The notes under the pieces were generated by a model, which searched no databases, had not been told where the DNA came from, and worked only from the letters and a program-made list of their open reading frames with translations. Below, one piece after another: positions 1-64,000 of a stretch of DNA of 64,000 nucleotides. Within the stretch, counting starts at the first letter, position 1. Each line of letters opens with the position of its first letter. Origin of the DNA: Devosia indica (GTDB taxonomy: Bacteria > Pseudomonadota > Alphaproteobacteria > Rhizobiales > Devosiaceae); the NCBI RefSeq assembly GCF_003056405.1, contig NZ_PYVZ01000004.1, positions 248,001-312,000 on the forward strand, written 5' to 3'. Position numbers and translations under genes: made by a program.

Positions 1-83
1 GTTACGGGGTGCGCAAATACAAGGAAAGCTCGCTCTATCTCGGTGTGAGGCGGCGTGCGCCCGGTGACGATGCTGCATCCTGA
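1..83 (+). CDS. C-terminal end of an unidentified protein (partial)
   Basis: An open frame enters at the left edge (frame beginning at base 3) and stops with TGA at 81-83. The visible tail reads [18 protein letters not shown] and then a short acidic end. It overlaps the GTG start of the next gene by 29 bases, as tightly packed operons do. Too little is present to name the protein. In related genomes I recall a membrane protein or a CDP-alcohol phosphatidyltransferase in this place, which is only a guess. It could also be non-coding. Confidence 0.35.
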   Translation, partial: YGVRKYKESSLYLGVRRRAPGDDAAS

Positions 84-798
84 TCATGGACCGCGGCAAT
101 TGCCGCTCGATCTGGGACATGAACCCTCCCATTCCGAGGACGATTTCCTGGTTGGAGCGGGCAATGCAATGGCGCATGCCCGCATCCTTGCCTGGCCGCA
201 TTGGCCTGATGGTGTGACCCTGCTGATCGGCCCGGCGGCGTCGGGCAAGTCGCATCTGGCCCGGATCTTTTGCGAACGCAGCAAGGCCGTGGTGGTGACA
301 CCTGCCACGATTGCCCAGATTGCCTCGGAGGTGGGGCAGGAAGCGCTGCTGGTCGAGGATGTCGATCGGCTAGGCTATGACGAGCACCATCTGTTTCATC
401 TGCTCAATCAAGCAATGCGCGGCTCCAGAACGCTGCTGCTGACCGCGCGCGAAGAGGTTGCGCACTGGCCGCTGCGGACCGATGATGTGCGCTCCCGGGT
501 TCGTCGCGCCGCTGTATTCCGGCTCGAAGTCAGTGACGACATTGAGTTGTCACAGATGTTCGTGAAATTGTTCGGGGATCGGCAAATCAAAGTCGACCCC
601 AAGGTGATCGGCTATGTCGTGCCGCGCATGGAGCGCAGTTCCGAAGAAGCCGCTACCCTTGTCGAGCTTATGGACAAGCTGGCCCTTGCCAAAGGGTCGG
701 CTATTACTCGCACAATAGCGTCGGAAGCCCTGGCGCTGCGTCAACAGGCGCACGGGCTGGACCGGCAACAGGATTGGGACGCTGAGACCGATGAATGA
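55..798 (+). CDS. hdaA: HdaA, DnaA-related regulator of replication initiation
   Basis: 247-residue AAA+ protein of the Hda/HdaA family, which with the DNA-loaded beta clamp stimulates ATP hydrolysis by DnaA and prevents re-initiation. The N-terminus carries QLPLDL (residues 15-20), the expected clamp-binding motif. A P-loop GPAASGKS lies at about residues 59-66 and a Walker B-like LLVEDVD near residue 100. Length fits the family (about 220-250). The GTG at 55 follows a GAGG at 46-49. ATG at 70 is an alternative start that keeps the clamp motif. The stop overlaps the ppk start (ATG at 791), so the two are probably co-transcribed, as is usual in Rhizobiales. Confidence 0.85.
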
Positions 799-2956
799 AA
801 TAAGCGAAATTCCCGAGGCCGAGGGTTCGGTGCCGGATGTCGAGGCGCTTCGCACCAGCCCGGCGCGTTTCGTCAATCGCGAGGTCAGTTGGCTCCAATT
901 CAACATGCGGGTTCTGGAAGAGGCCGGCAACGAGGCCCATCCGCTGCTCGAGCGGCTGCGTTTCGTCTCGATCTCGGCAAACAATTTGGACGAATTCTAC
1001 ATGGTGCGCGTGGCAGGCCTGAAAGGGCAGATCCGTGCGGGCATGACCAAGCAGAGCGCCGATGGATTGTCCCCGGCCGAGCAGCTTGAAGAGATCGCGA
1101 CGCTTACCCAGCACCTGCAACTCGAACAGCAGGATCATTGGAAAGAGCTGCGTGAAGAACTGTTTGCGCAGAATGTGGTGATCCACGAGGCCGATGATCT
1201 GACCAATGACCAGATCGCCTATCTGCAAAAACTGTTCCGCGAGGAGATTTTCCCGGTCCTCACGCCGATCGCGGTCGACCCGGCGCATCCCTTCCCGTTC
1301 ATCCCCAATCTTGGCCTTGCCCTGGCCTTCGAATTGAGGCGCCCCAATAGCGATCAGCCACTCACTGCCCTGGTCCGCATTCCGAGCAATCTAGACCGGT
1401 TCATCAACCTGCCAAGCGGACTGGTTTCCGAAGGGCGATCTGAAGTTGTGACCATCGACACCTTGGTCAAGCTGTTCTTTCACAAGATGTTTCCGGGCCA
1501 TGAGGTGATTGGCTCCGGCACCTTCCGGGTCATTCGCGACAGCGAAATAGAAATTGATGACGAGGCTGCCGATCTGGTGGTCGAGTTCGAGAGTGCGCTG
1601 CGCCAGCGCCGCCGTGGTCAGGTCATTCGCCTGGAGATCGAGCGTTCAATGCCGCGCGCGCTCAAGCGGCAGATCGGTGAGCAGCTTGGTGTCAAGGAAG
1701 CCGATGTGTTTGAGGTGCATGGCTTTCTGGGTCTGGCCGATGCGCGCAAGATCTGCGACGTGGATCGCCCGGACCTGAAGTTTACGCCTTATCTGGCGCG
1801 CTTTCCGGAGCGTATTCGCGATTACAACGGCGACAATTTTGCTGCCATTCGCGCCAAGGACATCCTGGTGCACCATCCGTTCGAGAGTTTCGATGTGGTC
1901 GCGCAATTCCTGATGCAGGCGGCGCGGGATCCCGACGTCGTTGCGATCAAGCAGACGCTCTACCGCACGTCGTCGGACAGTCCCATCGTCAAGGCCCTGG
2001 TTCTGGCGGCCGAGGCTGGCAAGTCGGTGACATGCCTGGTCGAGCTCAAGGCGCGGTTCGATGAAGAGGCCAATATTCGCTGGGCGCGCGACCTGGAGCG
2101 GGCAGGGGCCCAGGTGGTGTTCGGATTTGTCGAGCTCAAGACGCACGCCAAACTGAGCCAGGTTGTCCGGCGCGAAAAGGGCAAGCTGGTCAGCTACTGC
2201 CATATTGGCACGGGCAATTATCACCCAATTACGGCCAAGATTTATACGGATCTGAGCTATTTCACGATCGATCCGGCGATCACGCGCGATGTGGCACGGG
2301 TGTTCAACTTCATTACCGGCTATGCGCGGCCGACCGAGCTGGAAACCATCGCCGTTTCACCGGTCAATCTACGTCAGACGCTGATTGACAATATTGCCCA
2401 TGAGATCGATTTGGCCCGCAACGGCCAGCCGGCCTCGATTCTGTTGAAGATGAACTCGCTGGTTGATCCGCAGGTGATCGACGCGCTCTACGACGCCAGC
2501 CAGGCGGGCGTGAAGGTGGACCTGATCGTGCGCGGTATTTGCTGCCTGAGGCCCGGAATCCCCGGGTTCTCGGACAATATCCGGGTCAAGTCGGTGGTCG
2601 GACGATTCCTTGAGCACAGTCGCATCTATTGCTTTGGCAATGGCGAGACCATGCCGTCACCAAGGGCCAAGGTCTATATTTCCTCGGCCGACATCATGGG
2701 ACGCAATCTGGACGGCCGGGTGGAAACTCTGGTGCCAATCCTGAATGAAACGGTGCACAAGCAGATTCTGGATCGCATTCTGGTTGCCTATCTCAAGGAC
2801 AACCAGCAGAGCTGGGAAGTGCTTCCCGATGGGAGCTCACATCGTATAAGGGTGGGCGAGGGCGAAGAACCCTTCAACGCCCACGACTACTTCATGACCA
2901 ATCCTTCCCTGTCCGGCCGTGGCAGTGCGGGCGAGGCGGAGAGCGACGAGGATTAA
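791..2956 (+). CDS. ppk: Polyphosphate kinase 1
   Basis: 721-residue PPK1, which reversibly polymerises the gamma-phosphate of ATP into polyphosphate. The N-terminal domain begins with the typical [20 protein letters not shown] and [15 protein letters not shown]. The autophosphorylated histidine is in [10 protein letters not shown] (about His471). The second conserved histidine is in [11 protein letters not shown] (about His609). Length is normal (about 690-730). It overlaps the hdaA end by eight bases and is followed at once by ppx, giving a synthesis-degradation pair for polyphosphate in one transcript. The strand-specific order hdaA-ppk-ppx-rnd-aspS is a known rhizobial arrangement. Confidence 0.96.
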
Positions 2957-2957
2957 A

Positions 2958-4493
2958 TTGACTCAGTTCTGGGGCGTCGATGCCGATCCCACCGCACAAG
3001 GGCGCATCAAAGGCGCCCGGCCGGTAGCAGTCCTCGACATCGGCTCCAACTCGGTTCGCCTTGTGGTCTATGAGCGCCATGCGCGCGCGCTGACGCCGCT
3101 GTACAACGAAAAGTCCGCCTGCGCCCTTGGGCGCGGGATTGCGCAGAGCAAACGCCTTGCCGATGCCAATATGGACAAGGCCCTGGAAGCCATGAAACGC
3201 TTTGCGCTGGTGGCACGCATGATGCGGGTGGGCAAGGTCTATATCCTGGCAACGTCGGCGGTGCGCGATGCGGCCAACCGCGATTCGTTCGTCTCAGCCG
3301 TCGAAGCCATCATGGAAGCGCCGGTGCGCGTGCTCAGCGGCCAGGAAGAGGCCCACTATGCGGCCCTTGGCGTGGTGGCAGGCATCCCTGGCTTTGCCGG
3401 GGTGGTCGGCGATCTTGGCGGCGGCAGCCTTGAGCTTTCGGACATCGCCAACGGGCATGACACCAATGGCGAGAGTTTCGAGCTGGGTGTCATTCGCCTG
3501 CAGGATGATGCCGACGGATCGCCGAAGAAGGCGGCGGCCCTGGTGCAGGCCAGACTTGAAGGATCAATTCTCAAGGCGGCCCAAGATGGCGCGCAGTTCG
3601 CCGCAATTGGCGGTACGTGGCGTTCGTTGGCCAAGCTGCACCAAGCCATGTGCGATTACCCGTTGCATATGGTGCAGGACTATGTGGTTTCTGCCGATGA
3701 GATGATCCGGTTCTGCGAAGAGATCGTGGCTGCCGATGCCCTCAAGGGCTATCCGGGGGCGAGCAGTGTCAGCAGCTCACGCCGCGAATTGGTGCCGTTC
3801 GGCGCGGCAGTGCTGGCCGAGATCCTCAAGGCCGGGAAATTCAGCAGCGTCGTGTTTTCAGCGCTTGGCGTGCGCGAAGGCTATCTCTACGGCATGCTCG
3901 ATCAGCGCGAGCAGGAAATCGATCCACTCATTCAGGGTGCCGAGGAGCTGTCGGTGTTGCGGTCGCGGTCTCCGGCGCACGCCAATGATCTGGTCGAGTT
4001 CACCGCCCAGTATTTCACTGCCATAGGCGCCGAAGAAACGCCTGAAGAAGCGCGCCTGCGGGTGGTGTCGTGTCTTCTTGCCGATATCGGTTGGCGATCG
4101 CATCCCGATTACCGGGGGCCGCAAAGTGTGGATGCGGTGGCCTATGGCTCGTTGACCGGGGTGGACCATCCCGGCCGCTCGTTCCTGGCCCAGACCCTGG
4201 CAATCCGGTATGATGGGCTGAAATCCAAGGCCGCACAGGTTTTGGTGCCGCTGGGGTCCGACGCCCTGACGGCGCGGGCGCGCCTGATCGGGTCGATGAT
4301 GCGCGTGGCTTATCCGATGACGGCAGCGATGCCGGGCGTCTTGCCGCGCACGCGGTTCAGCCTGGATGATGACACGCTGGTCCTCAACCTGCCGGCGGAC
4401 TTCGCCTTTCTTAATGGCGATCACCTGCGGAACCGGCTTCGTCAATTTGCCGAAGGGGCCGGGCATGCCAAATGGCGCGTGGATGTGGGGTAG
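2958..4493 (+). CDS. ppx: Exopolyphosphatase / guanosine pentaphosphatase family (Ppx/GppA)
   Basis: About 511 residues. Releases phosphate from polyphosphate ends, or hydrolyses pppGpp, opposing the upstream kinase. The actin/Hsp70-like ATPase fold is visible in AVLDIGSNSVRLVVYE (phosphate 1 loop), ATSAVRDAANR, the catalytic-glutamate region VLSGQEEAHYAALG and the phosphate 2 loop VGDLGGGSLEL. I chose TTG at 2958, one base after the ppk stop, because GAGG lies at about 2948 and the reading LTQFWGVDADP leads straight into the domain. The same frame stays open upstream to 2919 inside ppk. The C-terminal extension after the phosphatase core is usual in alphaproteobacterial members. Confidence 0.92.
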   Translation: MTQFWGVDADPTAQGRIKGARPVAVLDIGSNSVRLVVYERHARALTPLYNEKSACALGRGIAQSKRLADANMDKALEAMKRFALVARMMRVGKVYILATSAVRDAANRDSFVSAVEAIMEAPVRVLSGQEEAHYAALGVVAGIPGFAGVVGDLGGGSLELSDIANGHDTNGESFELGVIRLQDDADGSPKKAAALVQARLEGSILKAAQDGAQFAAIGGTWRSLAKLHQAMCDYPLHMVQDYVVSADEMIRFCEEIVAADALKGYPGASSVSSSRRELVPFGAAVLAEILKAGKFSSVVFSALGVREGYLYGMLDQREQEIDPLIQGAEELSVLRSRSPAHANDLVEFTAQYFTAIGAEETPEEARLRVVSCLLADIGWRSHPDYRGPQSVDAVAYGSLTGVDHPGRSFLAQTLAIRYDGLKSKAAQVLVPLGSDALTARARLIGSMMRVAYPMTAAMPGVLPRTRFSLDDDTLVLNLPADFAFLNGDHLRNRLRQFAEGAGHAKWRVDVG

Positions 4494-4505
4494 GACGTCG
4501 GGGCG

Positions 4506-5675
4506 CTATTCGGCTGCCTCGGTCTGAGTTACAGCAAATTCAATGATGCCCTTGCGGGTCGCCACAAGGCCAATGCGGCCATGCTTGATGGCCAGTGCCT
4601 TTTCGCCAAACAGCTTTCGGCGCCAGCCCTTGAGCGCGGGGACATCGGCTTCATCATCGAGCACGAGCGCGTCGATTTCATCAGATGTGGCGATGATGCG
4701 GGCGGCGACGCCATGCTGCTCGGCTACGGCCTTCAGCAGCACCCGCACGAGATCGCCGATGGCGCCCTTGGGGGAGGGGCCGCGGTAACGTTCGGGCAGG
4801 CTGGGCAGGGCCGATTTGGGCATGGCATCGACCTGCTTGAGCAGGGCCATGATCTCTCCGGCTGCGGCGCTGCGGCCAAAGCCGCGCGGGACGGCGCGCA
4901 GCTTTTCGAAGGCATCGGGGGTCAGGGGCCGCTGGGTGGCCAGTTCACCCAGCACGTCATCCTTAAGAATGCGGCTGCGGGGCTGGTCGGTATCCTGGGC
5001 CTTTTGCTCGCGCCACTGCGCCAGCAGCTTGATGGCAGCAAGATCGCGCGGGCGATTGAATTTCATCTTGAGGCGGTTCCAGGCCTGTTCGGGCTGGACG
5101 ACATAGGTGTCGATGCTGCGCAGGGTGGTCATTTCGTCTTCGACCCAATCCCAGCGTCTCGTCGCTTCGACCTGCTTGCGCAGTTCGCGATAGATGTCGC
5201 GCAGCCAGGTGACGTCGGCGATGGCATAAGTGCGCTGCTTCTCCGAAAGCGGGCGGGCGGACCAGTCGGTAAAGCGCGAGGACTTGTCCAGCTCTACCTT
5301 GCAGATGGACCGGACCAGGCTGTCATAGGAGGCACTATCGCCAAAGCCGCAAACGCTGGCGGCAACCTGGGTGTCGAAGATGTTGTGTGGCACGGCGCCC
5401 GTCAGCTTGACGAATATCTCCACGTCCTGCCGCGCGGCGTGGAAGACCTTGGTGACATTGGGATTGGCCAAGAGCTCGAAGAATGGCGCCAGCTTGATAT
5501 CGGGCGCCAGCGGGTCGATCAGCACCGCCTCATCATCGGTGGCAACCTGGATCAGGCACAGACGGGGCCAATAGGTCGTTTCGCGCAGGAATTCCGTATC
5601 AACCGTCACAAATTCAAACTTGGAGGCGCGCTCGCAAAATTCGGCCAGCGCTTCTGTGGAAACTATCAGGTCCAT
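4506..5675 (-). CDS. rnd: Ribonuclease D
   Basis: 389-residue 3'-5' exoribonuclease for tRNA and stable-RNA maturation. The DEDDy exonuclease motifs are present: VTVDTEFLRETTYWP (Exo I), VFHAARQDVEIF (Exo II) and YAIADVTWLRDIY (Exo III, with Tyr and Asp). An HRDC-like domain occupies the middle third (KLLAQWREQKAQ and following). Length agrees with the family. It is convergent with ppx, with only 12 bases between the two stops and no clear terminator there. It is divergent from aspS. Confidence 0.93.
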   Translation of the reverse strand: MDLIVSTEALAEFCERASKFEFVTVDTEFLRETTYWPRLCLIQVATDDEAVLIDPLAPDIKLAPFFELLANPNVTKVFHAARQDVEIFVKLTGAVPHNIFDTQVAASVCGFGDSASYDSLVRSICKVELDKSSRFTDWSARPLSEKQRTYAIADVTWLRDIYRELRKQVEATRRWDWVEDEMTTLRSIDTYVVQPEQAWNRLKMKFNRPRDLAAIKLLAQWREQKAQDTDQPRSRILKDDVLGELATQRPLTPDAFEKLRAVPRGFGRSAAAGEIMALLKQVDAMPKSALPSLPERYRGPSPKGAIGDLVRVLLKAVAEQHGVAARIIATSDEIDALVLDDEADVPALKGWRRKLFGEKALAIKHGRIGLVATRKGIIEFAVTQTEAAE

Positions 5676-5860
5676 ACGTACTACCGTCTCAAATTCGTCA
5701 CTATTCTTCCTAGCAGGTGCGCTTGGTTAGCTCCACCTTGGATTTTTCTCGCGGTAAAGAGGCGTAGCGCGAAAGGTTCTCCCGCCTTGACAAGCGGGGC
5801 GCGCCATGCGCTTTTCCCGCCCGAGATTCCGGCCTTTATTCAGCAATTCCGAGACCTGAC
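5676..5860. promoter_or_regulatory. Divergent rnd/aspS intergenic region with possible aspS -35 element
   Basis: The 185-base gap separates the rnd start from the aspS ATG. It holds a consensus TTGACA at 5787-5792 on the aspS strand. The expected -10 position about 17 bases on (5810-5815) is GC-rich and has no good TATAAT match, so the promoter assignment is weak. No riboswitch or attenuator structure was recognised. Confidence 0.3.
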
Positions 5861-7651
5861 ATGACCCTTCATCGTTACCGTTCCCACACCTGTGGTGCTC
5901 TCACGGCAGACGATGCCGGCAATAATGTGCGCCTGTCCGGCTGGGTGCATCGCGTGCGCGACCATGGCGGGTTGCTGTTTATCGATCTGCGCGACCATTA
6001 CGGCATCACGCAATGCGTGATCGATCCGGATTCGGCAGCATTCGGCACGGCCGAAACCGTGCGTTCGGAATGGGTGCTGCGGATTGATGGCGAGGTGAAG
6101 CGGCGCGATGCGGCGGCGGTCAATCCCAACATTCCCACCGGCACGATCGAAGTGTTCATTCGCGAGATTGAAGTGCTGTCTGCCGCCAAGGAGCTGCCGC
6201 TGCCGGTCTTCGGCGAGGCCGAGTATCCCGAAGACATCCGTCTGCGCTACCGCTTCCTCGACCTGCGCCGCGAGACATTGCATGCCAATATCGTCAAGCG
6301 CACGAAGATCATTTCGGCCATGCGCGCGGGCATGGGCGAGGCGGGCTTTACCGAATTTTCGACGCCAATCCTGACCGCCTCCTCACCGGAGGGTGCGCGC
6401 GACTTTCTGGTGCCCAGCCGCATTCATCCGGGCAAGTTCTTTGCGCTGCCGCAGGCGCCGCAGCAGTACAAGCAGCTTCTGATGGTGGCCGGCTTCGACC
6501 GCTATTTCCAGGTGGCGCCGTGTTTCCGAGACGAAGACCCGCGTGCTGACCGCCTGCCGGGCGAGTTTTACCAGCTCGACCTGGAAATGAGCTTTGTGAC
6601 CCAGGAAGATATCTGGAACACGGTCGAACCGGTGATGACCGAGGTGTTCGAGAAGTTCGCCGACGGCAAGCCGGTGACCAAGGGCTGGCCGCGCATTCCC
6701 TATGCCGAGGCCATCCGGAAATATGGTTCGGACAAGCCGGATCTGCGCAACCCGATTGAAATCCAGCCCGTCACCGAGCACTTTGCCGGTTCCGGTTTCA
6801 AGGTATTTGCCAACCAGATCGAAACCGATCCCAAGGTCGAAGTCTGGGCGATTCCGGCCAAGAACAAGGCCGGTGCCGAGCCGATCGGACGGGCCTTCTG
6901 TGACCGCATGAACGCCTGGGCGCAGGGCGAAGGCCAGCCGGGGCTTGGCTATATCTTCTTCAAGGAAGGGCAGGGCTCTGGCCCCATCGCCAAGAATATC
7001 GGAGAGGAACGCACTGCCGCGCTCAAGGCGCAGCTCGGGCTAGAGGACGGCGATGCCGTCTTCTTCGTCGCGGGCCGACCGGAGAAGTTCTACAAGTTTG
7101 CCGGTGAGGCGCGGACCAAGGTTGCAACGGATCTGGACGTTGTCGACAAGGACCGGTTTGCGCTGTGCTGGATTGTCGACTTCCCCTTTTACGAGTGGGA
7201 CGAGGAAGAAAAGCGCGTGGACTTTGCGCATAATCCATTCTCGATGCCGCAGGGCGGCCTTGAGGCCCTCAATAGCGAGGACCCGCTCTCGCTCACGGCG
7301 TACCAGTACGATGCGGTCTGCAACGGGTTCGAGATTGCCTCTGGGTCGATCCGTAACCAGGAGCCGGACACGATGGTCAAGGCGTTCGAGCTGACCGGGA
7401 AGTCCCGTGAAGAGGTTGAAGAGCAGTTCGGCGGTCTTTACCGGGCCTTCCAGTATGGGGCGCCGCCGCATGGCGGGGCGGCCTTCGGCATCGACCGTAT
7501 TGTCATGCTTCTGTGCGGGGTGCAGAACCTGCGAGAGATCACGGCATTCCCGATGAACCAGCAGGCCGAAGACCTGCTGATGGGCGCGCCGAGTGCCGCT
7601 GAACCCAAGCAGCTTCGTGAATTGAGCCTTCGCCTTAACGTGCAAAGCTGA
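5861..7651 (+). CDS. aspS: Aspartyl-tRNA synthetase
   Basis: 596-residue class IIb aminoacyl-tRNA synthetase that charges tRNA-Asp. The bacterial-type architecture is complete. It has an N-terminal OB anticodon-binding domain ([26 protein letters not shown]), motif 2 around [19 protein letters not shown] and a bacterial GAD insertion domain in the middle. Motif 3 is near the end ([14 protein letters not shown]). Many alphaproteobacterial enzymes also charge tRNA-Asn. Whether this one does cannot be read from the window. A strong intrinsic terminator follows at 7681-7709. Confidence 0.97.
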
Positions 7652-7680
7652 TTGCACGCAGCGTCTGCTGACGGATTGCA

Positions 7681-7709
7681 GGGGTGGCCCAAGGCCGCCC
7701 CTTTTTTTT
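7681..7709 (+). terminator. Rho-independent terminator of aspS
   Basis: GGGGTGGCC, a three-base loop CAA, then GGCCGCCCC followed by eight T residues. The nine-pair stem contains one G-T wobble. It begins 29 bases after the aspS stop, so it ends that transcript before the EAL gene. Confidence 0.9.
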
Positions 7710-7742
7710 GCCTGCAACATGGTTAGCGCGAATTAACCAGCA

Positions 7743-7757
7743 TTAATGATCCGTTAA
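7743..7757 (+). promoter_or_regulatory. CtrA-type box upstream of the EAL gene
   Basis: TTAA, seven bases, TTAA (TTAATGATCCGTTAA) matches the alphaproteobacterial CtrA full-site consensus TTAA-N7-TTAA. A further TTAA lies just upstream at 7733-7736. The box is about 53 bases before the start of the c-di-GMP phosphodiesterase gene. The match is exact, but AT-rich intergenic DNA gives such motifs by chance at some rate. Confidence 0.5.
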
Positions 7758-7809
7758 ATCCTTACTTGCTAGCTAGGTAGGCAAGATTTTCCGGGTTCGG
7801 ATTCGCAGT

Positions 7810-9411
7810 GTGAAGTCGAAGTTCTCCCATGTCCTGATGCTATTGGGCGCCGTGCTGGCGTTTGTGCCCATTATTGCGGTGGACTACCTGCTGGATGCCT
7901 ATGTCCAGTATCGGGAAAAAGCCGAGGCGCAGCGGTATGTTGAGTCCATCAGCTCACACATAAATTCAAGTGCGATGGATGGCGTGGCAGCGCTTCGCCA
8001 GGTTATTGCGGCCAGTCCTTCGCTATGTACGGCAACCTTCGTGACCAATGCGCAGGAAGCCATTGAAGGCGGCCTCAATCTCAAGCAGTTCCTCGTCGAG
8101 AACCTCGACGGTGTGCAGTATTGCGACGCCTATGGCCGCGTGGTGGACTATTCGCCACTGTCCCAGCCCTTGCCGGTGCCTGGACTCACCGAGACGATGG
8201 CGGTGGTCAAGCTGGGTGAGATGGACATGCCGGCGCTCAAGCTTTCCCAGACCTTTGGAGAAACCCGGCGGGTTTCCACATTCGTACCGCTATTGGGGCA
8301 ATCGGAGAGCGCACTGAATGACACGCTGCCGGACGCGGCGATGATGCGTGTCACGCTGACCAACGGCCTTTCCATAGTCACGCTGGGCGACCCGACGGGT
8401 TTTGACCGGCGCCAGTCCAGCGCGGACTATATTAGTGCCCAGGGCTATGCGGGCCAGTTCCCGATCAAGGTAGAATATGCGCTGCCCTTCGCCATGGCGC
8501 GGTCGGGTTATGCCGATCTCGACGTGGCATTCACATTCATCGCCTGCCTTGCAAGCGCGGTATTCCTGATTCTCAATCTGAGCTATGTGCGCCGATCGCG
8601 CGTGCCCGCTTTCGATCTGGAACGCGCCATCGAGCGCAACGAGATCAAGCCCTATTATCAACCGGTCATCAATCTACGCACCGGCGAACTGGTGGGCTGC
8701 GAGGTGTTGTGCCGTTGGGAGAAGCGCAATGGGCAGGTGATACCGCCCGGCGCCTTCATCGACTATGCCGAGGTAACGGGCCTGGCCATCCCGATGACTG
8801 TCTCCCTGATGCAGCAGGTGCGGAACGATCTGGGCGATCTCTCCCGGACACTGCCGAACATGAAGATCTCGATCAATCTGTTCGAGGGCCATTTCCGCGA
8901 TGTCGGCATTGTCGAGGATGTGCAGGCGATTTTCGGGCAGTCGCCCATCAGCTTCCGGCAATTGGTGTTCGAAATTACCGAGCGGCGCCCGCTGACCAAT
9001 TCGATGACCACGACCAGCGTGATCTCCGGCCTGCATGCCCTGGGCGCGCGGCTGGCTATGGATGACGCAGGGACCGGGCACTCCAACCTGGCCTATCTGG
9101 CGACACTGGGCGTCGATGTCATCAAGATTGACCGCATCTTTGTGGACATGATCAAGCCGGGAACCACCCAGGTTCCGGTTCTGGATGGGCTGATCGCCAT
9201 GGCCAAGGACCTTGATTGCGAGATCGTGGCCGAAGGCGTGGAAACCGAGGAACAGGCGCTCTATCTGCGATCGCGCGGGGTGCTGCATGCGCAGGGCTAT
9301 ATCTTTGCGCCGGCGTTGAAAGTTGGCGCGTTCAAGGAATTGGCGCTGGCACTCAATTCGGCGTCCAATCCTCAGCCGCGGCTGGAAGTGGTGGCGTCGG
9401 CGGCGGCCTGA
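7810..9411 (+). CDS. Membrane-anchored EAL-domain c-di-GMP phosphodiesterase with periplasmic CSS-type sensor
   Basis: 533 residues. A first membrane segment (about 10-27, VLMLLGAVLAFVPIIAVDYL) is followed by a periplasmic sensor region containing two cysteines (PSLCTATF and VQYCDAYG). A second membrane segment (about 240-258) precedes the cytoplasmic EAL domain. This is the layout of CSS-motif/EAL proteins such as E. coli PdeC. The EAL signature reads EVL (about residue 298, GCEVLCRW). The other catalytic features remain: SINLFE, FEITER, MDDAGTGHSNL, VDVIKIDRIF and VAEGVETEEQA, so activity is likely. No GGDEF domain is present. Start is GTG at 7810. A CtrA-type box lies upstream, suggesting cell-cycle control. 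Confidence 0.85.
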   Translation: MKSKFSHVLMLLGAVLAFVPIIAVDYLLDAYVQYREKAEAQRYVESISSHINSSAMDGVAALRQVIAASPSLCTATFVTNAQEAIEGGLNLKQFLVENLDGVQYCDAYGRVVDYSPLSQPLPVPGLTETMAVVKLGEMDMPALKLSQTFGETRRVSTFVPLLGQSESALNDTLPDAAMMRVTLTNGLSIVTLGDPTGFDRRQSSADYISAQGYAGQFPIKVEYALPFAMARSGYADLDVAFTFIACLASAVFLILNLSYVRRSRVPAFDLERAIERNEIKPYYQPVINLRTGELVGCEVLCRWEKRNGQVIPPGAFIDYAEVTGLAIPMTVSLMQQVRNDLGDLSRTLPNMKISINLFEGHFRDVGIVEDVQAIFGQSPISFRQLVFEITERRPLTNSMTTTSVISGLHALGARLAMDDAGTGHSNLAYLATLGVDVIKIDRIFVDMIKPGTTQVPVLDGLIAMAKDLDCEIVAEGVETEEQALYLRSRGVLHAQGYIFAPALKVGAFKELALALNSASNPQPRLEVVASAAA

Positions 9412-9592
9412 TCGTCGGAGCAGTCCCGCGTCAATCAACCCCAAGCTGTCGTATCTCTGTCAGCACAACGCTGAAGCTTCCACGTCCGCCGCATTTTTGC
9501 CGCCGACTCGACGCCTTGGGCTTTTCCAGCCTTTTCAATCCTTGTGATTGATGGCACCAACGCGGCCAATGGGCTTGCCGGGAGAGAGTTTC

Positions 9593-11878
9593 GTGACCAC
9601 AGACATCAATGAGCAACGCAAGGCACTTCGTGATGCGGCGCTGCATTTCCATGAGTTTCCCAAGCCCGGCAAACTGGAGATCCAGCCGCTCAAACCCCTA
9701 GGCAATCAGCGCGACCTGGCGTTGGCCTATTCTCCGGGCGTGGCGGCGCCCTGCGAAGAGATCGCTCAGACGCCCGAGGCCGTGGCGCGCTACACCTCGC
9801 GGCAGAACCTGGTGGCTGTCATCTCCAATGGTACGGCGGTGCTGGGGTTGGGCAATATCGGTGCGCTTGCGTCCAAGCCGGTGATGGAAGGCAAGGCGGT
9901 TCTGTTCAAGAAGTTCGCCGGCATCGATGTGTTCGATCTCGAAATCGACGAAACTGATCCGAAAAAGTTCACCGACGCCGTCGCGCCGCTCTGGCCCACC
10001 TTTGGCGGGATCAATCTTGAAGATATCCGCGCCCCGGACTGCTTCGAGATCGAGGAGGCGCTGCGCGAGCGGATGCCAATCCCGGTTTTCCATGATGACC
10101 AGCACGGCACGGCAATCATTGTCGGCGCCGCGGTCCTGAACGGGCTGGAATTGGCTGGCAAGTCGATCGAGACCGTCAAAATCTGCACATCGGGGGCAGG
10201 GGCGGCAGCCATTGCCTGTCTCAACGTGCTGGTGGCGCTCGGCGCCAAGCATGAGAACATCTGGGTGGCCGACAAGGACGGCCTGGTCACTCACAAGCGC
10301 AACGACATCAATGACAAGTGGCGCGGACAGTTCCGACGCACCAGTGATGCGACGACGCTGGCCGAGGTGATCGAAGGGGCCGATGTGTTCCTGGGGCTTT
10401 CGGCAGCGGGGGCGCTCAAACCGGAAATGCTCGCCAAGATGGGGCCCAAACCGCTGATCCTTGCCTTGGCCAACCCCAATCCGGAAATCATGCCCGAACT
10501 GGCCAAGGAGACGCGGCCCGACGCCATGGTCTGTACGGGGCGATCTGACTATCCCAACCAGGTCAACAATGTTCTGTGCTTCCCCTTTATCTTCCGTGGC
10601 GCGCTTGATGTGCATGCGACCACGATCAATGAGGAGATGAAACTTGCTGCGGTGCGGGCGATTGCCAAGCTGGCCCGCGAGCCTGGGCTGGAGGTGTCAC
10701 CCTCCGGCGCGCCGGCTGTCTATGGACCCGAACACATCATTCCCAACCCATTCGACCAGCGGCTGATCCTGCGCATTGCACCGGCGGTGGCGCGAGCGGC
10801 GATGGATTCGGGCGTCGCCAAGAAGCCGATTGAGGATTGGGACGCTTATTACGACGGCCTCAACCGCTTCGTGTTCCGCTCGGGCCTGGTGATGAAGCCG
10901 ATCTTCGACCGTGCGCAGGGGCAGGGCAAGCGCATTGCCTTTGCCGATGGGGAAGACGAACGCGTCTTGCGCGCCGCGCAAGTGCTGCTCGAGGAGGGTA
11001 TTGCCCGCCCGATCCTGATCGGTCGTCCGGCAGTGCTGGAGGCGCGCATCGAGCGGTTCGGTCTAAGCATCGAGCCGGGCAGGGACTTCGAGGTCATCAA
11101 CCCCGAAGACGATCCGCGCTATCGCGACTATGTGAGCCTGTTCCATTCACTGGTCGGCCGCACCGGCGTGACGCCGGATACGGCCCGCACTATCGTGCGC
11201 ACCAACACAACCGTCATCGGCGCCCTGGCGCTGAAGCGAGGCGAGGCAGACGCCATGTTGTGCGGGTTGCAGGGGCGTTTCATCAAGCATGTGCGGGACA
11301 TCAAGTCGGTCCTGGGGATGCAGGCAGGGGTGACAGAGGCTTCGGCGCTCTCCATGCTGATCATGCCGCGCGGGGCCTTTTTCCTCACTGACACTTATGT
11401 CAACCAGAACCCCAGCGCCGACGAGATCGTCTCGATCACCTTGCAGGCCCGCGACCATCTCAAGCGCTTCAATATCGAAGCCAAGGCCGCTTTGCTCAGC
11501 TATTCGAATTTTGGATCGCGCGACGGCGACAGCGCTTACAAGATGCGCGAGGCCTATGCCAAGCTCAAGGCTATCGCGCCGGACCTGATCGTCGAGGGCG
11601 AAATGCAGGGCGACCTGGCGCTCAATGAGGGGCTGCGTGAACGCTACATCCCGGACACCATCCTCAAGGGTGAAGCCAATCTGCTGGTTTTCCCGGACCT
11701 TGATGCAGCCAATCTTTCGATGACGCTGCTCAAGGAAATGAATAATGGCCTGGCGGTCGGACCGATCCTAATGGGCATGCAGTCCCCGGCGCATATCCTG
11801 GCGCCGTCAGTGACCAGCCGCGGCATTGTCAATATGGCCGCCATCGCCGCCAATGAAGCCCTTGGAGAAACAGCATGA
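9593..11878 (+). CDS. maeB: NADP-dependent malic enzyme (MaeB type, with C-terminal phosphotransacetylase-like domain)
   Basis: About 761 residues. The malic enzyme half (first 430 or so) decarboxylates malate to pyruvate with reduction of NADP. The motifs LALAYSPGVAAPCEEI, PVFHDDQHGTAIIV and ICTSGAGAAAIACLNVL are visible. The C-terminal half (from about residue 440, GKRIAFADGEDERVLRAAQ) is the phosphotransacetylase-like regulatory domain typical of MaeB. The frame is open from 9548, but GTG at 9593 preceded by GGAGAGA (9581-9587) gives the expected N-terminus TTDINEQRKALRDAALHFHE. The next gene overlaps the stop by four bases. Confidence 0.95.
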   Translation: MTTDINEQRKALRDAALHFHEFPKPGKLEIQPLKPLGNQRDLALAYSPGVAAPCEEIAQTPEAVARYTSRQNLVAVISNGTAVLGLGNIGALASKPVMEGKAVLFKKFAGIDVFDLEIDETDPKKFTDAVAPLWPTFGGINLEDIRAPDCFEIEEALRERMPIPVFHDDQHGTAIIVGAAVLNGLELAGKSIETVKICTSGAGAAAIACLNVLVALGAKHENIWVADKDGLVTHKRNDINDKWRGQFRRTSDATTLAEVIEGADVFLGLSAAGALKPEMLAKMGPKPLILALANPNPEIMPELAKETRPDAMVCTGRSDYPNQVNNVLCFPFIFRGALDVHATTINEEMKLAAVRAIAKLAREPGLEVSPSGAPAVYGPEHIIPNPFDQRLILRIAPAVARAAMDSGVAKKPIEDWDAYYDGLNRFVFRSGLVMKPIFDRAQGQGKRIAFADGEDERVLRAAQVLLEEGIARPILIGRPAVLEARIERFGLSIEPGRDFEVINPEDDPRYRDYVSLFHSLVGRTGVTPDTARTIVRTNTTVIGALALKRGEADAMLCGLQGRFIKHVRDIKSVLGMQAGVTEASALSMLIMPRGAFFLTDTYVNQNPSADEIVSITLQARDHLKRFNIEAKAALLSYSNFGSRDGDSAYKMREAYAKLKAIAPDLIVEGEMQGDLALNEGLRERYIPDTILKGEANLLVFPDLDAANLSMTLLKEMNNGLAVGPILMGMQSPAHILAPSVTSRGIVNMAAIAANEALGETA

Positions 11879-12165
11879 TCCGGCACACCGTCAGCTTTAC
11901 CCTCAAGCACCCGGCTGGGTCCGATGCTGAGCGTGTTTTCCTGGAGGCGGCGCTCGTGCTTGCCGCCATTCCGGGCGTGCAGCAGTTCGAGCGTCTCCGG
12001 CAGGTTAGCGCAAAGACCGACTTTGCCTTCGGCTTCTCGATGGAATTTGCGGATCAGGCCGCCTATGACGCCTATAACGCGCATCCCGATCACGTGGCGT
12101 TCGTGCGCGACCGCTGGGTGCCAGAAGTCGAGCGCTTTCAGGAACTCGACTACATTGCACTCTGA
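11875..12165 (+). CDS. Dabb (dimeric alpha-beta barrel) stress-response domain protein
   Basis: 96 residues covering one Dabb domain: the MIRHTVSFTL start, a central alpha/beta stretch and the DHVAFVRDRWVPEVERFQELDY end. Members are small dimeric barrels induced by stress or acting as simple enzymes. The substrate cannot be inferred. The ATG overlaps the maeB stop (ATGA), so translation is probably coupled. No catalytic residue can be assigned with confidence. Confidence 0.8.
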   Translation: MIRHTVSFTLKHPAGSDAERVFLEAALVLAAIPGVQQFERLRQVSAKTDFAFGFSMEFADQAAYDAYNAHPDHVAFVRDRWVPEVERFQELDYIAL

Positions 12166-12217
12166 GCCGGGACAATGTTAAGTGCGGCCATCCGCAGTCG
12201 GCAGCCGAGGACAATCC

Positions 12218-13189
12218 ATGAACCAGATAGCTGTGTTCAGCGGTAGCGCTCACCCCGAACTTGCGAACGAGATTTGTGCCGAACTTGGCGTGCCGCTCAA
12301 TCCCACACAGATCAAGCGCTTCTCCAATGATTGCCTGGAAGTGCAATTGCAGGCCAATTGCCGCGAGCAGGATGTGTTCCTGGTCCAGACGCTGAGCGCA
12401 CCGGTCCAGGACCATTTGACCGAGCTTTTGTTGATGCTGGACGCCGCGCGCGGCGCCTCGGCGGCGCGGATTACGGCCGTTATTCCGCATTATGCCTATG
12501 CCCGCTCGGACAAGAAGGATGCGCCGCGCATTTCCATTGGCGGCCGCCTGGTTGCCGATCTGCTCAAGACCGCCGGCGCTGACCGTGTCCTGACAATGAC
12601 GCTGCATTCACCGCAGGTGCATGGCTTCTTCAGCGTGCCGGTTGATCATCTGCACGCGCTGCACGAGCTGGCGCGCCACTTTCGCCGCTATGATCTGTCG
12701 AACACCGTGGTCGTGTCGCCCGATCTGGGCAATGCCAAGACTGCTGCGGCCTTTGCCCGCTCTTTGGGACGCCCGGTTGCAGCCGGGGCGAAGGAACGCA
12801 TATCGGACACGCAAGTGCGGATTTCAGCGATAATCGGGGATGTGCGGGGCCGCGACGTCATTGTTCTTGACGATGAAGTGGCCAGTGGCGGCTCCATTCT
12901 GGAACTGCTCAAGCATTTGCGCGGCAGCGGTGCACGAACTGTCCGAATTGCCTGTACGCATGGCATCTTTGCCGATGGCGCGGTGGCGCGGCTTGCTGCC
13001 GAAGCCGATGTAGCGGAAATCGTATGCACCAATACCCTGCCCAATGCGCTGCTGCAGCCGCACCAGAAACTGACGGTGTTATCAGTTGCGCCAGCCCTGG
13101 CCGAAGCGATGCGCCGGATCAACAATGGGGATTCGGTCAGTGCGCTGTTCGGCGAGGGTGGGCACGCTCAGCGCGTCGCGGCCGAATAG
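12218..13189 (+). CDS. Ribose-phosphate diphosphokinase (PRPP synthetase) paralogue
   Basis: 323 residues with the duplicated phosphoribosyltransferase fold of PRPP synthetases, which convert ribose 5-phosphate and ATP to PRPP. AVFSGSAHPELANEI opens the protein. ITAVIPHYAYARSDKKDAPR is the ATP-binding region, TLHSPQVHGFF carries the metal histidine, and VIVLDDEVASGGSI is the PRPP loop. The usual flexible-loop KRR is replaced by KER (GAKERISDTQ), and the loop threonines of the housekeeping enzyme are serine or glycine. It looks like the divergent group rather than the main Prs. ATG at 12218 follows GAGG (12207-12210). Confidence 0.85.
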   Translation: MNQIAVFSGSAHPELANEICAELGVPLNPTQIKRFSNDCLEVQLQANCREQDVFLVQTLSAPVQDHLTELLLMLDAARGASAARITAVIPHYAYARSDKKDAPRISIGGRLVADLLKTAGADRVLTMTLHSPQVHGFFSVPVDHLHALHELARHFRRYDLSNTVVVSPDLGNAKTAAAFARSLGRPVAAGAKERISDTQVRISAIIGDVRGRDVIVLDDEVASGGSILELLKHLRGSGARTVRIACTHGIFADGAVARLAAEADVAEIVCTNTLPNALLQPHQKLTVLSVAPALAEAMRRINNGDSVSALFGEGGHAQRVAAE

Positions 13190-13246
13190 GAAACCGGGCA
13201 TTAATCCCTTGTCAGGCATGGTTGGCCAACTTCAACTGGTCCATCC

Positions 13247-13645
13247 ATGCCCACCCGTCTCAAACGTCCCGCATTCTGGCGCCCGCTGGCCTTGACCGTG
13301 ACCCTGCTGGGGTTTCAGGGTTATCTGGGCTATTCTGCGATCTCGGGTCAGTTCGGCATCGAGAATCGGGAAGATATTCTGGCCGATATCGAAATTCTGC
13401 AGGATCGCAGCGCCGCTTTGCAGGCGGAAATTGACGCCTATCGGCACCGGGTTTCCCTGATGAATCCGCGCCATCTGGATCCCGACATCATCACCGAAAG
13501 GGCCCGCGCCATGCTGAACATGGCCCATGCCGATGATATTCTGGTGATGGTCAACCCGGAGACGGGTCAACCAATTTCTGGTCAATTTGTAGAATTAATC
13601 GATGATGAGTTAATCTCGATTATCCAAGCGGATTCAACGTTGTAA
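13247..13645 (+). CDS. FtsB/DivIC-type septum formation initiator
   Basis: 132 residues with a short cytoplasmic N-terminus, one membrane segment (about 13-30, PLALTVTLLGFQGYLGYSAI) and a coiled-coil stretch (REDILADIEILQDRSAALQAEI). A conserved C-terminal part follows (NPRHLDPDIITERARAMLNM). This is the layout of the divisome protein that bridges FtsQ and FtsL. The gene lies just upstream of pdhA, a position conserved in Rhizobiales. The GC content drops at the 3' end. Confidence 0.85.
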   Translation: MPTRLKRPAFWRPLALTVTLLGFQGYLGYSAISGQFGIENREDILADIEILQDRSAALQAEIDAYRHRVSLMNPRHLDPDIITERARAMLNMAHADDILVMVNPETGQPISGQFVELIDDELISIIQADSTL

Positions 13646-13760
13646 GCTGAATTGTTCGTCGCCCTGCAGGCAATGTTATTGCTTGGGCGCTTGCAGTATG
13701 ATGCGCGAAGTGGCCTGATTGGCCAAAGCGGCAAGTTCCCCGACCCAAGCGGAGTGTAGA

Positions 13761-14780
13761 ATGGCGCGCAAGGCGACGGCCACCAAGGCCAAGACGCAGC
13801 CCAATGTCCCCCAGTTCACCCAGGAACAGGAGCTCGAAGCGTTTCGCGAAATGCTGCTGATCCGGCGGTTCGAGGAAAAGGCCGGCCAGATGTATGGCAT
13901 GGGTCTGATCGGCGGCTTCTGCCACCTCTATATCGGCCAGGAAGCGGTGGTCACGGGCATCACGATGGCCTCTGAAAAGGGCAAGGATGCCCAGATCACC
14001 GGTTATCGCGACCACGGCCACATGCTGGTCATGGGGCTGGACCCCAAGGGCGTGATGGCCGAATTGACCGGACGTCAGGGTGGCCTGTCGAAAGGCAAGG
14101 GCGGCTCGATGCATATGTTCTCGAATGAACACCGCTTTTATGGCGGCAATGGCATTGTCGGTGCGCAGGCGTCGCTGGGCACAGGCCTGGCCTTTGCCAG
14201 CAAGTACACGGGCGACGGCTCGGTCTCGATCACCTATTTCGGTGACGGCGCGGCGAACCAGGGCCAGGTCTATGAGAGCTTCAACATGGCCAAGCTCTGG
14301 AACCTGCCGGTCGTCTACATCATCGAGAACAACAAGTACGCCATGGGCACTTCGACCGAGCGTTCCTCGGCGACGACAGATTTCTCGATGCGTGGCGCCT
14401 CGTTCAACATTCCGGGCGAGCAGGTCGACGGCATGGATGTGCGCATGGTCTATGATGCTGCCCAGCGGGCCATCGAACATGCCCGCTCCGGCAAGGGCCC
14501 CTATATCCTTGAAATGCTGACCTATCGCTATCGCGGTCACTCCATGTCCGACCCGGCCAAGTACCGGTCCAAGGACGAGGTGACCAAGTACCGTCAGGAG
14601 CGCGATCCGATCGAACAGGTGCGGGCGCGTCTGCTCGAAGGCGGCTCGATCACCGAGGAAGAGCTCAAGAAGATCGAAACCGATATTCGCGCTGTTGTCA
14701 CCGAAGCAGCAGACTTTGCGACAAATGATCCGGAGCCGGATGCGTCCGAGCTGTGGACCGACATCACCATCAAGGCCTAA
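13761..14780 (+). CDS. pdhA: Pyruvate dehydrogenase E1 component, alpha subunit
   Basis: 339 residues. With PdhB it forms the thiamine-diphosphate-dependent E1 that decarboxylates pyruvate and acetylates the lipoyl group of E2. The ThDP motif begins at GDGAANQGQVYESFNMAKLW and the first strand region shows MLLIRRFEEKAGQMYGMGLI. The phosphorylation-loop-like RYRGHSMSDPAKYR is also present. I chose ATG at 13761 behind CGGAGTG; the frame is open to 13719. It heads the pdhA-pdhB-pdhC run and is separated from pdhB by one small membrane protein gene. Confidence 0.97.
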   Translation: MARKATATKAKTQPNVPQFTQEQELEAFREMLLIRRFEEKAGQMYGMGLIGGFCHLYIGQEAVVTGITMASEKGKDAQITGYRDHGHMLVMGLDPKGVMAELTGRQGGLSKGKGGSMHMFSNEHRFYGGNGIVGAQASLGTGLAFASKYTGDGSVSITYFGDGAANQGQVYESFNMAKLWNLPVVYIIENNKYAMGTSTERSSATTDFSMRGASFNIPGEQVDGMDVRMVYDAAQRAIEHARSGKGPYILEMLTYRYRGHSMSDPAKYRSKDEVTKYRQERDPIEQVRARLLEGGSITEEELKKIETDIRAVVTEAADFATNDPEPDASELWTDITIKA

Positions 14781-14786
14781 GGCACG

Positions 14787-15179
14787 ATGACCATCCTGCT
14801 TGGCGTCATTCTGCTGTTTGCGGTGCTGTCGGCGGTCATGGCCGCCGTACAGGCACTGGCAATCAGCAAGCTGGCGCCGGCCGATGCATGGCGTGGCTGG
14901 CTGTTTGGCTGGTGGCGCTTTGCCGAGGTCGAGCGCCGCGCGGGCCTAGCCGGTGAGGCGCACGCCGGCATCTATAAGCGCGCCGTGATCGCGACGATTG
15001 CCTTTGTTCTGCTTGGGCTGCTCCTGAGCGGCTGGATGGTCAATCAGCGCCCCGGTGGCGCAGCCGACATCGCATATAAGAAATTGAACGGTTGGCGGAT
15101 CGACGCCGCAACCGCAAACCCCCATTCCTCTATCCGCCCGTTGGCCTCCATGCCCGGCGCGATCCTTGTGGAGAGCTGA
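14787..15179 (+). CDS. Small membrane protein of unknown function between pdhA and pdhB
   Basis: 130 residues with two hydrophobic segments, at about 3-28 ([21 protein letters not shown]) and about 68-87 ([19 protein letters not shown]), joined by a Trp-rich amphipathic loop ([16 protein letters not shown]). The gene starts six bases after the pdhA stop and ends just before pdhB, so it sits inside the PDH operon. I recognise no family. Coding is supported by the tight spacing and the clean two-helix pattern. Confidence 0.6.
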
Positions 15180-15180
15180 T

Positions 15181-16575
15181 ATGCCCCAAATCCTCATGCC
15201 CGCCTTGTCGCCGACTATGGAAGAAGGCAAGCTTGCCAAATGGGTCGTCAAGGTTGGCGATCAGGTCAAATCCGGCGACGTGCTGGCCGAGATCGAAACC
15301 GACAAGGCGACCATGGAGGTCGAGTCGGTCGATGAAGGCACGGTCAGCGAGATTCTCGTCGAAGAAGGCACCGAGGGCGTCAAGGTCAACACCCCGATTG
15401 CCGTGGTGCTGGCCGAGGGCGAAAGCGCCAGCGAAGCGGCTGCTCCCGTGGCCGAAACAGCGCCTGAGCCGGCCGAAGCGCCTGTTGCTGCAGCAGAGAA
15501 GGCCGCTGAGACGGCGCCTGCTGCTGCGGCCGTGCCGGCCGCGCCCAAGTTCGAGCCGCAGGCCGATCCAGATCTGCCCGAAGGGGTGGAAATGGTCGAG
15601 ATGACCGTGCGCCAGGCGCTGAACGAGGCGATGGCCGAGGAACTGCGTCGCGACAAGGACGTCTTTATCATGGGTGAGGAGGTCGCTGAATATCAGGGCG
15701 CCTACAAGATCACCCAGGGGCTGTTGCAGGAATTCGGCAAGGAGCGGGTGATCGACACCCCGATCACCGAGCATGGTTTTGCGGGTCTGGCTGTCGGCGC
15801 GGCCTTCGCCGGTTTGAAGCCTGTCGTTGAGTTCATGACCTGGAACTTTGCCATGCAGGCGATCGACCAGATCATCAACTCGGCCGCCAAGCAGCTCTAT
15901 ATGTCTGGCGGGCAGGTCAAGGCTCCCATGGTGTTCCGCGGCCCGAACGGCGCGGCGGCGCGCGTGGGTGCGCAGCACAGCCAGGATTATTCGGCATGGT
16001 ACAGCCATGTTCCAGGCCTGACCGTCATCGCGCCCTATAGCGCGGCCGATGCCAAGGGCCTGCTCAAGGCGGCAATCCGTTCGCCCAATCCGGTGGTCTT
16101 TCTCGAGAACGAAATTCTCTACGGCTCGACCGGCCTTGTGCCGCAGGTCGAAGATTTCGTGCTGCCGATCGGCAAGGCGCGCATTGCCCGCAAGGGCGCC
16201 GATGTCACCGTGGTCTCGTTCTCGATGGGCATGCGCTATGCGACCCAGGCAACCGAGAAGCTGGTGGCCGCAGGCGTCGATGTCGAACTGATCGACCTGC
16301 GCACCCTGCGTCCACTGGACAGCGATACCGTTATCGAGTCGGTCAAGAAGACAGGGCGCCTGGTGACTGTGGAAGAAGGCTGGCCGCAGGGCGGCATCGG
16401 TGCCGAGCTGTCGGCCCGCGTCATGGAAGAGGCTTTCGACTATCTCGATGCCCCGGTGATGCGCGTGACCGGCAAGGATGTGCCCATGCCCTATGCTGCC
16501 AATCTCGAAAAGCTGGCGCTGCCGAATGTGGATGAAGTGATCGCGGCGGTGAATGCCGTGACCTATCGCTCGTAA
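15181..16575 (+). CDS. pdhB: Pyruvate dehydrogenase E1 component, beta subunit with N-terminal lipoyl domain
   Basis: 464 residues. The first 75 are a lipoyl domain with the modified lysine in [17 protein letters not shown]. An Ala/Pro/Glu-rich linker follows and then the transketolase-like E1 beta domain (from about 140, [20 protein letters not shown]). This fusion of a lipoyl domain to E1 beta is characteristic of alphaproteobacterial PDH complexes. ATG at 15181 is one base after the TGA at 15177-15179 of the small membrane gene. The pdhC start lies 11 bases downstream with GGAG before it. Confidence 0.97.
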
Positions 16576-16586
16576 GGAGAACCGGG

Positions 16587-17936
16587 ATGCCAATCGATAT
16601 TACCATGCCGGCGCTCTCTCCGACGATGGAAGAGGGCAAGCTTGCCAAGTGGCACGTCAAGGAAGGCGACAGCGTTTCCTCTGGTGACGTGATCGCCGAG
16701 ATCGAGACCGACAAGGCCACGATGGAAGTCGAGGCCGTTGACGAAGGCAAGATCGGCAAGATCCTTGTCGAAGAAGGCACCGACAACGTGAAGGTCAATG
16801 CCGTCATCGCCGTGCTGCTGCAGGAAGGTGAGGACGCAAGCGCCATTGATGCTGCTGCCCCCGCGCCCAAGGCAGAAACGCCGAAGGCCGAGGCTCCCAA
16901 GGCCGAAGAACCCAAGGCCGAAGCTGCGGCTGCGCCGGCACCGGCGGCTAAAGCCGAGGCGCCCAAGGCAGCCCCCGCACCTGCCAAAGCCGGGGGCGAG
17001 CGCGTGTTCGCCTCTCCATTGGCAAAGCGTCTCGCCAAGGAAGCGGGCATTGAAATTGCTGCCATTTCGGGCACGGGACCCAAGGGTCGGGTGATCAAGG
17101 CCGACGTGGAAGCCGCCAAGTCCGGCAAGACACCGCTCAAGGCCGCTGCGTCTGCAACTTCTGCCGCGCCTGCTGGTGCGGCGATGGCTGGCGGGCTCAG
17201 CAAGGCCCAGGTTCTGGCGCTCTACGAGGAAGGCACCTACGAGCTGGTGCCGGCTGATGGCATGCGGAAGACCATTGCAGCGCGCCTGACCGAGTCCAAG
17301 CAGACCGTGCCGCACTTCTACCTGACGGTGGATTGCAAGATCGACGCGCTGCTGGCCGCCCGCGAGCAGATCAATGCCACTGCGCCCAAGAACAAGGACG
17401 GCAAGCCGGAATTCAAGCTTTCGGTCAATGACTTTGTCATGAAGGCCTGGGCCATAGCGCTGCAGCGCGTGCCGACGGCCAATGCCACCTGGGCCGGAGA
17501 TTCGATCCTTTATCACAAGCGCAGCGACGTGGCGGTGGCCGTGGCCGTTCCGGGTGGCCTGTTCACCCCGGTGGTCAAGAGCTGCGATACCAAGAGCCTG
17601 CGCGAAATCTCCGAGGCCGTGAAGGATCTGGCGACCCGCGCGCGCAACAAGAAGCTGATGCCGCATGAATATCAGGGCGGCGCCTCTTCGGTGTCCAATC
17701 TGGGCATGTTCGGCATCAAGGACTTTGCTGCCGTCATCAACCCGCCGCATGGCACGATCCTGGCGGTCGGCGTGGGTGAAGAACGCGTCTATCCGGACAA
17801 GGGCGAGATCAAGATCGGCCAGTTCATGACCTGCACGCTGTCCTGCGATCACCGCTCGGTCGATGGCGCACTGGGTGCTGAAGTGCTGGGCGTGTTCAAG
17901 GGGCTGATCGAAAATCCGGTGATGATGCTGGCATGA
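16587..17936 (+). CDS. pdhC: Dihydrolipoamide acetyltransferase, E2 of pyruvate dehydrogenase
   Basis: 449 residues in the E2 order: lipoyl domain (residues 1-78, lysine in [17 protein letters not shown]), a long Ala-Pro-Lys-Glu linker, a peripheral subunit-binding domain (FASPLAKRLAKEAGIEIAAI) and the catalytic acetyltransferase core. The core ends with the expected SCDHRSVDGALGAEVL, which carries the active-site His and Asp. The lipoyl domain closely resembles that of PdhB just upstream, suggesting a shared origin. A small gene overlaps the stop by four bases. Confidence 0.97.
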   Translation: MPIDITMPALSPTMEEGKLAKWHVKEGDSVSSGDVIAEIETDKATMEVEAVDEGKIGKILVEEGTDNVKVNAVIAVLLQEGEDASAIDAAAPAPKAETPKAEAPKAEEPKAEAAAAPAPAAKAEAPKAAPAPAKAGGERVFASPLAKRLAKEAGIEIAAISGTGPKGRVIKADVEAAKSGKTPLKAAASATSAAPAGAAMAGGLSKAQVLALYEEGTYELVPADGMRKTIAARLTESKQTVPHFYLTVDCKIDALLAAREQINATAPKNKDGKPEFKLSVNDFVMKAWAIALQRVPTANATWAGDSILYHKRSDVAVAVAVPGGLFTPVVKSCDTKSLREISEAVKDLATRARNKKLMPHEYQGGASSVSNLGMFGIKDFAAVINPPHGTILAVGVGEERVYPDKGEIKIGQFMTCTLSCDHRSVDGALGAEVLGVFKGLIENPVMMLA

Positions 17937-18307
17937 CCGCCAGGAAGCCAACTTCAGCGGCCCCCGAAGCAGAAACGCGGCTTTATGCTGCCGCGGTCGC
18001 TGCGACGGAAGGCTGCGAGTTGAAAGGCGCGACTATGCCCTACACGTCGATCAACGGTAATATGTACTCATTTCTCGACAAGAATGGTGTCGTTGCCATT
18101 CGGCTGGGCGAAGCCGAGCGCGTGGAACTGGGTCAGATTGGCGGTGAGCCATATGTGCACGAGAGCGGCGCGGCAATGAAAGAGTACATGTCTTTGCCGA
18201 GCAGTATCCTTGCCGATGGGAAAAGCGCGGCGGGTTGGCTCACCAGAAGTCTGGCCTTTGCAGCCACCTTGAAGCCCAAGGCAACGGCACGGAGCAAAAA
18301 GGCATGA
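17933..18307 (+). CDS. TfoX N-terminal-domain-like small protein
   Basis: 124 residues. The core (about 35-115) reads MPYTSINGNMYSFLDKNG, then VAIRLGEAERVE, then AAMKEYMSLPSSIL, and ends with a SLAFAATLKPK segment. This pattern resembles TfoX-N/YjbR-like domains. It overlaps pdhC by four bases (ATGA) and is itself overlapped by the next gene in the same way, so it is read as part of the PDH operon. Function is unknown. TfoX is a competence regulator in Gammaproteobacteria, but these short proteins should not be assumed to act in competence. Confidence 0.65.
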   Translation: MTARKPTSAAPEAETRLYAAAVAATEGCELKGATMPYTSINGNMYSFLDKNGVVAIRLGEAERVELGQIGGEPYVHESGAAMKEYMSLPSSILADGKSAAGWLTRSLAFAATLKPKATARSKKA

Positions 18308-18951
18308 AGACCATTCTCGCCTATGGCGATAGCCTTACATATGGCGCCGATCCAGGTGGCGGGCCACGGCATGAATATGAGGATCGCTGGCCGACCACGC
18401 TCGAACAGGGTCTTGGCGGTAAGGCCCGGGTTATCGCCGAGGGTCTTGGCGGTCGCGCGACGGCATATGACGACTGGACGGCAGCGGCGGACCGCAATGG
18501 AGCGCGCATCCTGCCCACGCTGCTTGCCAGCCATGCGCCGCTTGACCTGGTCATCATTTTTCTCGGCACCAATGACTTGAAGCCATTCGTGGCGGGTACG
18601 GCAGCCTATGCCGCTCGTGGCGCGCGGCGATTGATCGAAATGACGCGCGGCCACTTCGCCAGTGTTGGCGAGCCGGTGCCGCAGATCATTCTGGTATCGC
18701 CGCCGCATGTGGTGGAGACGACCAATGAGAACATGCTGAGCAATTTCGGCGGTCTGGGTCACCTGCTTCGCGAGTCGCAGGATTTCGCGCGGCACTATCG
18801 TCGTCATGCCGAGGAAACTGGTGTGCACTTTTTCGACGCTGCCAGTGTTGCCAAGGCCGATCCGCGTGACGGCGTGCATCTCGATCAGGCCAATACTCGT
18901 GCTATCGGCGAGGGCCTCGTGCCGCTCGTCAAACAGGTTCTGGGTCTCTGA
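18304..18951 (+). CDS. SGNH/GDSL-family hydrolase (arylesterase-like)
   Basis: 215 residues. Block I with the nucleophile is LAYGDSLTYGADP (Ser at about 10). The Gly block is in EGLGGRAT, the Asn block in FLGTNDLKPF, and the Asp-His pair in DPRDGVHLDQ. These are the four signatures of SGNH esterases and lipases. No signal peptide is seen, so it is probably cytoplasmic. The ATG overlaps the preceding stop (ATGA). A hydrolase of this family between pdhC and lpdA is a recurring rhizobial arrangement, annotated there as arylesterase. The natural substrate is not known. Confidence 0.88.
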   Translation: MKTILAYGDSLTYGADPGGGPRHEYEDRWPTTLEQGLGGKARVIAEGLGGRATAYDDWTAAADRNGARILPTLLASHAPLDLVIIFLGTNDLKPFVAGTAAYAARGARRLIEMTRGHFASVGEPVPQIILVSPPHVVETTNENMLSNFGGLGHLLRESQDFARHYRRHAEETGVHFFDAASVAKADPRDGVHLDQANTRAIGEGLVPLVKQVLGL

Positions 18952-18975
18952 CCCTGTCTTATTCTGGAGGCCCAA

Positions 18976-20415
18976 ATGGCTGACCAATACGATCTTCTCG
19001 TCATCGGCGCCGGTCCCGGCGGTTATGTTGCTGCCATTCGCGGCGCGCAACTGGGCATGAAGGTGGCCATCGTCGAGCGCGAGCACATGGCCGGCATCTG
19101 TTCCAACTGGGGCTGTATCCCGACCAAGGCGCTGCTGCGCTCGGCCGAAATCTACGGCCATATGGGGCACGCCAAGGATTATGGCCTGAGCGCCGAAAAG
19201 TTCGGCTTCGATCTCGACGGTATCGTCAAACGTTCGCGCGCCATTGCCGCGCAGATGAACAATGGCGTGCAGTTCCTGATGAAGAAAAACAAGATCGACA
19301 TCATCTGGGGCGAAGCGACCATTACCAAGCCGGGTGAAATCAAGGTCGCGGCATCCAAGAAGCCGGTGGTGCAGCCGCAGGGCCCGGTGCCCAAGAATGC
19401 GCTGGGCGAGGGGACCTACAAGGCCAAGCACATCATAGTTGCTACTGGTGCCCGTCCGCGGGTGCTGCCCGGTATTGAGCCGGATGGCGACAAGATCTGG
19501 ACCTATTTTGAGGCGCTGAAACCCGCCGAGATGCCCAAGAGCCTCGTGGTGATGGGCTCGGGTGCCATCGGGATCGAGTTCGCGTCCTTCTATCGTTCGC
19601 TGGGCGCCGAGGTGACGGTGATCGAACTGCTGCCACAAATCCTGCCGGTGGAGGACGCCGAGATTTCCGGTCTGGCCCGCAAGCGGCTGGAAAAGCGTGG
19701 TATCAAGTTCCTGACGGAAGCCAAGGTCGCCAAGGTCGAAAAGACCAAGGATGGCATTGTTGCTCATGTCGAGACCAAGGACGGCAAGACCCAGCAGGTC
19801 GCCGGTGACAAGCTGATCTCGGCGGTCGGGGTACAGTGCAATATCGAAGGGCTGGGCCTCGAAACCGTGGGCGTCAAGACTGAGCGCGGCGCCATTGTCA
19901 TCGACGGTTATGGCAAGACCAATGTGGACGGCATCTGGGCTATTGGCGACGTCGCCGGGCCGCCGATGCTAGCGCACAAGGCAGAGCATGAGGCGGTCAT
20001 CACGGTCGAGAAGATCGCCGGCTTGAAGGTGCATGGTCTCGACAAGAGCAAGGTTCCGGGTTGCACCTATTGCGAGCCACAGGTGGCCAGTGTGGGGCTG
20101 ACCGAAGCCAAGGCCAAGGAGGCCGGACGCGAGATCAAGGTCGGGCGCTTCCCGTTTGTGGGGAACGGCAAGGCGATTGCCCTGGGGGAACCGGACGGAC
20201 TGGTGAAGACTATTTTCGACGCCAAGACCGGGGAACTTCTGGGCGCCCATATGGTTGGAGCCGAGGTCACCGAGCTGATCCAGGGTTTTGTCGTTGCGAT
20301 GAACCTCGAAACCACCGAGGAAGAGCTGATCCACACCATTTTCCCGCATCCGACGCTGAGCGAAACGATGAAGGAAAGCGTGCTCGACGCTTATGATCGC
20401 GCGCTGAATATCTGA
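18976..20415 (+). CDS. lpdA: Dihydrolipoamide dehydrogenase (E3)
   Basis: 479-residue flavoprotein disulfide reductase that reoxidises dihydrolipoamide with NAD. It has the FAD dinucleotide motif DLLVIGAGPGGYVAAIRGAQ and an NAD-binding motif GSGAIGIEFASFY. The second FAD motif region is GIWAIGDVAGPPMLAHKA and the C-terminal catalytic His-Glu pair is in TIFPHPTLSETM. The redox region is ICSNWGCIPTKALL, the CxxxxC expected for this family. It follows the SGNH gene with a GGAGG-containing leader and most likely serves the PDH complex encoded just upstream. Confidence 0.97.
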   Translation: MADQYDLLVIGAGPGGYVAAIRGAQLGMKVAIVEREHMAGICSNWGCIPTKALLRSAEIYGHMGHAKDYGLSAEKFGFDLDGIVKRSRAIAAQMNNGVQFLMKKNKIDIIWGEATITKPGEIKVAASKKPVVQPQGPVPKNALGEGTYKAKHIIVATGARPRVLPGIEPDGDKIWTYFEALKPAEMPKSLVVMGSGAIGIEFASFYRSLGAEVTVIELLPQILPVEDAEISGLARKRLEKRGIKFLTEAKVAKVEKTKDGIVAHVETKDGKTQQVAGDKLISAVGVQCNIEGLGLETVGVKTERGAIVIDGYGKTNVDGIWAIGDVAGPPMLAHKAEHEAVITVEKIAGLKVHGLDKSKVPGCTYCEPQVASVGLTEAKAKEAGREIKVGRFPFVGNGKAIALGEPDGLVKTIFDAKTGELLGAHMVGAEVTELIQGFVVAMNLETTEEELIHTIFPHPTLSETMKESVLDAYDRALNI

Positions 20416-20425
20416 TCGCTGCGCG

Positions 20426-20439
20426 CGGCCTTCGGGCCG
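20426..20439 (+). other. Short UUCG-capped hairpin downstream of lpdA
   Basis: CGGCC, TTCG, GGCCG forms a five-pair stem with a very stable tetraloop, ten bases after the lpdA stop. There is no T-tract, so it is not a standard intrinsic terminator. It may mark or protect the 3' end of the PDH transcript. Confidence 0.4.
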
Positions 20440-20470
20440 ATGCGAACTGGAAACCAGAGGAGTTATCCAC

Positions 20471-21511
20471 ATGGTCAAGGCAATCCAGATCGGGCTGGGA
20501 CACTGGGGTTTCAGTTGGTCGAAAGACGTTATCCCCAATGTTCCCACTGTCGAGATGGTGGGCTATGTGGATACCAATCCCGAGGCCACCGAGCGGGTAC
20601 AGACCGAGCTGGGCATCGATCCCAAGCTGTGCTTCCATAGCCTGGAAGATGCCGCGCACCATACTGATGCGACGCTGGCGCTTTGTACTCTGCGGACCGA
20701 AGCGCACTATCCGGTCGTCAAGCGCTGTCTGGAGCTGGGCTATAACGTGCTGGTGGAGAAGCCTTTCACCACCACCATTGCCCAAGGCAAGGAACTGGTT
20801 GCGCTGGCCAAGGCACAGGGCAAGGTGCTGATGGTGAGCCAGAACTATCGCCACCAGCCGGCGCCCATCGCCGCCGCGGATCTGATCGCCGAGGGTAAGT
20901 TTGGTGCGCTCAACATGGTCTCGATTGATTTCCGGCGGCATGGGCCGAGCCAAGGCTATCGCTATTGGGACATGCCCGATCCGCTCTTGGCAGACATGTC
21001 GATCCACCATTTTGATCTGATGCGCTTTGTACTCGGCGACGAGCCAGTGCGGCTCTCATGCCGGACCTGGAACCCGCCGGGTAGTCCTTTCCGCTTTGAC
21101 CCGAGCGGGGTGGCGACCATCGAATTCTCCAAGGGCACGGTTGTGTCCTATCGCGCGAGCTGGATGAATTCGGGTCCGGTGACGCCCTGGGCCGGCGAAT
21201 GGGTGATGGATGGCGCCGAGGGGCAGATTGCCTGGAGCTCGCGCGACCATTTCCGCGACAAGGCGGGCCCCGATGTTCTGACCCTGTTGCCGCTCGATGG
21301 CAAGCCGGAGAAGGTCAAGCTGACGCCGGTCAAGTTCGCAGATCGCATGGGCACACTCAATGCGATGGCCAAGGTGCTCGACACCGGCGAGATGCCGCGC
21401 GGGTTCAGCTCGGGAGCGGACAATCTGGGCTCGCTCGCGCTGGTGCAGGGGACGATCCTTTCAGCGTCGCGCGGCGGGGACTGGGTCGACATCAAGGAAG
21501 TCATGGGCTAG
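20471..21511 (+). CDS. Gfo/Idh/MocA-family NAD(P)-dependent oxidoreductase
   Basis: 346 residues with the N-terminal dinucleotide-binding fold (KAIQIGLGHWGFSWSKDV, then VGYVDTNPEATE) and the family motif EKPFTTT (about residues 94-100). The Gfo/Idh C-terminal alpha/beta domain has DMSIHHFDLMRFVLGDEP in the place of the usual catalytic H-x-x-D. Members oxidise or reduce sugars, inositols or related polyols. The substrate is not readable here. It lies between lpdA and lipA, where I do not recall such a gene in other rhizobial genomes, so it may be a lineage-specific addition. Confidence 0.85.
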   Translation: MVKAIQIGLGHWGFSWSKDVIPNVPTVEMVGYVDTNPEATERVQTELGIDPKLCFHSLEDAAHHTDATLALCTLRTEAHYPVVKRCLELGYNVLVEKPFTTTIAQGKELVALAKAQGKVLMVSQNYRHQPAPIAAADLIAEGKFGALNMVSIDFRRHGPSQGYRYWDMPDPLLADMSIHHFDLMRFVLGDEPVRLSCRTWNPPGSPFRFDPSGVATIEFSKGTVVSYRASWMNSGPVTPWAGEWVMDGAEGQIAWSSRDHFRDKAGPDVLTLLPLDGKPEKVKLTPVKFADRMGTLNAMAKVLDTGEMPRGFSSGADNLGSLALVQGTILSASRGGDWVDIKEVMG

Positions 21512-21604
21512 TCGCCCACGCATGGCTGCCAATCACCCATAAGGCCGGGTTGAACCGGCTCTTCAAGGGAGCGATATAGGGGCTAATCCCCAGTCAGGAC
21601 TGAC

Positions 21605-22558
21605 ATGGTCACGCTCATCGATAATTCGGCTGCAAAGCCACGCCACCCGGAAAAGGCCAATCGGCCGGACAGCGTCGTGTTGCGCAAGCCCGACTGGATC
21701 CGCGTCAAGGCGCCGGGCTCGCAAGTCTACAAGGAAACCCAGCAAATCGTGCGCGAGAACAATCTCGTGACGGTTTGCGAGGAAGCCGGCTGCCCCAATA
21801 TCGGGGAATGCTGGAGCAAGAAACACGCGACCATGATGATCATGGGCGAGATCTGCACCCGCGCCTGCGCCTTCTGCAATGTGCGCACCGGCCTGCCGAC
21901 TGCGCTCGACCCGAATGAGCCGGAAAACGTCGCCATCGCCGTCGAGAAGCTCGGGCTCGAGCATGTCGTGATCACCTCGGTGGATCGCGACGATCTCGCC
22001 GATGGCGGCGCACAGCATTTTGCCGATGTGATCCTGGCGATCCGCGCCCGCAACCCAAACACGACGATTGAGATCCTGACGCCGGACTTCCTGCGTAAGG
22101 ATGGGGCGCTTGAGATCGTGGTGGCTGCCAAGCCGGATGTATTCAACCACAACCTGGAAACCGTGCCCTCGAAATATCTCAAGGTGCGGCCCGGCGCGCG
22201 CTATTTCCACTCGATCCGGCTGTTGCAGCGGGTCAAGGAACTGGATCCCACCATCTTCACCAAGTCCGGCATCATGGTCGGGCTGGGCGAGGAGCGAAAC
22301 GAAGTCCTGCAATTGATGGACGATCTGCGCTCGGCCGATGTCGATTTCCTGACTATCGGGCAATATCTGCAGCCGACCAAGAAGCACTACCCGCTGCAGC
22401 GCTTCGTGACGCCGGATGAGTTCAAGTCCTTTGCCACTGTCGCGACCTCCAAGGGGTTCCTGCTGGTCTCGTCGAGTCCGCTGACGCGCTCGTCGCATCA
22501 TGCCGGGGAAGATTTCGCGCGCCTCAAGGCGAACCGTCTGGCCAAGCTCGGGCACTAG
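21605..22558 (+). CDS. lipA: Lipoyl synthase
   Basis: 317-residue radical-SAM enzyme that inserts two sulfurs into protein-bound octanoyl groups, completing the cofactor used by PdhB, PdhC and other lipoyl proteins encoded just upstream. Both iron-sulfur clusters are visible. The auxiliary cluster motif is [13 protein letters not shown] and the radical-SAM motif is CTRACAFC. The C-terminal [15 protein letters not shown] contains the serine that ligands the auxiliary cluster. Length is normal. The coq10-like gene begins two bases after its stop, as in many Alphaproteobacteria. Confidence 0.97.
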
Positions 22559-22560
22559 GC

Positions 22561-23004
22561 ATGAAGCGGTTTTTTGAGCGGCATGTGCCGCATCTGCCCG
22601 AGCGGATGTTCAATATTGTCTCGGACCTTGAGGACTATCCGCGCTTCGTGCCCAATTGCCAGGCGATGCAGGTGCGTCCCGATCCGGCGGCCGGCGGCAA
22701 GGATATCCGGCTGGCTCGCATGACCATCTCTTTCGGGCCGATCACTCAGGCCTATACCAGCCGGGTGAGCCTGGATTCAGTGGCCCGAACGATCTGTGCC
22801 AAGGCCGTGGACGGTCCGTTTGCCTATCTCGACAGCGTCTGGAGCTTCGAGCCTGAAGGGCAGGGGACGCGGGTGCGGTTCGAAATTGATTTCAAGATTT
22901 CCAATCCGCTGATCGCTGCGGTGGCCGAGCCGGCGTTTGCCGCCAAGCAGGAAGAGATCATGCGCGCCTTCTGTGACGAAGCCGACAGGCGGTTTGGTGC
23001 CTAG
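22561..23004 (+). CDS. COQ10/RatA-type START-domain protein
   Basis: 147 residues matching the polyketide cyclase/COQ10 family: MKRFFERHVPHLPERMFNIV, DLEDYPRFVPNCQAMQV, YTSRVSLD, the DSVWSFEPEGQGTRVRFEIDF strand pair and the C-terminal helix. In eukaryotes COQ10 is a ubiquinone chaperone. In E. coli RatA was reported as a ribosome-directed toxin. In Alphaproteobacteria the linkage with lipA favours a quinone or membrane role, which remains an inference. In other rhizobial genomes cinA follows directly. Here the catabolic island intervenes. Confidence 0.85.
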   Translation: MKRFFERHVPHLPERMFNIVSDLEDYPRFVPNCQAMQVRPDPAAGGKDIRLARMTISFGPITQAYTSRVSLDSVARTICAKAVDGPFAYLDSVWSFEPEGQGTRVRFEIDFKISNPLIAAVAEPAFAAKQEEIMRAFCDEADRRFGA

Positions 23005-23030
23005 ACAGACACCAGACCCTGCCTTTGTTG

Positions 23031-24692
23031 TCAGGCCAAGTCGATATGCCCAATCGACCGGCGGGCAATTTCATCCCGGCTTTCCTCGTAGCCGGCGTCA
23101 GCATAGCGCATGACGCCGAGTGCTGTGTCGTTGGTGAGTGCATGGGAGAGCCGTTCCGCTCCCGCCTCAGTGCCATCAGCAACGACAGTAACACCGGCCG
23201 AGGTCATATAGCCGGAATAGCCACCACCGCCAGAATGGACGACAACCAGGTCGGCCATTGATGAGCACAGCAGCATGGCGTCGAGGATGGGCCAGTCGGC
23301 AATGGCGTCCGAGCCATCCTTCATGCGCTCGGTCATGATGTTGGGATGCGCCATGGCCCCTGCGTCAAGATGGTCGCGGCTGAAGGTGATCGGGCCGGCA
23401 AGTTCGCCCTTCTCGACCATTTCATTGACCGCTAGCGCCAGTTCGGTGCGCTCGCCATGGCCCAGCCATGCGATACGCGATGGCAGCCCCTCAAACGGCA
23501 CATGGCGCCTGGCAAGCTGGATCCAGTTGGTGACGATGCGGTTATCCGGGAACATCTGGAGCAGGCGGTCGTCGATCTTGCGAATGTCCTCGGGATCACC
23601 GGATTGCGCCATCCAGCGGAAGGGGCCGATGGCGCGGGCGAACAGCGGGCGCAGATAGGCCTCGGTGAAGATACGGATATCAAAGGCGTTTTCAACGCCG
23701 CCGTCCTTTGCATGGGTCCGAATGAGATTGCCATTGTCGAAGACTTCGGCGCCGCGCGCCTGAAAGTCGAGCATGGCGCGGACGTGATCGACGATGGAGG
23801 CCCGGCTGGCCGCCATCAGTTCGGCCGGATTGGACTTGCGCAGGCCCCGCACCTGTTCGAGCGAATAGCCCTTGGGCACATAGCCATAGACCAGGTCATG
23901 GGCCGAGGTCTGGTCGGTGACGATATCGGGTGTGATGCCGCGTCGCGCAATCTCGGGATAGATGTCGGCGGCATTGCCAACAAGGCCGATGGAGGTCGCG
24001 CGTTTTTCGCGGACGGCCGTGGCGATCATCTCGAGGGCCGTGTCGAGATCGGGGGCAATCTCTTCGAGATAACCGATTTCCTTGCGCTTGGCCGCGCGCT
24101 CGGGGTCGATATCGACGCAGAGGATGGCGGCGCCCGCCATGCGCCCGGCCAGCGGCTGGGCCCCACCCATACCGCCGAGGCCCGCGGTCAGGATGAAGCG
24201 CCCCGCCAGATCGCCATGGAAGCGGTTCTCGGCAATGCGCATGAAGATTTCATAGGTGCCCTGGATAACGCCCTGGCTGCCGATATACTGCCATGCGCCG
24301 GCGGTCAGTCCGCCCCAGCAGATCAGGCCCTTGCGCTCCAGCTCGTAAAACACCTCGGCCTTGGCCCACTGACCCACGATGTTGCAATTGGCCATGATGA
24401 CCAGAGGCGCCCTGGCGTGGGTCTTGAGGAGGCCGATCGGCTTGCCCGACTGGATGATGAGCGTTTGATCCTCGTCCATGGTCTTGAGCGCATGGACGAT
24501 GGCGTCGTGGCTGGCCCAGTTGCGGGCCGCCTTGCCGAGCGCGGCATAGACGACGAGATTGTCCGGGTCTTCGCCGACGCTCAGGACATTTTCAAGCAGG
24601 CGCAGCAGCGCTTCCTGGCGCCAGCCGCGGGCGCGGAGTTCGTTGCCGCCGGGTATGGGGAAGCGTGGATGGCGGGGGTTGGGGGTCGGCAT
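23031..24692 (-). CDS. Urocanase-family protein, probable thiourocanate hydratase
   Basis: 553 residues, full length for urocanase. The NAD-binding and core motifs are intact: LVVYAALGKAARNW, GLTAGAWQYIGSQGVIQGTY, FILTAGLGGMGGAQPLAG, DIVTDQTSAHD and FSRDHLDAGAMAHPN. Residues that I recall as near-invariant in true HutU differ. RICW around the active-site Cys reads RIAW here, and HHGGGVGMGYS reads HSGGGGYSGYM. This supports a different substrate. It is the last gene of a nine-gene operon that lacks hutI, hutG and hutF. The proposed reaction is hydration of thiourocanate to 3-(5-oxo-2-thioxoimidazolidin-4-yl)propionate. Ordinary urocanate hydratase is the alternative. Confidence 0.8.
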   Translation of the reverse strand: MPTPNPRHPRFPIPGGNELRARGWRQEALLRLLENVLSVGEDPDNLVVYAALGKAARNWASHDAIVHALKTMDEDQTLIIQSGKPIGLLKTHARAPLVIMANCNIVGQWAKAEVFYELERKGLICWGGLTAGAWQYIGSQGVIQGTYEIFMRIAENRFHGDLAGRFILTAGLGGMGGAQPLAGRMAGAAILCVDIDPERAAKRKEIGYLEEIAPDLDTALEMIATAVREKRATSIGLVGNAADIYPEIARRGITPDIVTDQTSAHDLVYGYVPKGYSLEQVRGLRKSNPAELMAASRASIVDHVRAMLDFQARGAEVFDNGNLIRTHAKDGGVENAFDIRIFTEAYLRPLFARAIGPFRWMAQSGDPEDIRKIDDRLLQMFPDNRIVTNWIQLARRHVPFEGLPSRIAWLGHGERTELALAVNEMVEKGELAGPITFSRDHLDAGAMAHPNIMTERMKDGSDAIADWPILDAMLLCSSMADLVVVHSGGGGYSGYMTSAGVTVVADGTEAGAERLSHALTNDTALGVMRYADAGYEESRDEIARRSIGHIDLA

Positions 24693-24695
24693 TTA

Positions 24696-25784
24696 TCAGC
24701 CCTCCCTGGACAGGGCGTAGGACGCCAGATCTATGCCCATGGTCTTTTCGACATGCGGATAGACGGATGGGTCGAGCACGCTGGATGACAGTGGAATGAT
24801 GGATTTGGAGACATGCAGCACAAAGATTTGCATGCCCTCCTCAAGCTGGCCGACGCTGAGCGGCTCGCCGTCTCGCGAAAGCGTGGTGATGACGTCCGGG
24901 AAAGTGGCCTGCCGGACGCCGTCTCGGGTGTCGACGGCCATATATTCGTTCATGACATGCAGGACGGCGCCGGTTTCAAGCGTGACAGTTCCGACGTCGA
25001 AGGCCTCGTTGGTATAGGTCACCGCCTTTTTGGTGATCTTGCCTTCAACCAGGATCGCCCCGCCGGTGGTCTTGACGATGGCATCGATGATGGCGCTGCC
25101 GCCCTTGCCCTCGGCTGCGATGATGGCTTCGCCGAGCTTGAGCGCCAGGGAAATGCCGCCAAGAGCCGCGTGCTGGCGGACATAGCTGGCGCGGACAGGA
25201 TTGCGGCAGGACGCTATGAAGCCACCGGACATGTCCGAGGCGGTGCGCAGGATCGGGGACACCTTGGCGGTGGCACCGCGGGTGACCAGCTCGATATAGC
25301 GGTTTTCCTCGCGATTGCCGCCCACGGCGGTCTGGATCATCGGTTCGGGCGAACCGGCCAAGCCAATCGAGCCCATATCGCCCGTGGGGTGCGCGCGGAT
25401 ATCGCCCACGGCATCGACCACTTTCAGGCCCAGCGCGGCCGAAGGCAGCCAGCCATTGAGCGTCGAGGACTTGCCATTCTGGCCGACCATCAGGCCGGCC
25501 AGTTTCTCGCCCAGCGCGTCCTGGAGCAGTTGCACTGCCTTGATGTAATCGACACCGCGCATTTCCCACGGTGTGGTCGAGGCCGGCGCGCCGATGGCGG
25601 CGGCTGTGGCCACCCAGTCGGTGTCGTTCAACTCCTCGACCGATACGAGTTCCGGTTTGCCGATGGAGACTGCCGCATAGCCCAGCATGCGCCCGTGATC
25701 GGCCCAGCCACCTCCGCCTGCCGCATAGACAGAGCCGCCTTTGACGGCCGCTTCCACGTCTTTGTCGGTAAGGATGCGTCCCAT
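24696..25784 (-). CDS. DUF917-family protein, probable thiohydantoin-propionate desulfhydrase
   Basis: 362 residues of the DUF917 family, often found beside hydantoinase-type genes. Visible landmarks are the Gly-rich VYAAGGGGWADHGRMLGY, the acidic-Gly stretch AHPTGDMGSIGL and a C-terminal part ending in the aliphatic IIPLSSSVLDPSVYPHVE. The start codon shares one base with the stop of the M20 hydrolase gene, and the stop lies three bases before the urocanase homologue, so it is firmly in the operon. In the ergothioneine route the step between the hydratase and the hydantoinase replaces the ring sulfur by oxygen with release of sulfide. This is the only otherwise unassigned enzyme for that step. 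From memory, the Burkholderia desulfhydrase belongs to this family. Confidence 0.72.
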   Translation of the reverse strand: MGRILTDKDVEAAVKGGSVYAAGGGGWADHGRMLGYAAVSIGKPELVSVEELNDTDWVATAAAIGAPASTTPWEMRGVDYIKAVQLLQDALGEKLAGLMVGQNGKSSTLNGWLPSAALGLKVVDAVGDIRAHPTGDMGSIGLAGSPEPMIQTAVGGNREENRYIELVTRGATAKVSPILRTASDMSGGFIASCRNPVRASYVRQHAALGGISLALKLGEAIIAAEGKGGSAIIDAIVKTTGGAILVEGKITKKAVTYTNEAFDVGTVTLETGAVLHVMNEYMAVDTRDGVRQATFPDVITTLSRDGEPLSVGQLEEGMQIFVLHVSKSIIPLSSSVLDPSVYPHVEKTMGIDLASYALSREG

Positions 25785-27037
25785 TATGCTGTCTCCTGCA
25801 GGTCTTTATCGAGCTGCCGCACTGCGTCGAGCAGCACGGCAGCGCCAAGCGCGATGTCCTCGGCCTTGGCGGATTCTTCAGGGGTATGGCTGCGGCCCTC
25901 GACACAAGGCACGAAGATCATCGCCGCCTTGGTGACCCGCGCCATCCAGGCGGTGTCGTGTCCGGCGCCGGAAGCCATGCGGCGATGCCGTGCGCCGATA
26001 GCGTCGCAGGCGGCATCGAGTGCGGCCAGGATGTCTTTATCGCAGGGCGTCGGCATATTGTCCGAGATAATGCGTGGCTCTGGCACGGTCACGCCGGTCT
26101 GTGCGGCAATGCCGGCAACGCCTTCACGCAATTGGGCGAGGAAATGCTCCATGTCGGCGCGGCGCTCGGCGCGCGCATCGATCAGCATGGTGACGCGCGA
26201 GGGCACCACATTGGCGGCATTGGGCTCCATGCGGAACTCGCCGACCGTGGCCGCGAAGTGGAATTCACCGGCGGCCAGGTCGGTGGCAAAGCGCTCCACC
26301 GCCAAGGCAATCCAGGCGGCTGCCGACAGGGCGTCCTTGCGACTGCCCATGGGGGTGGTGCCGGCGTGATCGGCGCGCCCCTCGACGGCTATCTCTATGC
26401 GGGAAATGCCTGCAATGGCGGTGACCACCCCGATGTCGAGGTTCTCGTTTTCGAGCACGGGACCCTGTTCAATATGCAGCTCAAGGAAAGCAGCAATATC
26501 GTTGCGCGTCGTCGTGTCTATGGCATTACCTCCGACTTCGGCGATTGCGCTGGCAAGGGTAACGCCCTCGATCTGTCGGCCCAGCCAGTCTTCGGGGCGG
26601 GTTCCGGTGATGCCGCGGCTGCCGACGCAGGAGACGCCGAAAATCGAGACCTCTTCGGCGAGGAAATCGATGATCTCCAGATCGTGGTCTAGTTCTATGT
26701 TCTTGTCCGCAAGGGCGCGGGCGACTTCAAGGGCGGCGGACACTCCGGCGATACCGTCATAGCGGCCACCATCGGGCACGGTATCGGAATGCGAGCCCAG
26801 CATGATGGTGCCGAGGCCGGGTTTGTTGCCCTTTCGGGAGCCGATGAGGTTGCCGACGGCGTCGATGTGAGTGGTGAGGCCGGCGGCCTGGAAGCGCTGC
26901 GCCAGCCAGTCGCGGCCCTTGAGAAACATGGGGGTGAAGGCGCGGCGGGTATATGGGCGGTCGGGCTCGGTGATTTTGGCCAAAGCCGAGATGTCCTCGT
27001 CGATGCGCGCGGCGCTGGTGGGCAGGTTGCGGGTCAT
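25784..27037 (-). CDS. M20-family amidohydrolase, probable N-carbamoyl-L-glutamate hydrolase
   Basis: 417 residues of the hydantoinase/carbamoylase (HyuC/AllC) branch of M20 metallopeptidases. The di-metal site is visible in GSHSDTVPDGGRYDG, FLAEEVSIFG and ELHIEQGPVLEN. The dimerisation-domain His is in GRADHAGTTPMG and the late metal ligand in SHTPEE. These enzymes cleave N-carbamoyl (or ureido) amino acids to the free amino acid, CO2 and ammonia. With a hydantoinase directly upstream (4-base overlap) and a DUF917 gene downstream, the expected product is L-glutamate. Allantoate amidohydrolase is the main alternative, but no other ureide genes are present. Confidence 0.85.
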   Translation of the reverse strand: MTRNLPTSAARIDEDISALAKITEPDRPYTRRAFTPMFLKGRDWLAQRFQAAGLTTHIDAVGNLIGSRKGNKPGLGTIMLGSHSDTVPDGGRYDGIAGVSAALEVARALADKNIELDHDLEIIDFLAEEVSIFGVSCVGSRGITGTRPEDWLGRQIEGVTLASAIAEVGGNAIDTTTRNDIAAFLELHIEQGPVLENENLDIGVVTAIAGISRIEIAVEGRADHAGTTPMGSRKDALSAAAWIALAVERFATDLAAGEFHFAATVGEFRMEPNAANVVPSRVTMLIDARAERRADMEHFLAQLREGVAGIAAQTGVTVPEPRIISDNMPTPCDKDILAALDAACDAIGARHRRMASGAGHDTAWMARVTKAAMIFVPCVEGRSHTPEESAKAEDIALGAAVLLDAVRQLDKDLQETA

Positions 27038-28395
27038 GCGCGCGCCTCGGGACGGACGAAGCGACCTGTGCCTGGTTCGGACAAAACATCTGTTCCGTCA
27101 AAGACTTGCTGGCCACGAAGCCAGGTGCCGGCGACGGTCCAGGGCAGTTCGATGCCGTTATACGGGCTCCAGCCGACGACGTTATGGCCGCTGCGGGCGG
27201 CGTCATAGACCTGCGGGCGATCGACCAGAACGGTGATATCGGCGTCCTTGCCGGGCGCCAGCGCGCCCTTGACGTGGTCGAGGCGGAAGTGGCGGGCGGG
27301 GTTTTCCGCCATCAGTTTGGCCGCCCAGGTCAGCGGCACGCCATGGTCCAGGGCCCCCTTGATGAACAGCGGCACCATGACTTCGAGGCCGGGCACGCCG
27401 GAGGCGTTGGCGAGCATGTCCGGATTGGTCTTGCGGTCCTCGGACCAGCTGACGTGATCGGTCGAGATCAGAGTGACATTGCCGGCCGCGACATGCTGCC
27501 AAAGCTTTTCGACTTCGGCGCGCGGACGGATCGGCGGATTGATCTTGGCCTTGCCGCCGAGCCGGGCGACGTCGTTTTCCTCGTCCAGCGTCAGATAGTG
27601 AATGCAGCATTCGATGGTGGCGGCGTAGCCCTGTTCGCGATAGGTGCGGGCGATCTCGTAGCCGCGGGCGAGCGAGCAATGCACCACATGGGCGGGGCAG
27701 CCGGTCTGCGCGCCGGTCTCGTAGATCTGCAGCGAGGCCAGCAGTTCGGTCAGCGGCGGGCGGCTGAGGCCATGCGCGCGATAATCGGTGATGCCGGCCG
27801 CCTTGACCCTGGCCATGGCCGCACGGACCATTTCGTCGTCCTCGTTGTGAACGCCGGCTGTCAGGCCGGTTTTGGCGACGGCAGCAAAGCATTCTTCCAA
27901 CAGGGCAGGGGGGATGCGAGGGAAGCGGATCGGATCGGTGCCGAAAGTCGAGAACTTGAAGGCGGCAACGCCGGCTTCAGCCTGTTCGGCTATGCGGGCG
28001 GCTCCCTCCTCCGGATTGATCGTGCCATAGAGGGCGAAGTCGACACGCGCCTGCGAGCTGGCATGTTCGATCTTGATGCGGACCGCGTCGGCGGAGCAAA
28101 CAAGATTGCCTTCATCATAGGGCATATCGACGATGGTAGTGACGCCGCCGGCCGCCGCCGAGCGCGTGGACCAGATGAAGTCTTCCTGATCCTTCTGGCT
28201 GAGCGAGTGGGTCTGGGCATCGATGGCGCCGGGCAGGATCATGGCGTTGCCGAGATCGTGACGTTCCTTCGCGTCAGGACCTGCGCCCTCGCCGACCAAA
28301 GCGATCTTGCCATCGCGCACGGCAATATGGCCACGCGCGATGACGCGGTCCGGTAGGACGATGGTGCCGGTGAGGCTGAGGTCGAAGTCGGACAT
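27034..28395 (-). CDS. Dihydropyrimidinase/hydantoinase-family amidohydrolase, probable hydantoin-5-propionate hydrolase
   Basis: 453 residues counted from ATG 28395, behind GGAAAG. The open frame runs much farther upstream but only through the neighbouring permease. It is a cyclic amidohydrolase with a carboxylated-lysine region AAFKFSTFGTDP and metal histidines in GVHNEDDE, PAHVVHCSLARG and STDHVSW. The first metal motif is unusual. Where relatives have HxH, this protein reads Ala-Gln-Thr-His (Gln61, His63; DNA codon CAG). Ring opening of a 5-substituted hydantoin to the N-carbamoyl amino acid fits the downstream carbamoylase. Dihydropyrimidinase or allantoinase activity is less likely in this context. 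Confidence 0.83.
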   Translation of the reverse strand: MSDFDLSLTGTIVLPDRVIARGHIAVRDGKIALVGEGAGPDAKERHDLGNAMILPGAIDAQTHSLSQKDQEDFIWSTRSAAAGGVTTIVDMPYDEGNLVCSADAVRIKIEHASSQARVDFALYGTINPEEGAARIAEQAEAGVAAFKFSTFGTDPIRFPRIPPALLEECFAAVAKTGLTAGVHNEDDEMVRAAMARVKAAGITDYRAHGLSRPPLTELLASLQIYETGAQTGCPAHVVHCSLARGYEIARTYREQGYAATIECCIHYLTLDEENDVARLGGKAKINPPIRPRAEVEKLWQHVAAGNVTLISTDHVSWSEDRKTNPDMLANASGVPGLEVMVPLFIKGALDHGVPLTWAAKLMAENPARHFRLDHVKGALAPGKDADITVLVDRPQVYDAARSGHNVVGWSPYNGIELPWTVAGTWLRGQQVFDGTDVLSEPGTGRFVRPEARA

Positions 28396-28415
28396 GGTCT
28401 GTAGTCTTTCCGTAA

Positions 28416-29168
28416 TCAGGCGTTGGCGCGCGCGCCCTGGCCAGTGCGGCGGGTCAGCGCCCGCTCGATGGCCGAGAGGCCGTCGTAAATCAGCACGGCG
28501 AGCGCACCCACAATGAGCCCGCCCTGCAGCACGAAGGCGGTATTGCTGGACAGGAGCCCAGCGATGATGACTTCGCCGAGCGTGCGCGCCGCAACGGTGG
28601 ACCCGATGGTGGCCGTGGCCAGCGAAATCACAGTGGAGAGACGCACGCCGGCAAGAATGACCGGCAGCGCCAGAGGCAGCTCGACGCGAACAAGGCGTTG
28701 CCCGCCGGTCATGCCCATGCCCCGCGCCGCTTCGGTCACTGTGGGCGGCAGCCCGGTGAGGCCGGTCAGGGTGTTTTCGAAGATCGGCAGGAGACCATAG
28801 AGAAACAGGGCCACAAGCGTCGGGGCAGTGCCGAAACCGAGCATGGGCACGGCCAGGGCCAGCACGGCGACGGGCGGGAAGGTCTGCCCGACATTGGCGA
28901 GGCTGCGCGACAGCGGCAGGAATTCGGCGCCGAAGGGACGCGTCACGAGGATGGCGAGGCCAACTGCGACGGTGGTGGCCAGAGCTGTCGCGATGGCAAC
29001 GATCAGAAGGTGATTGAGTGTCAGGTCGAGCAGGCTGCCCTGATTGTAGATGACCGGCTGATTGTTCTTGGTCAGCGGCTCGAAGACGAAGGCAAAGCTT
29101 TCCGGGCTGACCAGGAAACCCACCAGCAAGGCCAAGACGAGGAGGCGGATGACGAGGCCAATGCTCAT
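28416..29168 (-). CDS. ABC transporter permease, OsmU/EgtU-like quaternary-amine family (second permease)
   Basis: 250 residues counted from the ATG at 29168, which overlaps the end of the ATPase gene by four bases. It has six or so hydrophobic segments and the permease EAA loop TVTEAARGMGMTGGQRLVRVELPLALPVILAGVR-type sequence (about residues 140-170), which contacts the ATPase. The family is that of betaine, choline and ergothioneine importers (OpuB, YehYW, EgtU). It forms a heterodimer with the first permease two genes upstream. The hydantoinase gene begins 20 bases downstream. Confidence 0.85.
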   Translation of the reverse strand: MSIGLVIRLLVLALLVGFLVSPESFAFVFEPLTKNNQPVIYNQGSLLDLTLNHLLIVAIATALATTVAVGLAILVTRPFGAEFLPLSRSLANVGQTFPPVAVLALAVPMLGFGTAPTLVALFLYGLLPIFENTLTGLTGLPPTVTEAARGMGMTGGQRLVRVELPLALPVILAGVRLSTVISLATATIGSTVAARTLGEVIIAGLLSSNTAFVLQGGLIVGALAVLIYDGLSAIERALTRRTGQGARANA

Positions 29169-30097
29169 GACGGCCTCGCGGCGCACCTGGCCAGGTCGTT
29201 TCGGCTGATGCGACCAATCAGCTTGCCGTCCTCGATAACCGGCAAGGCTTCCCGCCCCGACCAGAGGCATTCGGCATAGGCCTCACGGAGGCTGGCGCCA
29301 GCAGAGATCGGATCGCCCGCCGCTTCGCCAGGTTCGACCAGGGAAAGCACCTTCGCCAGCGAGAGCATACGGAAGGGCCGGTCGCCTCCAATGAGCTCGG
29401 CGACGAAATCGGTCGCCGGATTGGCGATGATTTCCTGGGGGGTGGCGTATTGCAGCAATTTTCCACCATCCATGACCGCAATGCGACTGCCCAGGTGGAT
29501 GGCCTCTTCCATGTCATGGGTCACCAGCACAACGGTGGTGTTGAACCGCTTCTGGATGGCGAGCAGGTCATCCTGGGCCTTGGAGCGAATGACCGGGTCG
29601 AGCGCGCCAAAAGGTTCGTCCATCAGGAGAATGTTGGGCTCGGCGGCCAAGGCGCGGGCCACGCCGACGCGCTGCTGCTGTCCGCCGGACAATTCATTGG
29701 GCATGCGATCACGGAACTGGGCCGGATCGAGCTGGAACAGTGACAGCAGCTCGTCGACCCGTTTGGTGATGCGGGACTTTTCCCAGCCGAGCAGATGGGG
29801 AACGGTGCCGATGTTCTGTCCCACTGTACGGTGGGGAAACAGGCCGTGGCCCTGAATGGCGTAGCCGATGCGGCGGCGCAGCTCATAGGCGGGAACGTCG
29901 CGCGTATCCTGCCCGTCGATCAGCACTTTGCCCGCGGTTGGCTCGACCAGCCGGTTGACCATGCGCATCAAGGTGGTCTTGCCCGACCCCGAGGTGCCGA
30001 CGATGGCGCAGAGTTCGCCGGCTCCGATGGTCAGGGAGACCCTGTCGACCACCGTCGTCTCACCATAGACTTTGGTCAGCTCCTGGATTTCGATCAT
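29165..30097 (-). CDS. ABC transporter ATP-binding protein with C-terminal CBS domain (OsmV/EgtV-like)
   Basis: 310 residues: Walker A GTSGSGKTTL, Q-loop region, signature NELSGGQQQRVGVARAL, Walker B NILLMDEPFGALDP and the H-loop VTHDMEEA. After residue 240 a CBS-type regulatory segment follows (SAGASLREAYAECLWSGREA, then LPVIEDGKLIGRISRNDLAR). CBS-bearing ATPases typify the quaternary-amine ABC family (OpuA/OsmV/EgtV). The gene overlaps both permease genes by four bases (ATGA), so the three are translationally coupled. Confidence 0.9.
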   Translation of the reverse strand: MIEIQELTKVYGETTVVDRVSLTIGAGELCAIVGTSGSGKTTLMRMVNRLVEPTAGKVLIDGQDTRDVPAYELRRRIGYAIQGHGLFPHRTVGQNIGTVPHLLGWEKSRITKRVDELLSLFQLDPAQFRDRMPNELSGGQQQRVGVARALAAEPNILLMDEPFGALDPVIRSKAQDDLLAIQKRFNTTVVLVTHDMEEAIHLGSRIAVMDGGKLLQYATPQEIIANPATDFVAELIGGDRPFRMLSLAKVLSLVEPGEAAGDPISAGASLREAYAECLWSGREALPVIEDGKLIGRISRNDLARCAARPS

Positions 30098-31284
30098 TGG
30101 GCACGCTCCCTGGTGCTGACCATTTCAACAAAGGCATCGAGGACCACTGCGGCGGCAAAGGCCAGGGCCACGGTGGGGACGGCGCCGAGCAGCACCAGAT
30201 CCATGGCGGTCTGGCCGATGCCCTGGAACACGAAGACGCCAAAGCCGCCGCCACCGATCAGAGCAGCGATGGTGGCCAGGCCAATATTCTGGACCAGCAC
30301 GATGCGGATGCCGGTGAGGATGACGGGGAAGGCCAGGGGCAGTTCTACCGAAAACAGGCGCTGCCGATTGGTCATGCCCATGCCGCGCGCCGCGTCATTG
30401 GCGGCCTCGGGCACGTTGACCAGGCCCACCACGGTGTTCGAAACGATGGGCAGCAGCGAATAGGCAAACAGAGCGACCATTGCCGGGGCAATGCCGATGC
30501 CCGAGATGCCGATGGCCGAGGCGCCCGGCACATTGGCCGCGACCCAGGCCAGCGGGGCGATCAGCAGCCCGAACAGCGCGATCGAGGGGATGGTCTGGAC
30601 GATATTGAGGGTATTGAGGACGGCGGCGCGCAGTGGTTTGACGCGATAGAGCAGAATGCCCAGTGGCACGCCGGCAAGGATGGCGATAGCGACCGAGCCG
30701 AAGGCCAGAAGCAAATGGGTACGGGCCTCGGCCCAGAAGGCCGGCGCGCGATTGGCGAATTCCTTGAGGATCGACAGATCGTTCCAGGCGCCGCTCCAGA
30801 GCAGTGCTGCCATCGCCACCCCGACCAATGCGAGGATAGTGATGCGCTGCCATGGACCGAATTTGAGCCGCGTGAGGGCGTCTGTGACCAGCAGCGCGAA
30901 AGCGAAGGTCAGAAGCCAGAACCCGGCGCCGGGCGAGACCCGCGCAAAGGTGTTGTCAGGGGGCGTCAGAAACGTCGCCGACTGGCCGATCAGGACGAAG
31001 AGCGTGGCCAGCACCAGGAAGCCGACACCGAGCTTGGCGAGAGGATTGACGCGCAGCAGCATGGTCGCGACGCCGATCAGCAGGACAAGACCGAGCAGGA
31101 CCGCCGAGGGAGAGCTAAGGGCGGATGGGATCAGCAGCCCCTCGCCCAGGACAATGCGATTGGCGCGGAAAACCGCAAAGGGCAGAAAGACGGCAGCGGC
31201 AGCAATCAGGGCGATCAGCACGCCGAGCTTGTCGAAGGCCGGCCATGCGGCACGGCTTTGGCTCGTGGTATCAGCGGTCGTCAT
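30094..31284 (-). CDS. ABC transporter permease, OsmU/EgtU-like quaternary-amine family (first, long permease)
   Basis: 396 residues, about 150 more than the partner permease. The extra N-terminal half holds four or five hydrophobic segments (LIALIAAAAVFLPFAVF, LLGLVLLIGVATMLL, VGFLVLATLFVLIG and others). The C-terminal half is the transport domain with the EAA loop EAANDAARGMGMTNRQRLF. The long/short permease pair matches YehY/YehW of the OsmU system. The stop overlaps the ATPase start. The 155 bases upstream, before the binding-protein stop, contain a large hairpin. Confidence 0.87.
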   Translation of the reverse strand: MTTADTTSQSRAAWPAFDKLGVLIALIAAAAVFLPFAVFRANRIVLGEGLLIPSALSSPSAVLLGLVLLIGVATMLLRVNPLAKLGVGFLVLATLFVLIGQSATFLTPPDNTFARVSPGAGFWLLTFAFALLVTDALTRLKFGPWQRITILALVGVAMAALLWSGAWNDLSILKEFANRAPAFWAEARTHLLLAFGSVAIAILAGVPLGILLYRVKPLRAAVLNTLNIVQTIPSIALFGLLIAPLAWVAANVPGASAIGISGIGIAPAMVALFAYSLLPIVSNTVVGLVNVPEAANDAARGMGMTNRQRLFSVELPLAFPVILTGIRIVLVQNIGLATIAALIGGGGFGVFVFQGIGQTAMDLVLLGAVPTVALAFAAAVVLDAFVEMVSTRERAQ

Positions 31285-31371
31285 AAGGCCCCCTCGCGCC
31301 TCCTGGCAGGCATGGCGTCATCCGGACGCTGTCGAGACTGTCCCCGCATATCGAGACCGTCCGCAGCCAGT

Positions 31372-31401
31372 GGGGTGGCGCGCATCTGGCACCGCCACCC
31401 C
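31372..31401 (-). other. Intra-operon hairpin between binding-protein and permease genes
   Basis: GGGGTGGCG and its complement CGCCACCCC form a nine-pair stem around a 12-base loop. It lies in the 155-base gap between the substrate-binding-protein stop and the permease start, with no T-tract. A 12-base direct repeat GGCAGGCATGGC (31305-31316 and 31402-31413) brackets it. Such hairpins commonly protect the upstream message, giving more binding protein than membrane subunits. Confidence 0.5.
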
Positions 31402-31439
31402 GGCAGGCATGGCCTCCGCCAGCGGCGAAGGCCGACGGT

Positions 31440-32351
31440 TCAGCTCAGAAAGCCGTTGGTTGTCAGGAAGTCGGTGGCCACGCTGGACGCTGCCTCGCCG
31501 CCAACCTGCACCCGGCCATTGAGCTCCTGCAGGGTTTCGAGCGTCAGCGCTTCGAAGACCGGCGCCAGCAGTTCCTCGATCTGCGGATATTCGGTGAGCA
31601 CTTCCTCACGAATGATCGGGGCGGGCTGATAGACCGGCTGCACGCCCTGATCGTCCTCAAGCACCTTGAGGCCGGAAGGGGCGATGCCGCCATCGGTGCC
31701 ATAGACCATGGCCGCATTGGCGCCATTGGTGCCCTGCGCGGCAGCCGCGATGGTGGCCGCAGTGTCGCCACCCGAAAGCGTGATCAACTGGTCGGGCGAG
31801 AGGGTGAAGCCATAGACTTCCTGGAATTTGGGCAAAGCGGCCGGCGAGTTCACGAACTCGGCTGAAGCTGCCAGCACCACTTCGCCACCACCGGCAACAT
31901 ATTCGCCGAACTGGGTGAAGGTATCCAGGCCATTGGCCTCGGCCACATCCTGACGGATGGCCACGGCCCAGGTGTTGTTGGCGGGCGACGGCGTCAGCCA
32001 GACGATCTGGTTGGCGTCGTAATCGAGCTTCTTGGCTTCCTCGTAGGCCGACTGGGCATTGTTCCAGAGCGGATCATCGGCCCGTTCGAAGAAGAAGGCC
32101 GCATTGCCGGTATATTCGGGATAGATGTCGATCTCGCCCGCGGTGATGGCTTCGCGCACAATCGGCGTGCCGCCAAGCTGGATCCGGTCTTCGACCGGAA
32201 TGTCGTTGGCTTCGAGCACCTGTTTGATGATGTTGCCAAGCACACCGCCCTCAGTGTCGATCTTTGACGAAACGACCACCTGCGCCTGTGCGGCGGTCAT
32301 GGTCAATGCAAGTGCGGTGGCCGCACCCAATAGCGTTTTCGTTAGGCGCAT
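31440..32351 (-). CDS. ABC transporter substrate-binding protein, OsmX/EgtU-SBP-like
   Basis: 303 residues with a clear signal peptide (MRLTKTLLGAATALALTMTA, cleavage after AQA near residue 23). A family-typical core follows: SSKIDTEGGVLGNIIKQVLE, GGTPIVREAITAGEIDIYPEYTG-type ligand loop (about 60-82) and the C-terminal TLETLQELNGRVQVGGE. The family binds betaine, choline, carnitine or ergothioneine. Context favours ergothioneine, possibly histidine betaine. A GGAGAGAG ribosome-binding site precedes the ATG. The mature protein is expected in the periplasm. Confidence 0.85.
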   Translation of the reverse strand: MRLTKTLLGAATALALTMTAAQAQVVVSSKIDTEGGVLGNIIKQVLEANDIPVEDRIQLGGTPIVREAITAGEIDIYPEYTGNAAFFFERADDPLWNNAQSAYEEAKKLDYDANQIVWLTPSPANNTWAVAIRQDVAEANGLDTFTQFGEYVAGGGEVVLAASAEFVNSPAALPKFQEVYGFTLSPDQLITLSGGDTAATIAAAAQGTNGANAAMVYGTDGGIAPSGLKVLEDDQGVQPVYQPAPIIREEVLTEYPQIEELLAPVFEALTLETLQELNGRVQVGGEAASSVATDFLTTNGFLS

Positions 32352-32367
32352 GACTCTCTCCTTTGTG

Positions 32368-32385
32368 AGCCGGAAGTTTCCGGCT
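32368..32385 (-). other. Inverted repeat between the lyase and binding-protein genes
   Basis: AGCCGGAA, two bases, TTCCGGCT makes an eight-pair perfect stem in the 55-base gap between the lyase stop (32407) and the binding-protein start. No T-tract follows. It may be a processing or stability element inside the operon, or an internal operator. Confidence 0.35.
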
Positions 32386-32406
32386 GTCCCTACCCTGTAA
32401 GCACTG

Positions 32407-33990
32407 TCAGTTCATGACAGTGGTTGGTTCAGTCCCTGTCTGTGGGCCGAGTGCAAAATACTCGTCCAACTCCATAATGGCGGAATGTGAAATCAGTTCG
32501 CCAACAAAGTCATCGGACGCCAGAGCCGCTTCCACCGCCTCGACTTCTGCTGAGAGCGGACGGTCCTCGCGATAGAAGGCCGCGTGCCGGCGCACCAACT
32601 CATAAACCATACCCGGCACATTGCCCGGATTGTCGCCCGAAATGTCCATGGCCTGGGCGGCGAGCAACCCCTCAAGGGCCGCAAGGCGTCGCAGGGCGCC
32701 CGCCTGACGTTCGAAACGCTCGACGACCAGAGGGAGAAAGGCCGCCTCATCCTCAAGACCATTGGCAACAACGAGAGACTGTGCGGAGATCGCGTTGGAG
32801 AGCGAAAGGCAGCGTACGAACAGTTCGCCGGCCAGCTTGATGATCGGCCCGAACCCGGTCGCTATCGCTCCCGGGGCCACAAGGTTGACCGGCAGATCCC
32901 GTCGGCCGCCATTGCCCAGAAGCACGCAGCGATTGAAGGAATTGCGGGCCACATGGGCCAGCGCCAATTGGGCGGTCTGCAGAAACACCGTGACATCGAG
33001 CGGCAGCGAGCCGCCGGAAGTGAGCACCTGGCCGCCTGCGACCACCGGATTGTCGTCAGTGCGGCCGGTCGCAGCCAGAACTGTACGTCCGGCAACGGTC
33101 AGGCTTTCAAAGGCTGTCGCAAATACCTGGCTCATCATGCGGATCGAGAGCGGATCCTGAACATGGGTGCCCGTGGGCCAGTCCCAACCCATGGCGTTGA
33201 AATAGAGCCAGGCACCGACACCAGCCTCGCGCTCGGTGCCGACATGGGCCACCGCTTTCCAGGGATCGCGCGAGGCGCCCAGAGCCCCGGCCGTGGTCAA
33301 GCCGGTTGCCAGCAGCACGCGCACCGTAGTGGCCGCCTGGCGAATGGCGCGCATAGCGGCGGCATAGCCAACGGCATTGGTCGAGACCGACGCCAGGCTG
33401 TCGCGCGGTGCCAGCTTGAATGGCTTGAGGCCCGCGCGCGCCATGGCTTCAGCGGCCGGCAGGCGTTCACCGGAGTGATAAGCTTCACCAACACCGGTCA
33501 AGACAGCGCCGATCTGCCCCATCAGTCCGATATCGGCACAACCAATCGAGCCGGTACGGCGCACGACCGGGATGACGTCTGCGTCAAGCAGCCCTTGAAA
33601 GGCCGAAACCAGCTCAGGTGTGCACCCGACGCGCCCGGTCAAGGCCATATTGATCCGGATCGCCAGGGCGTTGCGGACCACCTCGAGCGGAAAGGCGCTG
33701 CCCGTGCCGAAGTGGTGGGCGCGCACCAGGCCGGTACTGAAGGCATCAAGATCGTCGTCTGACCAGGAAATATCCTTCATTGCCCCCACGCCAGTGGTGG
33801 CCCCATAAACCGGCTGCCCGGAATTGATGGCGTCTTCCATGACCTGGCGAGCCTTGTGGACGCGCTCAAGCGCGGCGGCGTCCGGTACGATCAATGCTCT
33901 ACGCGACCCAATCCGCACAAAATCAGCAAAGCTGAGTGGCTTGCCTTCAAGCCGGATCGTGTCGGTCGGTATGGCGATTTGCGCGTTCAC
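32407..33990 (-). CDS. Histidine ammonia-lyase-family protein without MIO triad, probable ergothionase
   Basis: About 527 residues counted from GTG 33990, which has AAGGAG 11 bases upstream; the frame stays open to 34053 without a ribosome-binding site. The aromatic amino acid lyase fold is clear from VYGATTGVGAMKD (catalytic Tyr about 62) and from RRTGSIGCADIGLMGQIG. The Ala-Ser-Gly triad that cyclises to the MIO cofactor in histidine ammonia-lyases is replaced by Cys151-Ala152-Asp153, and the following NGTQ-type motif is VSTNA. Ergothionases are HAL homologues that eliminate trimethylamine from ergothioneine by acid/base catalysis. First gene of the nine-gene operon, divergent from the LysR gene. 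Confidence 0.8.
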   Translation of the reverse strand: MNAQIAIPTDTIRLEGKPLSFADFVRIGSRRALIVPDAAALERVHKARQVMEDAINSGQPVYGATTGVGAMKDISWSDDDLDAFSTGLVRAHHFGTGSAFPLEVVRNALAIRINMALTGRVGCTPELVSAFQGLLDADVIPVVRRTGSIGCADIGLMGQIGAVLTGVGEAYHSGERLPAAEAMARAGLKPFKLAPRDSLASVSTNAVGYAAAMRAIRQAATTVRVLLATGLTTAGALGASRDPWKAVAHVGTEREAGVGAWLYFNAMGWDWPTGTHVQDPLSIRMMSQVFATAFESLTVAGRTVLAATGRTDDNPVVAGGQVLTSGGSLPLDVTVFLQTAQLALAHVARNSFNRCVLLGNGGRRDLPVNLVAPGAIATGFGPIIKLAGELFVRCLSLSNAISAQSLVVANGLEDEAAFLPLVVERFERQAGALRRLAALEGLLAAQAMDISGDNPGNVPGMVYELVRRHAAFYREDRPLSAEVEAVEAALASDDFVGELISHSAIMELDEYFALGPQTGTEPTTVMN

Positions 33991-34118
33991 GTCGTCCGGG
34001 TCTCCTTGCAAGGGCGACGCTATTGGAAAATTTTGAACCATGGGATATCCCAAAAGCTGAACAGGCTATGTTCTATCAGTGGGCACGTTGACTATGTGCT
34101 CAACAAAGAGGCATCGAG
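33991..34118. promoter_or_regulatory. Divergent control region of the catabolic operon and lysR gene
   Basis: 128 bases between the two predicted starts. It holds a perfect 12-base palindrome TGGGATATCCCA (34041-34052) and an interrupted dyad GTTGA-N8-TCAAC (34087-34104). The second dyad, 15 bases before the regulator ATG, has the form expected for a LysR-type operator and could serve autoregulation. No convincing -35/-10 pair was identified. Confidence 0.45.
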
Positions 34119-35279
34119 ATGGACACTTCGACCTTGCTCCTGGTCGATATTGTTTTGCACCAGCGTAGTCTGCGCGGTGCAGCGCGGCATTCCGGACGTC
34201 CTGCATCGAGCATTGCTGCGGCCCTGGCGCGGTGCGAAAGCGCGCTGTCGACCAGTCTTTGCCAGCGGGCCGGCTCGGGACTTGTCTTTACGCTCGAGGC
34301 CAATCGTCTCGCACCATCGATCACCGAGGCGGCCCAAGTGGCGCGCCGCCTGTATGCCCCCGGGTCCGATCCTTTCTTATCCACCGTCAGACTGCAAGCG
34401 CTGGGACGATTTATCGAGGTGGCCGAGCGTGGGTCCATCCGGCAGGCGGCGCGGGCCTTGATGCTGGGGCAGCCACAATTGTCCAGGCAATTGGCCCATC
34501 TCGAAACCGCCCTCGGGCACACGCTGCTCGAGCGGGGAACGGGGGGGACAGAGTTGACCGCAACGGGCGTGCGGCTATTGGACGATTGCAGCCGGTTGCT
34601 CCAGCTCTGGGGTCAGATCTCGCGAACCTCCGAGGACCGGTTTCGCCGCGCCCAGGCCACCGTCAGGCTGGGCTCGATCATGCCGCTTGGCTATGAAAGC
34701 GAGATCGCCCGGCAATTGGCAAAGCTGACGGCGAGCTGGGCCATAACCCGCCCCAAGCAACCGCTGTTCATCAGTTCGACAACGGCAGAGGACCTCTTGC
34801 GGGGGCTCAAGAGTGGTGCCTTCGATGTGGTGCTGCTCGATACCGAGAGATTGCCCGAAGATCTTGAGGGCGCGCCCATTGTGGCGTCTGGCCTTGCCAT
34901 TGTGGGCGCCAAAGGCACGGACATCGCCGCAGCGCTGCGAGACCGGCCAATTGCTTTGCCCAGCCCGCGCAGCGGGTTGCGCCTGCGTATCGATCAGCTT
35001 CTGGACATGACCTTTAGCGACGCGGAACGGGACCGGCTGACCCTGCTCGAGATCGACTCCATTCCGGTCATCCTGAATCTGGTGCTGGAATACGGCTTTG
35101 TTTCTGTCCTGCCGAGGGCTTCTGTCGCTTCGATCCGCCCGGACTTGCACAGTATCTCTCTGCCTTCGACATTTGACATGCAATACTGGCTGTGCTGGCT
35201 CAAATCGGCGGGGCATTCGGCCGCTGGAATCGCCGTTCTTGATGCGATCGAGCGTGCAACCGTGCCAGCCCCCCACTGA
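34119..35279 (+). CDS. LysR-type regulator with two tandem HTH domains
   Basis: 386 residues, about 80 more than a normal LysR protein. The first 75 (LLLVDIVLHQRSLRGAARHS, then PASSIAAALARCESAL) resemble a degenerate LysR-type winged HTH. A second, canonical HTH follows at about 90-155 (RLQALGRFIEVAERGSIRQA, then AARALMLGQPQLSRQLAHLE). The remaining 220 or so form a LysR effector-binding domain (SIMPLGYESEIARQLAKL, FDVVLLDTERLPE). It is divergent from the lyase operon and most likely its pathway regulator, with the effector being ergothioneine or an intermediate. The frame is continuous, so the duplication is not a sequencing join. Confidence 0.85.
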   Translation: MDTSTLLLVDIVLHQRSLRGAARHSGRPASSIAAALARCESALSTSLCQRAGSGLVFTLEANRLAPSITEAAQVARRLYAPGSDPFLSTVRLQALGRFIEVAERGSIRQAARALMLGQPQLSRQLAHLETALGHTLLERGTGGTELTATGVRLLDDCSRLLQLWGQISRTSEDRFRRAQATVRLGSIMPLGYESEIARQLAKLTASWAITRPKQPLFISSTTAEDLLRGLKSGAFDVVLLDTERLPEDLEGAPIVASGLAIVGAKGTDIAAALRDRPIALPSPRSGLRLRIDQLLDMTFSDAERDRLTLLEIDSIPVILNLVLEYGFVSVLPRASVASIRPDLHSISLPSTFDMQYWLCWLKSAGHSAAGIAVLDAIERATVPAPH

Positions 35280-35319
35280 TTGTGCCCGTATGGGGCGCCA
35301 AGCAAGGAGACCGTGTGCC

Positions 35320-36705
35320 ATGACGAAGACCTTCGATGCGATCATCATTGGTGCAGGTCAGGCCGGCCCGCCCTTGGCAGCGCGCTTGACGGCGGCGGGC
35401 CAAACCGTTGCGCTGATCGAGCGCGAACAGGTTGGCGGCACCTGCGTCAATACGGGCTGCACCCCGACCAAGGCCTTGGTGGCCAGCGCAAAGATCGCGC
35501 ATTCGGTTGCCCATGCAAAAGAACACGGGATCAGTATCGGATCTAAACCCGAGGTTGATTTCAATGCCGTGATGCGCCGGGCCATGGCCATCAGCGAAAA
35601 GTCCCGCAGCGGCGTCGAAGGCTGGCTGGACGGCATGAGCGGGCTGACGCTGGTGCGCGGCCATGCGCGCTTTACCGGGCCCAAACGCATAAGCGTGGGC
35701 GGCGACAGCTATGAGGCGGATCAGATCTTTCTCAATGTCGGCGCCCGTGCCGCCATTCCTGACATGCCTGGCCTGGATCAGGTCGATGTGCTGACCAATT
35801 CGGACCTGTTCTGGCTGAAGGAGCGCCCCGATCATCTGGTCATTGTCGGCGGCAGCTATATCGGGCTCGAATTTGCGCAGATGTTCCGGCGCTTCGGGTC
35901 TGGTGTCACCATTGTCGAGCGCGGTCCGCATCTGGCAGGCAAGGAGGATCCGGAGGTCTCCGAGGCGATCCGCGACGTTCTGGAAGGAGAAGGTATTGCG
36001 GTGCGGACCAACGCCGAGTGCATCCATTTTGCGCGCTCGGAGACCGGGCCCTTGGTGGGGGTGGATTGCACCACCGGCGAACCCGAAATTGCCTGTTCCC
36101 ACATCCTGCTCGCGGTCGGCCGCCAGCCAAATACTGACGATCTGGGCATCGAGCAAACGGGGGTGGAATGCGACAAGCGCGGATATGTTCGGGTCAATGA
36201 CCGGCTGGAGACCAACATCCCAGGCATCTGGGCCCTGGGAGACTGTAACGGGAAAGGCGCCTTCACCCACACCTCGTATAATGACTTTGAAATTGTTGCG
36301 TCCAACCTGCTCGATGGCGGCGCCCGCAAGGTCTCGGACCGCATCATGAGCTATGGTCTTTACATTGATCCACCGCTGGGCCGCACCGGGCTGTCGGAAG
36401 CCGAGGCCCTCGCGACGGGCCACAAGGTCCTGATCGGCAAACGCCCGATGACCCGGGTGGGCCGCGCCGTCGAGAAAGGTGAAACGCAGGGGCTGATGAA
36501 GATTGTCGTCGACGCAGAAACCCGCGCAATCCTTGGCGGCGCAATATTCGGGCCGGGGGGAGATGAGGCGATCCATTCCATTCTGGACATGATCCAGATG
36601 GGGGCGACGGTCGATGCACTGACCAACACAATGCACATCCATCCAACGGTCGGTGAGCTGATCCCGACCATTTCAGGCGAACTCATACCCGCCGAAGGTC
36701 CATAG
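35320..36705 (+). CDS. Flavoprotein pyridine-nucleotide disulfide oxidoreductase (mercuric-reductase-like)
   Basis: 461 residues counted from ATG 35320 with AGGAG ahead of it; the frame is open to 35098 inside lysR. It has the FAD motif AIIIGAGQAGPPLAARL and the redox-active CxxxxC in GGTCVNTGCTPTKAL. An NAD(P)-binding motif VGGSYIGLEFAQMF, the second FAD region IWALGDCNGKGAFTHTSY and the C-terminal His-Glu pair in HIHPTVGEL are also present. All catalytic parts of a disulfide reductase are there. No N-terminal heavy-metal domain or C-terminal Cys pair of true MerA is seen. It lies just after lysR, on the same strand. A role in reducing ergothioneine disulfide or in sulfur handling is a guess from context. 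Confidence 0.82.
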   Translation: MTKTFDAIIIGAGQAGPPLAARLTAAGQTVALIEREQVGGTCVNTGCTPTKALVASAKIAHSVAHAKEHGISIGSKPEVDFNAVMRRAMAISEKSRSGVEGWLDGMSGLTLVRGHARFTGPKRISVGGDSYEADQIFLNVGARAAIPDMPGLDQVDVLTNSDLFWLKERPDHLVIVGGSYIGLEFAQMFRRFGSGVTIVERGPHLAGKEDPEVSEAIRDVLEGEGIAVRTNAECIHFARSETGPLVGVDCTTGEPEIACSHILLAVGRQPNTDDLGIEQTGVECDKRGYVRVNDRLETNIPGIWALGDCNGKGAFTHTSYNDFEIVASNLLDGGARKVSDRIMSYGLYIDPPLGRTGLSEAEALATGHKVLIGKRPMTRVGRAVEKGETQGLMKIVVDAETRAILGGAIFGPGGDEAIHSILDMIQMGATVDALTNTMHIHPTVGELIPTISGELIPAEGP

Positions 36706-36740
36706 GCGAGTTTTCGGAAAATTGCCTGATCCAGTCGGCG

Positions 36741-37247
36741 CTACGGACTCGGCGGGTCGCTCGTCAGAACTTGCAGGACAAGGTCCAGCGCCGCGTCGAC
36801 GGTGGCTTTCCTGATGCCGTCGCGGCCGAGATCGCCGAAGCGGTGTTCGATGACGACGGTGGCCAGTTCGGACGAGACGGCGACATAGACGAGGCCCACG
36901 GGTTTTTTCTCGGTGCCGCCATCGGGACCGGCAATGCCCGTCGCGGCGACGGCAAAATCGACTCGGGCGGTGTTGCGGGCGCCATCGGCCATGGCGCGGG
37001 CCACCTGATTGCTGACGGCGCCATAGTCCCCGATGAGGCGCGGCTGCACCTGGATCATGCGCGACTTGGCCGAATTGGCATAGGTGATGTAGCCGCCATA
37101 GATGGCCGCGGAGGCGCCAGGAATATCGGTAAGGGCCGAAGCGATCATGCCGCCGGTGCAGCTTTCAGCGGTGACCAGGGTCTGGTTGCGCTCGGCGAGG
37201 AGATCGATGATCTGCTGGCCCGCAGGGGGTTTAGCCTTGGCTGCCAT
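36741..37247 (-). CDS. pncC: CinA C-terminal-domain protein, nicotinamide-nucleotide amidohydrolase
   Basis: 168 residues, only the C-terminal CinA domain: LVTAESCTGGMIASALTDIPG (catalytic Ser region), AVSNQVARAMADGARNTARV and AVAATGIAGPDGGTEKKPVG. Stand-alone proteins of this kind deamidate NMN to nicotinate mononucleotide in NAD recycling. The start (37247) abuts the ispDF stop at 37248 and both are on the minus strand, so they are co-transcribed. In other rhizobial genomes this gene follows the coq10-like gene. Here about 13.7 kb of catabolic genes separates them. Confidence 0.9.
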   Translation of the reverse strand: MAAKAKPPAGQQIIDLLAERNQTLVTAESCTGGMIASALTDIPGASAAIYGGYITYANSAKSRMIQVQPRLIGDYGAVSNQVARAMADGARNTARVDFAVAATGIAGPDGGTEKKPVGLVYVAVSSELATVVIEHRFGDLGRDGIRKATVDAALDLVLQVLTSDPPSP

Positions 37248-38438
37248 TCAATCCACCCTTGGCAATTCAATACTGGCACTGGCCATGGACACGATACCCT
37301 CCTCCCGCCCGATAAAGCCGAGCTTTTCGTTTGTCGTCGCCTTGACTGCCACGCGATCCGCCGAGATGCCGAGCGTTTCGGCGATCACGGCGCACATGGC
37401 GGGGACGTGAGCGGCAATCCTCGGCGCTTCGGCGACAATTGTCACGTCCAGATTGACGATGCGCCCTTTGCGGCGCGCTACCAGCGCACCGGCATGGGCG
37501 AGGAACAGGGTGGAGGCTGCGCCTTTCCACTGCGGGTCGCTGGGCGGGAAATGGGTGCCGATATCGCCTTCGCCAATGGCGCCGAGAATGGCGTCGGTGA
37601 GGGCGTGGAGCGCAACATCGGCGTCCGAATGGCCTTCAAGCTTAGCCTTGTGGGGAATTCTTACACCGCACAGCCAGACCGCGTCGCCGGGCGCAAAGGG
37701 ATGAACATCGTACCCGGTGCCGATGCGGGTTTCGGTGCCGAGATCGGTCATGATGATACGCTCCGCGCGTGAAAAATCTTCGGGATGGGTGATCTTGATG
37801 TTGTTGCGCTCGCCTTCGACCATGGCGACGCTGAGGCCGGCCCATTCGGCGATTTCCGCATCGTCGGTGAAGTCGCGACGGACCGTTTCGGCCCGCATAT
37901 GGGCAGAAAAGATCTGGCCGAAGCGAAAGCCCTGCGGGGTCTGGGCGGCAAAGAGCTGGCGGCGGTCTTCGGTGGCGGCGACAAGAGTGCCATCGGACGA
38001 GCGCTTGATGGTGTCGGTGACGGGCAGGGAGGGCAGGGCCCCGTCATTTTGGCGCAGAGCGGCAATGACACGCCCAATGAGGGCGGGGGTGGCAAAGGGA
38101 CGTGCGGCGTCCTGAATCAGCACCAGATCGGGGCGCAGCGGCGCCAGGGCTTTCAAACCAGCGAGGACGGAGCCCTGCCTGGTGAGGGCGCCATGGACCG
38201 GCGGCAGCAGGCGGGCGTCATCGAGGGCCAATTGGTCATATCTTGCTGCGTGGTCCGGGTGAATGACGGGGACGATCCGGGTGACCGCGTCGGTGGCGAG
38301 GAATGCCTTGATGGTGCGGGACAGCACCGGTTCGCCGGCCAGCAGACGGTATTGCTTGGGATCCGGGTTGCCGTCGGTTCCGGCGCGTTCGCCTTTTCCG
38401 GCGGCAACAATAATGACGGCTATGGATTTCGGACGCAT
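37248..38438 (-). CDS. ispDF: Bifunctional IspD/IspF of the MEP isoprenoid pathway
   Basis: About 396 residues counted from ATG 38438; the frame is open to 38711 but the extension is not family-like. The N-terminal half is IspD, the CDP-methylerythritol synthase (AVIIVAAGKGERAGTDGNPD nucleotide loop, LIQDAARPFATP, TPQGFRFGQI). The C-terminal 160 residues are IspF, the 2,4-cyclodiphosphate synthase (GTGYDVHPFAPGDAVWLCGV, GHSDADVALHALTDAILGA, NEKLGFIGREEGI). Fusion of the two steps is common in Alphaproteobacteria. It is divergent from dusB. Confidence 0.95.
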   Translation of the reverse strand: MRPKSIAVIIVAAGKGERAGTDGNPDPKQYRLLAGEPVLSRTIKAFLATDAVTRIVPVIHPDHAARYDQLALDDARLLPPVHGALTRQGSVLAGLKALAPLRPDLVLIQDAARPFATPALIGRVIAALRQNDGALPSLPVTDTIKRSSDGTLVAATEDRRQLFAAQTPQGFRFGQIFSAHMRAETVRRDFTDDAEIAEWAGLSVAMVEGERNNIKITHPEDFSRAERIIMTDLGTETRIGTGYDVHPFAPGDAVWLCGVRIPHKAKLEGHSDADVALHALTDAILGAIGEGDIGTHFPPSDPQWKGAASTLFLAHAGALVARRKGRIVNLDVTIVAEAPRIAAHVPAMCAVIAETLGISADRVAVKATTNEKLGFIGREEGIVSMASASIELPRVD

Positions 38439-38617
38439 GGGGATATAGGCACTGGGCAATGGAACCGTCTGTTCCAAAGGGTCTAGCTGCCCCTCTGCCA
38501 TGCGGCAAGAGCAGGGCTGGTTTACCCTGTTGCGACAGTGAGAAGCGGTTGCGTGGTGTTCGAAATTGACTATTGTGCGGGCACCATTGCCAAATTGAAC
38601 AATTCTGGGGCAATTCC

Positions 38618-39619
38618 TTGACCGACACTGCCTGCGCATTGAGCATTGGTGGGCATGCCATCCGTAATCGCGCCTTTCTGGCGCCGATGGCGGGCATAAC
38701 CGATCGGCCATTTCGCGAGATTGCTGAGCGCTTTGGCGCCGGCCTTGTGGTCTCGGAAATGGTGGCCAGCGCGGCCCTAAGCACGGGCCATGGCGGCATG
38801 GTGCGCAAGCTGACGCGGGCCGGCACGCTGCCGCATGTGGTGCAACTGGCCGGTTGCGAGGCGGAATGGATGGCCGAGGGCGCGCGCATTGCCGAGGGCG
38901 CGGGCGCGGACATTATCGACATCAATTTCGGCTGCCCCGCCAAGCGGGTGACCAATGGCTATGCCGGATCGGCGCTGATGCGGGTGCCCGACCAGGCGCT
39001 GGGGATTGTCGAGGCGGTCGCGGGCGCGACGACGCGTCCGGTGACGGTCAAGATGCGGCTGGGCTGGGATGATGAAAGTCTCAACGCCGCGCAGATTGCG
39101 CAATTGGCGGTTAGCGCCGGGGCGCAGATGATTACCGTGCATGGCCGGACGCGGCAGCAATTCTACAAGGGCCAGGCGCGCTGGGGGCTGGTGCGCGATG
39201 TGGTCAAGGCTGTCGATGTGCCGGTGGTGGTCAATGGCGACATTGTGGATACCGCGAGCGCGCGGCAGGCGCTGGCCGAATCCGGGGCCGCGGCCGTCAT
39301 GCTAGGGCGCGGGGCGCAGGGGCAACCCTGGCGGGTTGGCCAGATCGGTGCAGCGCTTGCCGGGCAAGAGGCCGAGGCGCCTCCGGAGGGCGCTGAGCTC
39401 GTGGCGCTGATCCAACAGCATTATGAAGACATGCTGGTTGACTACGGCGTCGAGGTCGGGTTGCGGGCCGCGCGCAAGCATCTGGGTTGGTATGCCGACG
39501 CGGCCGGGCTGGCGCTGGACAAGCCGACGCGGACGCAATTGCTGGACAATGAGGACACCAAAGCGGTGCTGTCGCTGATTGATACCCTGTTTTCAGGGGA
39601 ATGGAGGGCGGCCGCATGA
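38618..39619 (+). CDS. dusB: tRNA-dihydrouridine synthase B
   Basis: About 333 residues. FMN-dependent reduction of uridines in tRNA. Family motifs are FLAPMAGITDRPFREIAERF, DINFGCPAKRVTNGYAGSAL (catalytic Cys), MITVHGRTRQQFY and VVVNGDIVDTASA. I place the start at TTG 38618 (SLTDTACALSIGG context) after a GGGG run. The frame is open from another TTG at 38573, so the exact start is uncertain. The ntrB start overlaps its end, giving the classic dusB(nifR3)-ntrB-ntrC operon. Confidence 0.93.
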   Translation: MTDTACALSIGGHAIRNRAFLAPMAGITDRPFREIAERFGAGLVVSEMVASAALSTGHGGMVRKLTRAGTLPHVVQLAGCEAEWMAEGARIAEGAGADIIDINFGCPAKRVTNGYAGSALMRVPDQALGIVEAVAGATTRPVTVKMRLGWDDESLNAAQIAQLAVSAGAQMITVHGRTRQQFYKGQARWGLVRDVVKAVDVPVVVNGDIVDTASARQALAESGAAAVMLGRGAQGQPWRVGQIGAALAGQEAEAPPEGAELVALIQQHYEDMLVDYGVEVGLRAARKHLGWYADAAGLALDKPTRTQLLDNEDTKAVLSLIDTLFSGEWRAAA

Positions 39620-40755
39620 GCAGTGCTGTCGTGATGGATCTCGATTCCGTGCCGGCGCGCGCCGTGCTGCAGGCGCTGCCGCAGCCCGTGATGGTGCTCG
39701 ACGAGGCGCGGCGCATCCAGTTCGTCAATTATGCCGCCGAGGCGTTTTTCGGCGCATCGCTGAGCGTGCTGACCCGGCAGAGCCTGGACGATCTGATCGC
39801 CTTTGGATCACCAATCATCTCGCTGGTCGAGACGGTGGTGCAGCGGCGTGCGCCAATGACCGAATATCGGGTTCGGGTGGGGTCGTCGCGCTTTGGCGAT
39901 GAGCGTATTGCCGATGTTTTCGCCAGCCCGATCTCGGACACGGATGGGCGGGTGGCGGTGCTGATCCAGGAACGCACCATGGCCGACAAGATCGACCGGC
40001 AGATGGTGTCGCGCGGGGCTGCGCGCTCGGTGACGGGGCTGGCGTCCATGCTGGCCCATGAAATCAAGAACCCGTTGTCCGGCATTCGCGGCGCGGCCCA
40101 ATTGCTGGAGCAATCGGTGCCGAGCGACGAGGTGCCGCTGGCGCGGCTGATTCGCGAAGAGACCGACCGGATCGTGGGGCTAATCGACCGGGTGGAAGTG
40201 TTTGGCGATGAGCGCCCCATGGAGCGCGAGCCAATCAATATTCACGTGGTGCTCGACCGGGTGAAGCTGTTGGCACGCAATGGCGTGGCGCGGGGCATCA
40301 CCTTCTATGAAGAATATGACCCCTCGCTGCCGCCGGTATTCGGCAATCGCGACCAGCTTATCCAGATCTTTCTGAATTTAATTAAGAACGCCTCGGAAGC
40401 GCTTGAAAGAACACAGAAACCCGAGATCAGGATTTCGACGGCTTTCCGTCCGGGCATCCGCATCAGCGTGGCCGGCGTGGCGGAGCGCATTTCGCTGCCG
40501 CTCGAAATCGTCATTGAAGATAACGGACCGGGCGTGCCGCCCGATATCCTGCCGTTCCTGTTCGATCCATTCGTGACCACCAAGACCAATGGGTCCGGCC
40601 TGGGGCTGGCGCTGGTGGCCAAGATCGTGGGGGATCATGGCGGGGTGATCGATTGCGACAGCCGCCCTGGCCGCACCCGTTTCCGCATCCTGCTGCCGGT
40701 GGCCAGTGGTGCCTTCCAGAATTCCGCCGATGTCGAAGAGGGTTCGCCCGCATGA
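39616..40755 (+). CDS. ntrB: Nitrogen regulation sensor kinase NtrB
   Basis: 379 residues from ATG 39616, preceded by GGAGG (39602-39606); an in-frame ATG at 39601 is the alternative. It has an N-terminal PAS domain ([20 protein letters not shown]), the dimerisation/phosphoacceptor helix [20 protein letters not shown] with the phosphorylated His, and an HATPase domain with N box [12 protein letters not shown] and G boxes IEDNGPGVP and GSGLGLALV. No membrane segment, so it is a soluble kinase that (de)phosphorylates NtrC under PII control. It overlaps dusB and ntrC at its two ends. Confidence 0.95.
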
Positions 40756-42200
40756 GCCATGTCGTTCTGCTTGCCGATGACGATGCCGCAATCCGCATGG
40801 TGCTCAACCAGGCGCTGACACGCGCCGGCTACGAGGTGCGGCCGACGGGCAATATCTCGACCATGTGGAACTGGGTGAGCCGCGGGGAAGGGGACATCCT
40901 GATAACCGATGTGGCCATGCCCGATGGCAATGCCTTCGAGGTGATGCCCAAGATCAAGAAGCTTCGGCCAGAGCTGCCGATGATTGTTATGAGCGCGCAA
41001 AACACGTTCATGACGGCTATTCGCGCCTCGGAAGTGGGGGCATATGAGTATCTTCCCAAGCCCTTCGACATTACCGAAGTGCTTTCGGTGGTGGCGCGGG
41101 CCCTGGCAGATGCCAAGAAGCCAACCAATGCCGAACGCAAGGCCGAGGAGCCCAGCGAGACCATGCCGCTGGTCGGGCGTTCGACGGCGATGCAGGACAT
41201 TTATCGCGCCCTGGCGCGATTGATGCAGACCGACCTGACGGTGATGATCACTGGCGAAAGCGGTACCGGCAAGGAGTTGGTCGCTCGGGCGCTGCACGAT
41301 TTCGGCAAGCGGCGGAACGGCCCGTTCGTCGCCATTAACATGGCCGCCATTCCGCGAGACTTGATCGAGGCAGAGCTGTTCGGGCACGAAAAGGGGGCCT
41401 TTACCGGCGCCAATACCCGCTCGTCCGGCCGGTTCGAACAGGCTGAGGGTGGCACGCTGTTCCTTGATGAAATCGGCGACATGCCCATGGATGCGCAAAC
41501 CCGTCTGCTGCGTGTGCTGCAGGAGGGCGAGTACACGATGGTGGGTGGCCGCAATGCCATCAAGACCAATGTGCGCATCGTCGCCGCCACGCATCGCGAC
41601 CTGAGCCAGATGATCCGGCAGGGCCTGTTCCGCGAGGACCTCTATTACCGCCTCAATGTGGTGCCGATCCGGCTGCCGCCGCTGCGCGAGCGGATCGACG
41701 ATATCACAGACCTGGTGCAGCATTTCCTGCGGCTGGCACAGCGCGAGGGCGAGCCGTCGAAATCCATCTCGCCCGAAGCCATCCGGCTGATGCAGAACTA
41801 CAATTGGCCGGGCAATATCCGCGAGCTGGAAAACCTGGTGCGGCGTCTGTCGGCGCTTTATGTGGACGAGCAGATCTCCGCCGAAATCGTGCAGAACGAG
41901 CTCAATATCGTCGACCGTCCCGCCGGCAACTCGGCCTCTGGACCGGTGGATATTTCCATGGCTGTTGAAACCCATGTGGGGCAATTGCTGCGCGAGCATG
42001 AGCCGAACTTGCCGCCGGCGGGCATGTATCAGCGGGTGATTGACAAGGTTGAGGCGCCGCTGATTGCCATGGCGCTTAATGCCTGTGGCGGCAACCAGAT
42101 CAAGGCGGCGGACCTGCTGGGGCTGAACCGCAACACATTGCGCAAGAAGATCCGGACGCACAGCATCGAGATCGTCAAGCATAGCAGCCGTCGGGGTTAG
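40752..42200 (+). CDS. ntrC: Nitrogen regulation response regulator NtrC
   Basis: 482 residues. The receiver domain has the phospho-Asp in [17 protein letters not shown]. The sigma-54 AAA+ domain has Walker [15 protein letters not shown], the sigma-54-contacting GAFTGA loop in [15 protein letters not shown] and an intact Walker [14 protein letters not shown]. The Fis-type HTH is at the C-terminus ([20 protein letters not shown]). ATG at 40752 overlaps the ntrB stop (ATGA). It activates sigma-54 promoters of nitrogen-scavenging genes. Its intact ATPase contrasts with the altered one in NtrX downstream. Confidence 0.96.
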
Positions 42201-42628
42201 GGGCCGCGCGAGCTCGGCCTTTGCCGTCTTCTTGTTTTCGCGGCACCACTTGCGCCGCTCGTCCTGTCGGGCACACCGCGATATCTCTGGGCCTAGGCTA
42301 AGGAAAACGGCGCACTGACCAGCGTCGTCAATTGAGCCTGTGGTTCATGGCGCTGGTCCACGGTGTTCGTGCCCTGCGAGCAGCCTTTCGAGCATAGCTC
42401 TCAAGGCCTTCTCTGTTTTCGCAGCGCCACCGGCGCTGCTCGTCCTGTCGGACACACCTCGTAGTCTTCGGGCCTCCATCGCGGAAAACGGTCCACCGGA
42501 CCGTCTTCTCATCGCGATGGAGTGTCACATTTTGGCAACAATTGTCTTGAAGGGTCGGGTGAATTGGGTCAGGCTTCGCTTTCCCTCTGGTTTTGCACAT
42601 AGATGGTGGCTCGCGACGTGCCGCCAAT
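42201..42628. repeat. ntrC-ntrY intergenic region with two copies of a ~100-bp imperfect repeat
   Basis: No gene is supported in this 428-base gap. Two direct copies of a sequence lie at about 42221-42332 and 42396-42510. Both contain GCTCGTCCTGTCGG (42257-42270; 42438-42451) and, exactly 45 bases later, GGAAAACGG (42302-42310; 42483-42491). They also share GTTTTCGC before and a GGCCT-containing segment between. The spacing conservation with internal divergence suggests an intergenic repeat family rather than chance. A degenerate, inverted relative may lie near 54285-54345. The ntrY promoter must be in the remaining 120 bases. Confidence 0.65.
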
Positions 42629-45004
42629 ATGACAACCAACGCGGTCGAAGCGGAGCAAACTGGGCAGTCTATGGCCGAACTGGTCTCAGCCAACGCAGAG
42701 CAAAATGCAACGTCCGCCGGCGAATCGCCGACTGGACGGCGCGGATTGCTGCGTATTCAGCAGAACTACTCGCTGCGCGTGCTCGGCTTCGTGGTCGTCT
42801 TCGCCTCTGTGCTGATGTCGTCGGCATCGTTCTTCATTCTCTCGGGCGTCACCAATATCGAACCTTCGCCGACGGTCTGGACTGTCATCTGGGTGGTCAC
42901 CGGGCTCCTGGTGCTGCTGGTGATTGCCCTGGTAGTGACCGAGGCCGTGCTGCTGTTCCAGGCGCGGCTGCGCGGGGTGCCGGGGGCCGGGCTGCAAGTG
43001 CGCATGGTGGCGATGTTCGCCTTTGTGGCGGCGGTGCCGGCAGCCCTGGTGGCGGTGGTGGCAACGATCGCGCTCAACCAGGGGCTGGATCAGTGGTTCT
43101 CCGAGCGCACGCGGGCGATGGTGGAAAGCTCGCGGCTGGTGGCCCGCTCCTACATGCTCGAGCATGCCCAGGTGCTGCGCGACGATATCATCTGGGTGGC
43201 AACGGAATTGGAGCAGGCGCGCGAGACCTATGAGCAGGAGCCTGCGCGGTTCGAGCGGATACTGACGGCCCTGGCAGTGACGCGCTCCTTGCCCTTTACA
43301 GCGCTGATCGACCGGGAAGGCGAGACGCTGATGCGGGCGCAGATCAATGTCGCGGGCGCCTATCCCAAATTGCCGGCCGGGGTGACCGATGGCGTGGTGG
43401 AGGGAATACCGACGCCGATCGCGCCAGGGGCCACCCAATTCGTAGGATCGGTGATCAAGCTGCGCGGCTATGATGAGACATTCCTGTTCGTGGCGCGTCC
43501 TGTCGATGCAGAAGTACTCGAATATATGCGTCTAACTGACGAAAATATAACGGAATATCGCGAGTATGCTTCAAGCCGGCTGGTGTTCCAGATTACCTTT
43601 ACCATCATGTATGTCGGGTTGGCCGTGGTGCTGCTTCTGGCCGCGCTCTGGATCGGTATTGCGCTGGCCAACCGGTTCGTCGACCCGATCCGAAACCTGA
43701 TGATCGCGTCGCGACGGGTAAGCTCGGGCGATCTGGACGTGCAGGTGCCGGTACAGGAGGGCAGGGGCGATCTGCGGGATTTGTCCAATGGCTTCAACCG
43801 CATGACGCAACAGCTCAAATCGCAACGGCTGGACCTGCTCAAGGCAAATGAAGTCAACGAGAAGCGCCGCCAGTTCACCGAGGCGGTGGTGGAAGGTGTG
43901 TCGGCCGGCATTATCGGGCTGGATCCCTATGGCGCGGTGACACTGGTCAATGCGCGCGCCTGCGAAATGCTTGGCCGGACAGAAATCGAGCTGATGGGTG
44001 AGCCCATGGACAAGATCATGCCCGAGCTGGCGGCAACGCTGGACAAGGCAAAATCCGCCCGGCGCGGTCAGGTACGTGACCAGATCCAGCTTGGCAATGA
44101 AACCGACCGGCGCATCTACCAGGTACAGTTGACGCGCGAAGGCTCGATCACCGAATCCAAGGGCTATGTGCTGACCTTCGATGACATCACAGATCTCGAA
44201 TCGGCGCAGCGGACCAGCGCCTGGGCCGATGTGGCACGCCGCATTGCGCATGAGATCAAGAATCCGCTGACCCCGATTCAGCTCTCGGCAGAGCGGTTGC
44301 GCCGGCGCTATGGCAACAAGCTCGAGGACGATCGTGACGTGTTCGACAAATGCATCAACACGATCGTGCGCCAGGTCGGCGATATCGGCCGCATGGTCGA
44401 TGAGTTCTCGGCCTTTGCGCGCATGCCGGAATCGGCTCCAGAAACCGCCGATCTGAGCGATGCGATCCGCCAGGCTGTGTTCCTGGAGAGCGTGCGCCTG
44501 CCCGAGGTGAACATCAACACTGTGCTGCCGGACGAAACGATCATGGCGTGGTTCGATACGCGCCTTGTCAGCCAATCGCTGACCAATCTGATCAAGAATG
44601 CCGTCGAGGCCTTCGAGGGCATCCCCCTTTCCGGGGATTGGCAGCCCACCATTACTGTGGAAGCCCATCTGGAGGGCAATCACGCCCGCATATCGGTGTC
44701 CGATAATGGCAAAGGGTGGCCAGCGGAAAATAGACAAAGGCTGTTGGAGCCCTATATGACAACGCGGGAGAAGGGCACGGGTCTCGGCCTGGCCATCGTC
44801 GCCCGCATTATCGAGCAGCATGGCGGCATCGTCGAACTAATCGATGCAGAGCCTGATTCACAGGGCAGGGTGGGCGCCTGCGTGACCTTCACGCTGCCGT
44901 TGCATTCACCAGCAATGAACACCACAGAGGCAGGAGCCGCGGCGGCGGACGACAATCCTGCCCACAAGGAGGAGCCGCAATTACCCGCGGTTGTTCACAA
45001 ATAA
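42629..45004 (+). CDS. ntrY: Membrane sensor kinase NtrY
   Basis: About 791 residues from ATG 42629; an upstream in-frame TTG at 42593 is possible. Hydrophobic segments near the N-terminus (LGFVVVFASVLMSSASFFIL, VIWVVTGLLVLLVIALVVTE, MFAFVAAVPAALVAVVATIA) and at about 335 flank a periplasmic sensor region. HAMP, PAS (AVVEGVSAGIIGLDPYGAVT), the phosphoacceptor helix [19 protein letters not shown] and an HATPase domain (NLIKNAVEAF, GTGLGLAIVARI) follow. Its partner ntrX starts at the next base after its stop codon. NtrYX links nitrogen, redox and envelope regulation in Alphaproteobacteria. Confidence 0.95.
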   Translation: MTTNAVEAEQTGQSMAELVSANAEQNATSAGESPTGRRGLLRIQQNYSLRVLGFVVVFASVLMSSASFFILSGVTNIEPSPTVWTVIWVVTGLLVLLVIALVVTEAVLLFQARLRGVPGAGLQVRMVAMFAFVAAVPAALVAVVATIALNQGLDQWFSERTRAMVESSRLVARSYMLEHAQVLRDDIIWVATELEQARETYEQEPARFERILTALAVTRSLPFTALIDREGETLMRAQINVAGAYPKLPAGVTDGVVEGIPTPIAPGATQFVGSVIKLRGYDETFLFVARPVDAEVLEYMRLTDENITEYREYASSRLVFQITFTIMYVGLAVVLLLAALWIGIALANRFVDPIRNLMIASRRVSSGDLDVQVPVQEGRGDLRDLSNGFNRMTQQLKSQRLDLLKANEVNEKRRQFTEAVVEGVSAGIIGLDPYGAVTLVNARACEMLGRTEIELMGEPMDKIMPELAATLDKAKSARRGQVRDQIQLGNETDRRIYQVQLTREGSITESKGYVLTFDDITDLESAQRTSAWADVARRIAHEIKNPLTPIQLSAERLRRRYGNKLEDDRDVFDKCINTIVRQVGDIGRMVDEFSAFARMPESAPETADLSDAIRQAVFLESVRLPEVNINTVLPDETIMAWFDTRLVSQSLTNLIKNAVEAFEGIPLSGDWQPTITVEAHLEGNHARISVSDNGKGWPAENRQRLLEPYMTTREKGTGLGLAIVARIIEQHGGIVELIDAEPDSQGRVGACVTFTLPLHSPAMNTTEAGAAAADDNPAHKEEPQLPAVVHK

Positions 45005-46387
45005 ATGGCTTTGGACATTCTAATCATTGATGACGAGGATGATATCCGTGACCTGATCGCGGGGATCCTCGAGGACGAAGGCTATGAGGCACGGCAGGCT
45101 CATGACGCCGATAGCGGGCTGAACGAAATCGCCCGCCGCCGCCCAAGCCTGGTGTTTCTCGACATCTGGATGCAGGGCTCGCGCCTCGACGGACTACAAT
45201 TGCTCGATGTGTTTCAGAGCCAGCACCCCGATATGCCGGTGGTGATGATATCCGGCCACGGCAATGTCGAAACGGCGGTTTCGGCGATCCGCCGGGGTGC
45301 GTATGACTATATCGAAAAGCCCTTCAAGATTGACCGGCTGCTGCATGTCACACAGCGGGCCATGGAGGCGACACGCCTGCGCAGCGAAGTGGCTGAACTC
45401 AAGGAGCGCTCGGCGAGCAAGAGCCTCGATATGGTAGGGACCTCGCCGGCGCTGCAGCAGGTGCGCGGGGTGATAGAAAAGTCGGCGCCAACCAATTCCC
45501 GCATCTTCATTTCCGGGCCCAGCGGGGCCGGCAAGGGCCTTGTGGCGCGCCAGATTCACCAGCGTAGCCCACGCGCCGATGCGCCGTTTGTCGAGATCAA
45601 TGCCTCACTCTATGCCCCTGAGGAAGTGTCGGTAGTCTTGTTTGGCCGCGAGGCGCGTGACAAGACGGGCCTGCTCAAGGTCGAAGTCGGGGCGCTGGAG
45701 CGGGCTCATGGGGGGACGCTCTATCTTTCTGAAGTCACCACCTTGCCGCAGCCGGTGCAGGCCGCCTTGTTGCGCACGCTTGTGGAGAACCGGTTCCAGC
45801 GTGTGGGCGGGAGCCAGGCGGTGCCGATCGACGTGCGTATCATTTCGTCGAGTTCGCAGAATGTGGCGGCTCAGGTGGAGGCCGGGGAATTCCGTTCGGA
45901 TCTCTTCCATCGCCTCTCCATCGTGCCGCTGCCCCTGACGCCACTCAAGGAGCGTCGCGAGGACGTACCGCCGCTGGTGTCCGTATTCATCGAGCAGGTC
46001 TGCCGTATGCACAATCTGCAGCGGCTGAGTGTCGGTGATGATGCCATGGCCGTGCTGCAGGCGCAGGACTGGCCGGGCAATGCACGGCAATTGCGCAATT
46101 CCATCGAGCGCCTGCTGATCCTGATGAAGGACCAGCAGCCAGAGGGAGGGGTGATAACAGCCGCCATGCTGCCCTCGGACATTGGCGAGGTGTTGCCCAC
46201 GGTGGGTGATGCGGATGCGTCTGCGCATCTGATGAGCCTGCCGCTGCGCGACGCGAGGGAAGTCTTCGAGCGACAATATCTGCTGGCGCAGATTGAACGC
46301 TTTGGCGGCAATATTTCCAAGACGGCGGAGTTCGTCGGCATGGAGCGCAGTGCTCTGCATCGCAAGATCAAATCGCTGGGGCTTTGA
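45005..46387 (+). CDS. ntrX: Response regulator NtrX
   Basis: 460 residues: receiver domain (LDILIIDDEDDIRDLIAGIL, phospho-Asp in LVFLDIWMQG), AAA+ domain and C-terminal Fis-type HTH (GNISKTAEFVGMERSALHRK). Walker A GPSGAGKGLVARQI is present. The GAFTGA loop is absent, as is known for rhizobial NtrX, so sigma-54 activation is not expected. The Walker B segment reads GGTLYLSEVTTLP with Ser242 where the family has Asp (codon TCT at 45728-45730), which should weaken ATP hydrolysis. It probably acts as a phosphorylation-dependent DNA-binding regulator. Confidence 0.94.
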   Translation: MALDILIIDDEDDIRDLIAGILEDEGYEARQAHDADSGLNEIARRRPSLVFLDIWMQGSRLDGLQLLDVFQSQHPDMPVVMISGHGNVETAVSAIRRGAYDYIEKPFKIDRLLHVTQRAMEATRLRSEVAELKERSASKSLDMVGTSPALQQVRGVIEKSAPTNSRIFISGPSGAGKGLVARQIHQRSPRADAPFVEINASLYAPEEVSVVLFGREARDKTGLLKVEVGALERAHGGTLYLSEVTTLPQPVQAALLRTLVENRFQRVGGSQAVPIDVRIISSSSQNVAAQVEAGEFRSDLFHRLSIVPLPLTPLKERREDVPPLVSVFIEQVCRMHNLQRLSVGDDAMAVLQAQDWPGNARQLRNSIERLLILMKDQQPEGGVITAAMLPSDIGEVLPTVGDADASAHLMSLPLRDAREVFERQYLLAQIERFGGNISKTAEFVGMERSALHRKIKSLGL

Positions 46388-46571
46388 AAATACGATGAAA
46401 ATAGCCCCCAGCCATGCATAGGGGGCGGGTAGGCAGTTCTGCGCAACTGTGCCATAGTGACTAAGATATGATAATTCGGATCCCGGGGCTGGGCGGCAGT
46501 CCCATCAGGATGCGGACGCAAGCAATTGCGACAAGAACAGCGACAATAAAGCCGCGGTAAAGAGGCCAAAA

Positions 46572-46823
46572 ATGGCTAGCGAAAAGCAGCAAAACCTGCA
46601 GGATTCCTTTCTCAACCATGTGCGCAAGCAGAAAGTACCCGTCACCATCTTTCTGGTGAACGGGGTCAAGTTGCAGGGCGTCATCACCTGGTTCGACAAT
46701 TTCTGTCTGCTGCTGCGGCGTGACGCGCAGTCGCAACTGGTTTATAAGCACGCCATCTCAACCATTATGCCCGGCGCGCCGATCCAGTTGTTTGATCCCG
46801 AGCAGAGCACAGATCACGACTGA
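46572..46823 (+). CDS. hfq: RNA chaperone Hfq
   Basis: 83 residues. Sm1 motif region [20 protein letters not shown] with the conserved Gln and the later [19 protein letters not shown]. The Sm2 motif is [10 protein letters not shown]. It forms the hexameric ring that pairs small RNAs with mRNAs. Preceded by a 184-base gap after ntrX, which gives room for its own promoter, and followed after eight bases by hflX, as in E. coli and rhizobia. Confidence 0.97.
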
Positions 46824-46831
46824 CCGCATAT

Positions 46832-48199
46832 ATGCACGAACTTGACGACGAGCGGGACGCCCAGCCGGGCGGCCCAAAGCCCTATATTGATCGGCAGGCG
46901 CAGCCGACGCGAGCCGGGCTTGTCTGTCCCGATGTGCGCGGCAAATCCAGCTATCACGATATCGATGCACGCCAGGCCGAGTTCGAAGGCCTTGCGGGGG
47001 CCATTGCGCTCGACATCATCTTCTCCGAAGTCGTGCGGGTGCGTGAAATCCGGCCGTCGACCTATATCGGGGCAGGGCATGTTGCCACGCTCGCTGAAAA
47101 GGTGAAGACGGAACATATCGAGCTGTTGCTGGTCGACGCGGCGCTGACGCCGATCCAGCAGCGTAATCTGGAGCGGGAAACCGGCACCAAGGTGCTCGAC
47201 CGCACGGCGCTGATCCTGGAAATCTTCGGGGAACGGGCGGCGACGCGCGAAGGCGTGCTGCAGGTGGAACTGGCCCATCTCAACTACCAGAAGGGGCGCC
47301 TGGTGCGCTCCTGGACCCACCTGGAGCGGCAGCGCGGCAGTGGCGGCACTGGCTTCATGGGTGGACCGGGCGAAACCCAGATCGAAAGCGACCGCCGCCA
47401 GATCACCGAGCGGATCGTGCTGCTTGAGGACCGGCTGGAAAAGGTCAAGAAGACGCGCGAACAGCAGCGCCGGCAGCGCACCAAGGCGCTGATCCCGGTT
47501 GTGGCGTTGGTAGGTTATACCAATGCCGGAAAGTCGAGCCTCTTCAATATCTTGACTGGGGCGGGGGTGTTTGCGGAAAACCTGCTATTCGCCACGCTGG
47601 ACACCACGGTGCGCAAGATTGCCTTGCCGCATGGGCGCGAGGTGATGCTGAGTGACACGGTGGGCTTCGTCGCCGATTTGCCGCACGATCTGGTGGCGGC
47701 CTTCCGGGCAACCCTGGAAGAAGTGGTGGATGCCGACATCATCCTGCATGTGCGCGATATCGCCAATCCTGATCATGCCGCGCAGGCGCAGGATGTTCTT
47801 ACCGTTCTCGAAGAGCTAGGTGTTTCCTCGGAGACAACGCCCATCGTCGAGGTCTGGAACAAGATAGATTTGCTTCATGAGCCAGGGCTTGCGCTGGCGT
47901 CAGCGGCGCCAGCCGGCAAGGTGGTGGCAACGATCCCGGTATCGGCTCACACCGGGCAGGGGCTGGATGCGCTGCGGCTCAAGATCGAGCAATTGCTCAG
48001 CGAACAGAGCCGGACCTATCACGTGCATGTGCCGCATAGCGCGGGCAGCGACATCGGCTGGCTGCACTCCAATGCCGAGGTGATTTCGCGGGACGATGCC
48101 AATGAGCAAGGCTCGGACTTCGTTGTGCGCGTGGATCCGCGGCATCGTGCGGCGTTTCTAGAGCGCTTTAACGGCCGTATTGCCGTCTCTGATCTCTAG
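46832..48199 (+). CDS. hflX: Ribosome-associated GTPase HflX
   Basis: 455 residues. The N-terminal HflX domain includes IRPSTYIGAGHVATLAEKVK and the loop GTGFMGGPGETQIESDRRQI. The G domain follows, with G1 ALVGYTNAGKSSLFN, switch regions ATLDTTVRKIALPHG, G3 LSDTVGFVADLP and G4 VWNKIDLL. HflX splits stalled 70S ribosomes and rescues translation under stress. Its TAG stop and the convergent mazG stop share the four bases CTAG (48196-48199), so the genes meet with no intergenic space. Confidence 0.95.
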   Translation: MHELDDERDAQPGGPKPYIDRQAQPTRAGLVCPDVRGKSSYHDIDARQAEFEGLAGAIALDIIFSEVVRVREIRPSTYIGAGHVATLAEKVKTEHIELLLVDAALTPIQQRNLERETGTKVLDRTALILEIFGERAATREGVLQVELAHLNYQKGRLVRSWTHLERQRGSGGTGFMGGPGETQIESDRRQITERIVLLEDRLEKVKKTREQQRRQRTKALIPVVALVGYTNAGKSSLFNILTGAGVFAENLLFATLDTTVRKIALPHGREVMLSDTVGFVADLPHDLVAAFRATLEEVVDADIILHVRDIANPDHAAQAQDVLTVLEELGVSSETTPIVEVWNKIDLLHEPGLALASAAPAGKVVATIPVSAHTGQGLDALRLKIEQLLSEQSRTYHVHVPHSAGSDIGWLHSNAEVISRDDANEQGSDFVVRVDPRHRAAFLERFNGRIAVSDL

Positions 48200-49005
48200 G
48201 CTTTGTCTTTGGACCGGATCTCGTTCCAGTAACCGTCCAGGCGATCCAAGCCTGCAGCGGCCGGTTCGATCGCATCTTCGCGGCAGCGGGCCTCGACATA
48301 GTGGAAGCGCCGCGTGAACTTGGAGTTGGCGTCGCGGAGCGCGGCTTCGGGGTCGACACCGGCCTTACGCGCCAGATTGGCGACGGCGAAGAGCAGATCG
48401 CCGATTTCCTCGCGCAGGGCATTCTCATCGCCCGCGTTTTCGGCCTCGGCAACTTCTGCCAGTTCTTCCTCGATCTTGGCGCGGACAGCTGGCAGGTCGG
48501 GCCAGTCGAAGCCGATCTTGGCGGCGCGCTTGGTGAGTTTTTCAGCGCGGGCGAGGGCAGGCAGCACCTGCGGGACGTCGTCGAGAATGGAAGGCTCAGC
48601 ATCGCCCTTGCGTTCAGCCTTGGCGGCCCGCTCGTGCACCTTGATGGCTTCCCAGCGGTCCTGCGCATCCACAGCGCCATCAGCCACTACATCGCCAAAG
48701 ACATGGGGATGCCGGCGGATCAGCTTTTCGGTGATGGCTTCGACAACATCGCCAATGTCGAAGTGGCCGGCCTCCTTGGCCATCTGGGCATGGTAGATCG
48801 GTTGAAGCAGCAGATCGCCCAGTTCCTCGCGCAGATCGCCGAAGTCTTCGCGCTCAATGGCGTCGGCGACTTCATAGGCTTCCTCGATGGTGTAGTGACG
48901 GATGGAGCGGAAATCCTGCACCAGATCCCAGGGGCAGCCGCCATCCGGATTGCGCAGCGCAGCCATAATCTCGATGAGGCGGGAAATGTCTCGGGATGGC
49001 TGCAT
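48196..49005 (-). CDS. mazG: Nucleoside triphosphate pyrophosphohydrolase MazG
   Basis: 269 residues with two MazG repeats. The catalytic N-terminal one has NPDGGCPWDLVQDFRSIRHY, then EEAYEVADAIE and EELGDLLLQPIYHA (the ExxE-12-28-ExxD metal motif). The C-terminal one has KIEEELAEVAEA and REEIGDLLFAVANLAR. It hydrolyses NTPs and dNTPs to monophosphates. It is the only minus-strand gene directly left of the dif site. Its promoter must lie in the 288-base gap 49006-49293 together with that site. Confidence 0.94.
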   Translation of the reverse strand: MQPSRDISRLIEIMAALRNPDGGCPWDLVQDFRSIRHYTIEEAYEVADAIEREDFGDLREELGDLLLQPIYHAQMAKEAGHFDIGDVVEAITEKLIRRHPHVFGDVVADGAVDAQDRWEAIKVHERAAKAERKGDAEPSILDDVPQVLPALARAEKLTKRAAKIGFDWPDLPAVRAKIEEELAEVAEAENAGDENALREEIGDLLFAVANLARKAGVDPEAALRDANSKFTRRFHYVEARCREDAIEPAAAGLDRLDGYWNEIRSKDKA

Positions 49006-49108
49006 GACTCAGGGTCCGGTGGTTGGGATTCGGTGCGTGCACCATAGCAAAGCGTGAGGGAAGTGGGACATTGTGGTCCGGCAAAGGGACAGATTTTCGC
49101 ACACCTAT

Positions 49109-49136
49109 CGTTCGCATAATATATATTATGGAACTT
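49109..49136 (+). other. Candidate dif site (XerC/XerD chromosome-dimer resolution)
   Basis: Left arm CGTTCGCATAA (49109-49119), centre TATATA (49120-49125), right arm TTATGGAACTT (49126-49136). Compared from memory with E. coli dif (arms GGTGCGCATAA and TTATGTTAAAT, centre TGTATA), 21 of 28 bases agree. The core CATAA and TTATG inner arms are identical, and the 11-6-11 architecture is kept. It sits in a non-coding gap between mazG and the minus-strand housekeeping run. By hand scan, GGGNAGGG octamers reverse polarity here (see findings). No integrated element is visible next to it. Confidence 0.78.
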
Positions 49137-49293
49137 TTGGGTATTGGCATTGAGGGCAAATGTTGAGGTTTTGATGCCTCTACAATATCAGAGTCATGGA
49201 AGCGTTGATCGATTGTTCCAGACGCTGGCCGAGCTGACGAACGTCTCCCTTAGATTTGGTGCAGCCGCCTTCCTCACACGCTGCCAAGTCCGC

Positions 49294-50130
49294 TCAAAGA
49301 TTGAGGATGCGTCCAGTCACGACGTCGATCTGCATGCCGTCAAAGGCCGGTGTGACGTTTGCAGGCGTCTCGGCTTCGGTTGCGGCGTAGTCGAGATCGA
49401 TATGCATATTGGTGAGCACGGCTTGGCGCGGCTGGAAGCGTTCGATGAGTTCGAGCGTTTCAGGCAGGCTCAGATGACTTGGATGCGGCGTTGGGCGAAG
49501 CGCGTCGATGATCCAGATGTCGAGGTTTTGCAAGGCAGAATGCGCGGCGGCGGGTACCGCCGACAGATCGCAGCAATAAGCCAGGCCGCCGATGCGGTAG
49601 CCAAAGGCGTTGATGTCGCCATGTACGAGATCAAAGGCGTTGATGCTCAGTGTGCCGCCCGGGCCGTCCACCGGCACGGTGTCGCCAGTGGCGATTTCGT
49701 GGGCGTTGAGGATGGGAGGATAGGCGCTGCCCGGCGGCGTCGAAAAGCAGTAGCCAAAGGCTTCGCGGAGACGCGCGCCGCAATCCGCCGAAAAATAGAC
49801 ATCAACACGGCGCCGGTTGTGCAGCGCCAGAACGCGCAGATCATCGATGCCGTGAGTGTGGTCGGCATGCTCATGACTATAGAATACGCCGTCCAGCCGA
49901 TCGACATGGGTTTCAAGCAATTGTTCGCGCAGATCGGCTCCGGTGTCGATCAGCACGCGGGTCGGGTGTTCGACACCATCGCGCCAGCCTTCGATGAGCA
50001 GTGAACAGCGGCGGCGGCGGTTCCGCGGCTCATGCGGATCGCAGGCGCCCCAGACATTGCCGATGCGCGGCACGCCACCGGATGACCCGCAGCCCAATAT
50101 GGTCGCGATGATCCGGTCTGGTGCTGCCAC
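49294..50130 (-). CDS. MBL-fold metallohydrolase (PhnP-like phosphoribosyl cyclic phosphodiesterase family)
   Basis: 278 residues counted from GTG 50130, two bases after the tatD stop. The open frame extends to 50451 only by reading through tatD out of frame. It begins IIATILGCGSSGGVPRIGN and has the metallo-beta-lactamase metal motif SHEHADHTHGIDDL, a later ligand in FDLVHGDINAFG, Asp in CCDLSAVP and a C-terminal NMHIDLDY. These features fit the PhnP/RNase Z-like branch. No phosphonate genes are near, so a housekeeping cyclic-phosphate role is more likely. It is the last gene of the minus-strand run. Confidence 0.85.
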   Translation of the reverse strand: MAAPDRIIATILGCGSSGGVPRIGNVWGACDPHEPRNRRRRCSLLIEGWRDGVEHPTRVLIDTGADLREQLLETHVDRLDGVFYSHEHADHTHGIDDLRVLALHNRRRVDVYFSADCGARLREAFGYCFSTPPGSAYPPILNAHEIATGDTVPVDGPGGTLSINAFDLVHGDINAFGYRIGGLAYCCDLSAVPAAAHSALQNLDIWIIDALRPTPHPSHLSLPETLELIERFQPRQAVLTNMHIDLDYAATEAETPANVTPAFDGMQIDVVTGRILNL

Positions 50131-50132
50131 GC

Positions 50133-50918
50133 CTAACTCACGCCGGTCTTGGAAAAGAGACGCCCGAAATTGGCAGTGGTTTCCGCCCCGAGCTGTTCGA
50201 GCGAAATGCCACGGATATCGGCCAGCTTCTCGGCCGTGTGGCGCACAAAGCTGGGTTCGTTGGACTGTCCGCGATGCGGGATTGGCGCTAGATAGGGCGC
50301 GTCGGTTTCCACCAGATAGCGGTCGGCCGGCACGATCCTGGCGACTTCGCGGATTTCCTCGGCATTCTTGAAGGTGATGATGCCCGAAAAGGACACATAG
50401 CCGCCAAGGGCCAAGGCACGCCGAGCCAGATCCATGCCGGCAGTAAAGCAATGCAGGACGAAAGGGAAGGCCCCCTGCCCGGCTTCGTCTTCAAGGATTG
50501 CCGCCATGTCGTCATCGGCCTGGCGGCTGTGGATAACCAGTGGAAGACCGGTGATGCGGGCGGCGGCAATATGGCGCCGCAGTCCTGTGGCCTGCGCGTC
50601 GCGCGGGGCATTGTCGTAGAAGTAATCGAGGCCAGCTTCGCCGATGGCAACGCAGCGCGGATGGGCACTTAGCCGGACAAGATCATCCGTTTGAATATGC
50701 AGCTCTTCATGCGCATTATGCGGATGGGTGCCGACCGAGCACCAGACGTTCTCATAACGTTCCGCCAGCCCAGCATAGGTGGAAAAGTTTTCCACCCTTG
50801 TGGAAATCGTGACCGTGCCCACGACGCTTGCAGCCGCAGCACGGGCCATGACGCCGTCCAGATCGGCGGACAGGGCTTCGAAATCGAGATGGCAATGGCT
50901 GTCGATCAGCATGGTCAC
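50133..50918 (-). CDS. tatD: TatD-family metal-dependent deoxyribonuclease
   Basis: 261 residues of a TIM-barrel hydrolase: metal ligands in [10 protein letters not shown], the Glu in [15 protein letters not shown], His in [13 protein letters not shown] and in VLHCFTAG, and Asp in [11 protein letters not shown]. TatD enzymes act as 3'-5' DNA or RNA exonucleases and as D-amino-acyl-tRNA or quality-control hydrolases. The GTG at 50918 overlaps the metG stop (GTGA). ATG at 50912 is the alternative. The metG-tatD-MBL order is common in Rhizobiales. Confidence 0.94.
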
Positions 50919-52465
50919 TCAGCAGGCTTTTCCAGGCGGGCGAAAACGCCCTGTGGCAGGGGCAGCTCGGTTCCGGAGACGAGACGATTGGCGTCAGCGG
51001 CCGCCTCCAGGGTCCGATCGTTCTCGGGCACTTGCAGCTGATCGAGCAGTTGCGCGGCAGAGGCAGGCACAAAGGCCTGCATCGGGATCGCCAAGCGGCG
51101 CACCGTATCTGCCGTTACATAGAGAACCGTGGACATGCGCACAGGATCGGTCTTCTTGAGTGCCCAGGGCTCCTGGGCGGCGAAATAGTTATTGGCCGAA
51201 CTCAGAGCGCCAATGATGGCGCCGGTGGCTTCATGGACGAGCTGCTGGTCCATGGCCTTCTGTGCCGCGGCGATTGCCTCGGTGACTTCGCCGATGATGG
51301 CCTCATCGGCGTCGGACAGGTCGCCCAGGGCAGGTACCCTGCCCTCGCAGTTCTTGTTGATCATCGAAAGCGAGCGCTGCGCGAGATTGCCCAGATTGTT
51401 GGCTAGGTCGGCATTGACGCGATTGACCAGCTTTTCGTGGCTGTAGTCGCCATCGCTGCCGAAAGAGACTTCGCGCAGGAAAAAATAGCGTACAGCGTCC
51501 TGGCCGAAGGTTTCGACCAGGGCAAAAGGATCGATGACATTGCCGAGCGACTTGCTCATCTTCTGCCCATCGACCGTAAGGAAGCCATGGGCGAAGACGC
51601 GGTGCTGAACCTCAAGTCCAGCGCTCATCAGGAAAGCGGGCCAATAGACCGTATGAAAGCGGATAATGTCCTTGCCGATGACATGCAGGTCCGCCGGCCA
51701 GAATTTCTCGAACAGTTCACTGTTCTCGTCCGGATATCCGACGCCAGTAATGTAGTTGGTCAGCGCGTCGACCCACACATACATCACATGGCCTTCGGCG
51801 CCGGGCACGGGAATGCCCCAGTCAAATGTGGTGCGGGAGATGGAGAGGTCCTGCAGACCGCTTTTAACGAATGATATGACTTCATTGCGCCGTTCCTTGG
51901 GCGCAATGAAGTCTGGATTAGCCTCGTAGAGATCGAGCAGTTTCTGCTGATAGGCGGAGAGGCGGAAGAAATAGGTCGGCTCCTCGACCCACTCCACCTC
52001 GGCGCCCGAGGGCGCAAAGCGCTTGCCGTCCTTTTCGGTGAGCTCGTCCTCGTCGAAATAGGCCTCGTCACGCACCGAGTACCAGCCCTTGTAGGTGGAC
52101 TGGAAAATGTCGCCATTGCTGCTGGCGGCCATCTTCTTCCAGATAGCTTGCGAAGCCTCGTGATGGCGCTGTTCGGTGGTGCGGATGAAATCGTCGTTGG
52201 ACAGGTTCAGCGCTTTGGCCAGCGCCTTGAACTCACCGGCATTGCGGTCGGCCAGTTCGCGGACAGGAATGCCTTCCTTGGCGGCGGTCTGCACCATCTT
52301 GATGCCGTGTTCGTCCGTGCCGGTGAGGAAATAGACCTCGCGGCCCTCAAGGCGCTTCCAGCGGGCGATGGCGTCGGTCGCGATCATCTCATAGGCGTGG
52401 CCGATATGGGGCGCGCCATTAGGGTAGGAGATCGCGGTGGTGACGTAGAACGGCTTGGGGGTCAT
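50915..52465 (-). CDS. metG: Methionyl-tRNA synthetase
   Basis: 516 residues counted from ATG 52465, which overlaps the holB stop by four bases. Class I synthetase: the HIGH motif is in [20 protein letters not shown] and the KMSKS motif in [17 protein letters not shown]. The anticodon-binding helical domain follows. The zinc-knuckle cysteines of the E. coli type are absent and the C-terminal dimerisation domain is missing, giving the short alphaproteobacterial form. Confidence 0.96.
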
Positions 52466-53487
52466 GCTGGCTCGGCAGGATTGGCAAACAGGGCGCAATG
52501 CTTCCGGATCGCGTCGAAGATGACCGCCAGCGTCTGCTTCATGTCGAGATTGACGCTGTCGGCTTCGCCCAGAAGTGCGCTTGCCTTCTCCCATAGCTCG
52601 GTGGCCGAGGCAAGCCGCGAACGCCCCGCGGGCTGCATGGCGGCTTCCCGCATCTCATGGGCCAGCCAGTCGTTTAGAATTTCACGGGCAAAGGACATGT
52701 CCGGCCCCTGCGCATCGGTGCCCAGGACATCGGCAAGCTGGATCTGCGCAGCGACCGGCATGCGGTCAGGGCCCTGCAACCAATCGAGCAAGGCGCCGAC
52801 CGGCGAATTTTCAGCCAGAGCGAGCGTTTCAAAGGCCCGGCGCGGCCGGCCGCCGGCGAGTTGTACGGCGCGCTCCAGCGTTTCGGCATCCAGGTCGGGA
52901 TGGCTGCTGCTGACGACGGACCGGACCATATCATCGGCCAGGCCGCGCATGGCCAGGTTCTGGCAACGCGAGCGAATGGTGGGCAGCAATTGGCCGGGGC
53001 GGTGCGAGACGAGCAGGAATGTCGTATCGGCCGGCGGCTCTTCGAGCGTCTTGAGCAGCGCATTGGCCGCGGAGGGATTGCACTCGTCGATGCTGTCGAG
53101 AATGGCGATGCGGTGCCCTGACCTGCCCCTGGTGTGCTGGAGGGTTTCGCGCAGCTCGCGGACATCTTCGACGCGGATCACGGAATAATATCCCTTGGCA
53201 TCCTTGGGACGGCGGCGGAGCAGCGCCAGATTGGGGTGGGACATGGCTGCCACCTGTTCGCGCACGCGTTTGGGGTCTTCGTCCCCGGTCGCGGTCAGAA
53301 TGGCCGTGGCCAGCTCGAACGCCAGCGTTGCCTTGCCGATGCCCTGCGGGCCCTGCAGCATGATGGCACCGGGCAGGCGGTGTTCGGCGAGTTGGGTCAA
53401 CACGGCCGTGCGGGCAGCATCATGGCCGATGGCCACCTGACGCTGTTCGGGCAGCGGCAGATCGGGAAGCGCGGCGGGATCGGTCAC
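52462..53487 (-). CDS. holB: DNA polymerase III delta-prime subunit
   Basis: 341-residue clamp-loader subunit. AAA+ fold with P-loop-like [20 protein letters not shown] and the delta-prime sensor region [20 protein letters not shown], then [20 protein letters not shown] with the SRC motif in [11 protein letters not shown]. It opens and loads the beta clamp together with tau and delta. The stop overlaps metG by four bases, and tmk lies 19 bases upstream, the usual tmk-holB-metG chain. Confidence 0.93.
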
Positions 53488-53506
53488 GCGATCAGTCCTT
53501 CAGGTG

Positions 53507-54193
53507 TCACGCGACCGGCCTGCCCTGGAGTTCGGGGAAGCGGGCGCTGACAACATCCCAGATGGCTGCTTCGAGGGCTTCTTCATCCTGCTCTGCGGAG
53601 ATTACGACGCAACGCTCGGTATTGTGACGGGCGATGTCGAGAAAATTCTCGCGCAGCCGCTGGTGCCAGTCCAGCTCTTCCTTCTCGAACCGGTCGCCGG
53701 TCAATTGCAGGCCATCTTCGACGGCGCGCTGCTCGACGCGGCGGAAGGCAATGGCCGGGTCCATGTCGAGAACAATGGTCAGGTCCGGGGTGTGACCGTC
53801 CAGGGCGAGATTCTCCAGCGCGTCGATGAGCTTGTCATCGACGCCGCCCGTCAGCCCCTGATAGGCGCGCGTGGAGTCGCAGAAGCGGTCGGAAATGACC
53901 CAGGTGCCCTTTTCGAGATTGGGCGCGATGAGCTGGTTGACGTGATCGAGCCGGGCCGCGGCAAACAGCACGGCCTCGGAGCCGGCGCCCCAGGCTTCGG
54001 AACGTCCCTGCAGGATGAAGGAGCGGATCGCTTCGGCCTTTGGCGTGCCGCCGGGCTCGCGCGTGCGCACCGCCTCGATGGCATGATGGGCCAGATTGTT
54101 CAGTAGACGCCGGACCTGGGTCGACTTACCAACCCCTTCGCCCCCTTCGAAGGTGATGAAGCGAGCTGGGCGTCGATTTGGCGCTTCGAGCAT
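53507..54193 (-). CDS. tmk: Thymidylate kinase
   Basis: 228 residues counted from ATG 54193; the frame is open to 54283 but the extra part is not family-like. P-loop FEGGEGVGKSTQVRRL, DR(Y/H)-type motif WVISDRFCDSTRAYQG (dTMP binding) and LID region FRRVEQRAVEDG. It phosphorylates dTMP to dTDP. It is first of the tmk-holB-metG-tatD-MBL run on the minus strand. Confidence 0.95.
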   Translation of the reverse strand: MLEAPNRRPARFITFEGGEGVGKSTQVRRLLNNLAHHAIEAVRTREPGGTPKAEAIRSFILQGRSEAWGAGSEAVLFAAARLDHVNQLIAPNLEKGTWVISDRFCDSTRAYQGLTGGVDDKLIDALENLALDGHTPDLTIVLDMDPAIAFRRVEQRAVEDGLQLTGDRFEKEELDWHQRLRENFLDIARHNTERCVVISAEQDEEALEAAIWDVVSARFPELQGRPVA

Positions 54194-54349
54194 GAGCAGG
54201 CTGATTCCTTGATCCGGGTCTCTTTTAGGACACCTGCGCACATGGGAAAAGGGAGGAGCCGACTTTGCCCGCTGTTCAAGCACGGCTCTCGTGGCCTTTT
54301 GAGCCTAGAACTGGTCTACCGGACTAATTTTGCCGCTACGCGGCACGGC
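54194..54349. repeat. tmk-carboxypeptidase intergenic region with possible degenerate intergenic repeat
   Basis: The 156-base gap contains a palindromic GCCGCTACGCGGC (54332-54344). Read on the minus strand, the stretch around 54285-54345 shows a GTCCGGTAGACC...GGCTC pattern reminiscent of the two repeats between ntrC and ntrY. Similarity is weak by eye. It could hold the tmk promoter and the terminator of the upstream gene. Confidence 0.3.
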
Positions 54350-55492
54350 TCAAAGCCAACCCAATGCCAGTTGCTTCAGGGCATCAGTGGCGCGACGGAT
54401 CAGATCGCCCTGGCCAATGTCTTCAGCGGCGTAAAGAGGTGCGGCCTGCACAAGTTGGTCATTGCAGAAGACCCTGAGTTCTGCGATCCGGTCGCCCTGG
54501 CGCACCGGTGGCAGGAGCGGGGCCTGATAATTGACCGTGGCCGACAGGCACTGGCGCGAACCGCGCGGCAGATAGAGGGCGATTTCGCCCTGCCCGACAA
54601 GACCAACATTGGGTTTGGCGCCGCCATAGACATCGGCATAGGCGACAATCTGGTCATCAGCGAAGGGGGTGAAGCGCTCGAAAGCACGGGCGCCCCAGGT
54701 GAGCAGCTTGCGCGCCTCTTCTGTACGCTCACGCATGGAAGTGAGGCCATGGACGACGGCGATCAGGCGACGGTCACCCTGATCCGTCGACGTCACCGAT
54801 CCGTAACCAGCCGCTTCCGTGTGGCCGGTTTTCAGACCGTCCACACCTATGCCCATTTCCACGAGCGAATTGCGGTTGGCCTGATTGATACCGTTCCACT
54901 CCATCTCAGGCTCTGAAAAGTAGTGATAATACTCCGGAAATTCGCGGATCAGGTAGCGGCCGAGTTCGGCCAGATCGCGCGCCGTGGAATACTCGTTCGG
55001 GTCGGGCAGCCCGGTGGAATTGGTAAAGTTCGAGCCTTCGAGACCGAGATCGTTGGCCAGCTCATTCATCATCAATGCAAACGTCGCCTCAGAACCGGCA
55101 ATGCCTTCTGCCAGGACAATGGCGGCATCATTGCCGGATTGTATGATGACGGATCGTACAAGGTCTTCGACACGAATCTGCGAATTGAGCTCGGCAAACA
55201 TGGTCGAGCCGCCGGAGGCGGCGCCACCGGTGCGCCAGGCGTTCTCGGAAACGAAGAACTCATCGTCCAGGCTGACACGCCCTGCCCTGATCTCATTGAA
55301 CACGACAGCCAAAGTCATCAGCTTGGTCATGGAGGCCGGCTCAAGGGGCGCGTCGGCTTCCTTCTGGAAGATGACCGTACCGGATTCGTAGTCCATCAGG
55401 ACTGCAAACTTTGCCTTGGTGTCGAATTCGGCCTGGGCCAGTGCTGCTCCGGCAAGTGAGAGCAGGGCAAATATGGCGATCAGCACTCTCAC
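54350..55492 (-). CDS. dacC: D-alanyl-D-alanine carboxypeptidase (PBP5/6 family)
   Basis: About 380 residues from GTG 55492, which has AAGGGAA just upstream; the frame is open to 55555. A signal peptide RVLIAIFALLSLAGAALAQA precedes the S11 peptidase domain: SxxK in PASMTKLMTLAVV, SxN in IQSGNDAAIVLAEG and KTG in GLKTGHTEAAG. The C-terminal PBP5-type beta domain follows (VYGGAKPNVGLVGQGEIALY). It removes the terminal D-Ala of peptidoglycan pentapeptides in the periplasm. The gene symbol is by family resemblance. rlpA, another cell-wall gene, is immediately upstream. Confidence 0.92.
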   Translation of the reverse strand: MRVLIAIFALLSLAGAALAQAEFDTKAKFAVLMDYESGTVIFQKEADAPLEPASMTKLMTLAVVFNEIRAGRVSLDDEFFVSENAWRTGGAASGGSTMFAELNSQIRVEDLVRSVIIQSGNDAAIVLAEGIAGSEATFALMMNELANDLGLEGSNFTNSTGLPDPNEYSTARDLAELGRYLIREFPEYYHYFSEPEMEWNGINQANRNSLVEMGIGVDGLKTGHTEAAGYGSVTSTDQGDRRLIAVVHGLTSMRERTEEARKLLTWGARAFERFTPFADDQIVAYADVYGGAKPNVGLVGQGEIALYLPRGSRQCLSATVNYQAPLLPPVRQGDRIAELRVFCNDQLVQAAPLYAAEDIGQGDLIRRATDALKQLALGWL

Positions 55493-55555
55493 GGCGCAGT
55501 TCCCTTGCAATTGCGATATCGACGCCGAGATTATCGCGGCGCAATATAGACGCAA

Positions 55556-56611
55556 TTAATAGAGAATTGCGTCAGTCAGGCCAAGGTCTCGGGCAAGATC
55601 AAGCGCGTCCTGACTTGTTGCACCAGCCTTGAGGTGGGTCAGTGTCAGTTTGGTTGCGGGGCGCCCGTTGACCAAGACTGGTTCTTCGGTGACCGCGCCG
55701 ACACGGGCAAAGTCCTGCGCCAACGCGGCCGCATTGCCCGGATCAGCAAAGATGCCGAGCGTGAGATGAATTTTTCGTGCGTCGGCGTCGACCGAGCCCG
55801 CCCAATCGGCGAGTTCAGCATTGCCGCTTGCCATAGCGTTGGCGGCGGCATGAGCCGAGCCGACGGCGGCGTCGAGGTCCTGCGGGGACGCTTCCGCATA
55901 GGAGAACAGGCCACTAATGAAATTGGTGGTCATGCCGACGAGACTGCGATTGCTCTGCCCGCCGGAACTGGCGACGCGGATCGGGCCGCTGTCATAGTCG
56001 GCGGGGCCGCTATAGCTGGCCACCAGCATGCGGGTATCGTCACCCTCGAGCGGGGCCTGGCCGATATATTCGACATGAACGCTGGTCGAGCCCTTGTTGA
56101 CATAGCCCAGCATGGAAGCGGCGCGATAACTCAAGTCGATGATGCGCCCCGAAACATAGGGTCCGCGATCATTGACGCGAACGATCAGCGAGCGGCCATT
56201 TGCCGTATTTGTCACGCGTACATAGGATGGCAGCGGAAGCGTGGGGTGCGCGGCGGTTATCGCATTTGCGGAAAAAATTTCGCCATTGGCGGTTTTCCGG
56301 CCATGGAAATCGGCGCCGTACCAGGAGGCCGACCCTGAAGCAGAATAGTTCGGGTCGTGCTGGGGCACATAGGTCTTGCCGCGCACAGTGTATGGCTTGC
56401 CAATCTGGTAGCGCCCACCGCCCTTGGGTGGGTTTGGATTGGACGTCACGCGCGGCGAGACGGCGACCCCATACTCGCTTGAAGTGAAGGCAGCGCGTTT
56501 GACCGTTGGGCCGAAATTGCCCGTGGCGCAGGCGGCCAAGGAAGGGGCGATCAGAGCGGCCAGGGCAATGGCTCGAATGGCGCTTCGCCAAGTGGTCGTC
56601 ACGATACGCAA
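55556..56611 (-). CDS. rlpA: RlpA-like septal-ring lytic transglycosylase (lipoprotein with SPOR domain)
   Basis: 351 residues. The lipoprotein signal ends in the lipobox SLAAC (Cys near 28). The double-psi beta-barrel domain contains ASWYGADFHGRKTANGEIF and VRVNDRGPYVSGRIIDLS, which hold the catalytic His/Asp pair of RlpA transglycosylases. The last 75 residues look like a SPOR domain that binds denuded septal glycan (KIHLTLGIFADPGNAAALAQ). Start: TTG at 56611 is the longest option and GTG at 56602 is also possible; neither has a strong ribosome-binding site. Confidence 0.9.
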   Translation of the reverse strand: MRIVTTTWRSAIRAIALAALIAPSLAACATGNFGPTVKRAAFTSSEYGVAVSPRVTSNPNPPKGGGRYQIGKPYTVRGKTYVPQHDPNYSASGSASWYGADFHGRKTANGEIFSANAITAAHPTLPLPSYVRVTNTANGRSLIVRVNDRGPYVSGRIIDLSYRAASMLGYVNKGSTSVHVEYIGQAPLEGDDTRMLVASYSGPADYDSGPIRVASSGGQSNRSLVGMTTNFISGLFSYAEASPQDLDAAVGSAHAAANAMASGNAELADWAGSVDADARKIHLTLGIFADPGNAAALAQDFARVGAVTEEPVLVNGRPATKLTLTHLKAGATSQDALDLARDLGLTDAILY

Positions 56612-56794
56612 TACCCTATATGAACAGAACTTTTCTGGCCGAAGGATAGCGGCTTTGTTGGCCGGCTCACAGAAAGGAACAATTTTACGGTTTAGGGGAG
56701 GTTAAGGCCAATGAACCGTTACTTTGCCGACCGAGATTGCTGGCGTTTTCTCCATCGGACCTGAGGGGCAACAAGGAATGTCACCCGGCGCGGG

Positions 56795-56819
56795 TTGACT
56801 GATATAAAGATATCTTTAT
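56795..56819 (+). promoter_or_regulatory. metH operator: metH promoter -35 element and palindromic operator
   Basis: TTGACT (56795-56800) is followed four bases later by a perfect 16-base palindrome ATAAAGATATCTTTAT (56804-56819), 55 bases before the metH ATG. The palindrome would cover the spacer and -10 region, an arrangement for repression. AT-rich AAAGATATCTTT-type dyads are known for ArsR-family SAM/SAH-responsive repressors (SahR-type) of methionine-cycle genes. The assignment here is an inference. No regulator gene is in the window. Confidence 0.6.
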
Positions 56820-56874
56820 GTGATTACGCAGCGCTGATAGAGTGCCCGCCTGTTGCAAGAAAGTGAGGACGGCG

Positions 56875-59800
56875 ATGAGCCCCTCCCCCGATCAGAACAC
56901 CGACACGCCCATTATCCCCGACTGGCACGAGGTCCGCGCCGCGCTGGCGCGTGCCATGGAGGAGCGAATCCTCATTCTGGATGGCGCCATGGGTACGATG
57001 ATCCAGCGTCTGGGCCTGACGGAAGAGAACTTCCAGGGCGAGCGGTTCAAGGACTGGAGCCACCCGCTCAAGGGCAATAACGATCTGCTGGTGCTTACCG
57101 AGCCGAAAATGATCGAGGACATTCACCTCGAATACTATCTGGCCGGGGCTGATATCGTCGAGACCAACACCTTTTCCGCGACATCGGTGGCGCAGGCGGA
57201 CTATGCCTGCGAGGAGGCGGTATACGACATCAATTACCACGGGGTGCTGTGCGCTCGGCGCGCGGCTTTGCGAGCCGAGGCCCAGGATGGCCGCCGTCGC
57301 TTCGTGGCTGGCGCCCTTGGGCCGACCAACAAGACTTCATCCATGTCCACGGACGTCAACAGCCCAGGTCACCGGGCCATTTCGTTCGACGAACTGGTCG
57401 AGGCTTATGGCGAGGCCATTCGCGGCCTGGTGGATGCCGGCGCGGACCTGCTGCTGTTCGAGACAATTACCGATACGCTCAACACCAAGGCCGGTATCTT
57501 TGCCGCGCAGAGGCTGTTCGAAGAGCGCGGCATCGATGTGCCGATCATGATTTCAGGCACGATCACGGATCTCAGTGGCCGCACCCTCTCCGGGCAAACG
57601 CCGACGGCTTTCTGGTATTCGATCCGGCACGCCAATCCGATCACCATCGGGCTCAACTGTGCCCTGGGTGCCGATCTGATGCGGGACCATATCTCCGAGC
57701 TCTCCTCGGTCGCCGACACCTTTATCTGCGCCTATCCCAATGCCGGGCTGCCCAATGAGATGGGTGCCTATGACGAGACACCGGAGCAGATGGCCGGGCA
57801 GTTGGAGACATTTGCCAGCGAGGGGCTGCTGAACATCGTGGGTGGGTGCTGCGGCTCTACCCCGGACCATATCCGGGCGATTGCAGAGACGGCCGCGCGT
57901 TATGCGCCGCGCAAGGTGCCCAATGCCGAGCGACTATTGCGCTTATCCGGGTTGGAGCCCTTCACGCTCACCAAGGACATCCCCTTCGTCAATATCGGCG
58001 AGCGCACCAATGTCACCGGCTCGGCCCGGTTCCGCAAGTTGATCACGGCAGGCGACTACACCGCGGCGCTCGATGTGGCGCGCGACCAGGTGGCCAATGG
58101 CGCCCAGGTCATCGACATCAACATGGATGAGGGCCTGATCGACAGCCAGCAGGTGATGATCGAGTTCCTCAACCTGCTTGCCGCCGAGCCGGACATCGCC
58201 AAGGTGCCGCTGATGATCGACTCTTCCAAGTGGGAGGTGATCGAGGCGGGCCTGAAATGCGTGCAGGGCAAGGCGCTGGTCAATTCCATCTCGCTCAAGG
58301 AAGGCGAAGAGGCGTTTATCCATCACGCGCGACTGGTGAAGGCCTATGGCGCGGCCGTGGTGGTGATGGCGTTCGACGAGACCGGACAGGCGGACACCAA
58401 GGCGCGCAAGGTCGAGATCTGTGCCCGCGCCTACAAGATCCTGACCGAGGTCGTCGGCCTGCCACCGGAGGACATCATTTTCGATCCCAATGTCTTCGCC
58501 GTGGCGACCGGCATTGAGGAACACAATAATTACGGCGTCGACTTCATCGAGGCGACCAAGGAGATCACCGACAGCTTGCCCCATGTCCACATTTCGGGCG
58601 GCATTTCGAACCTGAGCTTCTCGTTCCGCGGCAATGAGCCGGTGCGCGAGGCGATGCATGCGGTATTTTTGTACTATGCCATCCAGAATGGCATGGACAT
58701 GGGCATCGTCAACGCGGGCCAGTTGGCGGTTTACGAGACCATCGACAAGGAACTGCGAGACGCATGCGAGGACGTAATCCTCAATCGGCGGCCAGATTCG
58801 ACCGATCGGCTGCTGGACCTAGCCGAACGCTATAAGGGCCAGGGTGGCGGGGCCGGCAAAGCCAAGGACATGAGCTGGCGCGAATTGCCGGTGGGCGAGC
58901 GCATTACCCATGCGCTGGTCAACGGCGTGACCGAATTCATCGAAGCCGACACTGAAGAGGCGAGGCAGACCTTTGCGCGGCCACTCCATGTGATCGAAGG
59001 CCCGCTGATGGCCGGGATGAACGTGGTGGGGGACCTGTTCGGCTCGGGCAAGATGTTCCTGCCGCAGGTGGTGAAATCAGCCCGTGTGATGAAGCAGGCC
59101 GTGGCTTATCTCATGCCGTTCATGGAAGCGGAGAAGGACGCCAATGGCGATGCCGCTGGCCGCAAGAGCGCGGGCAAGGTGCTGATGGCAACGGTCAAGG
59201 GCGATGTGCACGATATCGGCAAGAACATCGTGGGTGTCGTGCTGAGCTGCAATAATTACGAGATCATTGATCTGGGCGTCATGGTGCCGACCCAGAAGAT
59301 CCTGGAGACCGCGCGGGCGGAAAACGTCGATATCATCGGCCTCTCCGGTCTCATCACGCCCTCGCTGGACGAGATGGTGCATGTTGCTTCAGAGATGGAG
59401 CGCGAAGGGTTTGACATTCCCCTGCTTATCGGCGGGGCGACGACCAGCCGCGTGCATACGGCGGTAAAAATTCATCCGCGCTACGCGCGCGGTCAGGTCG
59501 TGCATGTCAATGACGCCAGCCGCGCGGTGGGCGTAGTCTCGAACCTGCTTTCGGATGAGACCAAGGTGACGTTCATCGAGCAGGTCCGGGCCGAATATGC
59601 CAAGGCTGCGACCGCGCATGAGCGGGCCGAGTCCGAAAAGCGCCGCTTGCCGCTGGAAACGGCCCGCAGCAATGCGTTCAAGCCCGATTGGTCCGGTTAT
59701 ACGCCCCCTGCCCCGAACTTTCTGGGCACGCGCAGTTTCACGGATTTCGACCTCTCAGAGCTGGCGCGCTACATCGACTGGACACCATTCTTCCAGACCT

Positions 59801-60642
59801 GGGAGCTGAAAGGGCGGTATCCGGCCATTTTGGACGACGAAAAGCAGGGCGAAGCGGCACGCGCCCTGTGGGCCGATGCGCAGAAAATGCTCAAGCAGAT
59901 CATCGACGAGAAGTGGTTTGCCCCCAAGGCCGTGCTCGGTTTCTGGCCGGCCAATGCGGTGGGTGACGATGTGCGCCTGTTTACCGATGAAGACCGCCAG
60001 AGCGAGTTGGCCACCTTCTTCACGCTGCGTCAGCAGTTGAGCAAGCGTGATGGCAAGCCGAACATGGCCCTTTCGGATTTCGTGGCGCCTGCGGACAGCG
60101 GAAAACCCGACTATATCGGCGGCTTTGTGGTGACGGCGGGGATCGAGGAAGTCGCGATTGCAGAGCGCTTCGAACGCGCCAATGACGATTACTCCTCCAT
60201 TCTGGTGAAGGCCCTGGCCGACCGTTTCGCCGAGGCTATGGCGGAATATATGCATGAGCGGGTGCGCAAGGAGTATTGGGGTTATGCCCCGGATGAGGCC
60301 CTGTCGCCCGACGAACTGGTGGGCGAGCCCTACCAGGGCATCCGTCCGGCACCCGGTTATCCAGCCCAGCCGGACCACACCGAAAAGACCACGCTGTTTG
60401 AGCTGTTGGACGCAGAGAATAGCGTGGGTGTGAGCCTGACCGAGAGCTATGCCATGTGGCCGGGGTCATCGGTCTCGGGCATTTATCTGAGCCACCCCGA
60501 TTCATACTATTTTGGCGTTGCGAAGGTGGAGCGCGACCAGGTGCTGGACTATGCGCTGCGCAAGGGCATGGATGTGGAAGAGGTCGAGCGCTGGCTGGCG
60601 CCGATCTTGAACTATATCCCGGGCCGGGTGGCGGCGGAGTGA
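56875..60642 (+). CDS. metH: Cobalamin-dependent methionine synthase
   Basis: 1255 residues from ATG 56875 behind GTGAGGA; GTG 56842 is a poorer alternative. All four modules are present: homocysteine domain ([15 protein letters not shown], zinc Cys in [10 protein letters not shown]), pterin domain ([14 protein letters not shown]), cobalamin domain (B12-binding [14 protein letters not shown] with the ligating His) and the C-terminal AdoMet reactivation domain ([17 protein letters not shown]). It transfers methyl from methyl-tetrahydrofolate to homocysteine. folD, another one-carbon gene, is 1 kb downstream on the other strand. The CobW-like mini gene follows after 12 bases. Confidence 0.97.
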
Positions 60643-60654
60643 TCGGTAACAACG

Positions 60655-60999
60655 ATGTCACGCATTGACCCGATCCCGGTGACTTTGATCTCTGATCCCG
60701 GAAAACTGGTGCCGCTCGACGGCGACACAGCGTTGATCCGGCTGCCGGCCAATTCGGGACATGGGCACGCGGACGGAGAGGTTTGTATCGCGTGCTCCGG
60801 TATCACCGATGTGCGGGCACTGCTTTACAATTTGCTCGAAGAGCACCGGCGAAATATGCGCCCGGCGTTTTCGCGTGTGGTGGTGGATGCCAGCGCCGTG
60901 TCCGACCCAGCCCAGGTGGTGGCGGCGCTGACTGGCAAGCTGCCCGCGCAGGCATTGCGGGACCATACGGTCGCGCGGATGTTTTCTCTGGCGGGCTGA
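60655..60999 (+). CDS. Short CobW/G3E-GTPase-like protein lacking the P-loop
   Basis: 114 residues. IPVTLISDPGKL resembles the first strand of CobW-type G3E GTPases, but the GxxGxGKT nucleotide loop is missing. CIACSGITDVRALLYNLLEE resembles the CxCC zinc/cobalt motif region with one Cys fewer. AFSRVVVDASAVSDPAQVV matches the FxxVVIExxGLADPxxV segment, and the end (RDHTVARMFSLAG) also resembles the family. It therefore looks like a compact, GTPase-dead derivative. Its position 12 bases after the B12 enzyme gene metH suggests a cobalamin- or metal-related accessory role. It might instead be a decaying fragment. Confidence 0.6.
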   Translation: MSRIDPIPVTLISDPGKLVPLDGDTALIRLPANSGHGHADGEVCIACSGITDVRALLYNLLEEHRRNMRPAFSRVVVDASAVSDPAQVVAALTGKLPAQALRDHTVARMFSLAG

Positions 61000-61056
61000 A
61001 AGCAAATCCATCGAGCCTGTGGAGCCTCCCCTCACCGTCTCGGCTGCGCCGGGCCA

Positions 61057-61077
61057 CCTCTCCCCAAGGGGGAGAGG
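61057..61077. repeat. Palindromic intergenic repeat (nine-pair hairpin) between convergent genes
   Basis: CCTCTCCCC, loop AAG, GGGGAGAGG is a perfect hairpin in the 87-base gap between two convergent genes. The flanking CTCACCGTCTCGGCTGCGCC leader is a sequence I recall as a common dispersed intergenic repeat in many Alphaproteobacteria. It may act as a bidirectional terminator, although no T-tract is present. Confidence 0.6.
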
Positions 61078-61086
61078 AATTGCCGC

Positions 61087-61635
61087 CTACCCCAGAAATG
61101 GCACCAGCGGTGTGTCGGCTCTGAGATAGAGTGGGTGCTTGGGTGAGCCGTCGGCATTTGTCCCGAAGCACCATAGCTCTATCCCGTCGGCTCTCAGCGC
61201 TTGGACCAGTTCCCGACCTGCCGATGCCAGCGCATTGTTTAGCTTACCGTGGCAGAGGACGACACGCCCGGCCTCGCCAGCAGCTTCGCGGATCGTGGGC
61301 AGGTTCGCCGGCGACACCGCCTCCACGCCGGGTTGAACCAGCATCTTAGGATGCGTTGCGCGGTAATCACCGACATTGCATTTGACCATGCCGGCAAAGC
61401 CCTCGCGGCGGGCGAAATTCCACTCGCGGGCGCAGGTCGGGTCGTCCACCGTGGCGTCGGCGGTGGATGGGTTCATCCCGATGAAGACGATGTATTGGTC
61501 CGGAAAAGTCTCGCCCAACCAGCGCCGCATGCGCTGGCGATAGCGGCCATCCTCACTCATCATCGCGTCGCCACGCACGCCCTCGCCGAGGCGCAGGCGA
61601 ACCTTGCCGCCCGGATCGTGTGCCAGATCATTCAT
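61087..61635 (-). CDS. DUF1643 domain protein
   Basis: 182 residues with the DUF1643 signature: [20 protein letters not shown], then [20 protein letters not shown] and a C-terminal [19 protein letters not shown]. The family is widespread and uncharacterised; some members sit near mobile or defence genes, but nothing of that kind is visible here. The first 25 residues are not family-like, and an in-frame ATG at about residue 25 may be the true start. The end of folD upstream overlaps its start by four bases. Confidence 0.8.
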
Positions 61636-62534
61636 GCCGTCAGGTCACCCGGCGGGATGAGGCCATTTATCAGCGAGGCAGTGGTGATGGTGTTGGCGAG
61701 GAGGCACGCAATGGTCATGGGGCCAACGCCGCCCGGTACCGGGGTTATGGCAGCGGCGACTTCGGAGGCGGCAGCAAAATCGACGTCGCCGATCAGGCGC
61801 GTCTTGCCCTCACCTTTTTCCGGCGCCGGCATGCGGTTGATGCCGACATCGATGACCGTCGCCCCAGGCTTGATCCAGTCGCCCTTAATCATGTTAGGGC
61901 GACCGACCGCCGCAACCACGATATCGGCCTGACGGACGATTTCGGGAAGGTTTCTGGTGCGCGAATGGGCGACCGTGACGGTGCAATTGTCGCGCAAGAG
62001 GAGCTGCATCATCGGTTTGCCGACGAGATTAGAGCGGCCGATGATGACGGCATGCTTGCCCTCAAGCGAGCCGAGTGCATCGCGCAGCAGCATCAGGCAG
62101 CCCAGGGGCGTGCAGGAAACCGGGCCCGGCAGGCCGATCTGCACCTTGCCGACATTGGCGGGGGTGAAGCAGTCGACATCCTTGGCCGGATCGATGGCTT
62201 CGATGACCTTGTTGGGGTCGATATGCTTGGGCACCGGCATCTGGACGAGAATGCCATGCACGGCCGGATCGCCATTGAGCTGGTGCACCAGGGCCAGCAG
62301 ATCGGCTTCCGGCGTATCTGCCGGCAATTCGTGTTTGAACGAATTCATACCGACTTCGGCGGTCTGCTTGGCCTTGGACGAGACATAGACCTGGCTGGCC
62401 GGGTCTTCGCCCACGATCACCACAGCAAGGCCGGGGGTGACGCCGTGTTCGGCCTTCAGGCGCGATACATGGCCGGCAATGCGGCCACGCAGATCTTCGG
62501 CAAAACGTTTCCCGTCGATGATTTTTGCGGTCAT
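61632..62534 (-). CDS. folD: FolD: methylenetetrahydrofolate dehydrogenase / methenyltetrahydrofolate cyclohydrolase
   Basis: 300 residues from ATG 62534; the longer frame to 62696 is not family-like. Signatures are [20 protein letters not shown] (catalytic Lys and Tyr), [42 protein letters not shown] (NADP loop) and [15 protein letters not shown]. It interconverts methylene-, methenyl- and formyl-tetrahydrofolate, feeding the one-carbon pool used by metH. It is divergent from the DUF1176-like gene, with 74 bases between the starts. Confidence 0.96.
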
Positions 62535-62608
62535 ATCGGCCTCGATCTGTTTAACTGCCACTGGCGGGCGGAGGACCCGCTTTTGCGCTTCGACATAAGG
62601 GATGTAGG

Positions 62609-63217
62609 ATGATCCGTCCATTGCTTTGGCTGCCACTATTGGCCGTTTGGACATTGCCCGCTGCGGCACAGGAGGCGTCGCCGGAGAAGCGGGCACAAAA
62701 GTTGCACGCCCTGTCCTTTGGGGAGCAATGCCATTCCAACGGCGGCTATCTGCCCGATGACCCGATCGAGAGCTGGACCTTCAGCTACGTGCCGAGCTGG
62801 AGCGAGGGAGCGGAGGAGGACAAGGAGGATGTGACCCTGGTGCGCATCTTCTGTTCGTCGGGCGCCTATAATGAGACGCACGTCTATTATCTACTACGCG
62901 AATATGAGGGCATGACATCGGTCGGCTTTGCCCAGCCCGCCTTCGACGTGAAGTATGAGAACGACGATTTCGATGGCGCGGTGGAGGCGATCACCACCGT
63001 GGGCATGAGCGCGACCGGGCTGCTGGTCAATTCGCTATTCGACCCGGAAACCCTGAGCATCGATTCATTCTCGAAATGGCGCGGGCTGGGGGATGCCAGT
63101 TCATCGGGGAAATGGGTGTTCCGCGATGGCGCCTTCGCGCTGGTGCATTTTGCCGTGGATGCCAGCTACGACGGGGAGATGAACCCCGAAGTCCTGGTGG
63201 ACTATCCGGGAGACTGA
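62609..63217 (+). CDS. Secreted DUF1176-like protein
   Basis: 202 residues with a signal peptide ([20 protein letters not shown], cleavage after AAA or AQ). The mature part resembles DUF1176 proteins: [20 protein letters not shown], a central [20 protein letters not shown] and the end [20 protein letters not shown]. Three cysteines are left. Function is unknown and it is predicted periplasmic. Start ATG 62609 follows AAGGG. The stop overlaps the ribosome-binding site of the next gene. Confidence 0.65.
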
Positions 63218-63228
63218 AGGAGGCCCCC

Positions 63229-63663
63229 TTGGCTGATCAGGAAACCAAGCCGCATACGGGGGAAGTCGAGATGTTTCTCGGGCAGGTTGAGAGCGAGCGG
63301 AAGCGCGCCGATTCTCATGTGCTGATCGAGATGATGAGTGAGATCAGCGGAGAGCCGCCTGTTCTATGGGGCACGATGGTCGGGTTTGGGCAGTACCATT
63401 ACAAATATCCCACCGGGCACGAGGGTGATTCTTTTCTGGTGGGATTCGCCCCGCGCAAGGCGGCGTTCAGCATCTATCTGATGGGTACATTTACTCCCGA
63501 GGAGAAAGCGCGGCGCGAGGCGCTGCTGGCGAAGCTGGGCAAGCATCGCATGGGCAAGGCCTGCCTTTATGTGAACAAGCTCAGTGACATTGATCTCGAC
63601 GTGCTCCGGGAGCTGGTCGAAATCTCGATCCGCAGGATGCGCGCGACCTATCCGGCAAAATGA
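63229..63663 (+). CDS. DUF1801 (YdhG-like) domain protein
   Basis: 144 residues from TTG 63229, chosen because a perfect AAGGAGG (63217-63223) lies five bases upstream; the frame is open to 63076. The DUF1801 core is visible in GEPPVLWGTMVGFGQYHYKY, VGFAPRKAAFSIYLMG and GKACLYVNKLSDIDLDVLRE. The family adopts a frataxin-like/YdhG fold and has no settled function. The 225 bases after it (63664-63888) show no supported gene. Confidence 0.8.
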   Translation: MADQETKPHTGEVEMFLGQVESERKRADSHVLIEMMSEISGEPPVLWGTMVGFGQYHYKYPTGHEGDSFLVGFAPRKAAFSIYLMGTFTPEEKARREALLAKLGKHRMGKACLYVNKLSDIDLDVLRELVEISIRRMRATYPAK

Positions 63664-63888
63664 AGGCCGCCACAGCATTTCTGCCGGGCGGCCTCTTGGG
63701 GATGCGGTCCACCGCGCTGTTGAGGGCTTGGGGGACATGCGGCAAACCACTTCCCGCTCATCGGTTGCATGGGTCGTTTGCTATGCCGATGAACTGGGTG
63801 AAAGATGGTGGGCAATTGCGGCGAGAAAAGAGCGGGTCACCGAAGTGTGAATATCGTGACCGGCGCGATGGGCCCTGTTGCCAGTCCG

Positions 63889-64000
63889 CTAGATTCCGTC
63901 TGCGCCGCCGTCGCATTTCGGGCAGCGCCGAAGGTGAAAATCGGAGCCGTTTGCGCCATAGACATGGCCACACTCGTTTCGCTGACACTGCAAGGCCCAA
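63889..64000 (-). CDS. C-terminal zinc-ribbon of a protein cut by the window edge
   Basis: Reading leftward from the window end, the frame gives WALQCQRNECGHVYGANGSD, then FHLRRCPKCDGGADGI and a TAG at 63889-63891. The spacing CxxxxC...CPxC with GHVYGANGSD is a zinc-ribbon tail seen in small uncharacterised alphaproteobacterial proteins. The N-terminus lies beyond the window. The frame is short but the cysteine pattern argues that it is coding. Confidence 0.6.
   Translation of the reverse strand, partial: WALQCQRNECGHVYGANGSDFHLRRCPKCDGGADGI

Follow-up and report, generated by a model that had tools for sequence, protein, structure and literature searches.

Bacterial catabolism of ergothioneine, a mushroom antioxidant, reportedly proceeds in five steps, going by the title of a 2021 study by Beliaeva, Leisinger and Seebeck. 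The five-step pathway is already published, and its enzymes are known in kind. An excerpt of PMC13405746 refers to the ergothionase of Burkholderia sp. HME13 (Muramatsu 2013), and a passage of a 2020 review (PMC7653990) states that ergothionase-bearing bacteria must possess ergothioneine transporters and names none. We analyzed a locus in a 64,000-nucleotide stretch of the Devosia indica genome (the window) that shares all five enzyme classes with the published pathway and the HME13 ergothionase, steps 2–5 by NCBIfam models and step 1 by residues and tree. The published systems were compared by enzyme classes; the Devosia block combines the five enzymes with an OsmF-type importer, a LysR-type gene with tandem HTH domains and a flavoprotein gene. 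We consider it highly probable (roughly 0.9) that this block serves to take up ergothioneine and break it down to glutamate; the enzymes are assigned by family models, residues and trees, and we infer the importer substrate and the regulation. The features are as follows.

23028 to 36692, no strand: whole block (limits by alignment to genome G010), between coq10 (22561-23004) and cinA (36741-37247)
23031 to 24692, minus: predicted thiourocanate hydratase, a urocanase homologue (NF058530, 1048 bits, cut-off 930)
24696 to 25784, minus: predicted thiohydantoin desulfurase, formerly DUF917 (NF058529, 599.5 bits, cut-off 440)
25784 to 27037, minus: predicted ErtE, N-carbamyl-L-glutamate amidohydrolase of the M20 class (NF058540, 594 bits, cut-off 520)
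27034 to 28395, minus: predicted ErtD, hydantoin-5-propionate amidohydrolase (NF058538, 790.5 bits, cut-off 600)
28416 to 29168, minus: importer permease 2 (PF00528; start 29168 picked among candidates)
29165 to 30097, minus: importer ATPase, ProV-like (PF00005; TIGR01186 297 bits, below its cut-off of 326.6)
30094 to 31284, minus: importer permease 1 (PF00528, domain from residue 205)
31440 to 32351, minus: periplasmic binding protein, OsmF/YehZ type (NF049931, 494 bits, cut-off 400)
32407 to 34041 (ATG; or from 34053, TTG), minus: MIO-less aromatic-lyase homologue, predicted ergothionase (ergothioneine trimethylamine-lyase), by residues, tree and PDB match
34119 to 35279, plus: divergent LysR-type gene for a likely regulator; two HTH_1 domains in tandem (HTH_1, LysR_substrate)
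35320 to 36705, plus: FAD-dependent class I disulfide oxidoreductase (PRK06370, 746 bits, cut-off 629; start inferred from the onset of the family match)

The first-pass annotation had described nine tightly packed minus-strand genes, and gene calls and Pfam matches recovered all of its gene classes in its order between 23031 and 34041. Permease 1 and the ATPase, the ATPase and permease 2, and ErtD and ErtE overlap by 4 bp, and ErtE and the desulfurase by 1 bp; 3 bp separate the desulfurase from the hydratase, and 20 bp lie between permease 2 and ErtD. The larger gaps are those from the lyase to the binding protein (55 bp) and from there to permease 1 (155 bp). Position 34118, where that annotation ended its region, is the base preceding the divergent LysR gene. 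The nine-gene set is complete and identically ordered in 15 of the 20 loci compared, so the operon is more than a chance arrangement. G100 and G322, which belong to two further families, have this order as well, with a lyase of only 49% and 37% identity, respectively; in G100, permease 1 and the ATPase lie within one open frame. A lyase is also part of the G668 locus. Incomplete loci occur within the genus: no ErtD or ErtE was found in one stretch (G013), and no ErtD in another (G029). In G036 the remaining four enzymes are on a different contig from the lyase and binding-protein genes.

Judged on its sequence, the gene first read as a histidine ammonia-lyase ("HAL") is not HutH. Neither of the features used to recognize HutH was found: the protein has no Ala-Ser-Gly triad, from which the MIO cofactor is formed, and it scores far under the cut-off of the hutH models (199 vs 539 bits). 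Among solved structures, its best match is the Treponema denticola ergothionase (6s7j, 189 bits; HutH, 127.6 bits). The two proteins are distant, and share the missing triad, a matching Ser, Leu and Lys (Ser220, Leu298 and the Lys four residues past Gly398 in the window lyase) and conserved Tyr, His and Glu residues. They differ at the triad site, where Cys-Ala-Asp stands in place of Glu-Gly-Asp, and at the HutH Phe329 position, where the window lyases have Ser and the ergothionase Phe. As a trimethylated amine leaves readily by itself, its elimination needs no MIO cofactor, which would explain the missing triad. The triad is also missing in all 21 other pathway lyases of the genus; in all 22, N195 is replaced by Ser, position 280 is Leu, and a Lys sits where the ergothionase has its Lys. 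In a tree that omitted the second lyase of G032, two duplicate rows and seven pathway rows with close neighbours, the pathway lyases and the Treponema ergothionase split from the MIO/HutH rows with support of 100/98, the Treponema and G322 enzymes being on long branches. No ergothionase model was among the Pfam or NCBIfam matches of the lyase, so the step 1 assignment rests on residues and tree. Absence of the triad alone is no proof of an ergothionase, because the second lyase of G032 (L121 10104-11597, 469 bits) is also devoid of it, yet retains Asn195 and is without the Lys; that protein was placed weakly with the MIO rows in an earlier tree that included four wrong-frame rows.

The four later enzymes passed curated cut-offs for exactly the steps proposed for them by the first-pass annotation, and ErtE reached a higher score with the broader model PRK12893.1-5 (653 bits, cut-off 486). 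The hydratase also passed the general hutU model (694.6 bits, cut-off 375). In a quick tree, from which ten hydratase rows with close neighbours (one of them the window itself) were omitted, it fell outside the HutU rows with an SH-aLRT support of 100, and 27 positions are fixed differently from HutU. Urocanase scores were bimodal in genome draws from the class and the phylum (963-1061 bits vs at most 722). Both trees thus bear out the separation from HutH and HutU that was originally proposed.

These results leave very little room for a diverged histidine-utilisation operon that acts on histidine, a reading that we regard as extremely improbable. The homology to HutH and HutU and the passing hutU score speak for it; against it stand the missing MIO triad, the hutH scores, the position of both proteins outside the Hut rows and the presence of a desulfurase. 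For HutH, HutU and HutI, the reported gaps in the Hut route held at the genome level as well: the whole genome has one Lyase_aromatic match and one urocanase match, with no second lyase or urocanase, and its best HutI match scores 47.7 bits (cut-off 298.15). HutG, HutF and HutC are missing from the operon. We reject a canonical hut operon on the model scores, the missing triad, both trees and the lack of a HutI match over the cut-off.

A related substrate, either ergothioneine sulfonate or S-methylated ergothioneine, is also very improbable. A bacterial ergothioneine sulfonate pathway reportedly exists, according to the title of one study, and separate NCBIfam S-methyl models do match the hydratase and the desulfurase. 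Both matches are under cut-off (753 bits vs 880 and 283 vs 450), whereas the thio models pass, and we reject the S-methyl route on these scores; with the sulfonate as substrate, a thiohydantoin desulfurase would serve no obvious purpose.

We return to ergothioneine as the substrate. The OsmF-type binding protein, the two permeases and the ATPase may carry it inward, where the MIO-less lyase would produce thiourocanate by eliminating trimethylamine. Thiourocanate would be hydrated to thiohydantoin propionate by the urocanase homologue, and the DUF917 enzyme would swap sulfur for oxygen and release sulfide. ErtD would then open the ring of hydantoin-5-propionate and ErtE hydrolyse N-carbamyl-L-glutamate to glutamate.

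The hydratase and the MIO-less lyase occur in the identical 22 out of 37 same-genus genomes (genome draws were non-exhaustive, with one genome per species). Lyase fragments in G036 and G059 were counted as neither lyase kind, and the hydratase of G146 is accompanied by a lyase that keeps the triad. The operon, the LysR gene and the flavoprotein gene form one 13.7-kb block, which is missing from its site in all 22 same-genus genomes examined there. The oxidoreductase gene lies within the conserved block in the three closest relatives, and in some loci the LysR gene adjoins the lyase gene. The LysR-type gene likely encodes a regulator; of its two HTH_1 domains, one lies in residues 1-90 (27.8 bits, cut-off 26.6) and the other in residues 91-386 (58.7 bits). 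Scans for promoters and terminators found no excess over shuffled sequence. Among the repeats listed (direct families, 20 of 56; inverted pairs, 25 of 46), no pair was found at the two block ends, and the longest repeat links the two permease genes. A search for virus-borne copies returned one pattern match and no relative.

By its model score and pocket residues, the importer is of the OsmF/YehZ type and not EgtU. Its earlier description as OsmU/EgtUV-type held in part: the binding-protein superfamily and the ligand cage of EgtU are there, but the EgtU-specific residues are missing. The best PDB matches are 4nd9 and 5teu. The quaternary-amine cage and the Lys242 equivalent are present (Tyr80, Asn126, Trp128, Tyr217, Tyr241 and Lys30, with Trp replacing one Tyr). 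Compared with EgtU as described in PMC9732360, equivalents of Ile243 and Glu375 are also retained. In place of the hallmarks of EgtU, the invariant Gly244 and the Phe293/Tyr337 switch, the Devosia protein has Asp32, Tyr80 and Ala124; in addition, Arg379 is Ser and Thr296 is Asn, and the binding protein is a separate chain. The missing hallmark residues rule out EgtU membership. With OsmF/YehZYXW, the locus shares the curated OsmF model and the four-gene order, which is that of the free copies in the genus; it differs in that the set lies within a catabolic operon and the Arg of the E. coli protein is Ser.

The importer had also been called dedicated to the pathway, and this was not supported. 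It is present as a stand-alone operon in 10 of the 15 same-genus genomes without the pathway, and its association with the pathway within the genus is not significant (20/22 vs 10/15, p 0.095); no OsmF was found in two pathway genomes (G002 and G012). In a tree with identical sequences merged, linked and free binding proteins are intermixed; this takes 7 changes, of which well-supported branches force at least 4, and no alignment column separates the two groups at an 80% majority. Tree and distribution thus argue against a dedicated importer.

The same observations favour a reading in which the enzymes degrade ergothioneine and the four importer genes encode a common OsmF system for betaine uptake, placed in the operon by history. 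The NCBI family name refers to glycine betaine, and the cage residues suit quaternary amines generally. We nevertheless find this explanation unlikely. The lyase and binding-protein genes lie at most 1 kb apart in 20 of the 22 same-genus pathway genomes, including G036, whose remaining enzyme genes are elsewhere, and the gene order is kept in two other families. At the position of Arg149 in AfProX, reportedly the switch to its high-affinity state by the title of a study on that protein, 52 of 53 linked rows have Ser (identical sequences were kept, and some genomes are repeated), but so do 12 of 12 free rows. For the OsmF family member of E. coli, a study title speaks of low affinity and of a non-osmoregulatory system. 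Across the class draw, with the window's own genome excluded, OsmF was found in 3 of 4 genomes with the hydratase and 5 of 380 without it (Fisher p 2.4e-5, which ignores kinship).

We tentatively propose, as a possibility we would not yet favour, that alphaproteobacterial OsmF/YehZ importers, linked or free, may be ergothioneine importers. The glycine betaine name would then be wrong for this branch, the operon would point to the actual ligand, and, where the enzymes are absent, free copies would import ergothioneine for protection and not as food.

Ergothioneine appears not to be made by the EgtD route in this cell. No EgtD match was found in the genome, an absence weakened by a control set in which no genome scored above cut-off. 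A cell without this route would therefore scavenge ergothioneine. The enzymes represent the published pathway repeated in Devosia and its relatives, and the importer is the added part. The locus offers a concrete candidate for an ergothioneine importer, and if its binding protein binds ergothioneine, this importer family would gain a better-founded ligand.

The nine operon genes lie on the minus strand between 23031 and 34041, where neighboring genes overlap or stand at most 155 bp apart, in a genome of 3.95 Mb (69 contigs, completeness 99.98). By Pfam class, they encode an aromatic lyase, an OpuAC binding protein, two permeases, an ATPase, an amidohydrolase, an M20 protein, an S-Me-THD protein (former DUF917) and a urocanase. 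The operon and the two genes beside it are:

23031-34041, minus strand: operon of nine genes
34119-35279, plus strand: divergent LysR regulator gene, with two tandem HTH_1 domains
35320-36705: flavin disulfide oxidoreductase gene

We assigned the enzymes to families using NCBIfam equivalog models with curated cut-offs. Four enzymes passed: the thiourocanate hydratase (1048 bits, cut-off 930), the thiohydantoin desulfurase (599.5 bits, cut-off 440), the hydantoinase ErtD (790.5 bits, cut-off 600) and the M20 enzyme ErtE (594 bits, cut-off 520). Hydratase and ErtE each also score above the cut-off of a broader model (hutU and a general hydrolase model, respectively); the S-methyl variant models of hydratase and desulfurase did not reach their NCBIfam cut-offs. 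The lyase passed no NCBIfam model (hutH, 199 bits versus a cut-off of 539), and its top match among solved structures is the Treponema denticola ergothionase 6s7j (189 bits, versus 127.6 bits for HutH). Based on these models for four enzymes, and on residues and a tree for the lyase, the operon is predicted from sequence to encode a complete ergothioneine-to-glutamate set, as the first-pass annotation had proposed.

Ergothionase is described as having no MIO in an excerpt of PMC13405746, which treats the Burkholderia enzyme. In our alignment, a Cys-Ala shorter by one residue takes the place of the HutH triad Ala-Ser-Gly in the window lyase, at 17 plus four same-genus loci and at locus L024. 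Among seven further lyases the triad is absent from six (Cys-Gly in genome G322) and present in G146. The window lyase and 21 same-genus lyases carry Ser at the Asn195 position, Leu at position 280 and Lys four residues past a conserved Gly, as does ergothionase. Equivalents of Tyr53, His83, Arg283 and Glu414 are retained in the first residue alignment, including the 17 same-genus loci, whereas the Phe329 position is Ser in the window lyase and Phe in ergothionase. That alignment also shows the triad in P. putida HutH and two of the three HutH-type sequences of the genus; the third, the second lyase of G032, has no triad, retains Asn195 and lacks the ergothionase Lys. This other kind of triad-less lyase (L121, 10104-11597) adjoins ABC transporter genes. 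In a tree of 39 sequences, one branch (support 100/98) parts 18 ert lyases and ergothionase from 20 MIO sequences, as expected if the lyase is not a HutH; finer placing is unsure, since both G322 and the Treponema sequence sit on long branches.

The hydratase likewise falls outside HutU: a quick tree of 69 sequences set 19 hydratases and 7ned apart from 49 HutU sequences (SH-aLRT 100), and 27 positions are fixed differently between the two groups. The hydratase cut-off was passed in 5 of 385 genomes in the class draw and 6 of 398 in the phylum draw (D. indica counted in both), with scores of 963-1061 bits and the next match at 722 bits. Searches of the D. indica genome found one OsmF copy, no second urocanase, no second aromatic lyase, no HutI match above cut-off, which agrees with the absence noted earlier, and no EgtD match, in a search whose control was weak.

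Hydratase and MIO-less lyase (the latter recognized by a score <300 bits plus residues) occur in the identical 22 of 37 same-genus genomes, D. indica included, and 29 of 35 named loci with the lyase are from Devosia (top, D. marina, 98% identity). We compared gene order at 20 of the 22 above-cut-off hydratase loci outside D. indica, and the remaining two were added later. All nine genes occur in unchanged order at 15 of the 20. The importer is absent from L024, L028 and L031; L026 has no lyase or importer nearby, both being on another contig (L114), and L034 is interrupted by a contig end, with the remainder in L116. The two later loci are incomplete within their stretches (G013 without HYD or M20, G029 without HYD). 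Outside the genus, G100 and G322 share the gene order, with lyases 49% and 37% identical; permease 1 and the ATPase form a single open frame in G100. All five enzymes are present with no adjoining OsmF in G058, G533, G668 and G719, and in G075 and G146 the set is limited to lyase, desulfurase and hydratase.

In G703 (L218, 4912-11312), hydantoinase, desulfurase and hydratase adjoin an ABC ATPase of a different type (35% to that of the window) and two small genes resembling those of membrane proteins, which may together be another importer. In G146 (L214, 6314-11106), a hydratase (963 bits) and DUF917 homologue lie beside a lyase with the MIO triad; this set might be an ammonia-releasing pathway variant for free thiohistidine. 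At two same-genus loci (L119, 4997-9307; L120, 6087-10404), a MIO-type lyase is accompanied by an ErtD-like hydantoinase (60%) and an M20 protein (46-47%), with no urocanase or desulfurase match within these stretches.

In the window, the operon, LysR gene and flavoprotein gene all sit between coq10 and cinA. Of the 36 other same-genus genomes, 22 were examined at this site, and in all 22 these two genes are at most ~2.2 kb apart (19 from short loci, three after longer stretches were taken), which leaves no room for such a block. The block aligns end to end (~13.7 kb, 80-89% identity) in the three closest relatives, where neither coq10 nor cinA adjoins it, and no repeats marking its ends were found among those listed. 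Two close relatives carry two genes at this site instead (L259, 2170-4123; L260, 14618-16580), resembling by inspection of sequence an alpha/beta-hydrolase and a PAS-like protein, which suggests that the site is variable. LysR homologues adjoining the lyase at other loci have ~371-440 residues. The flavoprotein, which might act on ergothioneine disulfide, is also in the block of the three closest relatives, and close copies (64-88%) occur, among 86 loci, only in theirs (each present twice).

The importer was initially placed in the EgtUV family and considered dedicated to the pathway. By NCBIfam model it is of the OsmF type, and its binding protein lacks Gly244, Phe293, Tyr337, Thr296 and Arg379 of EgtU. 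Its pocket retains the cage positions Tyr80, Asn126, Trp128, Tyr217 and Tyr241, as well as Lys30, Ile31 and Glu165, counterparts of EgtU residues in contact with carboxylate, sulfur and imidazole (PMC9732360). The EgtU-AfProX equivalence is given there for G244, F293 and Y337; others were assigned here by constant offset and alignment, so those for E375, R379 and D381 are tentative. E. coli OsmF has Lys, Ile, Asp and Glu in common with the window's protein, whereas its Arg is Ser in linked, free and Agrobacterium sequences (Gly in one linked sequence). The importer stands as a good candidate ergothioneine transporter, outside the proposed family.

Exclusive dedication is not supported by the distribution of OsmF, present in 20 of 22 genus members with the pathway versus 10 of 15 without it (p 0.095, not significant). 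Stretches from those ten pathway-less genomes (L102-L111) hold the same four-gene operon, and linked and free copies interleave in the tree (7 changes, at least 4 forced, versus 11 expected from shuffles). In the class draw without D. indica, OsmF exceeded the cut-off in 3 of 4 hydratase genomes versus 5 of 380 others (p 2.4e-5, uncorrected for relatedness); the copy in G075, one of these three, lies ~200 kb away.

No tie between OsmF and ergothioneine was found in the titles or abstract starts of the non-subscription papers listed; one paper containing both words concerns oral cancer. The breakdown pathway itself is already known, and its five-step in vitro reconstitution is cited as reference 63 in PMC9732360. 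What is added here is a candidate importer that, by family assignment, belongs to a family other than EgtU.
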